A DNA stretch of 44,381 nt, taken from the NCBI GenBank assembly GCA_000436795.1, contig HF993193.1, positions 1-44,381 of the forward strand, given 5' to 3'. The position numbers and the translations under genes were made by a program. This document shows, in pieces, positions 1 through 44,381 of this stretch. Position 1 is the first letter of the stretch. The number at the start of each line of letters is the position of its first letter. The notes beneath the pieces are model-generated. The model ran no database searches. It worked only from the letters and a program-made list of their open reading frames with translations, and had not been told where the DNA came from. This DNA is from Bacteroides sp. CAG:1076. GTDB lineage: Bacteria > Bacteroidota > Bacteroidia > Bacteroidales > Bacteroidaceae.

Positions 1-1
1 G

Positions 2-166
2 CTCCCCGCAGACAAGTTCATCCGCGTGCACCGGTCGTTTATTGTCCAAAAGCAAAAGATAAAAGTTATCGACAAAGGAAGAATAGTTTTCGGAAAAGAA
101 TACATTCCGATCTCCGATAGTTACAAACAGGAACTCCAAAATTATGTTAATGAACATATTGTTTGA
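2..166 (+). CDS. LytTR-type response regulator, C-terminal fragment
   Basis: The window opens inside this gene. The 54 readable residues contain FIRVHRSFIVQKQKI and end with a FGKEYIPISDSYKQEL-type tail, the typical last part of a LytTR DNA-binding domain (beta strands plus the conserved R-H/R-S-F/Y-I/L-V core). Such proteins usually carry an N-terminal receiver domain and pair with a LytS-like sensor kinase; neither is in the window. The stop codon is at 164-166. No hairpin terminator is obvious just after it. The family call is fairly secure; the target genes cannot be inferred. Confidence 0.8.
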   Translation, partial: LPADKFIRVHRSFIVQKQKIKVIDKGRIVFGKEYIPISDSYKQELQNYVNEHIV

Positions 167-225
167 AAGAACCGTGTTTATTTAACTTTTTTTTACCGAC
201 CTGTTCAAAGTTTTTCCAACGAACA

Positions 226-257
226 TTTGTCACTTCTAAATATAACCTCTATATTTG
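226..257 (+). promoter_or_regulatory. Bacteroidetes-type promoter of an orphan transcript
   Basis: TTTG at 226-229 and TATATTTG at 250-257, separated by 20 nt, match the Bacteroides -33/-7 consensus fully. Transcription should begin near 261. No gene follows for more than 500 nt, but a strong terminator does (338-377). Confidence 0.75.
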
Positions 258-260
258 TAG

Positions 261-377
261 AGTACATAATAAGAACAGAAGTTGTGAAACTTCTTATTTG
301 AATAGTTTAGTTAAGTCTAGTTTAGTTTTTGTGTTGTGATACTCCTACTGATAGTGTTCAGTGGGAGTATCTTTTTT
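261..377 (+). ncRNA. candidate small RNA of about 115 nt
   Basis: This stretch lies between a full-consensus promoter (226-257) and an intrinsic terminator (338-377), with no meaningful ORF inside. It also has a 5' hairpin at 277-294 (7-bp arms AGAAGTT/AACTTCT, loop GTGA). The middle is U/A rich and unstructured, as in many Bacteroides intergenic sRNAs. The family is not recognised; the start is inferred from the promoter position. Confidence 0.55.
338..377 (+). terminator. intrinsic terminator of the candidate sRNA
   Basis: A 13-bp stem (338-350 with 359-371), 8-nt loop and six T residues (372-377). The single non-Watson-Crick position is T346/G363, a G-U pair only if the plus strand is transcribed, which supports the strand. 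Confidence 0.85.
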
Positions 378-645
378 ATGCCCTCCCTACATATGAAAAC
401 AGCCGATTGCAGCCTTCAAGCAAAGTCACACGGATTTCACATTTATTCACCATAAGGCAGACATAAACATTCATTTAAAAACTCCCTATCCATATGTTCC
501 AACGCAACAGACTATACAAAAATCTAAACATTTCTACTGATCAGCTACAAGACACGTAGCCTTTACAACCCGTTTCATATCGCCTGCCCGATAATCTCTC
601 CAAAAATTTCAGAAACATGCCCCAAAGCCCAAACAAAGCTCAGGA
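378..645. other. intergenic stretch without a recognised gene
   Basis: Between the sRNA terminator and repeat copy A. AT-rich, no ORF of note, no consensus promoter seen. Confidence 0.5.
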
Positions 646-735
646 GATCTCAAGAAAATTTGTACAAAAAATCAGAAAGTTTGTACAAATTTTCCAAAAA
701 CGTCAGCACGTTTTTAAGCAAACGTCTGCATGTCC
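646..735 (-). repeat. dispersed intergenic repeat, copy A
   Basis: Read on the minus strand, this aligns without gaps to 19948-20037. Shared layout: GGACATG (735-729), an AAACGT dyad (698-713, extending to AAAAACGT/ACGTTTTT at 696-715), 8 nt, TTTGTACAAA (680-689), then a second TTTGTACAAA (659-668) exactly 21 bp on. Spacer bases between the motifs differ while motif positions are kept. It lies just upstream of the galM-like gene. Function unknown; a protein-binding array or a REP-like interspersed element both fit. Confidence 0.7.
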
Positions 736-803
736 CTCCAATCATCTCCCTATCTTTTCTACTTTTTATATATAGAACCTATTCCATAAGTCCGGCAAAA
801 ACA

Positions 804-811
804 TAACTTTG
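804..811 (+). promoter_or_regulatory. probable -7 box of the aldose epimerase gene
   Basis: TAACTTTG fits the TAnnTTTG consensus and lies 25 nt before the ATG. No good TTTG is seen 19-21 nt upstream, so the promoter may be weak or activator-dependent. Confidence 0.45.
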
Positions 812-836
812 CAACAAAACTCAAAAATAAACACGT

Positions 837-1973
837 ATGAAACGAACTGTATATTTCTTTGCCTGTCTGGCTTTTGCCAGCATCTTAGATTCCTGTAGCG
901 GGAATAAATTCATCACATCATCGGGACTACGGTCGGAGGATTTCCGCCAAAAGGTTAACGGAGAAAAGACCGCCTTATACAAAATAAGCAATAAAAACGG
1001 ACTGGAAGCCTGTATCACCAATTATGGTGCCCGCGTGGTATCACTCATGGTGCCCGACCGCAACGGTAAGCTGGAGGACATCGTCTGCGGATTTCCTGAT
1101 ATAAACGGTTATCTCAGCCAGCCACAGAATTATGGAGCTACCGTAGGACGATATATCGGACGCATCTTGCATGCACGATACGTGCTCGACGGAAAAGAAT
1201 ATTGCTTGCAGGCAAATCATACCGACGGGCATACTGCACACGGAGGCGATCCGAATTTCGGTGCCCGCATGTGGAAAGTGCAGCAGGTCACTCCTTCTTC
1301 TGTCACCCTGACCTACCTCTCTCCCGACGGAGAAAACGGATTTCCCGGAAACCTGAAAGTAAAACTTACCTATACCGTTACCGAAGCCAACGCACTCGAT
1401 ATCCGCTACGAAACTACTACCGACAAGCCAACTGTAATCAATCTGTGCAATCATTCGTTTTTCAACCTGTCGGGCAACCTGAACAGCAGTGTGGAAAACC
1501 AGATTATGTGGGTGGATGCCGACTACTTTACGCCTTATGACAAAAAGAAATGTGTGACAGGAGAATTATGGCCCGTCAAAAGCACGCCACTGGACTTCAC
1601 TCAACCTCATGCCATAGGTCGGCATATCAACGATGAGTATGGACAATTGCAAGTAGTAAACGGATACGATCATGCATGGGCACTCCGTTCTCCGGGCGAT
1701 GACAGCCGACCTGCCGCCTGGATATACGACGAAAACAGCGGACGAAAAATGGAAATCTATACTACCGAACCTGCTGTTCATATCTATACGGGCAACGGAC
1801 TGAAAGGAAAAGTGAAAGGGAAAAATGACATTTGTTACCCGTTCCGAGGAGCTGTATGCTTTGAAACCTGCCACTTTCAGGACAGTCCGAACAATCCACA
1901 ATTCCCCTCTACCACGCTAAGGCCTGGTGAAGTTTTCCAGAGTCATACGGTGTATAAGTTTACTACAGACTAA
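837..1973 (+). CDS. galM: aldose 1-epimerase (mutarotase), lipoprotein
   Basis: It interconverts alpha and beta anomers of hexoses such as galactose and glucose. The 378-aa product has a type II signal peptide with lipobox L-D-S-C (Cys20), so it is predicted to be a lipoprotein outside the cytoplasm, unlike the classical cytosolic GalM. Family landmarks are present: NYGARVVSLMVPDR near 62-75, the H-T-A-H-G-G segment (His135), NHSFFNLSGN with the likely catalytic His206, GYDHAW, and near the end C-F-E-T-C-H-F with the probable catalytic Glu343 followed by D-S-P-N. Length is normal for lipoprotein members. It stands alone: 178 bp separate it from the next gene, and its 5' region holds repeat copy A. 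A role in sugar scavenging is inferred from family and location only. Confidence 0.9.
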   Translation: MKRTVYFFACLAFASILDSCSGNKFITSSGLRSEDFRQKVNGEKTALYKISNKNGLEACITNYGARVVSLMVPDRNGKLEDIVCGFPDINGYLSQPQNYGATVGRYIGRILHARYVLDGKEYCLQANHTDGHTAHGGDPNFGARMWKVQQVTPSSVTLTYLSPDGENGFPGNLKVKLTYTVTEANALDIRYETTTDKPTVINLCNHSFFNLSGNLNSSVENQIMWVDADYFTPYDKKKCVTGELWPVKSTPLDFTQPHAIGRHINDEYGQLQVVNGYDHAWALRSPGDDSRPAAWIYDENSGRKMEIYTTEPAVHIYTGNGLKGKVKGKNDICYPFRGAVCFETCHFQDSPNNPQFPSTTLRPGEVFQSHTVYKFTTD

Positions 1974-2150
1974 TTGAGCATCCGGACAGAAAGAAGCCAA
2001 GCATCCGTTCCGGCCTATTCTAAAAGGAAGATAAAATATTCTTTTTTACCATACCCAGCGAATCAGAACAGTTTTTCTGAAAAAATAATAAATAAAATGC
2101 AACTTTTTATGGCAAAATTTGCATGAAAAAACAGGAAAACGAATAATTAT

Positions 2151-2990
2151 ATGACCACTAAAAATCGATGCAACAGCATCTTACACTCCACATTTGCCGC
2201 ACTGGCACTTGCTGGTCTTACGATGCTGACAAACGGGTGCGACATGATAGAATATCATCCCTACGACCTGAATATAAAGGGAGATACAGACATTAACCGG
2301 AGAAACATACAGACCATTGAAGCAAACTTGAACGGAAAGGAAGAGTTTTCGTTTGTCCTTATCAGCGACACACAGCGCTGGTATGATGAAACGGAAGATG
2401 CCGTAAATGCTATCAACGAACGTAATGATGTGGATTTCGTGATACATTGCGGCGACCTTTCCGACTTCGGCATGAAAATGGAATTTGAAAAACAGCGCGA
2501 TATTCTGAACCGCCTGAGCGTCCCCTATGTATGCCTGCTGGGAAATCACGACTGTCTGGCTACAGGCAAGGAGGTATTCAACACTATTTTCGGCGATGAA
2601 AACTTTGCATTTACAGCCGGAAATGTGCGTTTTGTATGCCTCAACACCAACGCTCTGGAGTTTGATTACTCGGAAGCCGTACCCGACTTTTCTTTTTTGG
2701 AGCATGAACTACAGAACTTTCCTTCTCAGGCAAGCAAGACGGTAGTTGCCATGCACGCTCCTCCCCGCTCCGAACAATTCAACAATAATATCGCAAGAGT
2801 CTTCCAGTATTGCATTTCGCAATTCCCTTCTCTGCAATTCTGCATATACGGACACATACACAGCTTCTCGGAAAGTGATATATTCGAAGACGGCACCATG
2901 TACTATTCTGCCCCTTCCATCAACAAAAGAAACTATGTATATTTTACAATCAAAAAAAATGAATACAACTATGAGCTGGTCAATTTCTAA
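2151..2990 (+). CDS. metallophosphoesterase, lipoprotein
   Basis: A calcineurin-like phosphoesterase of 279 aa. The five blocks that bind the two metal ions are in order: S-D-T-Q (about 72-75), H-C-G-D-L-S-D, L-L-G-N-H-D, M-H-A-P-P and Y-G-H-I-H. A type II signal peptide with L-T-N-G-C puts the lipid anchor at Cys30, so the enzyme should face the periplasm or the cell surface. Its substrate (phosphomonoester, diester or nucleotide) cannot be read from sequence. Its 3' end overlaps the start of the following exported protein by about 30 bp in another frame, which suggests the two are co-translated. Confidence 0.85.
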   Translation: MTTKNRCNSILHSTFAALALAGLTMLTNGCDMIEYHPYDLNIKGDTDINRRNIQTIEANLNGKEEFSFVLISDTQRWYDETEDAVNAINERNDVDFVIHCGDLSDFGMKMEFEKQRDILNRLSVPYVCLLGNHDCLATGKEVFNTIFGDENFAFTAGNVRFVCLNTNALEFDYSEAVPDFSFLEHELQNFPSQASKTVVAMHAPPRSEQFNNNIARVFQYCISQFPSLQFCIYGHIHSFSESDIFEDGTMYYSAPSINKRNYVYFTIKKNEYNYELVNF

Positions 2991-3639
2991 ATATCTGCTG
3001 ACTGCACTGCTGGCTGCTCCCCTTAACCTGTTCGGCATAACCGACGAAACGGAAGAATTGCCAGCTCCCAAACGCTGGGACAAGCGAGTGCATCTGAAAT
3101 ATGAGGGCTGGGAAAGGCTGAAACCGACTCATGCAAAAATACAATATGCAGGAGGAATGGGTGTAATGTCGGCCGGTGTAGGCTGGGATTACGGCAAACG
3201 CCGACAGTGGGAAACCGACTTTCTGATAGGTTATCTGCCTGCCAAATATGCTACCGACTTTCTTTTTACACTGACTGTAAAGCAAAACTATATTCCGTGG
3301 AGTATGAGTTTTGGCGAACACTGGGCACTGGAACCGTTTTATTGCGGACTGTATCTCACGACTATAGCCGGAGAAGAGTTCTGGGAAAAGGAACCCGGAC
3401 GATACCCTAACCGCTATTACAATTTCAGTACGAAGATTCGTCCGTATATATTTGTAGGACAACGACTGAACTTCAACCTGAAGCACGGTATAGTAAAGCA
3501 TATTTCCTTGTTTTATGAGGTGAGCAGTTGCGAATTGTATATTATCAGCAAGGCTACAAACAAGAGTCTGACAATGAAAGATATACTACGCTTTTCGTTC
3601 GGAGCCAAAGTACAATTGTTTAAAAACAGACAAAAATAA
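2959..3639 (+). CDS. exported protein of unknown function, possible outer-membrane barrel
   Basis: I do not recognise the family. The 226-aa product begins inside the 3' end of the phosphoesterase gene; ATG codons at 2959 and 2971 are both possible, and either gives a hydrophobic leader (K-Y-L-L-T-A-L-L-A-A-P). A much earlier in-frame ATG at 2746 would lie deep in the phosphoesterase gene and add residues with no export signal, so it was not used. The mature part is rich in aromatic residues, alternating strands and glycine, and ends with a basic F-K-N-R-Q-K tail. This resembles a small outer-membrane beta-barrel, but that is inference. Tight coupling to the phosphoesterase suggests a shared role. 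Confidence 0.7.
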   Translation: MNTTMSWSISKYLLTALLAAPLNLFGITDETEELPAPKRWDKRVHLKYEGWERLKPTHAKIQYAGGMGVMSAGVGWDYGKRRQWETDFLIGYLPAKYATDFLFTLTVKQNYIPWSMSFGEHWALEPFYCGLYLTTIAGEEFWEKEPGRYPNRYYNFSTKIRPYIFVGQRLNFNLKHGIVKHISLFYEVSSCELYIISKATNKSLTMKDILRFSFGAKVQLFKNRQK

Positions 3640-3700
3640 CCTGCCGGCACGCAGTATTTATCAGAATCGTACATTTTAGTAATAAACAAACAAGACGAAT

Positions 3701-3859
3701 ATGATAATACCACAGCTCAGTAACATGCAAAACGAAAATGAAACAGATGAATATAAGTCAGATAACAAAAAGATGCTTGCACGGACAATTTATGCCATAG
3801 TAGGCGGTATCATCATACTGAACCTGGCATGGTGGATTGTTTCACTATGCACGCATTAA
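3701..3859 (+). CDS. small single-pass membrane protein, 52 aa
   Basis: The ORF encodes a charged N-terminus (N-E-N-E-T-D-E-Y-K-S-D), then one hydrophobic segment of about 22 residues (A-I-V-G-G-I-I-I-L-N-L-A-W-W-I-V) and a short tail ending C-T-H. A second in-frame ATG at 3725 could be the real start. It is followed 50 bp on by a strong hairpin terminator, which supports it being the last gene of a plus-strand unit. Family not recognised. Confidence 0.5.
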   Translation: MIIPQLSNMQNENETDEYKSDNKKMLARTIYAIVGGIIILNLAWWIVSLCTH

Positions 3860-3910
3860 AAAAATACAGACACTCAAAAATAATCTCTTTATAAACTTTC
3901 TTCCTATATG

Positions 3911-3946
3911 AAAAAAGCTTGCCCTATGTGAATAGAGCAAGCTTTT
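3911..3946. terminator. bidirectional terminator between convergent genes
   Basis: A 10-bp stem AAAAGCTTGC/GCAAGCTTTT (3913-3922 with 3937-3946), flanked by A residues on one side and T residues on the other. It sits between the plus-strand small gene and the 3' end of lutC and can serve both strands. Confidence 0.8.
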
Positions 3947-3973
3947 ATTCTTTTATCGCTTACCGGATACCTG

Positions 3974-4594
3974 TCAGAGCAGAATAACCGTTACACTGCG
4001 TGCACCGTGTGCACCCATAACAAGTGCCTGTTCGATATCGGCCGTCTTCGACGGACCTGAAATGAATACGCCATATCCATATTCACCGGTATCGATGCGC
4101 TTGTAAGCCTCGTGCATGTTGTTCACCAGATTCTTCCGGTCGAGCAGGATAACCAGTGCTTCCGAAATGAAATATACGGCACGCTGTTCAACATCTTGCT
4201 GCAACCACACGGCACCATTCTCACAAACACCTATGCGTCCGTCGACAATGGCAAGATCTGTTCCGTCGAGATCTCCCGATTTTTCCACATCGTCGGGATG
4301 AAAGGTTCCGCAGGTAACGGACTGTATGCCGTCTTCCGTCTTCACTTCACGTACAACCGAAGCTATACGGCGGGCATCGGGATAAGCTTTCTTTATTGCT
4401 TCGTTTACATCTTCTCCTTTCTGCAATACAACAGCCTGCCCTCCAACTACTTTCATGATGTTGCAGAACTGTGCGACTTTATCTTCATAAGTCAATGCTT
4501 CATGCTCCAAATCAGACAAGTCCGGCTTCTCATAGCGCATTCTTGTATTGCGGCGTATGCTTTGTAATATATCTTCTCTGCTACTCATACTCAT
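3974..4594 (-). CDS. lutC: LutC, LUD-domain lactate utilization protein
   Basis: Third gene of the lutABC operon, 206 aa. The LUD (DUF162) fold is visible from conserved segments: V-T-C-G-T-F-H-P, D-G-T-D-L-A-I-V-D-G-R-I-G-V-C-E-N-G-A-V-W, and the C-terminal G-P-S-K-T-A-D-I-E-Q-A-L-V-M-G-A-H-G. In this pathway LutABC oxidises lactate to pyruvate in the cytoplasm; LutC has no metal-binding Cys set and probably acts as a structural or cofactor-linked subunit. The start codon overlaps the lutB stop in an ATGA (4591-4594), showing translational coupling. The 3' end faces the bidirectional terminator. Confidence 0.92.
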   Translation of the reverse strand: MSMSSREDILQSIRRNTRMRYEKPDLSDLEHEALTYEDKVAQFCNIMKVVGGQAVVLQKGEDVNEAIKKAYPDARRIASVVREVKTEDGIQSVTCGTFHPDDVEKSGDLDGTDLAIVDGRIGVCENGAVWLQQDVEQRAVYFISEALVILLDRKNLVNNMHEAYKRIDTGEYGYGVFISGPSKTADIEQALVMGAHGARSVTVILL

Positions 4595-5958
4595 TTCACT
4601 TTATTCTTTTTCCACATTTCGTTGAAGCTCTCCTTGGCAAACTTCGGTATTTCACGTTCTTTTCCCCAGTCGTCCAAGTCATTGTATACCATACCGCGAG
4701 GCAAAGAATTGACAATCGGCGCATTCTTCAACGCAAAATTAAACAGAGCCGGACGCGACATGAGGAATTTCATGCCACCCGACATGAGCTTCTTCGACGA
4801 ACTGGCTACGCCCAATGTATGCAATCTCTGACGCCAGTCATAAATCTGGTCTGCCAGATCGACTTTTGCCGGACATACATTCTGGCACGAATGACACAAC
4901 GAGCATGCCGAAACATTATCATAGTAATGCAACGGTGCTTTCAGCATTCCCAGATTGATGCCGATAGGTCCCGGAATAAAATAAGTGTATGAGTAACCTC
5001 CCGAACGACGATAAACGGGACAAGTGTTCATGCAGGCTCCGCAACGCAAGCAGTTCAGCGTCTTGACATGATGCTGATCGGCCAGAATACGGCTGCGTCC
5101 GTTATCTACGATAATGATATGCAATTCTCCGCCTTTGCGCGGTTTGCGATAATGTGAGGTATAAGTGGTGATAGGTTGTCCGGTTCCCGAACGGGCAAGC
5201 AGACGGGTAAATACTCCCAAGGCATCGCGGTCGGGCACAATCTTTTCCATTCCGAACGCTGTTATCTGAAGTTTTGGCTGGGAAGTTCCCATATCAGCGT
5301 TACCTTCGTTGGTACATACCACACATTCTCCTGTAGAAGCTACGGCAAAGTTGGCTCCCGTCATGGCGGCTTCGGCTTCGATAAACTTCCGGCGCAAGTT
5401 CTTGCGGGCTGCATGAGTCAGATACGTCTGGTCATTATTGCCGGGCTCTGTTCCCATTTCACGAACGAACAATTCGCCGATTTCTTCTTTCTTTACATGG
5501 ATGGCAGGCAGGACAATGTGGCTCGGACGCTTGTGCATCAGTTGCAGAATACGCTCTCCCAAGTCGCTTTCCACCACTTCGATACCTTTCTTTTCCAGAA
5601 ATTCATTCAGTCCGCACTCTTCTGCCAGCATCGACTTACTCTTGATGAAATGCTTTACCTGATGCCCCTGTAAGATATTGTATACAATGGAACAATATTC
5701 ATCGGCATCTTTTGCCCAATAGACACAGGCACCGTTTGCCAAAGCATTCTTTTCAAATTCCTGAAGCAACTGGTCCAGATGACTGTTGCTGTACATCTTT
5801 ATGGCACACGCCATATCACGCAAGTGTTCCCATTCGGGCACCTGTTTGCTCATTTTATCACGTTTGGCACGAACCATCCACAATGTTTCATCGTGCCATG
5901 CTGCCAGTTCCTGATTCTCCAGAAATTTTCCGGCAGCCTTTGCATGTTTCGTACTCAT
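4591..5958 (-). CDS. lutB: LutB, iron-sulfur lactate oxidation subunit
   Basis: The 455-aa product carries an N-terminal LUD domain (for example F-A-V-A-S-T-G-E-C-V-V-C-T-N-E-G-N near 205-221) and two ferredoxin-type cluster motifs: C-L-R-C-G-A-C-M-N-T-C-P near residues 300-311 and C-S-L-C-H-S-C-Q-N-V-C-P about 50 residues later. A helical tail with D-L-A-D-Q-I-Y-D-W-R follows, as in other LutB proteins. It is the electron-transferring, lactate-oxidising core together with LutA and LutC. Both ends overlap neighbours by ATGA (4591-4594 and 5955-5958), so the three subunits are made from one message. Confidence 0.93.
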   Translation of the reverse strand: MSTKHAKAAGKFLENQELAAWHDETLWMVRAKRDKMSKQVPEWEHLRDMACAIKMYSNSHLDQLLQEFEKNALANGACVYWAKDADEYCSIVYNILQGHQVKHFIKSKSMLAEECGLNEFLEKKGIEVVESDLGERILQLMHKRPSHIVLPAIHVKKEEIGELFVREMGTEPGNNDQTYLTHAARKNLRRKFIEAEAAMTGANFAVASTGECVVCTNEGNADMGTSQPKLQITAFGMEKIVPDRDALGVFTRLLARSGTGQPITTYTSHYRKPRKGGELHIIIVDNGRSRILADQHHVKTLNCLRCGACMNTCPVYRRSGGYSYTYFIPGPIGINLGMLKAPLHYYDNVSACSLCHSCQNVCPAKVDLADQIYDWRQRLHTLGVASSSKKLMSGGMKFLMSRPALFNFALKNAPIVNSLPRGMVYNDLDDWGKEREIPKFAKESFNEMWKKNKVK

Positions 5959-6698
5959 AATCCAGCAGCTAATATTTGAACGATATGAATGGTCTTGATA
6001 GGAAGCTTTTCACGCTCTATGATTCCTCGCTGGTGCATCAGGCATGAACTGTCGGCTCCTACGATATATTCGGCTCCGGTCGCCATATGACGCTTAACCT
6101 TGTCACGCCCCATCTGGCCGGAAACATCGTGCTCTTCTACCGCAAACATTCCTCCGAAGCCACAGCATTCGTCCGGACGCTCAGGCTCTACGATTTCTAT
6201 ACCCTTTACCAGCGACAGCAGATCGCGCAGCTTATTATAATAAGGAATATTCAACTCACTGGGAGAAGAAAGTTTCATCAGACGCACTCCGTGACAACTG
6301 TTCTGAATACTGACCTTGTGAGGGAATGAAGCCTGAAGGGAGGTTGGCTTTACTACATCGTGAATAAACTCACAGATGTCATATATCTTACCTTCACTGG
6401 CACAACGATGTTTCTCCTCCGCCAGCAGATTGCCGTAATGGTCGCGCACAAATACCACGCAACTGGCCGAAGGACCAACTATATAATCATAACTCTCGAA
6501 TAATTTGTCGAATCGCTTTGCTAATTCTTTCGATTCATTTTCGAACCCTGCATTCGCCATAGGCTGTCCGCAACAGGTCTGGTCTAACGGATAGTCTACA
6601 TCTACACCCAAACTTTTCAGAAGCTTATAAGAGGCAACTCCTACTTCGGGATAGACAGCATTGATATAGCAGGGAATAAATAATCCTACTTTCATCAT
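5955..6698 (-). CDS. lutA: LutA, CCG-domain lactate oxidation subunit
   Basis: A cysteine-rich CCG protein of about 247 aa with two copies of the family motif: T-C-C-G-Q-P-M-A-N-A-G near the N-terminus and D-E-C-C-G-F-G-G-M-F in the second half, plus C-H-G-V-R and D-S-S-C-L-M-H-Q. These ligate an iron-sulfur or related cluster in glycolate- and lactate-oxidase complexes. An in-frame ATG at 6722 would lie essentially at the predicted transcription start of the promoter 6724-6754, so the tandem ATGs at 6698 and 6695 are preferred; the product then begins M-M-K-V-G-L-F-I-P-C-Y, as LutA proteins usually do. Confidence 0.92.
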   Translation of the reverse strand: MMKVGLFIPCYINAVYPEVGVASYKLLKSLGVDVDYPLDQTCCGQPMANAGFENESKELAKRFDKLFESYDYIVGPSASCVVFVRDHYGNLLAEEKHRCASEGKIYDICEFIHDVVKPTSLQASFPHKVSIQNSCHGVRLMKLSSPSELNIPYYNKLRDLLSLVKGIEIVEPERPDECCGFGGMFAVEEHDVSGQMGRDKVKRHMATGAEYIVGADSSCLMHQRGIIEREKLPIKTIHIVQILAAGL

Positions 6699-6723
6699 TT
6701 TACCTATTTTGTTTCTGCACAAA

Positions 6724-6754
6724 CAAAGGTATGGCTTATTGATGAATTAACAAA
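6724..6754 (-). promoter_or_regulatory. promoter of lutABC
   Basis: On the minus strand TTTG (6754-6751), 19 nt, TACCTTTG (6731-6724): a full match to the Bacteroidetes consensus. Transcription should begin near 6720, about 22 nt before the preferred lutA ATG. Confidence 0.75.
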
Positions 6755-6862
6755 AAAAGAAAAATGAAAAAAAAGTCAGAAATTTATACTTACCGGCAAA
6801 ATCGAACAAATAATGCAGGTATTACTGGCATTTGTTTACAAAATAGACACCACAAAGCGCGA

Positions 6863-6890
6863 GCCCCCCGCGAATCACTTCGCAGGGGGC
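6863..6890 (-). terminator. GC-rich hairpin, probable terminator or attenuator
   Basis: A 12-bp stem GCCCCCTGCGAA/TTCGCGGGGGGC on the minus strand with a GTGA loop. The one odd position (69/84) is a G-U pair only in minus-strand RNA and a C-A clash on plus, so it evolved as minus-strand RNA. It lies after the tiny ORF 6904-6936 and ahead of the lut promoter. No long U tract follows, so termination may be partial. Confidence 0.6.
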
Positions 6891-6903
6891 ACCCAACTAA
6901 TAA

Positions 6904-6936
6904 CTAACTTTTTACTTGTGGTTTACGTAATTTCAT
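6904..6936 (-). CDS. tiny leader-like ORF, 10 aa
   Basis: ATG-AAA-TTA-CGT-AAA-CCA-CAA-GTA-AAA-AGT-TAG encodes MKLRKPQVKS. It begins about 10 nt after the predicted start of the promoter 6950-6981 and ends 14 nt before a strong hairpin. The promoter, short basic peptide and hairpin look like one designed unit, for example a leader peptide or a small RNA. Translation is not proven. Confidence 0.3.
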   Translation of the reverse strand: MKLRKPQVKS

Positions 6937-6949
6937 ATGACTAACACTG

Positions 6950-6996
6950 CAAAGATACGGGTGTCTGCCCGTCCCTGCAATACCTAAATGTAGGTA
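6950..6996 (-). promoter_or_regulatory. promoter with NarL-like dyad, upstream of the tiny ORF
   Basis: The -7 box TATCTTTG (6957-6950) has ATTG (6981-6978) in place of TTTG, 20 nt upstream. Overlapping the -33 element is a 7-2-7 dyad TACCTAA-AT-GTAGGTA (6981-6996), which fits the TACYYMT heptamer pair bound by NarL-type regulators. The same arrangement at the same distance occurs at 8360-8406. Confidence 0.6.
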
Positions 6997-7026
6997 TTTT
7001 AGAAACATTCCAGATAAGGAAGCATG

Positions 7027-7635
7027 TTACAGTTTCATTTTTACCTCACTCAGCTCGACCAATTTATTTACGATGGCATAAATGGTAAGTCCGGCTGCCG
7101 AATGAATCTGCAGCTTGCGGGTAATGTTGCGCCGGTGGGTAATGACGGTATGTACCGAAATAAACAGTTTTTCTGCAATCTCCTTATTGGTCATACCTCG
7201 TACCACGCAGCCAATAATTTCTTTTTCTCGCTGGCTCAGAGTATCCAGATCAGCATCTTCCTCTTCGGAAAGATTCATAAGTACGGAAATCTTCTTTCCG
7301 AGCGATTCCGTATCGTCGAAAAGATTTATGCTGTCATCGTAACCTTTCAGTTGGTTGGCATCGACAAACGTACAAAGCAAAGACACGATTTTGGTTTCCG
7401 GATGCTGATAATGTTCCTTAAAGGCATCGACATCGAACCAGCCCTCAAACTGAGGATTAACGATCAATATATTAGGAGTATGTGCCTCCATGCAATGCTG
7501 AAGCCCTTCCTTCGAGGTGACCTCTATGGTCTGTATGTTCATGTCGGGCAAACGCTTGAGAACGGCAACCAACCCGCTTCGCACAATAACCGAAGTTTCG
7601 GCCACAGCTACTAAAATCAATTCCTGCGATTTCAT
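7027..7635 (-). CDS. NarL/LuxR-type regulator with pseudo-receiver domain
   Basis: A 202-aa transcription factor. Residues 1-120 resemble a receiver domain, but the usual phospho-acceptor Asp is replaced: the beta-3 end reads I-L-I-V-N-P-Q-F, with Asn60 at the expected place, so classical phosphorylation is unlikely. Residues about 133-195 form the LuxR helix-turn-helix (L-S-Q-R-E-K-E-I-I-G-C-V-V-R-G, then M-T-N-K-E-I-A-E-K-L and V-H-T-V-I-T-H-R-R-N-I). Its ATG overlaps the stop of the hemerythrin-like gene (7632-7635), so the two are coupled and the hemerythrin partner may be the sensor. Two NarL-like dyads nearby (6981-6996, 8391-8406) are its likely binding sites, implying autoregulation. 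Confidence 0.88.
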   Translation of the reverse strand: MKSQELILVAVAETSVIVRSGLVAVLKRLPDMNIQTIEVTSKEGLQHCMEAHTPNILIVNPQFEGWFDVDAFKEHYQHPETKIVSLLCTFVDANQLKGYDDSINLFDDTESLGKKISVLMNLSEEEDADLDTLSQREKEIIGCVVRGMTNKEIAEKLFISVHTVITHRRNITRKLQIHSAAGLTIYAIVNKLVELSEVKMKL

Positions 7636-8345
7636 TTCTCCCCCTTTTCCAGTTCCATAATGGCAGGGACAAACAAGTAATCTTCTACCCGGTTATGCGA
7701 TGCCAGATCTTCTTCACAACTAAAAATATCGAATAATGTTGCATTCAGCAACTGATTATCGCCATTGGCCGGATAGTACTTGATGATAATATTTTTCAAT
7801 TCGGTCAGTTTGGCATTTACTTGATCGTGGTGACGTGCAAATACACCTATATTATATTGTGTAGAGCGCTCACCGTTCAACAAGCCACGTACATAAGTGA
7901 AAACCTTTTCGTTCTCATACTCCATGTGCTTTCTTACCTCGCCCACATAATCGTCGAAAAACTGAAGTATCAGAAAGGATACCTCGTTATGGGAAGAAAA
8001 GTCGATGGCTTTTATCAGTTTCCTGCGAATAGTAGGCAACTGGAAATCCAGGAAATAGGAATGAGCACGTTGCAGATAATCCATCAAAGCCGGCACAGAA
8101 AGCCCGGTTATATGGTCTTGCATGCGGTTACTCTCTTCGGTAAGAAAGTTCACTACGGCAAGGAAGGTAGTACAATCGACTCCGTTCATGCTGCATACTT
8201 CCTGTACCGACTTGTCACCGAAACCCAATGGTACGCCAAAACGGCTCAAGACCTGCAGCAAAGCGTAGTTCTCGCAAATCAGATCACTCATTTTATCGGT
8301 CGGCTTATATATTTTGGTTCCACCCATAGCAAAAATAGAATTCAT
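7632..8345 (-). CDS. hemerythrin-like / ScdA-YtfE-like diiron protein
   Basis: The 237-aa product, counted from the ATG at 8345, joins an N-terminal segment with C-S-M-N-G-V-D-C-T-T-F (51-61), similar to the DUF542 part of ScdA/YtfE iron-sulfur repair proteins, to a helical hemerythrin domain. Candidate diiron ligands are spaced as expected: His95, His140 with Glu144 (H-M-E-Y-E), His172/173, and His217 with Glu221 (H-N-R-V-E). Such proteins bind O2 or NO or repair iron-sulfur clusters; which applies here is unknown. An in-frame ATG at 8390 lies upstream of the predicted -7 box (8360-8367), so 8345 was chosen. It is in an operon with the LuxR-type regulator. Confidence 0.8.
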   Translation of the reverse strand: MNSIFAMGGTKIYKPTDKMSDLICENYALLQVLSRFGVPLGFGDKSVQEVCSMNGVDCTTFLAVVNFLTEESNRMQDHITGLSVPALMDYLQRAHSYFLDFQLPTIRRKLIKAIDFSSHNEVSFLILQFFDDYVGEVRKHMEYENEKVFTYVRGLLNGERSTQYNIGVFARHHDQVNAKLTELKNIIIKYYPANGDNQLLNATLFDIFSCEEDLASHNRVEDYLFVPAIMELEKGEK

Positions 8346-8359
8346 ATTATTTTCGTTTA

Positions 8360-8406
8360 CAAAGTAAGATAATTCATACAGGGTATACAATCCCTATTTT
8401 TAGGTA
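8360..8406 (-). promoter_or_regulatory. promoter with NarL-like dyad, hemerythrin-luxR operon
   Basis: The -7 box TTACTTTG (8367-8360, one mismatch) has ATTG (8391-8388) 20 nt upstream and an overlapping 7-2-7 dyad TCCCTAT-TT-TTAGGTA (8391-8406). Distances match those at 6950-6996 base for base (24 nt from the start of the -7 box complement to the dyad). Confidence 0.6.
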
Positions 8407-8431
8407 TTTAGGCAAACAGTTATTCGTCCTG

Positions 8432-9712
8432 TCATTCTACCCAAAGCAACATTACGCGACGTGTATTTTCCGTTACCCGAAAGCGATTGTCAGTCCGTTC
8501 ATTAACCAACCATACAATATCGTTTCCCGAACATACCACACATTGGTTGTCTTTTTCGAATAAGGTGAATTTACGGTCACGCAGGTAATCACGTACTTTT
8601 TTGAAGCCGTTCATGCCAAAGGGAATAAACTTATCTCCCGACTGCCATCGGCGTAATGTCAAAGGTTCTACCAATTTATCAGCATCCAGGCAGGCAATCT
8701 TCGGGTCACGGGAAACTTTAAATCCGGTTTCCATTTCACGAACTTCGTGATGCAATATCTTATGCGAAACATCTGGCAACGACTCACGTTTTTTTAAAAG
8801 CAGACAGTCACGGTCGCGCAACAGCACATAGTTCTCAGAATAAAAAAGGCGTCCTGACTCAGCCTCCAGACTTCTGTATATATCCTTCAATTGAGCAGCA
8901 TTGAATCCATACGGGTGAAAAAGCTCAAACAGTACAGCAAGAGGAGATACTTCCTTTGCAATCCGGGGAATACTGAACCGCCCCTCCTCCTCTGTAACCC
9001 GGGCACAAGCAACCTTCATCGCTTCACGATATACGGCTTCCACATCAGATAATCGGCGTGCTGTCTCGGCTATCGACTCACAAACTGACGGATTGATTTC
9101 CTTCAACATAGGAATTACATTTAACCGGAGCTTGTTTCGCGTATATTCATCTTGCAGGTTCGTACTATCGGTCACGTAATCCTGATGAAGATTCTTCAGG
9201 AACTCCAGTATTTCCTCACGGTTGACATCCAGTAACGGACGGACGATTACCCCATTAATAGCGGCAATTCCCTTCAAACCATTAATTCCCGTTCCTCTGA
9301 CCAGATTCAACAGAAATGTTTCTACACTGTCATCACGATGATGAGCTACTGCTATCACCTTTGCTCCAACCTCGGTACGTACTTGCTCAAACCATGCATA
9401 TCTCAACTCACGAGCTGCCATTTCTATAGATATTCCTTTCTGTGAGGCATATCCGGTTGTATCAAAATGTACGACCTGCAACGGAACATGCAGATTGCTG
9501 CATAATGTCCGTACAAAATTCTCATCACGGTCCGACTCTTCACCCCGAAGATGAAAATTACAATGTGCTGCAACACATGTATACCCTTCCAGCAGTAATA
9601 CACGCAATAAAGCGACGGAATCAGCTCCACCACTCAAGGCAACCAATATCTTATCATCAGGAGCAAACAAACGTTTCTCGCTGATACTCTGATTAATTTT
9701 CTGTCTAAACAT
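8432..9712 (-). CDS. tilS: tRNA(Ile)-lysidine synthetase
   Basis: It ligates lysine to C34 of the CAU-anticodon tRNA-Ile using ATP, changing both charging and decoding; it is essential in most bacteria. The N-terminal PP-loop S-G-G-A-D-S (27-32 of the 426-aa form) and the following A-H-C-N-F-H-L-R-G-E-E-S-D-R-D-E and H-H-R-D-D-S-V-E-T segments are diagnostic. The C-terminal TilS domain includes R-R-W-Q-S-G-D-K-F-I-P-F-G-M. A longer form would begin at 9769. A TACCTTTG -7 box at 9724-9717 would place transcription almost at the 9712 ATG, so the message could be nearly leaderless, or the longer form could use another promoter. Confidence 0.92.
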   Translation of the reverse strand: MFRQKINQSISEKRLFAPDDKILVALSGGADSVALLRVLLLEGYTCVAAHCNFHLRGEESDRDENFVRTLCSNLHVPLQVVHFDTTGYASQKGISIEMAARELRYAWFEQVRTEVGAKVIAVAHHRDDSVETFLLNLVRGTGINGLKGIAAINGVIVRPLLDVNREEILEFLKNLHQDYVTDSTNLQDEYTRNKLRLNVIPMLKEINPSVCESIAETARRLSDVEAVYREAMKVACARVTEEEGRFSIPRIAKEVSPLAVLFELFHPYGFNAAQLKDIYRSLEAESGRLFYSENYVLLRDRDCLLLKKRESLPDVSHKILHHEVREMETGFKVSRDPKIACLDADKLVEPLTLRRWQSGDKFIPFGMNGFKKVRDYLRDRKFTLFEKDNQCVVCSGNDIVWLVNERTDNRFRVTENTRRVMLLWVE

Positions 9713-9716
9713 ATCA

Positions 9717-9724
9717 CAAAGGTA
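9717..9724 (-). promoter_or_regulatory. possible -7 box of tilS
   Basis: TACCTTTG on the minus strand fits TAnnTTTG. No TTTG lies 19-21 nt upstream, and the spacing would leave almost no 5' leader before the 9712 ATG. Confidence 0.35.
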
Positions 9725-9769
9725 AAAAATGTTCTGCAAATGTGCCGGACAATCCTTAGAAAGATACAA

Positions 9770-10052
9770 AATTCATCTGTAAAATATCAAAATGTTTATC
9801 AAAAGCCAATTTCTTTATCCTTCCCCAAAAGGAGATTTTACCAAAGAATTCTTCTCCAGACTTATTACATTCCCGCTTAAAAAGGCAGATCAGAGATTTC
9901 GTCAATTTCTTTTTTTCTCCGCAATTATCACAAATTATAACCTATAAAAATCAAATTGATTACGATTTGTAATAATAAAAGCCAATAATTAAATAAACTA
10001 TAAGTAAAGTCGTTTAAGAACATATTTTTTGTTTACTCTCATCACGCTTTAC
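9770..10052. other. intergenic region upstream of the gltB promoter
   Basis: AT-rich, no ORF. It contains ATTAC-GATTT-GTAAT, a small inverted repeat near 9960-9974, that could be an operator for nitrogen control; support is weak. Confidence 0.4.
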
Positions 10053-10083
10053 TTTGTTTTTCGAAAGCATATTTGTATTTTTG
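10053..10083 (+). promoter_or_regulatory. promoter of the gltBD-asnB-dapF-dapL operon
   Basis: TTTG (10053-10056), 19 nt, TATTTTTG (10076-10083): full consensus. Predicted start near 10087 gives a leader of about 47 nt before gltB. Confidence 0.8.
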
Positions 10084-10133
10084 CAATCACACCGAAACAA
10101 CTAAACAAGCATATCAATAAAAATTGAAAGCAA

Positions 10134-13100
10134 ATGAGAGAAAAAGGTTACATTTTATCAGATGAAAACAAAGATTTACCGCAATATCGGCATGGTCTTT
10201 ACAGCCCGGATAACGAGCACGATGCCTGCGGTGTAGGTATGATAGTCAACCTACATGGCACAAAATCACACGATTTAATTGACTCCGCCCTCAGAGTGCT
10301 GGAAAACATGAAGCACCGTGGAGCAGAAGGCGCCGACAGCAAAACCGGCGACGGTGCAGGTATTATGATACAAATACCCCATGAGTTCATTCTTCTGCAA
10401 GGAATCCCTGTTCCCGAAAAAGGGAAATATGGTACCGGACTGGTATTTATGCCCAAAGACAAAGAAGCGCAGCATGCCATAATGAGCATTATGATAGAAG
10501 AAATAGAGCGAGAAGGCATGACGCTAATGCATGTAAGAAGTGTTCCTGTGAACTCGAATGTGCTTGGAAAAGACGCACTGGCTACAGAACCAGATGTGAA
10601 ACAGATATTTATTACAGCTGAAGCTGACGAACAGAATCTCGAAAAGAAACTATATATAATAAGGAAAAAGATAGAGAACAGAGTCGAGCATAAAGACTTT
10701 TATATAGTTTCTCTCTCAAGTCGGAATATGGTGTACAAAGGTATGCTTACATCTACCCAGTTGAGAGAGTATTATGCCGACCTTACACAACCTTACTTTA
10801 CCAGCGCACTTGCTTTGGTACACTCACGTTTCAGTACCAATACGTTCCCGACGTGGAGCCTTGCACAGCCGTTCCGAATGATGGCTCACAATGGTGAAAT
10901 CAACACCATACGAGGTAACCGCGCATGGATGGAGGCAAGAGAAAGCGTATTGTCATCAAAAGAGCTGGGTGATATTTCTCAGATACGCCCGATCATACAA
11001 CCAGGAATGAGTGATAGTGCATCAATGGACAATGTCCTGGAATTTTTTGTCATGTCGGGCTTGAGCCTGCCGCATGCACTGGCCATGATGGTTCCTGAAT
11101 CTACCAATGAAAAGAACCCGATCAGTCCGGCACTGAAGGCTTTCTATGAATACCATTCTATCCTGATGGAACCATGGGACGGGCCGGCGGCCTTGTTATT
11201 CAGCGACGGACGTTACGCAGGAGGTATGCTCGACCGTAACGGATTGCGCCCGGCACGCTGGCTGGTTACAAAGAGCGGTACCATGGTTGTTGCAAGTGAA
11301 ACTGGTACAATCAGCTTCAATCCGGATGAAATAGAAGCTAAAGGCAGATTACAACCCGGTAAGATTTTGCTGGTTGACACGCAGGAAGGCAAGATATATT
11401 ACGATAACGAAGTAAAGGAAAACTTGGCTTCGGCACTTCCCTACACAGAATGGCTTTCTGCCAACCGCATTGAACTCGACACACTTCGCAGTGGTCGTAA
11501 GGTTGAAAATGCAGTAAAAAATGCAGGACGCCGCCTGCGTATATTCGGATTTACCCGTGAAGATGTGGAACGGACCCTGACTCCGATGTGTAAGACCGGA
11601 GCAGAACCGACTGCCTCAATGGGTAACGATACCCCGCTTGCCGTCTTGTCGGAAAAGCCTCAACTGCTATTCAACTATTTCAGACAGCAGTTTGCTCAGG
11701 TTACTAACCCGGCCATCGACCCGATTCGTGAGGAACTGGTAATGTCACTTACCGAATATATCGGTGCCGTAGGAAAGAACATTCTGACTCCAGACCCTAT
11801 GCATTGCAAAATGGTACGCTTGCCACATCCTATACTGACCAACACACAACTCGACATTCTGTGCAATATCAGATATAAGGGATTCAGTACTGTCAAACTG
11901 AAAATGATATTCGATATCAAAGAAGGTGAAGAAGGCCTGCGTTCTGCCATCGAAGACTTATGCAAGAAAGCAGAAGAAGCTGTCGATGCGGGAGCTAATT
12001 ACATTGTACTTTCCGACCGTGACATCGATGCAACCCATGCACCTGTTCCTTCCCTGCTTGCCGTAAGTGCTGTACACCATCACCTGATTTCGGTACAAAA
12101 ACGTGTACAAACGGCATTGATAGTAGAGAGCGGTGAAGCACGTGAAGTAATGCATGCTGCATTGCTGTTAGGATATGGTGCCAGTGCCATCTGCCCGTAC
12201 ATGGCATTTGCCGTAATAGACGAATTGGTAAAGAAAGGCGATGTCCAACTGGACTACAACACAGCCGAAAAAAACTATATCAAGGCATTGTGCAAAGGCC
12301 TCTATAAAGTAATGAGCAAAATGGGTATCAGTACCATCCGTTCATATCGCGGAGCCAAACTTTTTGAAGCTGTAGGACTGAACGCCGAAACGATGAAACG
12401 GTATTTCGGTACCGAAATTTCTACCATCGGCGGTGCCGGACTGAAAGACATAGCCAACGACTATCTGAAATTTCATCAGTCGGGAGCCTGCATCAGCGAT
12501 GATGAAGCAGCTTCCATGCTCGATCATATCGGATTGTTCTCCTTCCGCAAAGATGGAGAAAAGCATGCATGGAATCCGGAAACCATCAGTTTACTGCAAC
12601 TGGCCACACGTACAGGAAGCTATAAGAAGTTCAAGGAATTCACACAAAAGGCAAACGAAAAAGCATCACCCATGTTCTTGCGCGACTTTTTCCGCTTCCG
12701 CAATAATCCCGTAGACATCAACACCGTAGAACCTGTGGAAAGCATCGTCAAGCACTTTGTAACCGGTGCCATGTCATTCGGCGCCATCAGCAAAGAAGCT
12801 CACGAAGCCATGGCACTTGCCATGAACAAACTCGGTGCACGCAGCAACACGGGTGAAGGAGGTGAAGACAGTGAACGATTCAAAGCTGTTTATCATTCCG
12901 ACAGCGACAACGAAGATATCAGCCTTTGCAGTAAGACCAAACAGATTGCTTCGGGACGTTTCGGCGTAACAACCGAGTACCTGGTCAATGCTGAAGAAAT
13001 ACAGATTAAAGTGGCACAAGGAGCAAAACCGGGTGAAGGTGGTCAGTTGCCGGGCTTTAAGGTAGACGAAGTCATCGCACGTACCCGCCACTCTATTCCG

Positions 13101-14675
13101 GGCATTTCGCTGATTTCTCCTCCACCTCATCACGATATCTACAGTATCGAAGACTTGGCTCAGCTTATCTTCGACCTGAAGAATGTCAATCCGCGAGCAG
13201 CCATCAGCGTAAAGCTGGTAGCAGAAAGCGGTGTAGGAACAATCGCTGCCGGCGTAGCAAAAGCCAAGGCCGATCTGATTGTAATATCAGGAGCCGAAGG
13301 AGGAACCGGAGCATCACCGGCATCTTCGATGAGATACGCAGGTATTCCGCCTGAAATCGGCTTGAGCGAAACCCAACAGACACTGGTACTCAACGGACTG
13401 CGCGGACAGGTTCGCCTGCAAACAGACGGTCAGTTGAAGACAGGTCGTGACATCATCAGCATGGCATTGCTGGGAGCAGATGAATATGCTTTCGGAACAG
13501 CCGCACTGATTGTTTTAGGATGTGTAATGATGCGTAAATGCCATACCAACTTATGTCCGGTAGGTGTTGCTACACAAGATGAAAGATTGCGCGAACATTT
13601 CCGCGGACATTACAAATACCTGATCAATTACTTTGAATTCCTGGCTCAGGAAGTACGAGAATATCTGGCTGCCATGGGATTCACCCGCCTGCAAGACATT
13701 ATCGGCAGAACCGACCTTATTGAGATAGCTCCACATGATAATACAGGAAAAATAGGTGGATTGGACTTCAGCCGTATTCTACATCAGGTAGACAATGGAG
13801 CAGACATCCACTACACAATGAATCGTCCGCTCGACCTTTCGGAAGTAAAGGATAAATCAATCATCGCTGCAGCACATGAAGCGTTGGACAACAAGCGCCC
13901 GGTGGAACTGGAATATACCATCTCGAACACAGACCGCTCTGTAGGAGCTATGCTTGCGGGAGAAGTGGCAACCCGATACGGACACGAAGGATTGCCCGAC
14001 GGAACCATCAGCGTCAAGTTCAAAGGTTCGGCAGGTCAGAGCTTCGGTGCCTTCCTTACTCCGGGAATCAGCTTCCGTCTGGAGGGCGAAGCAAACGATT
14101 ATGTCGCAAAAGGACTGAGTGGCGGACGAATAGCTGTTCTCCCCCCGATGGGTTCCTGCTTCGATGCTTCCAAGAATACAATAGCCGGAAATACACTGAT
14201 GTATGGTGCAACCAGCGGTGAAGTCTACATCAACGGATGTGTGGGTGAACGTTTTGCCGTAAGAAATTCGGGAGCAATCGCTGTAGTAGAAGGTGTAGGC
14301 GACCATTGTTGCGAATACATGACAGGAGGACGAGTTGTTGTTTTAGGACATACCGGACGTAACTTTGCTGCCGGAATGAGCGGCGGTATCGCTTACGTAT
14401 GGGATCGTGAACGTACATTCGATTATTTCTGTAACATGGAAATGGTAGAACTTAGTCTGCTGGAAGACTCTGCCGCACGCAAAGAACTGCGTGAACTGAT
14501 AGAACGGCACTGGAAATATACCGGTTCAAAGCTGGCACGTACGCTGCTCGACAACTGGCAGCAACACGTAGACGAGTTCATTCAAGTTACTCCAATCGAA
14601 TATAAACGTGTACTGGCAGAAGAACAGATGAAGAAACTCCAGCAGAAAATAGCTGAAGTGCAGAGAGATTACTAA
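10134..14675 (+). CDS. gltB: glutamate synthase, large subunit
   Basis: The 1513-aa alpha chain converts glutamine plus 2-oxoglutarate into two glutamates. Order of domains: a short propeptide ending before Cys32 (A-C-G-V-G-M), the expected nucleophile of the class II amidotransferase domain; a central domain; the FMN-binding synthase barrel, with G-E-G-G-E-D and K-P-G-E-G-G-Q-L-P-G; the 3Fe-4S cluster segment C-V-M-M-R-K-C-H-T-N-L-C-P-V-G-V near residues 1130-1145; and the GXGXG beta-helix with repeated G-G-R-I/V-V/A-V-L. Length is normal. gltD follows 29 bp on. The head promoter and short gaps suggest a five-gene operon with asnB, dapF and dapL. Confidence 0.97.
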   Translation: MREKGYILSDENKDLPQYRHGLYSPDNEHDACGVGMIVNLHGTKSHDLIDSALRVLENMKHRGAEGADSKTGDGAGIMIQIPHEFILLQGIPVPEKGKYGTGLVFMPKDKEAQHAIMSIMIEEIEREGMTLMHVRSVPVNSNVLGKDALATEPDVKQIFITAEADEQNLEKKLYIIRKKIENRVEHKDFYIVSLSSRNMVYKGMLTSTQLREYYADLTQPYFTSALALVHSRFSTNTFPTWSLAQPFRMMAHNGEINTIRGNRAWMEARESVLSSKELGDISQIRPIIQPGMSDSASMDNVLEFFVMSGLSLPHALAMMVPESTNEKNPISPALKAFYEYHSILMEPWDGPAALLFSDGRYAGGMLDRNGLRPARWLVTKSGTMVVASETGTISFNPDEIEAKGRLQPGKILLVDTQEGKIYYDNEVKENLASALPYTEWLSANRIELDTLRSGRKVENAVKNAGRRLRIFGFTREDVERTLTPMCKTGAEPTASMGNDTPLAVLSEKPQLLFNYFRQQFAQVTNPAIDPIREELVMSLTEYIGAVGKNILTPDPMHCKMVRLPHPILTNTQLDILCNIRYKGFSTVKLKMIFDIKEGEEGLRSAIEDLCKKAEEAVDAGANYIVLSDRDIDATHAPVPSLLAVSAVHHHLISVQKRVQTALIVESGEAREVMHAALLLGYGASAICPYMAFAVIDELVKKGDVQLDYNTAEKNYIKALCKGLYKVMSKMGISTIRSYRGAKLFEAVGLNAETMKRYFGTEISTIGGAGLKDIANDYLKFHQSGACISDDEAASMLDHIGLFSFRKDGEKHAWNPETISLLQLATRTGSYKKFKEFTQKANEKASPMFLRDFFRFRNNPVDINTVEPVESIVKHFVTGAMSFGAISKEAHEAMALAMNKLGARSNTGEGGEDSERFKAVYHSDSDNEDISLCSKTKQIASGRFGVTTEYLVNAEEIQIKVAQGAKPGEGGQLPGFKVDEVIARTRHSIPGISLISPPPHHDIYSIEDLAQLIFDLKNVNPRAAISVKLVAESGVGTIAAGVAKAKADLIVISGAEGGTGASPASSMRYAGIPPEIGLSETQQTLVLNGLRGQVRLQTDGQLKTGRDIISMALLGADEYAFGTAALIVLGCVMMRKCHTNLCPVGVATQDERLREHFRGHYKYLINYFEFLAQEVREYLAAMGFTRLQDIIGRTDLIEIAPHDNTGKIGGLDFSRILHQVDNGADIHYTMNRPLDLSEVKDKSIIAAAHEALDNKRPVELEYTISNTDRSVGAMLAGEVATRYGHEGLPDGTISVKFKGSAGQSFGAFLTPGISFRLEGEANDYVAKGLSGGRIAVLPPMGSCFDASKNTIAGNTLMYGATSGEVYINGCVGERFAVRNSGAIAVVEGVGDHCCEYMTGGRVVVLGHTGRNFAAGMSGGIAYVWDRERTFDYFCNMEMVELSLLEDSAARKELRELIERHWKYTGSKLARTLLDNWQQHVDEFIQVTPIEYKRVLAEEQMKKLQQKIAEVQRDY

Positions 14676-14704
14676 AACATCGAACAACTAATAAAATTAT
14701 TGTT

Positions 14705-16057
14705 ATGGGAGATCCTAAAGCATTTCTAAATATACCCCGGCAAGAGGCTGGCTATCGTCCTATCCACGAACGCATAGCCGATTTTGGAGAAGTGGAACAA
14801 ACGCTGAATACCAGCGAACGTAAACTGCAAGCATCCCGATGTATGGATTGCGGCGTGCCCTTCTGTCACTGGGCATGCCCGCTGGGCAACCGTCCTCCTG
14901 AATTTCAGGATGCACTAAGTAAAGGTAAATGGCAGGAAGCCTACGAGATATTAACACGGACAAATGACTTCCCCGAATTTACGGGAAGAGTATGTCCGGC
15001 ACTCTGCGAGAAGTCGTGTGTACTGAAACTAAGCATCGACTCTCCGGTCACAATCCGAGAGGATGAAGCTGCCATCATCGAGACAGCCTTCCGCGAAGGT
15101 TATGTCACGACCAAACATTACGCGAGAAATGGACATAAAGTTGCCGTCATCGGTTCAGGACCTGCCGGGCTGGCTGCTGCCAATCAGCTAAACCGGAGAG
15201 GATACGAAGTTACGGTTTTCGAGAAATCCGAATACATAGGTGGACTGTTACGCTTCGGTATTCCTAACTTCAAACTACACAAGCCGATTATCGACCGCCG
15301 CTTGAAAATCATGGAAGACGAAGGTATCTGCTTCAAGACTAATGCAGAAATCGATCTGGCGCACTTGCCCGAAGGATTCGATGCCTACGCCATCTGTACC
15401 GGAACACCGGAAGCCCGCAACCTGAACATACCGGGACGCGAACTGAAAGGCATACATTTCGCTATGGAAATGCTGGCACAGCAGAACAGAGTACTGGCCG
15501 GACAGACATTCAGCGACGAAGAACGCATCACTGCAAAAGGCAAGAAAGTACTTGTCATCGGCGGTGGAGATACGGGAAGCGACTGTATCGGAACAGCCAA
15601 TCGTCAGGGAGCCGTCAGCGTATGCCAGATAGAAATCATGCCCAAGCCGCCTGTTGGCCATAATCCGGCAACACCGTGGCCGCAGTGGCCTATCGTCCTG
15701 AAGACCAGCTCGAGCCACGAAGAAGGATGTACACGCCGATGGAGTCTGACTTCGAACCGCTTCTTAGGAACCGAAGACGGACGTGTATGCGGTGTGGAAG
15801 TAGAGGAAGTAGAATGGATTCCGGCAGCCGACGGCGGACGCCCTCAAATGCGTCCTACCGGAAAGAAGGAAATCATTGAAGCCGACCTCGTCTTGCTTGC
15901 CATGGGATTCTTGAAACCCCAACTGCCAGAGCTTCCGGAAAACGCCGTCGTTGCAGGCGACGCTGCTACCGGACCAAGTCTTGTAGTAAAATGTATTGCG
16001 GCAGGACGCCGGGCGGCAGCCGACATTGATGCCATCCTGCAGAAGAGTCATCGTTGA
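14705..16057 (+). CDS. gltD: glutamate synthase, small subunit
   Basis: The 450-aa beta chain passes electrons from NAD(P)H through FAD and iron-sulfur centres to GltB. Visible parts: N-terminal Cys clusters (C-M-D-C-G-V-P-F-C-H-W-A-C-P and C-P-A-L-C-E-K-S-C), the FAD-binding V-I-G-S-G-P-A-G-L-A-A-A, and the NAD(P)-binding V-I-G-G-G-D-T-G-S-D-C, with a final G-D-A-A-T-G-P-S-L-V-V motif. It begins 29 bp after gltB and is followed 23 bp on by asnB, as expected for one transcript. Confidence 0.97.
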   Translation: MGDPKAFLNIPRQEAGYRPIHERIADFGEVEQTLNTSERKLQASRCMDCGVPFCHWACPLGNRPPEFQDALSKGKWQEAYEILTRTNDFPEFTGRVCPALCEKSCVLKLSIDSPVTIREDEAAIIETAFREGYVTTKHYARNGHKVAVIGSGPAGLAAANQLNRRGYEVTVFEKSEYIGGLLRFGIPNFKLHKPIIDRRLKIMEDEGICFKTNAEIDLAHLPEGFDAYAICTGTPEARNLNIPGRELKGIHFAMEMLAQQNRVLAGQTFSDEERITAKGKKVLVIGGGDTGSDCIGTANRQGAVSVCQIEIMPKPPVGHNPATPWPQWPIVLKTSSSHEEGCTRRWSLTSNRFLGTEDGRVCGVEVEEVEWIPAADGGRPQMRPTGKKEIIEADLVLLAMGFLKPQLPELPENAVVAGDAATGPSLVVKCIAAGRRAAADIDAILQKSHR

Positions 16058-16080
16058 ATTTATAAAAAAACAGAAATACT

Positions 16081-17775
16081 ATGTGTGGAATAGCCTGCAT
16101 TTTCAATATCAAAAAACAAACGCCGGAGCTAAGGCAGAAAGCCTTGGCAATGGCAAAAAAGATACGTCATCGCGGCCCGGACTGGAGTGGCATTTACTGC
16201 GGTGGAAGTGCCATACTGGCACACGAACGTCTTTCCATTGTAGACCCTCAGTCGGGAGGCCAGCCTCTTTACTCCAGCGACGGGAAAAAAGTGCTTGCCG
16301 TAAATGGTGAAATTTACAATCATCGTGACATCCGTGCACAGTATGCCGGCCGGTACGACTTCAAGACAGGCAGCGACTGCGAAGTAATTCTGGCACTTTA
16401 TCAGGAGAAAGGCATTCACTTTCTGGAAGACCTGAGCGGTATTTTCGCTTTCGCTCTTTACGACGAAGAACGCGACGAGTTCCTGATAGCTCGCGACCCG
16501 ATAGGCGTTATACCTTTATATATAGGTCGTGATGCAGACGGAACTGTATATTGCGCCAGTGAACTGAAGGCCCTGGAAGGATTCTGTGAGGAATACGAAC
16601 CTTTCCTGCCCGGACACTACTACTGGAGCCGTGAAGGAAAAATGAAACGCTGGTACAAACGCGACTGGATGGAATACGATGCCGTAAAAGACCGTTACAC
16701 GTCATTGCCCGAAGCCGAGGCATATACCGCTCAGGTAAACGACGTGCGTACAGCCCTCGAAGCTGCCGTACGCCGCCAGTTGATGAGTGATGTGCCTTAC
16801 GGTGTCCTGTTGTCCGGAGGTCTGGACTCTTCAGTTATCTCTGCCATTGCAAAGATTTATGCCGACAAGCGTATCGAAGCCGACGGAAAAGCACCTGCAT
16901 GGTGGCCTCAGTTGCACTCGTTCGCTGTAGGACTGAAGGGAGCGCCCGATCTGGAAAAGGCCCGTATCGTTGCCGAACATATCGGAACCGTACATCATGA
17001 AATCAACTATACCATCCAGGAAGGTCTGGATGCCATACGCGACGTTATCTATTACATCGAAACCTACGACGTAACAACAGTCCGTGCCTCTACCCCGATG
17101 TACCTGCTGGCACGCGTCATCAAGTCGATGGGTATCAAGATGGTGCTCAGTGGAGAAGGTGCCGACGAAGTATTCGGAGGTTATCTTTACTTCCACAAAG
17201 CTCCTACACCGGAGGCTTTCCACGAAGAAACTGTCCGCAAGCTTTCCAAACTCTATTTGTACGACTGCCTGCGCGCCAACAAGTCGCTTGCCGCATGGGG
17301 CGTAGAAGGACGTGTTCCGTTCCTCGACAAAGAGTTTCTGGATGTAGCCATGCGCCTGAACCCGGCAGTAAAGATGTGCCCGGGACACACCATCGAAAAA
17401 CGTGTCGTACGCGACGCCTTTGCATCTCTCCTGCCGGAAAGCATAGCATGGCGCCAGAAAGAACAGTTCTCCGATGGAGTAGGCTATTCATGGATAGACA
17501 CCCTGAAGGCAATTACAGCCGCAGCCGTCAGCGACGAGGAAATGAAGCACGCAGCAGAACGATTCCCGATCAACCCGCCCCAGAACAAGGAAGAATATTA
17601 CTACCGCAGCATTTTCGAAGAACATTTCCCCAGCGACTCGGCTGCCCGTAGCGTACCAAGTGTACCAAGTGTGGCATGTTCTACGGCAGAGGCACTGGCA
17701 TGGGATGCAAGTTTCAAGAACTTAAACGACCCAAGCGGCCGTGCCGTAGCCGGAATACACGAGGCTGCATACTAG
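16081..17775 (+). CDS. asnB: asparagine synthetase B, glutamine-hydrolysing
   Basis: It makes asparagine from aspartate, ATP and glutamine. After Met removal, Cys2 (M-C-G-I-A) is the amidotransferase nucleophile; R-G-P-D-W and N-G-E-I-Y-N-H follow. The synthetase half has the ATP pyrophosphatase loop S-G-G-L-D-S-S near residue 247 and [12 protein letters not shown]. The 564-aa length fits bacterial AsnB. A low-complexity run R-S-V-P-S-V-P-S-V lies close to the C-terminus, just before a conserved ending rich in Ala, Gly and Pro. Its place after gltBD links asparagine formation to the glutamine supply. Confidence 0.96.
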
Positions 17776-17795
17776 ACTTTTTAAATAAAAACAAA

Positions 17796-18596
17796 ATGAA
17801 AATTAAATTTACAAAGATGCACGGCGCAGGCAATGACTACATTTACGTCAATACACTGCGTTATCCAATAGACGAACCGGAAAAGTTGTCCATCGAATGG
17901 AGCCGTCCCCATACAGGTATCGGCTCCGACGGACTGGTACTTATCTGCCCTTCCACTCAAGCCGACTTTAAGATGCGCATATTCAATGCCGACGGCTCGG
18001 AAGCACGCATGTGCGGCAATGCCAGCCGTTGTATCGGAAAATACTTATACGAAGAAGGGATGACCGACAAGACGGATATACGGCTCGAAACATTATCGGG
18101 CATCAAGATCTTGCATCTGCACGTCGGCGACAAGAATACGGTAGAAACAGTCACCGTAGACATGGGCATACCTTCAGACATCCATGAAGTAACCTTGGGA
18201 GAAGGTTATGCATTCGAAAAGGGTATTGCCGTATCAATGGGCAACCCTCATCTGGTTATTTTTGTCGATGACATCAATCAAATCAAACTCGAAGAAGTGG
18301 GACCTGTACTGGAACGTCATCCGTTGTTCCCCGACCGCGTGAATGTGGAATTTGCCCAGATTCTGTCGGATAACAAAGTCCGCATGAGAGTATGGGAACG
18401 CGGTTCGGGCATTACCATGGCTTGTGGCACGGGTGCCTGCGCCACGGCTGTTGCTTCGGCATTTACCAACCGGTGCGGAAGAAAGAGCTCCATCGTAATG
18501 GACGGAGGAACTCTCGACATCGAATGGGCTGCCGACAACCATATCTACATGACCGGTCCGGCAACCAAGGTTTTCGACGGTGAAATTAACATATAA
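17796..18596 (+). CDS. dapF: diaminopimelate epimerase
   Basis: It converts LL-diaminopimelate to the meso form used for lysine and peptidoglycan. The start at 17796 gives [15 protein letters not shown], the standard DapF N-terminus; an in-frame ATG at 17676 lies inside asnB and is rejected. The two catalytic cysteines are seen as M-C-G-N-A-S-R-C (Cys73) and A-C-G-T-G-A-C-A-T-A (about Cys210). Length 266 aa is normal. It is 20 bp after asnB and 16 bp before dapL, whose product is its substrate. Confidence 0.96.
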
Positions 18597-18612
18597 TCAT
18601 AAGACATAATAT

Positions 18613-19842
18613 ATGGCATTAGTAAACGAACATTTTCTCAAATTACCGGGAAGTTACTTATTCTCGGACATAGCAAAAAAAGTAAACGCATTTAAAATTA
18701 CACACCCCGGAAAGAAACTGATCCGACTGGGCATAGGCGATGTAACCCGCCCTCTTCCTGCCGTAAGCATCGAAGCCATGCATCGTGCGGTAGACGAAAT
18801 GGCAGATGCCAAGACATTCCACGGATATGGTCCCGAACAAGGTTACGATTTTCTGATAGAGGCAATCATCAAGCATGATTTTGCACCACGAGGTATCAGC
18901 CTCAGCCCTTCCGAAGTATTCATCAGCGACGGAGCCAAGAGTGATACCGGAAACATCGGCGAACTGCTCCGCTGGGACAACAGTATGGGAATCACCGATC
19001 CGGTTTATCCTGTGTATGTAGACAGCAACATCATGTGCGGACGCTCGGGTACACTGGACGAGAATGGAAAATGGAGCAACGTGACTTATTTCCCATGCAC
19101 CGAAGAAAACAACTTCATCCCCGAACTACCCAAGCACAGAGTCGACCTGATCTATCTGTGTTATCCTAATAACCCGACAGGTACTACCCTTACGCACGAC
19201 CAACTGAAGAAGTGGGTAGACTATGCGCTTGCCAATGATACACTGATTATCTTCGACGCCGCATACGAGGCTTTCATCCAAGAACCCGACGTCCCCCACT
19301 CTATCTACGAGATCCGAGGCGCCAAGAAAGTAGCTATCGAAATCCGCAGTTTCTCGAAAACGGCCGGATTTACCGGCGTTCGTTGCGGATACACTGTCAT
19401 CCCGAAAGAAGTGACAGCAGCCAGCCTCGACGGACAACGTATTCCACTGAATCCGTTATGGAACCGCCGCCAATGTACCAAATTCAACGGAACAAGCTAT
19501 ATCACCCAGCGCGGTGCGGAAGCAATCTATACGCCCGACGGACAGAAACAAATAAAAGAAACCATCAATTATTACATGGAAAATGCCCGCATCATGCGCG
19601 AAAGCCTGAAGAAAGTCGGCCTCAGCGTATATGGAGGTGTAAATGCTCCGTACATCTGGCTGAAAGTGCCGGAAGGTACAACCTCATGGAAGTTCTTCGA
19701 CCAGCTGTTATACGAAGTCAACATCGTAAGTACTCCGGGAGTGGGCTTCGGTCCCAGCGGTGAAGGCTATCTGCGACTCACGGCATTCGGCGAACGCGAA
19801 GACTGTCTGGAAGCCATGCAGCGCATCCAGAACTGGATTTAA
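18613..19842 (+). CDS. dapL: LL-diaminopimelate aminotransferase
   Basis: A PLP enzyme of 409 aa that makes LL-diaminopimelate from tetrahydrodipicolinate and glutamate in one step, bypassing the succinylase or acetylase routes. The Schiff-base lysine is Lys249 in [20 protein letters not shown] and D-A-A-Y-E-A-F are the other aminotransferase fold marks. It uses glutamate, produced by the upstream gltBD, and feeds DapF, which explains the operon order. A strong terminator follows 31 bp after the stop. Confidence 0.96.
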
Positions 19843-19872
19843 AAGAACACAAGCAATATACAATATCTGAAA

Positions 19873-19925
19873 GAAGCCGTTGTTACTTCCTGCAGCATGC
19901 AGGGTAACAACGGCTTTCGTTTTTT
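19873..19925 (+). terminator. terminator of the gltB-dapL operon
   Basis: A 13-bp stem AAGCCGTTGTTAC/GTAACAACGGCTT (19874-19886 with 19904-19916), topped by a second CCTGCA/TGCAGG helix and a TT bulge, then TCGTTTTTT. Confidence 0.9.
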
Positions 19926-19947
19926 ATCCGTGGAAACGTTTCGGCAA

Positions 19948-20037
19948 GGACATGCCGGCATCTTCCGGAAAACGTCGAGACGTTTCAAATTTTTTTGTAC
20001 AAATTTTCTAAGTTTTTGTACAAAAAATAAAAGGACT
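19948..20037 (+). repeat. dispersed intergenic repeat, copy B
   Basis: Gapless partner of 646-735 in the other orientation: GGACATG (19948-19954), dyad AAACGTC-GA-GACGTTT (19970-19985), 8 nt, TTTGTACAAA (19994-20003) and TTTGTACAAA (20015-20024), again 21 bp apart. A further AAACGTTT palindrome lies just outside at 19934-19941. It sits between a terminator and the regulatory region of glnK. Confidence 0.7.
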
Positions 20038-20330
20038 TTCGGCAGGTCTTTCTTTTCTCTTCACGACAACAAATAATATTGTCTGCATACAAATTTCAAT
20101 TCAATAAGTCACCTAAAATCATTTTTGACCGACATTACGGTCAGACTTCCGGCGTTTTTTCAATACAAAAAGATTCATTATTTATGCACGCGGTAACAAT
20201 TTGAAATACAAATAAAGTAATATGATTACAATCAAGAAGAAATTAACCACATAAACTTATAATATGAAACAAATATAAATTAGTGAGAAACAATTAACCG
20301 CTTAGGCTTTACTATAAAATCAAAAAGACA
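20038..20330. other. intergenic region upstream of the glnK promoter
   Basis: About 290 bp without a gene. It has a clean inverted repeat TGACCG-acatta-CGGTCA at 20126-20143 and GTAAT-ATG-ATTAC near 20217-20229, either of which could be an operator. No consensus sigma-54 -24/-12 site was found by eye. Confidence 0.4.
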
Positions 20331-20338
20331 TAATTTTG
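20308..20338 (+). promoter_or_regulatory. probable promoter of glnK-amtB-glnN
   Basis: TTTA (20308-20311), 19 nt, TAATTTTG (20331-20338): one mismatch to the consensus. It would give a leader of about 280 nt before glnK. No better promoter was found nearer the gene. Confidence 0.5.
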
Positions 20339-20341
20339 CAA

Positions 20342-20620
20342 TACAGAAAAACAAAAAGAAACTAAATAAGAGATTTAAATAAATCAATAGTATTTATATG
20401 AAGAAAATACTTTCATATAGGCACATATAAAAACTATTTTAAGACGAAAAGCAATGAAAAGGGAAATACAACTAAAGAGAACGCAGACCTGTATCAAAGC
20501 TGCATGGTAACAGCAAACTTATTTCAGGAATGTTTTAAAGAAAGTCAACGGGTATAGTTTTCTTAAGGACAAAAAGACAGGATAACATTTATAACACTAC
20601 AAAATACAAATACAAGAATT
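20342..20620 (+). other. long 5' leader of glnK, possible regulatory RNA
   Basis: The stretch is transcribed if the promoter at 20308-20338 is right. It holds two short ORFs, 20398-20430 (10 codons) and 20454-20510 (18 codons), and nested complementary arms (CCTG...GCTG...CAGC...CAGG) around 20487-20529. It does not match a riboswitch known to me. Confidence 0.35.
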
Positions 20621-20977
20621 ATGAAAAAAATTGAAGCCATTATCCGCAGAACACGGTTCGAAGATGTCAAAGAAGCCCTGCTGGCAGCCGACATCGAGTG
20701 GTTTTCTTACTACGACGTAAGAGGAGTAGGAAAAACTCGTGAAGGCCGTATCTATCGAGGAATCGTATACGATACCAGTTCGATAGAAAGAATACTTATA
20801 TCAATCGTTGTGCGCGACAAGAATGTGGAGAAAACAATTCAGGCTGTCATGAAAGCAGCCCGGACAGGTGAGATTGGAGATGGCCGCATTTTCGTCATTC
20901 CGGTGGAAGATTCCATCCGTATCCGTACGGGAGAAAGAGGCGACATCTCACTTTACAACGCAGAACAGGAAAAATAA
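20621..20977 (+). CDS. glnK: PII nitrogen regulatory protein
   Basis: The 118-aa trimer-forming PII protein senses 2-oxoglutarate, ATP and ADP and plugs AmtB when nitrogen is ample. The T-loop carries Y-R-G-I-V-Y, so Tyr50 aligns with the uridylylated Tyr51 of E. coli PII. The B-loop T-G-E-I-G-D-G-R-I-F-V and C-loop R-I-R-T-G-E-R-G-D are intact. The N-terminal part differs from classical GlnB at R-R-T-R-F-E-D-V-K-E-A-L. Placement 31 bp before amtB is the usual glnK-amtB pairing. Confidence 0.95.
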   Translation: MKKIEAIIRRTRFEDVKEALLAADIEWFSYYDVRGVGKTREGRIYRGIVYDTSSIERILISIVVRDKNVEKTIQAVMKAARTGEIGDGRIFVIPVEDSIRIRTGERGDISLYNAEQEK

Positions 20978-21008
20978 CAATACAATATACAACTAAACAA
21001 GAAGAACT

Positions 21009-22271
21009 ATGGATACAAACATGATACTCGACACAGGAAACACAGCGTGGATGATTGTAGCCACGCTACTTGTACTGCTAATGACAATTCCAGGTATCGC
21101 CCTGTTTTACGGAGGACTGGTACGGCAGAAAAACGTACTGAGCATCATCATGCAGTGTATGCTTATTGTTTGTGCGGTGACCGTTATCTGGATTGCTTTC
21201 GGCTACAGTTTCGTTTTCGGAACCAGCCTGATGGACAGCGGCAGCGCGTGGTCGTTCCTGATAGGCGGATTCGACAAAGTCCTGCTGAGGGGAATTACAA
21301 CTTCCAGCCTTTCTGCCGGCAACATTCCGGAACTGATCTTCGTCTTATTCCAGTGTATGTTTGCCATCATTACTCCAGCTTTGATTCTGGGAGCGTTTGC
21401 CGAACGACTAAAATTCTCCGGCTTCCTGATATTTACCGTATTGTGGAGCATATTGGTTTATATTCCTATGGCACACTGGGTATGGGGAGGAGGATTCCTC
21501 CAGCAGATGGGTGCGATAGACTTTGCAGGAGGAACCGTAGTACACATCAATGCAGGTATTTCAGCTCTCGTAATGGCTATTATGGCAGGAAAGAGAAGTG
21601 ATTATAAAATCGGTCATCCTATCACTCCACACAACATCACATTTGTATTTCTGGGTACAGCTTTCTTGTGGCTGGGATGGTTCGGATTCAATGCCGGAAG
21701 CGGCTTGCAGGCCGACGGAATAGCAGCCAATGCTTTTCTGGTGACTCATCTGGCTACCTGTGTAGCAGCACTGACATGGATGGCAATCGACTGGATCCAT
21801 AACAAGAAACCTACGACTGTAGGTGCATGTACAGGCGCTGTTTCAGGTCTGGTAGCCATAACTCCGGCTGCAGGAACGGTAGATATTTTCGGAGCCTTCT
21901 GCATCGGACTGATTACTCCGATCATCTGCTTCTACATGGTAGCTGTCATCAAGCCGAAATTCAAATACGACGATACGCTGGATGCATTCGGAGTTCATGG
22001 CATAGGCGGCATCGTAGGTTCTATCCTGACAGGTGTATTCGCTACACAGTTCATCTCCGGCGAAGGTGGTGTAAAGGGAGCTTTATATGGCGACTGGCAT
22101 CAGTTGGGTGTACAGGTTCTGGCAACCGTCATATCCATCGTATTCAGTGCCGTGATGACTTACATCCTATTCAAGATAACAGACAGGCTGGTCGGCATCC
22201 GTGTTGACAAGCGAGTAGAAGAAGAAGGTCTGGATATCTACGAACATGGAGAATCAGCATACAATCATTAA
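21009..22271 (+). CDS. amtB: ammonium transporter
   Basis: The 420-aa inner-membrane channel conducts ammonium. Eleven hydrophobic segments are apparent, beginning directly with A-W-M-I-V-A-T-L-L-V-L-L; there is no long leader. Twin pore histidines lie in V-H-I-N-A-G and D-A-F-G-V-H-G-I-G-G. The cytoplasmic tail D-K-R-V-E-E-E-G-L-D-I-Y-E-H-G-E is the GlnK-interacting sequence. It lies between glnK and glnN, with gaps of 31 and 49 bp. Confidence 0.96.
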   Translation: MDTNMILDTGNTAWMIVATLLVLLMTIPGIALFYGGLVRQKNVLSIIMQCMLIVCAVTVIWIAFGYSFVFGTSLMDSGSAWSFLIGGFDKVLLRGITTSSLSAGNIPELIFVLFQCMFAIITPALILGAFAERLKFSGFLIFTVLWSILVYIPMAHWVWGGGFLQQMGAIDFAGGTVVHINAGISALVMAIMAGKRSDYKIGHPITPHNITFVFLGTAFLWLGWFGFNAGSGLQADGIAANAFLVTHLATCVAALTWMAIDWIHNKKPTTVGACTGAVSGLVAITPAAGTVDIFGAFCIGLITPIICFYMVAVIKPKFKYDDTLDAFGVHGIGGIVGSILTGVFATQFISGEGGVKGALYGDWHQLGVQVLATVISIVFSAVMTYILFKITDRLVGIRVDKRVEEEGLDIYEHGESAYNH

Positions 22272-22320
22272 AAAAACATATCAAACATCTTATTAAATAA
22301 TCAATCAAAATCAAGGTATT

Positions 22321-24510
22321 ATGTCAAAGTTAAGATTTAGAGTGGTAGAAAAAGCTTTTCAGACAAAACCCTTAGAAGTGCCTGTTCCGGCAGAGCGCCC
22401 GAGCGAATATTTCGCCAAGTACGTATTCAACCGTGAAAAAATGTTCAAGTATCTTCCTACACCAGTGTACAGCAAACTGGTAGATGCTATGGACAATGGA
22501 GTTGCACTCGACCGTGAAATAGCCGATAAAGTAGCAGAAGGCATGAAACGATGGGCTATGGAATTAGGAGCAACACATTATACTCACTGGTTCCAGCCGC
22601 TGACAGAAGGAACAGCCGAAAAGCACGATGCTTTTGTTGAGCACGATGGCAAGGGCGGTATGATGGAAGAGTTTTCAGGAAAACTGCTCGTACAGCAGGA
22701 ACCGGATGCATCTTCATTCCCTAACGGAGGTATCCGAAATACTTTCGAAGCCCGCGGTTACAGTGCATGGGACCCGTCTTCTCCAGTATTTGTTGTAGAC
22801 GACACATTGTGCATCCCGACCATATTCATCGCTTACACCGGAGAATCGCTCGACTACAAGACTCCATTACTGAAGGCTTTGCGTGCCGTCAACAAAGCAG
22901 CCGTCGACGTTTGTCATTACTTTAATCCGGATGTCAAGAAAGTTGTTGCTTATCTGGGATGGGAACAAGAATATTTTCTGGTAGACGAAGGCCTTTATGC
23001 AGCACGCCCCGACCTGCTTCTTACCGGACGTACCCTGATGGGACACGAAGCATCGAAGAACCAGCAGTTGGAAGATCACTACTTTGGTGCCATTCCTACT
23101 CGTGTAGCAGCCTTCATGAAGGATTTGGAAATTCAGGCTCTGGAGCTTGGCATTCCGGTAAAGACAAGACATAATGAAGTAGCTCCTAACCAGTTTGAGC
23201 TTGCTCCTATCTTCGAAGAATGTAATCTGGCAGTAGACCACAATATGCTCATCATGTCGCTGATGAGAAAAGTTGCACGTACTCATGGTTTCCGTGTCCT
23301 GCTTCATGAAAAACCTTTCAAGGGAGTCAACGGCTCGGGCAAGCACAACAACTGGTCACTGGGTACAGATACCGGCATCTTGCTGATGGCTCCGGGAAAA
23401 ACAGCAGAAGAAAACCTGCGCTTCATTACCTTCGTGGTAAATACCTTGATGGCAGTATATCGTCATAACGGACTGCTTAAAGCGTCTATCATGAGCGCAA
23501 CCAATGCACACCGTCTGGGTGCCAACGAAGCACCTCCCGCAATTATCTCTTCTTTCCTGGGAAGACAGTTGAGCAAGGTACTCGACCACATGGAAGACAG
23601 TTCTACAGACGAACTGATTTCATTGGGCGGCAAACATGGTATGAAACTCGACATTCCGCAGATTCCGGAACTGCTGATCGATAATACAGACCGTAACCGT
23701 ACCTCTCCTTTCGCCTTCACCGGAAACAGATTTGAGTTCCGTGCCGTTGGTTCGGAAGCCAACTGTGCCAGCGCCATGATCGCACTGAATACCGCAGTTG
23801 CCGAACAGCTTGTCGAATTCAAGAAAGACGTAGACGAACTGATGGAGAAAGGTGAGCCGAAAGTATCTGCTATTATTCAGGTAATCCGCAAATACATCAA
23901 GTTGTCTAAACCTATCCGCTTCGACGGAAACGGTTATAGCGATGAATGGAAGGAAGAAGCTGCCCGCCGCGGACTGGATTGCGAAACCAGTTGCCCGCTT
24001 ATCTTCGACCGTTATCTTACTCCGGAAAGCATCAAGATGTTTGAATCGACCGGAGTCATGACCCAGAAAGAACTGGAAGCGCGTAACGAGGTAAAATGGG
24101 AAACTTACACCAAAAAGATTCAGATAGAGGCACGTGTCTTGGGAGATTTGGTCATGAACCATATTGTACCTATCGCTACCGACTATCAGACAAAACTGCT
24201 GGATAATGTATATAAGATGAAAGGACTTTTCCCTGCCGAAGAAGCCGATCACCTGTCATCAGAAAATCTGGCTATCATCCGGAAGATTTCAGAACATACT
24301 ATCTACATCAAAGAACATGTAGATGCAATGGTTGAAGCCCGCAAGGTTGCCAACAAGATTACGGACGAACGTGAAAAAGCAATTGCTTATCACGACAATA
24401 TTTCTCCGATGCTGGAACAGATTCGTTACCACATCGACAAGCTGGAGTTGATTGTTGACGACCAGATGTGGACACTTCCTAAATATAGAGAGCTGTTATT
24501 CATAAGATAA
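22321..24510 (+). CDS. glnN: glutamine synthetase type III
   Basis: It forms glutamine from glutamate, ammonium and ATP. At 729 aa it is of the GSIII class, first known from Bacteroides and Butyrivibrio, and far longer than the roughly 470-aa GlnA. Seen motifs: R-H-N-E-V-A-P-N-Q-F-E-L-A-P, K-P-F-K-G-V-N-G-S-G-K-H-N-N-W-S, and D-N-T-D-R-N-R-T-S-P-F-A-F with the arginine set for substrate binding. The extended C-terminal helical domain with R-K-I-S-E-H-T-I is typical. Together with AmtB, GlnK and GltBD it completes a GS-GOGAT route within 15 kb. Confidence 0.95.
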   Translation: MSKLRFRVVEKAFQTKPLEVPVPAERPSEYFAKYVFNREKMFKYLPTPVYSKLVDAMDNGVALDREIADKVAEGMKRWAMELGATHYTHWFQPLTEGTAEKHDAFVEHDGKGGMMEEFSGKLLVQQEPDASSFPNGGIRNTFEARGYSAWDPSSPVFVVDDTLCIPTIFIAYTGESLDYKTPLLKALRAVNKAAVDVCHYFNPDVKKVVAYLGWEQEYFLVDEGLYAARPDLLLTGRTLMGHEASKNQQLEDHYFGAIPTRVAAFMKDLEIQALELGIPVKTRHNEVAPNQFELAPIFEECNLAVDHNMLIMSLMRKVARTHGFRVLLHEKPFKGVNGSGKHNNWSLGTDTGILLMAPGKTAEENLRFITFVVNTLMAVYRHNGLLKASIMSATNAHRLGANEAPPAIISSFLGRQLSKVLDHMEDSSTDELISLGGKHGMKLDIPQIPELLIDNTDRNRTSPFAFTGNRFEFRAVGSEANCASAMIALNTAVAEQLVEFKKDVDELMEKGEPKVSAIIQVIRKYIKLSKPIRFDGNGYSDEWKEEAARRGLDCETSCPLIFDRYLTPESIKMFESTGVMTQKELEARNEVKWETYTKKIQIEARVLGDLVMNHIVPIATDYQTKLLDNVYKMKGLFPAEEADHLSSENLAIIRKISEHTIYIKEHVDAMVEARKVANKITDEREKAIAYHDNISPMLEQIRYHIDKLELIVDDQMWTLPKYRELLFIR

Positions 24511-24560
24511 AAATAACCAAAAGACAAACTCTAATTTTTTTTATTGGATGTTTGATGGGA

Positions 24561-24600
24561 GTCGGGCTGTTGGGAAAACAGCTCGGCTTTATCATTTTTT
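24561..24600 (+). terminator. terminator of glnK-amtB-glnN
   Basis: An 11-bp stem (24561-24571 with 24577-24587) with two G-U pairs that hold only on the plus strand, followed by TTTATCATTTTTT. Confidence 0.85.
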
Positions 24601-24780
24601 AAAAGCGTCGCAAAAAGACATCTGCGACTGATCATGGTTATCTCCATAAAACTGAAGCAAATCAGCTTTGGGAACTACAAGTTTTATTCCTCTATCCTTA
24701 CCTTCTCCCCGATGAAGAAAGCAAAAATAGAGGAATTTCTGATGAGAACTTATTACAAATAATAAAGTTACATTTTCCAC
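24592..24780 (-). CDS. doubtful 62-aa ORF
   Basis: The ORF overlaps the terminator of the glnN operon at its 3' end. The protein (basic middle G-K-D-R-G-I-K-L-V-V-P-K, acidic-polar tail) matches no family I recognise. It may be a chance ORF or the remnant of a larger gene; there is no clear promoter. Confidence 0.2.
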   Translation of the reverse strand: MENVTLLFVISSHQKFLYFCFLHRGEGKDRGIKLVVPKADLLQFYGDNHDQSQMSFCDAFKK

Positions 24781-24853
24781 AGTGCAAGAACTCTGAGAGC
24801 AGTCGAATCAATAATCCTCTTCCTGTTTCAACAAACTTTAGCAATTTCTGCCA

Positions 24854-26410
24854 TTATTTTCCGTCAGGGAATGGAATAACTTCGCCGGTAGCTTTCAACG
24901 ACGGTCTTTGTGCATCCCTTTCTCTTAAATAATCAGACAGTTCGGCAGCCAGCTCTTTCACCTTGTCCGGCATAGCCTGTGCCAGGTCATGCTGTTCGCC
25001 TATATCCTCCTTTACATTATAAAGCCGGAGCTGACGTGTTTCCCATGTATAAATAAGATGATAATCTCCTTTTAAAATGGCAGAGTAAGCACCATATCCT
25101 TCTTCCAAGTTCTGCGATTCACCCCACAAGTTTGGGAAATGCCATATCAGCACACGGTCTTTTCTCGTTTCCGGATGCTTCAAAACGTCGGTAAAGCTGA
25201 CGCCGTCTACCACCTGATGAGTTTTATATTTCTTCACTCCTGCCATCTCGAGTATCGTAGGATAAAAGTCTTCAATAATAACCCGCTGATCACATTCCGT
25301 ATCGGGCTTGGTCACTCCCGGCCAGTAAACCATCATCGGCTCCCGAACTCCTCCCATAAATGCAGAACCTTTTCCTCCACGGGCCGGATAGTTTTGGTCG
25401 CGATTGGCAACTCCCTGACGCACGTTACTTAAACCTTGTCCTCCATTATCCGACATGAAAAGCAGAATCGTATTTTTGGCAACCTCCGGATTTCTCTGCA
25501 GATAATCGAGAATATCTCCCAAACTTTTATCCATTCCTTCTACCAAAGCGGCATACTTGGCTTCATTCTCATTCAATCCGGTCTTCAACTGCTCATCGTA
25601 TTTTCCCCGATACTTGTCGCTGAAACGCTTATCATCATCGTAAGGCGTATGAACGGCATAGTGCGACATATACAAATAAAAAGGCTTGTTCATCTTTACA
25701 GCCTTTTCCATTTCTGTCAATGCCTCCCGCGTCAACGCTTCTGTTATAAAGATGTCCTGTCCGTAATACTTTTCCAGTCCCTGTACGGCAAAGCGGGAAC
25801 CTTCGCCAAAGTTCTTTATTCCCAGATAACTTCCCGGAGCACCGTTGGCCCCTCCAGCTATATTTACATCGAACCCCATGTTAATCGGATTAGCTCCCGG
25901 CGTAGTTCTTGCACCAAAATGAGCCTTTCCACAATGAATGGTCCAATAACCATTTTCCCTAAGAATTTGCGGAAGTGACGTGATAGCTGTAGAATTGTTT
26001 ATCTTGCCTTCTGTAGAATCGGGCTGAATGCCATTATAATTCCATTCAGGAAGAGTTATCATGTCACTGGGTTCGTCGGTCTTTTCATTTAATTCCAGTG
26101 TCCAGTTCGTCACTCTGTGCCTTGAAGCATTCATACCAGACATCAGACTGCACCGTGTGGGAGAAGAAACAGCACAAGCATATGCTTCGGTAAAGCGAAC
26201 TCCCATCTGCGCCATCCGCTCCATGTTAGGCGTAACAAATCGTTTGTTGAGCGGTGTCAGTTCATCATTATAAAAAGGAACAGACGTATCTTGCCAACCC
26301 ATATCATCGACCAGAAACATAATAATATTAGGATGAGCTGTCGTTTGTGACCACACAGATACAGAAGCTATAGCACTGCATGCGACTAATGAGGCAATGT
26401 GTTTTTGCAT
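24854..26410 (-). CDS. S1-family sulfatase, Ser-type, exported
   Basis: It removes sulfate esters, most likely from host or dietary glycans. The 518-aa product begins with a signal peptide. The metal-binding V-D-D-M-G-W (Asp35, Asp36) and the maturation motif S82-S-P84-T-R86-C-S-L-M-S-G are intact. Position one of the motif is Ser rather than Cys, so formylglycine must be made by an anaerobic radical-SAM maturase (anSME), which is not in this window. G-K-A-H-F-G and S-D-N-G-G-Q are the other active-site blocks. The exact subfamily and substrate cannot be told by eye. It is a single gene with its own promoter (26445-26475), not part of a SusC/SusD locus here. Confidence 0.92.
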   Translation of the reverse strand: MQKHIASLVACSAIASVSVWSQTTAHPNIIMFLVDDMGWQDTSVPFYNDELTPLNKRFVTPNMERMAQMGVRFTEAYACAVSSPTRCSLMSGMNASRHRVTNWTLELNEKTDEPSDMITLPEWNYNGIQPDSTEGKINNSTAITSLPQILRENGYWTIHCGKAHFGARTTPGANPINMGFDVNIAGGANGAPGSYLGIKNFGEGSRFAVQGLEKYYGQDIFITEALTREALTEMEKAVKMNKPFYLYMSHYAVHTPYDDDKRFSDKYRGKYDEQLKTGLNENEAKYAALVEGMDKSLGDILDYLQRNPEVAKNTILLFMSDNGGQGLSNVRQGVANRDQNYPARGGKGSAFMGGVREPMMVYWPGVTKPDTECDQRVIIEDFYPTILEMAGVKKYKTHQVVDGVSFTDVLKHPETRKDRVLIWHFPNLWGESQNLEEGYGAYSAILKGDYHLIYTWETRQLRLYNVKEDIGEQHDLAQAMPDKVKELAAELSDYLRERDAQRPSLKATGEVIPFPDGK

Positions 26411-26444
26411 AAGGATAACATTTTATAATTAATTCTTTTAAAGA

Positions 26445-26475
26445 CAAAAGTAAGTATTATAAAATAAAAAGCATA
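26445..26475 (-). promoter_or_regulatory. promoter of the sulfatase gene
   Basis: On the minus strand TATG (26475-26472), 19 nt, TACTTTTG (26452-26445): full -7 and 3 of 4 bases at -33. Leader of about 30 nt. Confidence 0.6.
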
Positions 26476-26611
26476 CAGACCATCAGTTTTTTAAATATTC
26501 TTATAAACTTAATCTTCACTTATCAATACAAACTCTTTACCACCACCATCGGATTGCAGCTGCATCCGCAAAGATATTGCTGATACAAAATCAGGTTCGG
26601 AAGCAAACGGA

Positions 26612-26650
26612 CATAAAATAATCCGATAAGGTTTATCCCCTTACCGGATT
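26612..26650 (-). terminator. terminator of coaW, overlapping its 3' end
   Basis: A 12-bp stem AATCCGGTAAGG/CCTTATCGGATT on the minus strand (26650-26639 with 26631-26620) followed by ATTTTATG. The wobble pair is G-U only in minus-strand RNA. The stop codon of coaW lies in the loop. Confidence 0.7.
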
Positions 26651-27472
26651 TGTTTCTATCTTTTTAATATAAGCCAGAGCTGCTCCTATAGCAGTCTGAT
26701 ATTCTGCATTATCAGGAATGATAAAACGGACATCGTACATTTGTCCAATCGTATCGAAAACCGGACGGCACTGAGGCAATTGAGTCAGATTTCCGATCAG
26801 AACAAAATTACGAATCTCTGTTTCCAGAGCAGACAAAACGGCCGCCTGACCAATAGATTGCAATACCATGTGAATTAAGCCTAATGCCAAATCTTCGGGT
26901 GAGGCATTGTTATCCAGCTTCCCTAACAAGGATGCTGTTGCATCCAACGGAAGTCCGGGCAGTGACGTGCGACAAATATCCTGTATCTGCAAATCCACAT
27001 TTTTCAGTTCACCTCTTCCTGCCAGTTCTGATACCCATAATATATCTTGTGTATGGAGCAGCAAACGAGACAAGCCTATCAGCGTTCCTCCTCCGATGCC
27101 AATTCCCCCCACGTGGCGGATTGTCTCATTCTCAACCCGGACAAACGAAGTTCCGGTTCCCATACTTACAACCATCAACTTATCCAATCCAGTAGCATAT
27201 TGTGCACTGAGTCCATTCGCAATAAATTCATCTGTGCGGGCTGTAGGCAAACCATACAAAGGTTGTTGTATATATGAGCTGCCAACTCCCGTTAACATGA
27301 CCTGCTCCACATCCGAAAGCTGAATAGAATGATCGTATATATATTTTCCAAAAGCGCCAAACAGCGAAGTAACAGGATCTGCTGCGGTTACAAACATCGG
27401 ATGACAAATACATCCTTTCTCCATTCCTACAATTTTAGTGGTACTTCCACCTACATCTATTCCTATAATCAT
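26633..27472 (-). CDS. coaW: type II pantothenate kinase
   Basis: First step of coenzyme A synthesis: ATP-dependent phosphorylation of pantothenate. The 279-aa protein has the ASKHA fold: I-I-G-I-D-V-G-G-S-T-T-K at the start (phosphate 1 loop), a middle V-S-M-G-T-G-T-S-F-V segment and G-G-I-G-I-G-G-G-T-L-I-G-L (phosphate 2 and hinge), and a late V-L-I-G-N-L. This pattern is that of the eukaryote-like/staphylococcal type II enzymes, not CoaA or CoaX. It is a single gene ending in its own terminator. Confidence 0.9.
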   Translation of the reverse strand: MIIGIDVGGSTTKIVGMEKGCICHPMFVTAADPVTSLFGAFGKYIYDHSIQLSDVEQVMLTGVGSSYIQQPLYGLPTARTDEFIANGLSAQYATGLDKLMVVSMGTGTSFVRVENETIRHVGGIGIGGGTLIGLSRLLLHTQDILWVSELAGRGELKNVDLQIQDICRTSLPGLPLDATASLLGKLDNNASPEDLALGLIHMVLQSIGQAAVLSALETEIRNFVLIGNLTQLPQCRPVFDTIGQMYDVRFIIPDNAEYQTAIGAALAYIKKIETNPVRG

Positions 27473-27856
27473 ACCATCAAATTCATGTTATCTAAATATG
27501 GGTGCAAGTCTACAAACTTTTTTTCGTGAAAGAAAATATCCCAGACTTATTTTTACTAAAGATTCAATTGAATTTATACAGAATAAGCCTTCTATTTACA
27601 TGACTTTTTCATTATTCCTCCTTATGCTGGCACTACAGAATCGTTAAAGACATTATTTGGAACAATGAACACCACAAGAATCTAAAACATTCCGAAACAA
27701 TGTATGCAGACTGATATATCATCTAAAAAAAGTGATGGCTATCTCACAAACTAAATGTCCCCCATACCCTGATAAAGGGCCGTACGGCTACGACCAGATC
27801 CCGTAGCTGTACAACTTAGCATTACCGTAATTTTTCTCCAGCCAAATCAGATGAAT
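27473..27856. other. intergenic stretch with two adjacent hairpins
   Basis: 384 bp without a credible gene. At 27782-27812 is an 11-bp stem GTACGGCTACG/CGTAGCTGTAC whose one wobble pairs only in plus-strand RNA; just before it CCCT-gataa-AGGG forms a second small stem, and TTACCGTAATTTTT follows. No promoter for it was found. Confidence 0.45.
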
Positions 27857-28732
27857 TTATTTTTTCAGCCTGATCTTTTCATGATAGAAATAGTTAACTA
27901 TAACAGGTTTCCCCTTTAAAGAACGTCCGTATGGCAAATCATTTATGCGATAAGGATAACTCCCCGCTTGAGCAAATGAAGAGATTTCCTGCTCTAAAGC
28001 CTGCCAGTAATCTTGCCTTTTCTTGTTATATATTTCATCGTACAAGGTTTCAAGTTCCGGATGTTTTTCCCGTATATAATCCATGATCTCTCTCTTAAAT
28101 TGTCCACGAAGATTCAGATTTTCCAGCCATATCAAATCTGCGAAATCTTTTACCCGGTTAATGATAGCTTTCACATCCGTAATTTCCGGAAAAATCGGTG
28201 AAATAAAACATACGGTACGTATACCAGCATTATAGAACTGCTTCATGGCTTCAAGCCTGCGCTCAATGCTTACGGCACGATCCATATCACATCTGAACTG
28301 TTCATCAAGTGTGTTGACCGACCAAGATACCGTCACTTTCGGGAAATCTTTCAGTAAATCAAGATCACGCAAAACCAAATCTGACTTGGTACAGATCATG
28401 ATTTCAGCATTAGTGCCTCTTAATTCTTCCAGCAGTTTACGGGTTCTGCAAAACTCTTCTTCATACGGATTGTATCCGTCTGTTACAGAACCTATAACAA
28501 TTCGTTGCCCGTCGAACTTGTGCGGATTGTCAATCGGTTTCCAATGTTTAACATCAAGAAACGTACCCCAAGGCTCTGTATGTCCCGTAAAGCGTTTCAT
28601 GAATGAAGCATAACAGTACTTGCAGGCATGCGGGCAACCCACGTAAGGATTGACCGAAAAACCACCTACGGGCAATGATGACTTGGTCATGACATTCTGC
28701 ACATCTATTTCTCTGATTATTTCCTTTTCCAT
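27857..28732 (-). CDS. radical SAM protein, spore-photoproduct-lyase-like
   Basis: The start at 28732 gives a 291-aa protein (M-E-K-E-I-I-R-E); a longer ORF to 28861 adds 43 residues that merely run through the upstream gene in another frame. A CX3CX2C cluster (Cys33, Cys37, Cys40) in V-G-C-P-H-A-C-K-Y-C-Y is the radical SAM 4Fe-4S site. S-V-T-D-G-Y-N-P-Y-E, C-T-K-S-D-L-V-L-R-D and V-S-W-S-V-N-T-L-D resemble the SplB-like family of gut anaerobes, so DNA photolesion repair is one option, though many members have unknown substrates. It overlaps the DUF5131 gene by 16 bp and is last in a three-gene unit. Confidence 0.85.
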   Translation of the reverse strand: MEKEIIREIDVQNVMTKSSLPVGGFSVNPYVGCPHACKYCYASFMKRFTGHTEPWGTFLDVKHWKPIDNPHKFDGQRIVIGSVTDGYNPYEEEFCRTRKLLEELRGTNAEIMICTKSDLVLRDLDLLKDFPKVTVSWSVNTLDEQFRCDMDRAVSIERRLEAMKQFYNAGIRTVCFISPIFPEITDVKAIINRVKDFADLIWLENLNLRGQFKREIMDYIREKHPELETLYDEIYNKKRQDYWQALEQEISSFAQAGSYPYRINDLPYGRSLKGKPVIVNYFYHEKIRLKK

Positions 28733-29394
28733 ATTTTTTCTATAAATTGTTCTGGTAGTTCCTGAATCATTCGTTCTTCTCCCATGATAGGCAGAAGATC
28801 TTCTTTCATAAAAACCGGAATGTGATTTCTTTTCGCCTGTTCCACAATATGAAGTACCCATTCAGGTTTGGCATCCACTCTCCCTTTTCTTTTACCAGTT
28901 TCTGTTCCAATAACAATCCATTCGTAACCTTCCAGATCTATTTCACCCACATCCTCGAAGAGAGGTTCAAAAGTGGCATGATAATGTTTGGAGCGAACGT
29001 GGTCTTTTAATGCCTTCAACCGTTTCTCCTCGGAAGCTCTGGTCACAGTAACTCCCATCCATACGTTTTCATCGTCTGTTTGAAAGTTAATTCGTTCAGG
29101 ACGCTTCGTCAGAAAGATATATGCATGCTGTGGATTCATGGCTATACGTTTGAATATTTCTTCTCTCCAAGTTGTTTCCCAATCGGAGAAATCACTCATA
29201 CCGGTAAGTAGCCAAACGTGTGATTCAGGATTGTCCATCAGATGCAATTTTCGGCTCATATATTGAGGAACAGAGAAGTCGTCAGTCATGTGAAACCGCT
29301 TGCAGTTATTTCTTGCATAACAATAGTTGCATCCAATGGTACAACCTATCACAAGATTCATGTTTTTTATAAGGGATTTTATGCAGACACTCAT
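28717..29394 (-). CDS. DUF5131 (phage Gp37/Gp68-like) iron-sulfur protein
   Basis: The 225-aa product has a CX3CX2C motif (Cys18, Cys22, Cys25) in I-G-C-T-I-G-C-N-Y-C-Y-A-R and the family blocks W-L-L-T-G-M-S-D-F, I-F-L-T-K-R-P-E-R, V-W-M-G-V-T-V and I-V-I-G-T-E-T-G-K-R. The family is widespread in phages and bacteria and looks like a reduced radical SAM enzyme; its reaction is unknown. The ATG at 29394 overlaps the preceding stop as ATGA, so translation is coupled; an internal ATG at 29361 is an alternative. Confidence 0.8.
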   Translation of the reverse strand: MSVCIKSLIKNMNLVIGCTIGCNYCYARNNCKRFHMTDDFSVPQYMSRKLHLMDNPESHVWLLTGMSDFSDWETTWREEIFKRIAMNPQHAYIFLTKRPERINFQTDDENVWMGVTVTRASEEKRLKALKDHVRSKHYHATFEPLFEDVGEIDLEGYEWIVIGTETGKRKGRVDAKPEWVLHIVEQAKRNHIPVFMKEDLLPIMGEERMIQELPEQFIEKIWKRK

Positions 29395-30166
29395 AATACA
29401 ATTGTTTCTCCATCTTCAGGAATAATCAAGCGGTTCATATCTATTCCGTGATGTATGGCTTCGTTACGCAGAATTGCCCGTGTAGTCTGCCCATGATCGG
29501 TAGCTTCCATGTGGACGGCTATTAGTTTGATGTGTGTGGGAAGTTCATCAAGCATTGTCATAACTTCTTGCTCGTCGGGAATAATGGAACCTTCTGTCCG
29601 AGAAAATTCAGGGAATATGGCGCCTCCACTATTCACTATGATGTAATCGGGAAAAATTGTTCAATGGCCTGACGGATACACTCCTCCCACTTGCAATCAC
29701 TCATTATATAAATAGTAGGGAAACCATGCGCGGTAAGTACATAGCCAGATACCGGGCCCATCATTTCTCCAATCTGTCCGAATCCATGGTGTCCTTGGAT
29801 ACGATGAATGGTTAAAACTCCAATCGTTTTGTCTGTTTCAATACTCTCTACATTTGTAAAACCATCCTGCATAATGTTTCCTTTATCCTGCGGTTGTGTC
29901 AGAAACAAGATATCCTGCGGTAAATGCTGTTTCACTGTCGGATCATAATGGTCAATATGGTTATGTGTCAGCAACACCATATCCACACCATTCGTAATCT
30001 CATTCATCGGCATCGTAAGGTGTACTCTTGGTGTCTTATACACACCGAGAGCTGACTGCAAGGTACCTTTTTCGGCAAGCATGGGGTCAAGAAGAATCTC
30101 TTTCCCAGCATAACGGATTCTCAATGTAGCATTGCGGATCAATCGAATTGTAACTTTTTCTTCCAT
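29391..30166 (-). pseudogene. metallo-beta-lactamase-fold hydrolase (UlaG-like), frameshifted
   Basis: Two ORFs, 29636-30166 and 29391-29636, together form one protein of about 258 aa. The first has the metal motif L-T-H-N-H-I-D-H (His68, His70, Asp72, His73) and H-H-G-F-G; the second has N-S-G-G-A and H-M-E-A-T-D-H. At 29652-29656 a run of five A (five T on the coding strand) needs one more base to read through as E-Q-F-F-P-D-Y-I-I-V-N-S-G-G. A real mutation, a slippage-prone switch or a sequencing error would all look like this. It heads a three-gene unit with the two CX3CX2C proteins. Confidence 0.8.
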
Positions 30167-30268
30167 ATAATTTGTTGTATTAATCTCAGTCGCAAAGTTC
30201 GGTAAAACAAATCGGATGAATTATGCCTTAAAAACTGGAATATATGCCATTTTGATAAATGGAAATAG

Positions 30269-30276
30269 TATATTTG
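30269..30276 (+). promoter_or_regulatory. probable -7 box of the araC-type gene
   Basis: TATATTTG fits the consensus 16 nt before the ATG. A TTTG lies only 14 nt upstream, so spacing is not standard. Confidence 0.4.
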
Positions 30277-30292
30277 CTCAAAAACGAAATCT

Positions 30293-31192
30293 ATGGATAA
30301 AATCGTCAATCCTGAACGTTTAGTCAGCGTTCCTTTTAGCAAGACACGTTGTGGCGTGGATTTTTATATCAACTCAGGTCACAGTAACGATATATGTGGT
30401 GTCCTGACAGAAAATCGGGTGTTTAAAACAGACTTTTTTAGCTTTTATTTTTTTCGTAAGGCCAATGGGTATCTGCTACTGAATTTCCGAAAATTTGAAT
30501 TGCATGCCAATATGGTACTACTCCTCTCACCGCATCAGCAGCAGGAATGGCATGTGGATGAAGCAGCACTGGATTACTCTTTTCTCATATTCCGCGAAGA
30601 TTTTATGCGTACATTCATAGCGGACAAGTTTTTTGTGTATCGCTTGTTGTATTATTATCAGACCGACACTCCTCCCTATCTGTTTGCTTCGCCGGAAAGC
30701 ATGGCGGAATATATTCGTCTTTTAGGAATCATAAAGCAGGAGCTTCTACATCCTGTTTCCGATACTTATAATCTCATTGTATCTGTACTTTACTATTTAT
30801 TAGTAATTATCAACCGGGCATATGCTGCCACTTACCGGTTACCGATTGACATTCCTAAAAACAATTATGCATTCCAGTTTAAAGACTTGCTGGAAAAGAA
30901 TATCCGTACGAAGCAGCGGGTACAGGAATATGCGGATATGCTTCGTGTGAGCCGTATTACGTTAAACAGTTCCGTGATGAGTCAATTCGGCGTATCAGAC
31001 AATCATCTGCTCAAGCAACGTCTATTGGAAGAATTGAAAAATGAGTTACTATTTTCTAACCGCAATGTGAATCAGCTGGCCGAAGAATTTCATTTCTCCG
31101 ATCCTAGTCATCTGATGCGTTTCTTTAAACGTGAAACGGGAAAGACTTTTATGCAATATTTACGCGACTACCAAAATGGAATATACGAATGA
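30293..31192 (+). CDS. AraC-family transcriptional regulator
   Basis: The 299-aa product has an N-terminal cupin-like sensing region (residues to about 170) and a C-terminal double helix-turn-helix, ending N-Q-L-A-E-E-F-H-F-S-D-P-S-H-L-M-R-F-F-K-R and E-T-G-K-T-F-M-Q-Y-L-R-D-Y, the classical second HTH and AraC signature. It is divergent from the metallo-beta-lactamase/DUF5131/radical SAM unit, with a 126-bp shared upstream region, so that unit is the likely target. Confidence 0.9.
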   Translation: MDKIVNPERLVSVPFSKTRCGVDFYINSGHSNDICGVLTENRVFKTDFFSFYFFRKANGYLLLNFRKFELHANMVLLLSPHQQQEWHVDEAALDYSFLIFREDFMRTFIADKFFVYRLLYYYQTDTPPYLFASPESMAEYIRLLGIIKQELLHPVSDTYNLIVSVLYYLLVIINRAYAATYRLPIDIPKNNYAFQFKDLLEKNIRTKQRVQEYADMLRVSRITLNSSVMSQFGVSDNHLLKQRLLEELKNELLFSNRNVNQLAEEFHFSDPSHLMRFFKRETGKTFMQYLRDYQNGIYE

Positions 31193-31382
31193 AAACTAAC
31201 AGATTGGAAAGCTTACAGATTGGTCATTCCCATACCAAAGATGGAGATTTTAAAATTAAATGTGAAGTTATAAACGATAAAATGTAGAAGTTTCATTTTC
31301 ACATCGTCATCCTTTTCAATCTTACCATAATTGCCCTTGGTGATCTGATAACGCTTCTGAATTATGTAAGATACAGAAGGGG
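31193..31382. other. gap between the araC-type gene and the ars operon end
   Basis: Convergent genes end here. On the minus strand an open frame runs on past the ArsC-like gene to 31213 (K-R-Y-Q-I-T-K-G-N-Y-G-K-I-E-K), which may be a decayed coding remnant. No clear terminator hairpin was seen. Confidence 0.3.
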
Positions 31383-31715
31383 TTAGTCTGTGGTTCCCAA
31401 ATATTGTTCGTAGAAACTCAGAACTAACAGCTTCAGGGTTGAATACAAATTGACGCTGCATTCTCCTTTACATGATTCTGTTACGGTACATGATTTTACC
31501 TGCAAAATAACACTGTAACCGTCTAAACAGTCTAAATCACCTGTTCGATTGCGATAGAAGGATATGTACAGAACATAGTCCCAACATTTCTGTTCTGCTT
31601 CCGTCAGATCTATGTCGTTTTCTGTATATACTTCCAAATTGTTTCCAAGATTCCGAAGTATGTCCGCAGCTATATCAGCCATATTTTCCTTGTCGGAAAT
31701 AATAAAAATCTTCAT
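31383..31715 (-). CDS. ArsC-like protein without the P-loop cysteine
   Basis: The 110-aa product starts M-K-I-F-I-I-S-D-K-E-N-M-A and continues to L-E-V-Y at residues 27-30, exactly where ArsC (32141-32596) has M-K-V-L-I-L-C-T-G-N-S-C-R and L-E-V-Y at 28-31. The CX5R phosphatase loop is replaced, so arsenate reduction by that route is not possible. C-W-D-Y-V matches E-W-D-Y-V of ArsC, but the part between is about 27 residues shorter. A late Cys group (C-T-V-T-E-S-C-K-G-E-C) replaces the ArsC redox pair. It is the last gene of the ars operon, behind a hairpin. Common descent with ArsC is inference; a binding or regulatory role is one option. Confidence 0.6.
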   Translation of the reverse strand: MKIFIISDKENMADIAADILRNLGNNLEVYTENDIDLTEAEQKCWDYVLYISFYRNRTGDLDCLDGYSVILQVKSCTVTESCKGECSVNLYSTLKLLVLSFYEQYLGTTD

Positions 31716-31743
31716 ATCATGTGTCTTTAATATTATTAAAGCA

Positions 31744-31781
31744 ACATCCGACAGTCAGCATATACGCCAACGGCCGGATGT
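31744..31781. terminator. hairpin between ferredoxin and ArsC-like genes
   Basis: Arms ACATCCG (31744-31750) and CGGATGT (31775-31781) with a 24-nt loop. On the minus strand TTGCTTTAAT follows, on the plus strand CTTTCTTTTTT. It may reduce read-through into the last gene. Confidence 0.4.
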
Positions 31782-31806
31782 CTTTCTTTTTTCCGGCAGC
31801 AACGTC

Positions 31807-32043
31807 TTAGTCACTACAACCGCAACTGCATTTGATGTGTTCCTTATATTCACCCGAATAGATAATTGCACCTTCCGGGCATAAGTTTCCGCAACCATGA
31901 CACCCGTCAATACATCCTTCACGGTACACAACCACCGGACGGCCGTTCTCAACATCATAAACGCCATGCTCGCATTTGTTGTAGCAGGCAAGGCAGCCGA
32001 TACATTTATCCTCATCAATAAGAGGAAACCATTCTTTACTCAT
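31807..32043 (-). CDS. 2[4Fe-4S] ferredoxin with Cys-rich tail
   Basis: The 78-aa protein has eight cluster cysteines: 14, 17, 20, 24 (C-I-G-C-L-A-C-Y-N-K-C) and 44, 48, 51, 55 (C-I-D-G-C-H-G-C-G-N-L-C-P). A further tail K-C-S-C-G-C-S-D adds Cys72, 74 and 76, more than two clusters need. The tail resembles the end of the neighbouring ArsC (K-C-S-C-G-G-N-C). In this operon it could supply electrons for a reductase step, but the partner is not evident. Confidence 0.85.
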   Translation of the reverse strand: MSKEWFPLIDEDKCIGCLACYNKCEHGVYDVENGRPVVVYREGCIDGCHGCGNLCPEGAIIYSGEYKEHIKCSCGCSD

Positions 32044-32140
32044 ATAACCCGATTTTTCTAATTATTCGATTAAAACTTTATCTTGTCCGAAGTCACTCAA
32101 AAAGAAACTATTCTTTTTTCTTTCTCCATATTCTTATTTC

Positions 32141-32596
32141 TTAGCAGTTACCGCCACAAGAGCACTTCGGCAGTTCTTCCTTTCTGATTTCTGTGATGTA
32201 GAAACAGGCAAAGGCATTTCTGATTTCGTCACGTACACGGCGGAACTCCGAATCGATGAACTCCGGCGTGCCTGTAGCATGTGAAGGATCGTCAAAGCCG
32301 ATGTGCATACGTTTACCAACCTTTCCTGTAAAGGCAGGACAGCTTTCATTGGCACCACCGCAAACGGTTATTACATAATCCCATTCCTGATCGAGATAAG
32401 TGTTTACGTGTGTAGGTACATGTGAGCTGATGTCTATTCCTGCTTCCTTCATCACTTCCACTGCCTTGGTATTTACCTGGGCTGCCGGTTCAGTACCCCC
32501 TGAATATACTTCTAATTTTTTGTCGAACGACTGTAAAAAGCCGTGAGCCATCTGGCTGCGGCAGCTGTTTCCTGTACAAAGAATCAATACTTTCAT
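32141..32596 (-). CDS. arsC: arsenate reductase, LMW-phosphatase type
   Basis: It reduces arsenate to arsenite by a cysteine relay regenerated by thioredoxin. The 151-aa product has the CX5R loop C7-T-G-N-S-C12-R13 and the redox pair Cys79 and Cys86 in V-C-G-G-A-N-E-S-C-P, equivalent to the Cys82/Cys89 pair of staphylococcal ArsC, plus D-P-S for the general acid. An extra C-terminal tail K-C-S-C-G-G-N-C is beyond the normal domain. Thioredoxin-like proteins are encoded upstream in the same operon. Confidence 0.92.
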   Translation of the reverse strand: MKVLILCTGNSCRSQMAHGFLQSFDKKLEVYSGGTEPAAQVNTKAVEVMKEAGIDISSHVPTHVNTYLDQEWDYVITVCGGANESCPAFTGKVGKRMHIGFDDPSHATGTPEFIDSEFRRVRDEIRNAFACFYITEIRKEELPKCSCGGNC

Positions 32597-32629
32597 TTAT
32601 TCTGTTTTTTATTGGTTTTACTTAAAATA

Positions 32630-33088
32630 TTACTTGAATACCTTTTTCAATTCGTCAGCCGGTATATATCCGACATGCCTGTATATTTCCTTTCCCTGCC
32701 TATCGAGAATGACCTGTGTCGGTATAGTCTGTATCTCAAAATAATCCGCCCAGTCTTTGTTCCATTTCTTTGAAAGGTTGATGAAACGTACATTTACCTT
32801 TCCTTCGAAATCTTTCCGGATGGTTTCCATTTCTTTTTCCATCTTCTTACAGGGCGCACATCCTATAGCTCCAAACTCCAGGAATGTATAACCGTATTCC
32901 GTTCCGTCTGACAATGGATAGGTGAAATAAAGCCGTATGCTGTCTGCTATATTGACTACAGGAACATTCTTTACTACCTGACCATTCTCCGTCATATCTG
33001 TTTCACAGACCTCTTCCCGATTCTTGCCACTATCAGGTTTACATCCGGCAACAAGCAGCATTGCTACGGACATCAACAAATATTTCAT
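32630..33088 (-). CDS. thioredoxin-fold lipoprotein
   Basis: From the ATG at 33088 (an ATG at 33100 is also possible) the product is 152 aa with a lipoprotein signal ending L-L-V-A-G-C (Cys16). The thioredoxin domain has G-C-A-P-C (Cys77, Cys80) and the cis-proline segment T-I-P-T-Q-V-I-L. It should act in the periplasm as a thiol reductant, perhaps fed by the CcdA-like ArsG protein of the same operon. Its start lies 4-16 bp after the porin stop. Confidence 0.85.
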   Translation of the reverse strand: MKYLLMSVAMLLVAGCKPDSGKNREEVCETDMTENGQVVKNVPVVNIADSIRLYFTYPLSDGTEYGYTFLEFGAIGCAPCKKMEKEMETIRKDFEGKVNVRFINLSKKWNKDWADYFEIQTIPTQVILDRQGKEIYRHVGYIPADELKKVFK

Positions 33089-33104
33089 AAGCGTTTCCAT
33101 TTTA

Positions 33105-34118
33105 TCATATCTTACATTCCACACTCAGGAGAAGATAATTCTCGCGTCTTCCGTTCCGGGCTTTCCAGCTCTGATAGTTCGGTGAGATTCTTACCTGTCT
33201 GATGGGAGAATATTCAAAACCGCCGATAATCGTGTGTCCTTCACTGACATTATTTGTGTTTTCACCTACCGCATCCAGAAGGTCAAAACGTCCGAACAGA
33301 TGCATCTTGGATGCTATGTTTACGGTCGTGTAAACTGAATAACCATTCACGTCTGTTCCGGATGAGAACTTATAGTTGAATGCCCGGTTATATTCAGCTC
33401 CAAGTGAAAACCAGCTGTTGCTGTATCCGGCAAAAGCCGCTACCGAATACTGGTCTTTCTGAACGCCTGCATCCGTTTTCAGATACTCCGGTGTGTTGTA
33501 TATATCACCGTATATCCTGAACATGAACCCTTTTGCCGGTTTCAATGTGATGCCGGCACCGTACTTATACTTGTTGTCCATATTCTTGAATTTCCGTCCT
33601 TCACCATTTGTCAATGCCAGATCAGCCGATATAAGCGGCGAGAACTCATAGCCTGCCACAACACCTATATCTTCACAGAAGACTATACCGTATTCTTCCT
33701 GAAAGGACTTGAATATATATCTGTGTCCCCAAAAGTTCTCCTGCTCTGAAAATTGCTTTAGGTTTACCAGTCCGGCTGATACGAAGAATCCGTTTCCTTT
33801 CCAGTCTATCTGTGCGTTCTTCAGATATCCGTTGAACTTTGTATTCCCGTTTTCATCGGCCACCGTTTCCACATTCATGAGAATCTTTGCGGAAAAACCT
33901 TTGGCAAAGAACCCTTCATAACCGACAAACGCACGGTCAAGGTTGAATCCGCTGTTTTCATTCTTGTGTCCAAGCCCGGCCTTGTAGTTGGAGAAAAGCG
34001 TAAGCACAGGTTTCCCTGAAAATGCCTTTTCACTTTCCTGTGCCACTGCTGGCTGGAGAGAAATGGCAGTCAGCATAACCGCAGGCCACCACCTCTTTAA
34101 TTGTTTTCCAATCATCAT
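33105..34118 (-). CDS. outer-membrane porin, OprO/OprP-like
   Basis: The start at 34118 or 34115 gives a signal peptide W-W-P-A-V-M-L-T-A-I-S-L-Q-P-A-V-A and a mature protein of about 310 aa; an earlier ATG at 34175 lies inside the arsP gene. The body shows repeated amphipathic strands, short acidic turns and a C-terminal strand ending S-V-E-C-K-I, close to the aromatic-ending barrel signature though not Phe. Phosphate-selective porins are the closest type; arsenate is a phosphate analogue. A porin within an ars operon is uncommon and suggests passage across the outer membrane. Confidence 0.8.
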   Translation of the reverse strand: MMIGKQLKRWWPAVMLTAISLQPAVAQESEKAFSGKPVLTLFSNYKAGLGHKNENSGFNLDRAFVGYEGFFAKGFSAKILMNVETVADENGNTKFNGYLKNAQIDWKGNGFFVSAGLVNLKQFSEQENFWGHRYIFKSFQEEYGIVFCEDIGVVAGYEFSPLISADLALTNGEGRKFKNMDNKYKYGAGITLKPAKGFMFRIYGDIYNTPEYLKTDAGVQKDQYSVAAFAGYSNSWFSLGAEYNRAFNYKFSSGTDVNGYSVYTTVNIASKMHLFGRFDLLDAVGENTNNVSEGHTIIGGFEYSPIRQVRISPNYQSWKARNGRRENYLLLSVECKI

Positions 34119-34125
34119 CAGTCCT

Positions 34126-35094
34126 TTACAGTATATAATTAAACAGATAGCCAGACAAAATGATGAAGAATGCAACCGTTCCGAAGAATATGCCGATCAA
34201 TCTCCATGTCATTACTTTCTTCAACAGGGTTGCTTCCGGCAAGGAAAGGCCAACGACCGCCATCATAAAAGCTATGGCAGTTCCTATTGGAATACCTTTT
34301 GCCACAAACACCTCGATGACAGGCACGATACCTGCGGCATTAGCATACATCGGTACGGCAAGTATAACAGACAGAGGCACGGCATACCAGTTGTCTTTCG
34401 ACATGTATTGCTGGAAGAAGCCTTCCGGCACAAAACCATGCATAAAAGCACCGATACCAATACCAATCAGGATGTATATAAGCACACCGCTGACAATCTT
34501 CCAGGCATCACGGACAATGGTCGGGAGTCGTTTGATAAAAGTAGTATGGTCTTTTTCCCATTCATCGGCCTGGGCAGATGAGTGGGCCTGTATCTGCTTT
34601 ACCCAATCACTCAGATAAGGTGCCAGACGCATACGGCCGAGTACGATACCGCCTATTACTCCCAACAGAATCCCGCTGATGACGTAAATCAGTGTCACTT
34701 TCAGACCGAATGAACCGAGAAACATGGCTACAGCTACCTCATTCACCAAAGGCGATGTAATCAGAAAGGCGAAAGTGACACCCAAAGGAATGCCGCCTTT
34801 GACAAATCCGATGAACAAAGGTATGGATGAACATGAGCAGAACGGAGTGATAGCTCCGAAAAGTGATGCCAATAAGTACTGCAAGCCGTACATCTTATGT
34901 GTGATGAGATAGTTCCGTAAACGCTCTATCGGAAAATAAGCGTTGACAATGCCCATCAATACACTGATAAAGAACAAAAGTATGAGAATTTTAATTGTAT
35001 CATAAAAGAAGAAGTTTACGGCAACTCCTACCGGAGTGTCGGCACTCAGTCCGAAAAGACCGTAAACAAGCCAGTCAGCAAATTTCTGTATCAT
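34126..35094 (-). CDS. arsP: ArsP/DUF318-type permease
   Basis: A 322-aa membrane protein with eight or more hydrophobic segments in two halves. T-P-F-C-S-C-S-S-I-P-L-F (Cys86, Cys88) in the first half is the signature of this family, whose studied members export trivalent organoarsenicals such as methylarsenite. The second half has the matching V-P-M-Y-A-N-A-A-G-I-V-P motif. A long cytoplasmic loop around residues 165-190 separates the halves. Substrate is inferred from family and operon. Confidence 0.82.
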   Translation of the reverse strand: MIQKFADWLVYGLFGLSADTPVGVAVNFFFYDTIKILILLFFISVLMGIVNAYFPIERLRNYLITHKMYGLQYLLASLFGAITPFCSCSSIPLFIGFVKGGIPLGVTFAFLITSPLVNEVAVAMFLGSFGLKVTLIYVISGILLGVIGGIVLGRMRLAPYLSDWVKQIQAHSSAQADEWEKDHTTFIKRLPTIVRDAWKIVSGVLIYILIGIGIGAFMHGFVPEGFFQQYMSKDNWYAVPLSVILAVPMYANAAGIVPVIEVFVAKGIPIGTAIAFMMAVVGLSLPEATLLKKVMTWRLIGIFFGTVAFFIILSGYLFNYIL

Positions 35095-35202
35095 AAATGT
35101 ATATTTTATCTATTCGTCTAAATACGAACATTGTTCCTGCTAAAAAAGCGGCAGATTCCATAACGGTTATCTCTGCCGCTTATGATTAAATAATTCTGTT
35201 TA

Positions 35203-35436
35203 TCAGATACCCAAAAGTTTCTTTACTTCACTTTCTGTCGGTACCTGCCCTTTCATCTTCACTACTTCGTCAATAACAACGGCAGGTGTAGTCATGATGT
35301 TGTAGTTCATCATTTCCATGATGTCGTCCACCTTAGTCAGTTTTGCATCGATATTGTTTTCTTTCAATACCTTCTCAATTACATTATAGGTTGATTTACA
35401 TTTGGCACAACCCGGACCTAATACTTTAATTTCCAT
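35203..35436 (-). CDS. arsE: small thioredoxin (TM0996 type), ArsE-like
   Basis: A 77-aa single-domain thioredoxin with C10-A-K-C13 directly after the first strand (V-L-G-P-G-C) and M-T-T-P-A-V-V-I-D for the cis-proline region. It has no signal peptide and acts in the cytoplasm. Proteins of this size sit beside ArsG and ArsF in ars clusters; the ArsE name is based on that context and is tentative. Confidence 0.75.
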   Translation of the reverse strand: MEIKVLGPGCAKCKSTYNVIEKVLKENNIDAKLTKVDDIMEMMNYNIMTTPAVVIDEVVKMKGQVPTESEVKKLLGI

Positions 35437-35470
35437 TTTCGTAATTATTTTATTTGTTATCAGATTTGTT

Positions 35471-36178
35471 TTATAAATACATTATCCAGCTATAATAGAT
35501 ACCGATGATGATGAATACCACACCAACAATAAGATTCATCCATTTCTGCACTTTCTGCATCTTGCCGTAAAAACTTCCTATCTGTTGAACACTGAAAGCA
35601 AGAATCCATGCAACGGCAAGTACAGGCAAAGCTGTGGCAATGGCGAATACCACCGGCATCAGATAACCGGCTGTAGCTGTGGCTGACATCGGTATCAGCA
35701 TACCGAAATAGAACACACCGCTTGTCGGACAGAAAGCCAAAGCAAACAATATTCCAATCAGCAGGGCACCCCATCCGCCTTTTCTGGCGAGACCTTCCGC
35801 ATTTCCGTTAAACCCAAATTTCGGAAGATTAAGTTTGTCACCAAAGAGCATGAACAGGCCTATTACAAGCAGAAGCGGGCCAAGAACGAGTTCCCCCCAT
35901 GTTCCGATAGTCTTCTGAATACCAAACATGCTGGAGCCTTCTTTCAGAATCATAATCAGTACCACTCCGAGCAGGGTGTATGAAAGGACACGTCCCAACG
36001 TATAAAGCAGACCGTTCCGGAAAATGCGTTTTCTGTTTTCTATGTCTTTCCCGATAAATCCGATGGCCGCTATATTTGTTGCAAGCGGACAAGGTGATAG
36101 TGCTGTCAGCAGTCCGAGCAAGAATGCCGTAAGAACGGGAGTAGAGCTGTTATCCAGCAATGTCTGTAACCAATCCAT
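35471..36178 (-). CDS. arsG: CcdA-like permease, ArsG family
   Basis: The 235-aa inner-membrane protein has about six hydrophobic segments and two proline-flanked cysteines, Cys30 in L-S-P-C-P and Cys150 in A-F-C-P-T-S-G, as in CcdA/DsbD. CcdA carries electrons from cytoplasmic thioredoxin to the periplasm. The ArsG branch is linked to export of aromatic arsenicals in ArsEFG systems. Neighbouring thioredoxins on both membrane sides fit a thiol relay. Start 11 bp after arsF. Confidence 0.82.
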   Translation of the reverse strand: MDWLQTLLDNSSTPVLTAFLLGLLTALSPCPLATNIAAIGFIGKDIENRKRIFRNGLLYTLGRVLSYTLLGVVLIMILKEGSSMFGIQKTIGTWGELVLGPLLLVIGLFMLFGDKLNLPKFGFNGNAEGLARKGGWGALLIGILFALAFCPTSGVFYFGMLIPMSATATAGYLMPVVFAIATALPVLAVAWILAFSVQQIGSFYGKMQKVQKWMNLIVGVVFIIIGIYYSWIMYL

Positions 36179-36189
36179 AGCCCTCTATA

Positions 36190-36630
36190 TTATTTCAACA
36201 TTTCATTTACAGATTTCACTACACCTGCCTTGAATACATCCGGTGACTTACGGGCGTTTCCGAAAGCAAATTCTGTCATATTCTCAGATGTTTCCTGTCC
36301 GTTCTTATATTTAACGACAAACAGTGATGACCAGGTTACCTCATACTTTTCGGCTATCTTTTCATTTTCTTTCTTGCTGATGTCTATTACTTTAAAAACC
36401 ACTTCACCTTTTTTCATTTGTTCAGCAAAACTTTCTTCCATCGCAGCTTTTGTGTTGCTTTCGATAGCCATACAGGTTGCGCAACGCTGCTTTCCATGAA
36501 AATACAATACTTCTACATGGTCTTTTACTGTTACTTCTTTCTGAGCCTGTACTTCAGTTCCGTTCTTTGCATTCATGTTGCAAGAGATAAAGGCGAAACA
36601 TACAGCAATTAAGAATAAAATCTTTTTCAT
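36190..36630 (-). CDS. arsF: thioredoxin-fold lipoprotein, ArsF-like
   Basis: The 146-aa product begins with a lipoprotein signal (lipobox F-I-S-C, Cys17) and has a Cys pair C50-A-T-C53 in F-H-G-K-Q-R-C-A-T-C, matching proteins named ArsF, described as part of nitroaromatic-arsenical reduction. The fold otherwise resembles thioredoxin. It lies between arsR and arsG, the usual place. Confidence 0.8.
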   Translation of the reverse strand: MKKILFLIAVCFAFISCNMNAKNGTEVQAQKEVTVKDHVEVLYFHGKQRCATCMAIESNTKAAMEESFAEQMKKGEVVFKVIDISKKENEKIAEKYEVTWSSLFVVKYKNGQETSENMTEFAFGNARKSPDVFKAGVVKSVNEMLK

Positions 36631-36694
36631 GTCTTTCTATTTCTATTGTTAGTTATTCGCAAAACCACGAACTTTCCTTCCTAAAAAAAAGAGC

Positions 36695-37021
36695 TTACTT
36701 GCAGCAGCTCTCTTTCTTACATATAGGTTGACCAAGAAAATCTGCAAACATCTTTTTTGCCGTTTCCCAGTTTTCCTTATTGATACAGTATTTTACTTTC
36801 GGTGTTTCTATTTCCCCTTGGATAAGTCCAGCTTCTTTCAACTCTTTCAGATGCTGAGATACCGTAGCTTTTGCTATAGGAAGTTCCTCATGAATATCAC
36901 CAAAAAAGCAAGATTCCTGAGATGCCAGGAACTGGAGTATAGCTATACGTGCCGGATGCCCCATCGCTTTTGCAAAACGGGCTAACTTCTCCTGCTCTTC
37001 TGTATACTTCTTTTTTATCAT
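36695..37021 (-). CDS. arsR: ArsR-family metalloregulator
   Basis: The 108-aa winged-helix repressor heads the operon. The recognition helix region reads [13 protein letters not shown]. The classical E-L-C-V-C-D-L motif is absent; instead there are Cys38, Cys79 and a tail C101-K-K-E-S-C106-C107-K, a layout like ArsR types that bind As(III) through C-terminal cysteines. Ligand release of the operon promoter (37050-37081) is the expected regulation. Confidence 0.92.
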
Positions 37022-37049
37022 TTCTATTCCTCTTTCTGTTTGTTGTTCG

Positions 37050-37083
37050 CAAAAGTACGAATAGTCATTAAATTAATCAAATG
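37050..37083 (-). promoter_or_regulatory. promoter and candidate operator of the ars operon
   Basis: TTTG (37081-37078), 20 nt, TACTTTTG (37057-37050): full consensus on the minus strand. An imperfect 18-bp dyad CATTTGATTAATTTAATG (37083-37066) overlaps the -33 element and is a likely ArsR site. Start of transcription near 37046. Confidence 0.75.
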
Positions 37084-37556
37084 AATTATCATATTTTAAT
37101 CTTTAAAACACTTGCTATACCATCCCGACTAAAGTTTACGACCATCTGCTTCCGGCACAGAGAAGAACAAACCTTCAGGATGGTAAGTCCATTTTTGCAA
37201 CGGACATGAAAAGGTCCCAATGGGAAACAGTTTGATTCATACATAAAAGTCAATGCCAATAGCGGACAGATTCAGCTCTTTCAGGAAAGCCCGGACATAC
37301 GCCGCAATACCTTACAGCATGCTTTCCAAACAGACAATACCCAGCGACAGAAGCAAAAGAAAGAGTAAAGCAGGCTGTCTGACCTGAACGGAATTCAAAT
37401 AAATAAATCATCAACTACTAAAAGAAGAAAAAACATGAATGAGACCAATTATCATATCTACAAGGCAAAACAAATTTCTTTTGTCGCTACAAATCTAATT
37501 TATTTACCACAAGATGAATCTATGCAAAACACTGATAAATAATGAAATAGAATCAT
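37084..37556. other. intergenic region, possible gene remnants
   Basis: About 470 bp with no intact gene. A plus-strand open stretch ending at 37366 has protein-like composition (G-Q-I-Q-L-F-Q-E-S-P-D-I-R-R-N), followed by stop codons, which suggests a decayed gene. No match recognised. Confidence 0.35.
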
Positions 37557-37598
37557 ATTCGTGGGACTTTTTTAGGGGATAAAAAAAGTTCCACGAAT
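37557..37598. repeat. 17-bp inverted repeat
   Basis: Arms 37557-37573 (ATTCGTGGGACTTTTTT) and 37582-37598, 8-nt spacer, one position being a G-U pair in plus-strand RNA. No T run on either outer side, so not a standard terminator. Confidence 0.6.
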
Positions 37599-37651
37599 AA
37601 GTCCTTTCTGTCTTTCCGAAAACTACCTTACTCTGCATAGTAAAAAACAAA

Positions 37652-37687
37652 AAAAGTTCTGAAAACCAATTGATTTCCAGAACTTTT
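37652..37687 (-). terminator. terminator of the tRNA-Cys/tRNA-Lys unit
   Basis: Stem AAAAGTTCTG/CAGAACTTTT (37687-37678 with 37661-37652 on the minus strand), then TTTGTTTTTT. Confidence 0.8.
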
Positions 37688-37711
37688 CTACCTCTTTGCA
37701 TTAATGTGTTG

Positions 37712-37784
37712 TACACCCTCAGGGATTCGAACCCTGGACCCACTGATTAAGAGTCAGTTGCTCTACCAACTGAGCTAAGAGTGC
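37712..37784 (-). tRNA. tRNA-Lys (CTT)
   Basis: A 73-nt cloverleaf: acceptor GCACTCT/AGGGTGT, D stem GCTC/GAGC, anticodon arm ACTGA-CTCTTAA-TCAGT with CTT at 34-36, T arm CAGGG-TTCGAAT-CCCTG, discriminator A. CCA is not encoded. It follows tRNA-Cys 6 nt downstream in one transcript. Confidence 0.95.
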
Positions 37785-37790
37785 ATTGCG

Positions 37791-37862
37791 AGGTTCCTGG
37801 CGGATTCGAACCGCCGTACACGGTTTTGCAGACCGCTGACTAAGCCACTCATCCAAGGAACC
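37791..37862 (-). tRNA. tRNA-Cys (GCA), copy 1
   Basis: A 72-nt cloverleaf with acceptor GGTTCCT/AGGAACC, anticodon loop CTGCAAA (GCA), T arm GGCGG-TTCGAAT-CCGCC and discriminator T. Identical to 39494-39565. CCA not encoded. Confidence 0.95.
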
Positions 37863-37897
37863 ATTGTTTCTCGCAACCGTTATTCTCAATTGCGATG

Positions 37898-37928
37898 CAA
37901 AGGTACAACATTTTTTGAAACAAACAAT
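37898..37928 (-). promoter_or_regulatory. promoter of tRNA-Cys copy 1 and tRNA-Lys
   Basis: ATTG (37928-37925), 19 nt, TACCTTTG (37905-37898) on the minus strand, the same design as for copy 2. Confidence 0.65.
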
Positions 37929-38054
37929 ACCTTACGACAAAAAAATATAAAAAAAGCCAACCTTTTTTCTTCAAATATTTGCTTTATAAACAACCTCAAT
38001 GTTCTTTTGATACCCTGATATTACAGATAAGAGTATAAATATCAACCAAATAAA

Positions 38055-38095
38055 CATCCCTCCCTATCACACCATGCGTGCAATAAGGAGGGATG
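38055..38095 (-). terminator. terminator of the GH105 gene
   Basis: Stem CATCCCTCC/GGAGGGATG (38095-38087 with 38063-38055 on the minus strand), then TTTATTTGG. Located 70 bp after the GH105 stop. Confidence 0.6.
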
Positions 38096-38164
38096 AAAAA
38101 AAATAGAGGGGAATAAAATAATTCTCGATTTTCAAGAAATTATGTAAACAGAATCTTTATGAAA

Positions 38165-39415
38165 CTATTTTTTTCGTTCATATTCCAAGCTGGCCATGAT
38201 AAAAGGCCCTATTGCCTTTCCTTCATTATTTACAATAGTTACATCATTTCCACATAAATAATAACTTGCAGACCCGTCTCGAGATGGATCCTTTGCCGGT
38301 CCCAAGCCTGCAGAACGGCAGCTTTGATTCAGATTAATCGTTCCATCAGAATTTTGAGTCACGAAAGTTTTCAGAAGTCCCTGATATGCCTTTTCCGCAA
38401 CATCTTTGTAAGTTTCCGGAAGAATTCCTAAACGAATACCTTTCAAATAAGCATAAGTAAACATGCTCGAAGCAGAAGACTCCAGATAATTGGCTATACC
38501 ACACTCTCCCACATACGAATTATCATATTGAAGAAGCTGATACCATACACCACTGTCTTTATCCTGCCAACGCTTCAATCCCTTTGCCACAGTATTAGTC
38601 AAAGCGACCAACTCTTTATAATCAGGATAATTTTTCGGCATAATCTCCAAGACATCTACCAAAGCTGCAAAATACCATCCCATACCACGCCCCCAGAACT
38701 CTTTCGAACACCCCTTATAAGGTTCCGATTTATTTGCCCAGAAAGAATTGACATCTTCCGGATTGGCAGACCAGGCATGATAGAAAAGCTGTTTGTCTGC
38801 ATCGTATGTATGACGGGCAACCGTCTTGAACTGGTGAGCGATATCAGCCCACGCCTGTACATTATCAGGATCAAAATTAGCCTGCCATTCAGCATAAAAC
38901 GCAGCTCCCATATAAATACCGTCCAGCCACATCTGATCCGGATAGATATCTTTGTGGAAGAAACATCCTTTCGCATCTCCCGACTGAATACGTGAATAAT
39001 CATTTACCAGATAGTCGTGCAGAAAGTCTGCCGCTTTTTTATAACGGTCGGCATTATGAGTACCATTCTTTTTATCTAAGGTCATTTCATGCTTATATAA
39101 AGCAAAAAGCACCTTTCCTGAATTTATATTATCGATATTTCCTTTTTTGAAATTCTTAAAGGTACCGTCCGGATTAATTGCATTGTCGGCATATTCCTTT
39201 GCCCACTGATAATAATTGCCGGTCCAGTCGGCATACTGATACTGCTCGCATAAATTAAGAAGAGATTTTGCCACAAGACCATTGACATAATCCCACGATT
39301 TTCCATGCGTCCACTGCTTGCCTTGCGACTGTGCCATTTCCTGCGAATAACGTGTTTGTGCTTCTCCCGTTAATGATGCCATAAACAGACATACGGATAA
39401 AAATAGTGTTTTCAT
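38165..39415 (-). CDS. GH105 unsaturated glucuronyl/galacturonyl hydrolase
   Basis: It removes the unsaturated uronic acid from the end of lyase-cut pectin or related oligosaccharides. The 416-aa product has a signal peptide ending near G-E-A-Q. The (alpha/alpha)6-barrel marks are D-Q-M-W-L-D-G-I-Y-M-G near 158-168 (containing the probable catalytic Asp) and E-F-W-G-R-G-M-G-W-Y near 240-250, both typical of YteR/YesR-like enzymes. It stands alone between two tRNA-Cys genes, without lyase or SusCD neighbours and without a clear consensus promoter, which hints at insertion as a single gene. Confidence 0.9.
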   Translation of the reverse strand: MKTLFLSVCLFMASLTGEAQTRYSQEMAQSQGKQWTHGKSWDYVNGLVAKSLLNLCEQYQYADWTGNYYQWAKEYADNAINPDGTFKNFKKGNIDNINSGKVLFALYKHEMTLDKKNGTHNADRYKKAADFLHDYLVNDYSRIQSGDAKGCFFHKDIYPDQMWLDGIYMGAAFYAEWQANFDPDNVQAWADIAHQFKTVARHTYDADKQLFYHAWSANPEDVNSFWANKSEPYKGCSKEFWGRGMGWYFAALVDVLEIMPKNYPDYKELVALTNTVAKGLKRWQDKDSGVWYQLLQYDNSYVGECGIANYLESSASSMFTYAYLKGIRLGILPETYKDVAEKAYQGLLKTFVTQNSDGTINLNQSCRSAGLGPAKDPSRDGSASYYLCGNDVTIVNNEGKAIGPFIMASLEYERKK

Positions 39416-39456
39416 GTTTTATTGATTTTGGAATAAATAATAGTTTTCCCGTTATG

Positions 39457-39490
39457 AAAAAAGGTCGGCTGAATAATCAGTCGACCTTTT
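39457..39490 (-). terminator. terminator of tRNA-Cys copy 2
   Basis: A 14-bp hairpin (39490-39477 with 39472-39459 on the minus strand, one mismatch), then CTTTTTTC. It starts 4 nt after the tRNA and separates it from GH105. Confidence 0.8.
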
Positions 39491-39493
39491 GCG

Positions 39494-39565
39494 AGGTTCC
39501 TGGCGGATTCGAACCGCCGTACACGGTTTTGCAGACCGCTGACTAAGCCACTCATCCAAGGAACC
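39494..39565 (-). tRNA. tRNA-Cys (GCA), copy 2
   Basis: Same 72-nt sequence as 37791-37862. Its flank shares GCGA on the 3' side and ATTGCGATGCAAAGGTA in the promoter with copy 1, so the whole promoter-tRNA unit appears duplicated. Confidence 0.95.
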
Positions 39566-39602
39566 ATTTCCTAAAAGCAATCGTTTTGTCCCGATTGCGA
39601 TG

Positions 39603-39633
39603 CAAAGGTATAACTAATTTTCGATTCTGCAAT
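39603..39633 (-). promoter_or_regulatory. promoter of tRNA-Cys copy 2
   Basis: ATTG (39633-39630), 19 nt, TACCTTTG (39610-39603) on the minus strand. Confidence 0.65.
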
Positions 39634-39642
39634 ACCCAAAGC

Positions 39643-39825
39643 TCATTTTTTTGAATTTTCATAACCTCGGCAATACTGCTTCTTTGCAATGGGACAACCC
39701 GAACATCCACAGCTGCAACCACTTGACACAGCTTTTTCCCTTCTGAAAAATTTCAGAAAATGTTTCCCTGTGTATAACACACAGAGAAACATAATCACAT
39801 AAATTATTACATCTTGTACATTCAT
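39643..39825 (-). CDS. FeoB-associated Cys-rich membrane protein
   Basis: The 60-aa protein has one N-terminal membrane segment (I-I-Y-V-I-M-F-L-C-V-L-Y) and a Cys-rich tail S-G-C-S-C-G-C-S-G-C-P. Proteins of this design follow feoB in many Bacteroidetes and may handle iron or an iron-sulfur centre at the FeoB channel, in the place of FeoC. It starts 11 bp after feoB. Confidence 0.85.
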   Translation of the reverse strand: MNVQDVIIYVIMFLCVLYTGKHFLKFFRREKAVSSGCSCGCSGCPIAKKQYCRGYENSKK

Positions 39826-39836
39826 ATTACCTTAAT

Positions 39837-42317
39837 TTATATAAACAGACTTCCGACCTGATGCACCAAAAAAGCCACAACCCAAGCCAGCAGAGTTGTA
39901 TAACATATCGTAAACGCGGCCCATTTCCAACTACCCGATTCATTTTTAATGGCAGCAACTGTAGCTACACAAGGGAAGTAAATCAGGATGAACAGCATAT
40001 AACCGTATGCTACTAACGGTGTAATCGGAATACGGTCTGAAAGATCTACCGAATTAATATCATCATCATTCGTATAAAGGACTCCAAGCGAACTTACAAT
40101 AAGCTCTTTGGCACCAATACCGGACAGAAGACCAATACCCATCTTCCAGTCGAATCCCAAAGGCTCAATAGCCGGCTCAATAGCCTTTCCTATCTGACCG
40201 ATATAAGAGTTCTCCTGTTGTTCTGCTGTCGTAGAATAGGCATTATGATTCGGATAATATCCCAAGAACCAGATAATAATAGAGGCCACCATAATAACTC
40301 CCCCCATCTTCTTTAAGTACTGTGCACCTTTTTCCCACGTATGACGAAGTACAGACTTGAGAGTCGGCATACGATAAGGAGGAAGTTCCATCACAAACGG
40401 AGCATCATCACCTTTTACAATAAAACGACTGAAAATACGTGCCATCAGCACTGCCAGCAGAATGCCTATTACATAAATAGACAATAATACCAGACTTGCT
40501 TTCGATGGGAAGAAAGCTCCGATCATAACCAGATAAATAGGCAATCGGGCACTACATGAGATAAGCGGATTAATCAATATCGTTACCAGGCGAGATTTAC
40601 GGCTTTCAATAATGCGCGATGCCATGATGGCAGGTACATTACAGCCAAATCCCATAATTAACGGAATGAACGACTTACCGTGCAGTCCCATCTTATGCAT
40701 GATCTTATCCATGATAAATGCCGCACGTGCCATATATCCTGAGTCTTCCATAAACGAAATGAAGATATACAGCAGCAAGATATTAGGCAGGAACACGATA
40801 ACGCCCCCTACTCCTCCGATTATACCGTCCACAATCAAGTCCTTAACAGGCCCTGCCGGCATGAAGTTCTCGGCCAATGAAGCAATCTGTGCAACAATCC
40901 ATTCTATCCATCCCTTCGGATACTCCCCGAAGACAAAGGTGCATTCAAACATCAGATAAAGAAAGACGAAAAAAATAGGGAATCCCCAAATTTTGTGCGT
41001 CACTATACTGTCGACGATACGAGTAAACATCTCCGTATCCTGATTCTTTTCCGTAAAAGTTTCTTTCAGCGCTCCGGTGATAAATCCATATTTGGCATCG
41101 GCAATGGCCTGCTCACTATCCTCATTCATCGACAGGCGTATCCTTTCTGCCTCCTTATCACGAATTCTCATCACTTCCTTCCCGTTGGGCAAAGTCGATA
41201 TTACACGCTGTTCGATGTCCTTATCATTTTCCAGCAATTTAATCGCGAGGAAACGAGTAGAATACTTGTAACGTATATTTTCATCCTTACAAATTTCCTC
41301 TTTCACCGCATCAATGCTACGTTCCAGTTCCGGACCATGATTAATATGTATATGGCGGATATAACTCTTTCCATCGAATTCCTGCGTTTCCTCATCATGA
41401 CTTCCATATTTATGGTCGGGAACATATTTGTCATGCCACTCCCGATATTCACGCATTGCTTCGTTTTGTATCTCCTCTTTCTGCCCCATAAAATCGGCAC
41501 CTTCATACAGCCCGATTATTACATGAAACAAATTGTCGATACCCATACCCGTACGGCTGATGGTAGGAACGATAGGAACACCAAACAACTGACCGAGTTT
41601 TTTATAATCAAGCGTATTTCCACTATGCTGAAGTGCATCATACATGTTCAATGCCACAACCATCCGGACGTTCATGTCTATCAACTGAGCAGTCAAATAC
41701 AGGTTGCGTTCCAAGTTACCCGCATCGACCACATTAATTATCACATCCGGAGTTTCATCGATGATATGCTTACGAACATACAGTTCCTCAGGGCTATAAG
41801 CCGAAAGCGAATAAGTTCCCGGCAAATCTACCAGACGGAAATGATAACCCTGAAAGTCGAAATGTCCCTCCTTAGCGTCCACCGTCACGCCACTGTAATT
41901 ACCAACATGCTCGTGCGAGCCGGAAGCAACATTAAAGAGTGATGTTTTTCCACAATTCGGATTGCCGACCAGTGCTACGTTTATCGTACGGCGCTTTCCA
42001 CTTGCTATTTCTTTCAGTTTTGCTTCAGATACGGGAATATCTTCAGCTATCGGATTATGGAAATGCGTTTCCTGCATAGATTCGCGTGCTTCTTCTTCAC
42101 TTACCACTTCAATCATAGCAGCCTCTTGCCGGCGAAGTGATATTTCGTACCCCATAATCTTATATTTGATAGGGTCTTTTAAGGGAGCATTTAAAAGGAC
42201 TTCTACTGTTTTACCTTTAACAAATCCCATCTCGATAATACGACGACGAAAGCCTCCATGTCCCATTACCTTGATGATTACGCCCTTTTCTCCAGTTTGT
42301 AGTTCAGATAACCTCAT
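39837..42317 (-). CDS. feoB: FeoA-FeoB fusion, ferrous iron transporter
   Basis: It imports Fe(II) under anaerobic conditions. The 826-aa product joins an N-terminal FeoA SH3-like domain (about 1-73, M-R-L-S-E-L-Q-T-G-E-K-G), a GTPase domain with G1 G-N-P-N-C-G-K-T-S (118-126), the G2 threonine in G-N-Y-S-G-V-T-V and G3 V-D-L-P-G-T-Y-S, and a membrane domain with two Gate motifs (for example G-F-G-C-N-V-P-A and C-S-A-R-L-P). A longer ORF begins at 42338, but that ATG falls inside the -7 box 42336-42343, so 42317 is the start. Fusion of FeoA and FeoB is usual in this phylum. Confidence 0.95.
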   Translation of the reverse strand: MRLSELQTGEKGVIIKVMGHGGFRRRIIEMGFVKGKTVEVLLNAPLKDPIKYKIMGYEISLRRQEAAMIEVVSEEEARESMQETHFHNPIAEDIPVSEAKLKEIASGKRRTINVALVGNPNCGKTSLFNVASGSHEHVGNYSGVTVDAKEGHFDFQGYHFRLVDLPGTYSLSAYSPEELYVRKHIIDETPDVIINVVDAGNLERNLYLTAQLIDMNVRMVVALNMYDALQHSGNTLDYKKLGQLFGVPIVPTISRTGMGIDNLFHVIIGLYEGADFMGQKEEIQNEAMREYREWHDKYVPDHKYGSHDEETQEFDGKSYIRHIHINHGPELERSIDAVKEEICKDENIRYKYSTRFLAIKLLENDKDIEQRVISTLPNGKEVMRIRDKEAERIRLSMNEDSEQAIADAKYGFITGALKETFTEKNQDTEMFTRIVDSIVTHKIWGFPIFFVFLYLMFECTFVFGEYPKGWIEWIVAQIASLAENFMPAGPVKDLIVDGIIGGVGGVIVFLPNILLLYIFISFMEDSGYMARAAFIMDKIMHKMGLHGKSFIPLIMGFGCNVPAIMASRIIESRKSRLVTILINPLISCSARLPIYLVMIGAFFPSKASLVLLSIYVIGILLAVLMARIFSRFIVKGDDAPFVMELPPYRMPTLKSVLRHTWEKGAQYLKKMGGVIMVASIIIWFLGYYPNHNAYSTTAEQQENSYIGQIGKAIEPAIEPLGFDWKMGIGLLSGIGAKELIVSSLGVLYTNDDDINSVDLSDRIPITPLVAYGYMLFILIYFPCVATVAAIKNESGSWKWAAFTICYTTLLAWVVAFLVHQVGSLFI

Positions 42318-42335
42318 GTTTGTTTTTATTTTCCG

Positions 42336-42367
42336 CAAAGATATATCATTGAAACATGCTATGCAAG
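42336..42367 (-). promoter_or_regulatory. promoter of feoB
   Basis: CTTG (42367-42364), 20 nt, TATCTTTG (42343-42336) on the minus strand; one mismatch in the -33 element. It gives a leader of about 15 nt. Confidence 0.65.
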
Positions 42368-42719
42368 TTATTTAGATTGTTTTTAAATAAAAGACATAAA
42401 AGCATGTTTCTAGAGGCCGTCTTACGCGTCGGTTCAAATTGCGGAAGAGCATTTTCTACGGTTTTCTCGACCTGCAGCCGGCACAAGCCAGTATTATATA
42501 AAGGCAGGAAAATACTTTTCGTCATCCGAATCATACGCCCGGCATATATAATGGTATTTGCAGAAATACCCCCATCCCCGATTAGCAATTACATTAAGCT
42601 GACACAATACGCTATCCAACTATCCGTTGAATAAACAGATTCACACGATGACACAATCTATCCTCACGCAGTCAAGGCAAATACAACATAAACTATGCAG
42701 GCTACAAACGTCCAGTCTT
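42368..42719. other. intergenic region between feoB and the DUF6377 gene
   Basis: About 350 bp. A 92-aa plus-strand ORF here (42356-42634) has no promoter and looks spurious. No hairpin terminator for the DUF6377 gene was found. Confidence 0.4.
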
Positions 42720-44345
42720 CTATGAACATAACTCCATGACACGCTGTTCAAACGTACCTTTGTCACCTTTAGCCTTATTACGCAACTTACTGCGGTAATT
42801 ATAAATGGTAGTTAATGAATAGCCCAGAAAATGAGCAATCCGGTTAGAATCGGTAACTCCCAAACGAATCAATGCAAATATACGTAATTCGGTACAAAGC
42901 AACTCACCCGGTTTTACTACGATTTCTTCACCTTCGAGCAGCAATTCATTGAAACGATCTACAAAATCGGGGAACAATTCCAAAAACGAACGGTCGAACT
43001 CCGCATAAAATTTCTTCCGTTCATCGTTCATGAAACTGGTAGAACGAATAGCTTTGAACAAGTCGTCTATTTTCGACGACATAGCCAACTTCTCCAGCGA
43101 ACGCCTATATTGCTCCATCTGCTCCATATAATTGACACACTTGTCCAAATAATGAGCAATATAAACTTCCTTTATCTTTCCCGTCATAGCCAGTTCTTTG
43201 TTCGATTCCTCCAGCTTTCCATTCATATCCGCCAGATTAGCTTTCATCTTGGACATCTTCTTTATCCACCATGCCAGACCAGCCATCATCATAATCAGCA
43301 CCACAAAAAGTACCGATTCAACAATGAGTAAGTGCCGGGTAGCCCGATGTGCTCTATCCGTTTCCTTTGTTAATGTATTTCGTATAATAGAATGGAATGT
43401 TCCACTCTCCATCATACGCAGCCGGGCGAAACAAGCCATCGCATCCTCCGCCGAACAAGTGGCGTAACTGTAAGCACGTTTCACATCACCACACTGATAC
43501 AACGCCCACGCCAGCTTTTGTAATGCTGAATACTCACGCACCGCATACTGCAAGTCAGAAATAGCTGTTTGGCCCAGATGATACATCACATTTATTGTAT
43601 CTCCTTCTATTTTATATGCCTCGGCCAGCGTGTAATGCAGGTAAGTACGAGTCTTTGCATCCTGTGTCTTATCCAGCAACTTTTCCAAACGTGCTACTAC
43701 CACTTGAGGATCATTATGCAAAAGCAACTGTTCCGAAAATACCAGATCATGATTTACTCCTTTGGGAAGTAACTGGAGAATGGAATCGCGATAACAACCA
43801 GCCAGACGTAGATACTCGTAGCCGCCATATTGTCGGGGCACATATTCGGCCATGTTGGTATAGTGCGAACAACAGATAGAATAATAATACTGCAACATCC
43901 CCGGACTCATTTGCTTACGGTCTACTTTTTTCAGTAGTCTGTCCGTTTCCAGCCGAAGTCCCATCACTCGATAGACTTCCGCACGGTTCAACAAAATTTC
44001 ATTTGGCAAATCTGGGTTATGCAACAAAGGCACCAGTTCCTCCTTCTTACCCACATAATAAAAAGAAGAATCAGCCTGATAATGTAAGTACTCATAGAAC
44101 AACGAACCATAGAGCATATAGCGCTGCCATACATCATCAGTCTGCGCTACCAGACGCTTCAGGCTGTCAAGCTTAGCCTCCTGACGTGCATGAATCGAAG
44201 GCTTAACACTGACTAATGAGTCCAAACGAAGTAAAGTCTCACTCAACTTCGACAAATCAACAGCATATGATGGTAATGAATATAAAAACAATAATAATAA
44301 AAGACAGGGCACAATACATGTTTTCTTTCTCATAAAGCTAAACAT
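42720..44345 (-). CDS. DUF6377-type membrane regulator with TPR sensor
   Basis: The 541-aa product has a signal peptide, a periplasmic helical TPR-like region (about 30-325), one membrane segment (L-L-I-V-E-S-V-L-F-V-V-L-I-M-M-M near 335-350), a coiled coil, and a cytoplasmic DUF6377 domain that ends in a helix-turn-helix (I-R-L-G-V-T-D-S-N-R-I-A-H-F-L-G-Y-S and I-Y-N-Y-R-S-K-L). These proteins occur in Bacteroidetes near glycan-use loci and may sense an extracytoplasmic signal and act on DNA directly. Start codons at 44345 and 44333 are both possible. Its targets may lie beyond the window. Confidence 0.85.
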   Translation of the reverse strand: MFSFMRKKTCIVPCLLLLLFLYSLPSYAVDLSKLSETLLRLDSLVSVKPSIHARQEAKLDSLKRLVAQTDDVWQRYMLYGSLFYEYLHYQADSSFYYVGKKEELVPLLHNPDLPNEILLNRAEVYRVMGLRLETDRLLKKVDRKQMSPGMLQYYYSICCSHYTNMAEYVPRQYGGYEYLRLAGCYRDSILQLLPKGVNHDLVFSEQLLLHNDPQVVVARLEKLLDKTQDAKTRTYLHYTLAEAYKIEGDTINVMYHLGQTAISDLQYAVREYSALQKLAWALYQCGDVKRAYSYATCSAEDAMACFARLRMMESGTFHSIIRNTLTKETDRAHRATRHLLIVESVLFVVLIMMMAGLAWWIKKMSKMKANLADMNGKLEESNKELAMTGKIKEVYIAHYLDKCVNYMEQMEQYRRSLEKLAMSSKIDDLFKAIRSTSFMNDERKKFYAEFDRSFLELFPDFVDRFNELLLEGEEIVVKPGELLCTELRIFALIRLGVTDSNRIAHFLGYSLTTIYNYRSKLRNKAKGDKGTFEQRVMELCS

Positions 44346-44355
44346 TATACAATAC

Positions 44356-44375
44356 TTCGGTAAATTTTTACCGAA
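44356..44375. promoter_or_regulatory. perfect 9-bp dyad upstream of the DUF6377 gene
   Basis: TTCGGTAAA-TT-TTTACCGAA, arms 44356-44364 and 44367-44375. At 11 nt before the 44345 ATG, it could be an operator or a 5' leader hairpin. The rest of the region is outside the window. Confidence 0.5.
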
Positions 44376-44381
44376 AGATTA

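Follow-up and report, generated by a model that had tools for sequence, protein, structure and literature searches.

Dispersed palindromes bound by protein dimers are familiar from matS, the SlmA sites and parS, which mostly occur singly and whose cognate protein is known. Many REPs carry the tag GTAG. To our knowledge, few sequence-specific nucleoid factors are known in Bacteroidales. The consulted part of PMC4596501 presents BrickBuilt, a MITE of Porphyromonas gingivalis made of 1 to 22.8 direct-repeat units of 23 nt with a leader and a tail, and counts 19 copies in ATCC 33277. The consulted part of PMC6006769 describes TnpA-REP subclass 2.4 as abundant in Cyanobacteria and Bacteroidetes, and subclass 2.6, mostly from Bacteroidetes, as flanked by atypical structures repeated elsewhere. 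The element reported below is not described in the consulted portions of the open-access literature, including these two papers and PMC3733652, PMC8040213, PMC7366714, PMC3878776 and PMC5771137. We attribute it, at a probability of about one half, to arrays of helically phased sites for a putative dimeric DNA-binding protein, REP/BIME-like in their distribution. What the computation shows is that the element is present in many copies, phased and intergenic, that a relative, G262, keeps its place and orientation, and that sequence outside the palindromes turns over.

The element occurs twice in the window, i.e. the whole stretch of 44,381 nucleotides from Bacteroides sp. CAG:1076 that was analysed. 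Copies A and B (Table 1) share the layout AAACGT-N4-ACGTTT, N8, TTTGTACAAA, N11, TTTGTACAAA. An earlier note on this DNA had described an inverted, gapless repeat in which an AAACGT dyad is followed, after exactly 8 nt, by palindromes 21 bp apart start-to-start; this description is exact for both copies, which are identical in 58 of 88 columns of the profile register (the register of that note's alignment). The word TTTGTACAAA was counted four times against 0.06 expected, and none of 100 shuffles reached four. Similarly, AAACGTnnnnACGTTT was found at both dyads against 0.10 expected with one mismatch allowed, and no shuffle reached two. The strict compound pattern is present exactly twice, compared to about 3e-14 expected from base composition. 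Read in array orientation, each copy consists of a weak dyad (D1), the AAACGT-N4-ACGTTT dyad (D2) and the two TTTGTACAAA palindromes, with 21 bp from the centre of D2 to that of the first palindrome and 21 bp from the first palindrome to the second. The three sites recognised earlier, the dyad and two TTTGTACAAA, are thus confirmed, but the row is extended by weaker dyads beyond D2 in both copies and comprises more than three. In copy A, the outer dyad AAACGTCTGCATGT (720-733) is centred 22 bp from D2 in the profile register, and 18 bp from D2 at the best centre of a symmetry scan. In copy B, the centre of ATGCCGGCAT lies 21 bp from that of D2, with an extra palindrome, GAAACGTTTC, 19 bp further out.

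Table 1. Coordinates of the two palindrome arrays and their component sites in the window.
Feature	Position	Strand	Evidence or remark
Copy A array	646..741 (profile register 654-741)	-	profile 50.8 bits at 654, minus strand; upstream of galM-like gene
TTTGTACAAA, first palindrome of copy A (array orientation)	680..689	.	word count vs shuffles
TTTGTACAAA, second palindrome of copy A	659..668	.	word count vs shuffles
AAACGTCAGCACGTTT dyad (D2) of copy A, centre 21 bp from nearer TTTGTACAAA	698..713	.	word count vs shuffles
Outer weak dyad (D1) of copy A	719..736	.	profile register; symmetry scan prefers centre 723.5
Copy B array, between dapL and P-II-like gene	19932..20037	+	profile 47.2 bits at 19942, plus strand
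GAAACGTTTC palindrome, outer end of copy B, centre 19937.5	19933..19942	.	
D1 of copy B, holding perfect palindrome ATGCCGGCAT (19952-19961, centre 19956.5)	19947..19964	.	
AAACGTCGAGACGTTT dyad (D2) of copy B, centre 19977.5	19970..19985	.	word count vs shuffles
TTTGTACAAA, first palindrome of copy B	19994..20003	.	word count vs shuffles
TTTGTACAAA, second palindrome of copy B	20015..20024	.	word count vs shuffles

Both copies lie outside the larger open reading frames. Copy A precedes the galM-like gene (837-1973) by 96 bp, and copy B is flanked by the LL-diaminopimelate aminotransferase gene dapL (18613-19842) and a P-II-like gene (20621-20977); behind the latter come amt and a large gene resembling glutamine synthetase. 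Copy A overlaps with three short ORF calls (31-52 aa), which are taken as chance; as the note had supposed, the element is not evidently coding. Elsewhere in the window, two tRNA genes (37791-37862 and 39494-39565) are located within identical 80-nt stretches 1703 bp apart. The last 33 bases (44349-44381, cut by the window edge) match perfectly over 32-33 nt the start of a conserved repeat of about 200 nt in G262 (L196, L200 and L202), and near-perfectly at L193 and on contig C24 of the same genome.

Over 20 kb, G262 and the window are syntenic, with 76-83% DNA identity in three long blocks (~80%); with gaps, the synteny spans window positions 1-26425. An ungapped 88-column profile was built from 31 G262 array contexts, excluding window sequence. 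Applied to the window, it returned copies A and B at the scores in Table 1, the next best place scoring -1.0 bits and the best of 20 Markov sequences -0.6. On contig C24, chosen for synteny and outside the profile training, only two hits exceeded 0, one at 29986 on the minus strand (22.0 bits) and one at 49149 on the plus strand (35.8 bits). They fall in the two gaps orthologous to those of the window copies and agree with these in orientation; the flanks of the arrays align poorly with the window. The profile was also run over 1.256 Mb of G262, comprising eight contigs picked from those with listed pairs plus the syntenic contig. It found 42 places above 0 bits and 31 above 7 bits, compared to 3 above 0 (maximum 1.7 bits) in the reversed-sequence control. 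Ten of the 31 hits are training copies and 21 are others; two, C27:73227 and 73318, belong to a single longer array. The searched contigs hold 13 of the 39 G262 pairs (at most three mismatches) in about 29% of the genome, a selection bias that is small but present. Length scaling suggests about 100 arrays per G262 genome, as extrapolated from these non-randomly chosen contigs. Neither of the outcomes that the earlier note had named as speaking against it, a family of two copies only or a loss of spacing in further ones, was seen in G262, where 31 hits keep the spacing.

Exact TTTGTACAAA, a set not selected by spacing, occurs at 53 sites genome-wide in G262, against 14 for the reversed word. 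Among the 50 sites listed of these 53, only two trios lie within 90 bp, and their members are 21/43/64 and 21/44/65 bp apart. In the 1.256 Mb, which was partly chosen for holding N11 pairs, 80 sites (at most one mismatch, GTAC intact) form 15 pairs within 90 bp, all of them in phase as claimed from the window: 8 at 21, 3 at 22, 2 at 43, 1 at 44 and 1 at 65 bp. Allowing two mismatches, 16 of 31 pairs lie at 21-22 bp. Three unrelated control palindromes gave no pairs in the same sequence, from only 35, 8 and 5 sites versus 80. Dyad symmetry averaged over 33 pair-chosen contexts peaks about every 10.7 bp, outside the pair too, and the spacers between palindromes differ among copies (members chosen by the pair). 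Genome-wide and in the 1.256 Mb of G262, the sites are hence found at integral helix turns irrespective of the intervening sequence.

By array centre, 30 of the 31 G262 hits are intergenic, the remaining one lying inside a 102-aa ORF call; two of the 30 reach into the end of an ORF (49 and 23 bases). The intergenic arrays are distributed over 11 convergent, 14 tandem and 5 divergent gaps. Compared to a background of 21%, this amounts to a modest convergent bias (p 0.044 by count, 0.037 by length). A stronger bias of 21 in 41 rows was discarded as overstated, as its loci had been chosen for a pair, its rows overlapped and two came from the window. Array orientation relative to genes is mixed in G262. 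The inspection of neighbouring genes suggested by the earlier note extended to ten sampled flanking genes, and their scanned proteins revealed no common functional theme.

These data bear on whether the arrays are operators of one transcription factor for the downstream genes (galM-like; P-II-like, ammonium transporter and glutamine synthetase-like), which we regard as very unlikely. Both window copies do lie upstream of a gene start, by about 96 and 580 bp, and the consulted part of PMC3878776 reports pairs of sites with 21-bp spacing on the same face for HTCS regulators of Bacteroides. However, 11 of 30 G262 copies sit between convergent genes, the sampled neighbours share no theme and a long distance separates copy B from the start of the P-II-like gene. 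Given the lack of a theme among the sampled neighbours and the mixed orientation to genes, the arrays would more probably have an architectural or insulating role across the chromosome than control a single metabolic regulon.

A role as RNA elements, with dyads pairing into bidirectional terminators or into hairpins at mRNA ends, would be in line with the convergent enrichment and with the strong RNA folding of the window copies (z -5.42 and -4.95). Moreover, in some G262 copies (e.g. L221 and L212) D1 and D2 form long inverted repeats followed by a T run, as judged by eye. The G262 orthologues fold differently: the orthologue of copy B shows hardly any folding (z -1.08, matched by 27 of 200 shuffles), and the orthologue of copy A adopts a different fold (z -3.10). 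A terminator scan (G+C-rich hairpin plus T run) found no such site inside either window array. Separate hairpins are present upstream of copy A (terminator-like, 338-371) and, by eye, with a T run after dapL and before copy B. Also, 19 of the 30 G262 arrays lie in tandem or divergent gaps.

Covariation was assessed with row shuffles on 49 non-redundant members, two of them from the window, after dropping 24 from 73. The two TTTGTACAAA palindromes do not covary with each other (z -0.16), and their pairing as one conserved hairpin was rejected on this result; nor was a pairing signal detected in the TTTGTACAAA flanks (z -0.44) or the spacer (z 0.21) of these members. Self-pairing of D2 is weakly above shuffles (z 2.5) and that of D1 is not (z -0.7). 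The similarity between D1 and D2, which could be taken to favour a hairpin in its inverted form, is weak (z 2.1), and since direct similarity is just as high (z 2.2) it gives no preference to a hairpin. Palindrome 2 gave a self z of 6.6, which we think is due to degenerate members without palindrome 2. In a cruder test on all 73 members, with reverse duplicates and column-wise shuffles, z was 6.4 for D2 self, 3.0 for D1 self and 5.6 for D1 with D2. Overall, stem covariation is weak or absent. Counts of G-T and A-C mismatches are similar in the palindromes (15/17 and 16/17) and in D1 (26/25), but 16/29 in D2. Above the gathering score, Rfam matched only three tRNAs in the window and nothing at the 11 array loci searched, and identity with a known RNA family was dropped on this basis. 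The combined covariation and folding pattern is read as conservation at the DNA level, short of proof, and an RNA function appears distinctly unlikely.

Across the tool-defined family, the element is not general. The exact dyad plus one palindrome (gap 4-14) was found in 0 of 301 genomes of the tool-defined family, G262 included. The whole element with up to three mismatches was matched in 1 of 399, again G262, three times, with the dyads AAACAT-ATGTTT (twice) or AAACTT-ATGTTT. As the family is mostly without the element, a conserved essential role is unlikely. At three mismatches, the pair TTTGTACAAA-N11-TTTGTACAAA occurs 39 times in G262 versus 3 for the reversed control, and 11 versus 0 in G027. 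In the other 17 genomes of this search, G060 (4/0), G053 (3/0) and G096 (4/1) are somewhat above control and most are at or near it. At two mismatches or fewer, 30 of 301 genomes match. Six of these hold two or more pairs (G262 28, G157 26, G086 23, G015 5, G261 4, G027 2), and the 24 with a single match are not clearly above chance. The reversed control of this search matches in 15 genomes, among them G248, whose 28 pairs of the form AAACATGTTT-N11-AAACATGTTT probably belong to another phased palindrome family. Within the 'genus' of G262 (61 genomes), 40 have a match at three mismatches. A clear excess over control is limited to few (G262 39/3, G015 13/0, G424 12/2, G402 8/1, G421 8/2, G285 8/3), and in several the control matches exceed the forward ones. 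The exact pair pattern had no hits in IMG/VR viral contigs, and a phage origin was set aside.

The genome closest by DapL protein (90%) among 101 genomes, a set to which G262 does not belong, is G096; its dapL to P-II gap is kept and holds no copy by profile search. Downstream of this dapL, where the array is also missing, the P-II-like gene has an early in-frame stop by eye (L169 2320-2580, G096:C6 24319-24579). In G010, no copy is found in 20 kb around dapL, and its P-II match lies elsewhere. DNA query matches are present in 7 of the 15 genomes of the G096 genus, and the pair pattern in 1 of 15, counts that carry no information on the element itself.

The dyad differs between the window and G262. 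Perfect AAACGT..ACGTTT occurs twice in the window and not at all in the 1.256 Mb of G262, whereas AAACAT..ATGTTT is absent from the window and occurs 11 times in that sequence. The AAACGT dyad of the earlier note consequently holds for both window copies and not for G262, where the commonest left half is AAACAT. Furthermore, the window copies resemble each other more closely than their own G262 orthologues, with which each shares 47 of 88 columns. Such mutual likeness could result from gene conversion, from recent spread or from co-evolution with a binding protein.

The serious rival is a selfish or domesticated REP/MITE-like repeat, propagated by a transposase whose substrate is folded single-stranded DNA, with phasing as a consequence of founder copying. 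We consider this somewhat unlikely. It would account for the patchy distribution, the genome-specific consensus and the mutual likeness of the window copies. In G086, moreover, the linkers read GTAG and one of two Y1_Tnp loci, L269, lies no more than 1.5 kb from an array. Conversely, no Y1_Tnp match (PF01797) was found in G262 (a draft genome), G157, G027 or G261, and 9 of 10 Y1_Tnp loci in five genomes are without an array within 1.5 kb. Other points against it are that the linker in the window and G262 is GTAC, not GTAG, that spacers vary between copies while spacing is fixed, even where unselected, that both window copies have orthologous G262 copies in place and that 21-bp phasing recurs with unrelated dyads. 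A RAYT origin thus has little support except in G086, and a transposase of non-Y1 type is a possible spreader. The GTAG-linked arrays of G086 (L264 and L269, one array near a Y1_Tnp gene) may represent a REP/RAYT link. Should the arrays be mobile repeats, they would be of an unusual REP-like kind, strictly phased and with no RAYT found in G262.

In most of 17 stretches from pair-bearing genomes, 17-bp dyads of the form AAA-N11-TTT, usually four of them, stand in a row with 4-bp linkers between neighbours, so that TTTGTACAAA is the junction of neighbouring dyads. Across 31 loci, the dyad score is 3.74 at -21 bp and 3.58 at +21 bp compared to a baseline of 1.78, where only the inner three bases of the flanking dyads overlap the selected pair; several of these loci are without neighbouring dyads and are probably chance pairs. 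Arrays of 21-bp period with different dyad sequences are present in other genomes, and they may form one class with the window element. The conserved word is GTAC in the window and G262, in place of the G086 linker. A rather unlikely extension, offered tentatively, is a family-wide, fast-diverging chromosome-organising system of Bacteroidaceae-like bacteria. It would consist of three to five such dyads (4-bp linkers, e.g. GTAC) every 21 bp in intergenic gaps, with a co-evolving candidate DNA-binding protein that shifts its specificity while the geometry stays fixed.

Several further repeats were observed. G157 holds a second tandem array of ~11/22-bp, TTTTTGGGGTATTTTTACTCC-like units (L249 2399-2868). 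Members of the Roseobacter group (Mameliella, Shimia and Octadecabacter; L002, L004, L006, L013, L016 and similar) have several TTTGTACAAA pairs with N20-22, i.e. three helix turns. In Clostridia (L001, L003 and L078), TTTGTACAAA pairs with N10-11 adjoin genes whose products carry the C-terminal DNA-binding domain of Spo0A (3 of 10 scanned proteins). A scan of contigs comprising at least 119 stretches gave spacing counts that peak at N11 and N20, peaks to which no proof value is given because the set is phylogenetically mixed.

In summary, the arrays look like maintained docking sites for a putative DNA-binding protein. Each copy would be a member of a dispersed intergenic family of short AT-rich palindromes, spaced every two helix turns and for that reason all on one face of the double helix. 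A dimeric, sequence-specific protein may occupy each palindrome, with neighbouring dimers touching on that face, presumably in a cooperative manner. Its preference would drift by lineage, from AAACGT in the window to mostly AAACAT in G262, and the array would act as a chromosomal site rather than as a promoter operator. A part in nucleoid structure, segregation or regulation, as suggested in the earlier note, is conjectural. Weighing against the protein-site reading are the lack of the element in most genomes of the tool-defined family, the empty dapL to P-II gap of G096, the weak D2 and D1 with D2 covariation signals, the strong RNA folding of the window copies and the partial selection of the searched contigs for N11 pairs. 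If protein-bound, the arrays would give access to chromosome organisation or gene insulation in Bacteroidales. Fixed geometry combined with changing palindromes would also allow one to ask whether a recognition region shifts in step with the dyad.

Compared to known systems, the arrays resemble REP/BIME with RAYT (TnpA-REP) as short dispersed intergenic palindromes, many per genome, in genome-specific families and multi-palindrome clusters; the G262 hits are of this type, and G086 shares the GTAG linker. They differ in their 21-bp phasing and unconserved spacers. A Y1 transposase flanked by repeats was not found in G262, and elsewhere only the L269 locus of G086, one of ten, lies near an array. 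In place of a GTAG/GTGG foot at the hairpin base, the window and G262 read GTAC. With matS, SlmA sites and parS, the arrays share dispersed palindromes and, putatively, binding by dimers. As far as the consulted part of PMC4596501 describes BrickBuilt, both are intergenic in Bacteroidales with tandem units near two helix turns. BrickBuilt, however, consists of 23-nt direct repeats with leader and tail, whereas the arrays space palindromes at 21-22 bp, with divergent spacers and no leader or tail recognised. Finally, the Bacteroides HTCS operators in the consulted part of PMC3878776 likewise place two sites 21 bp apart on one DNA face, but as direct repeats of single regulons, in contrast to the dispersed palindrome arrays described here.
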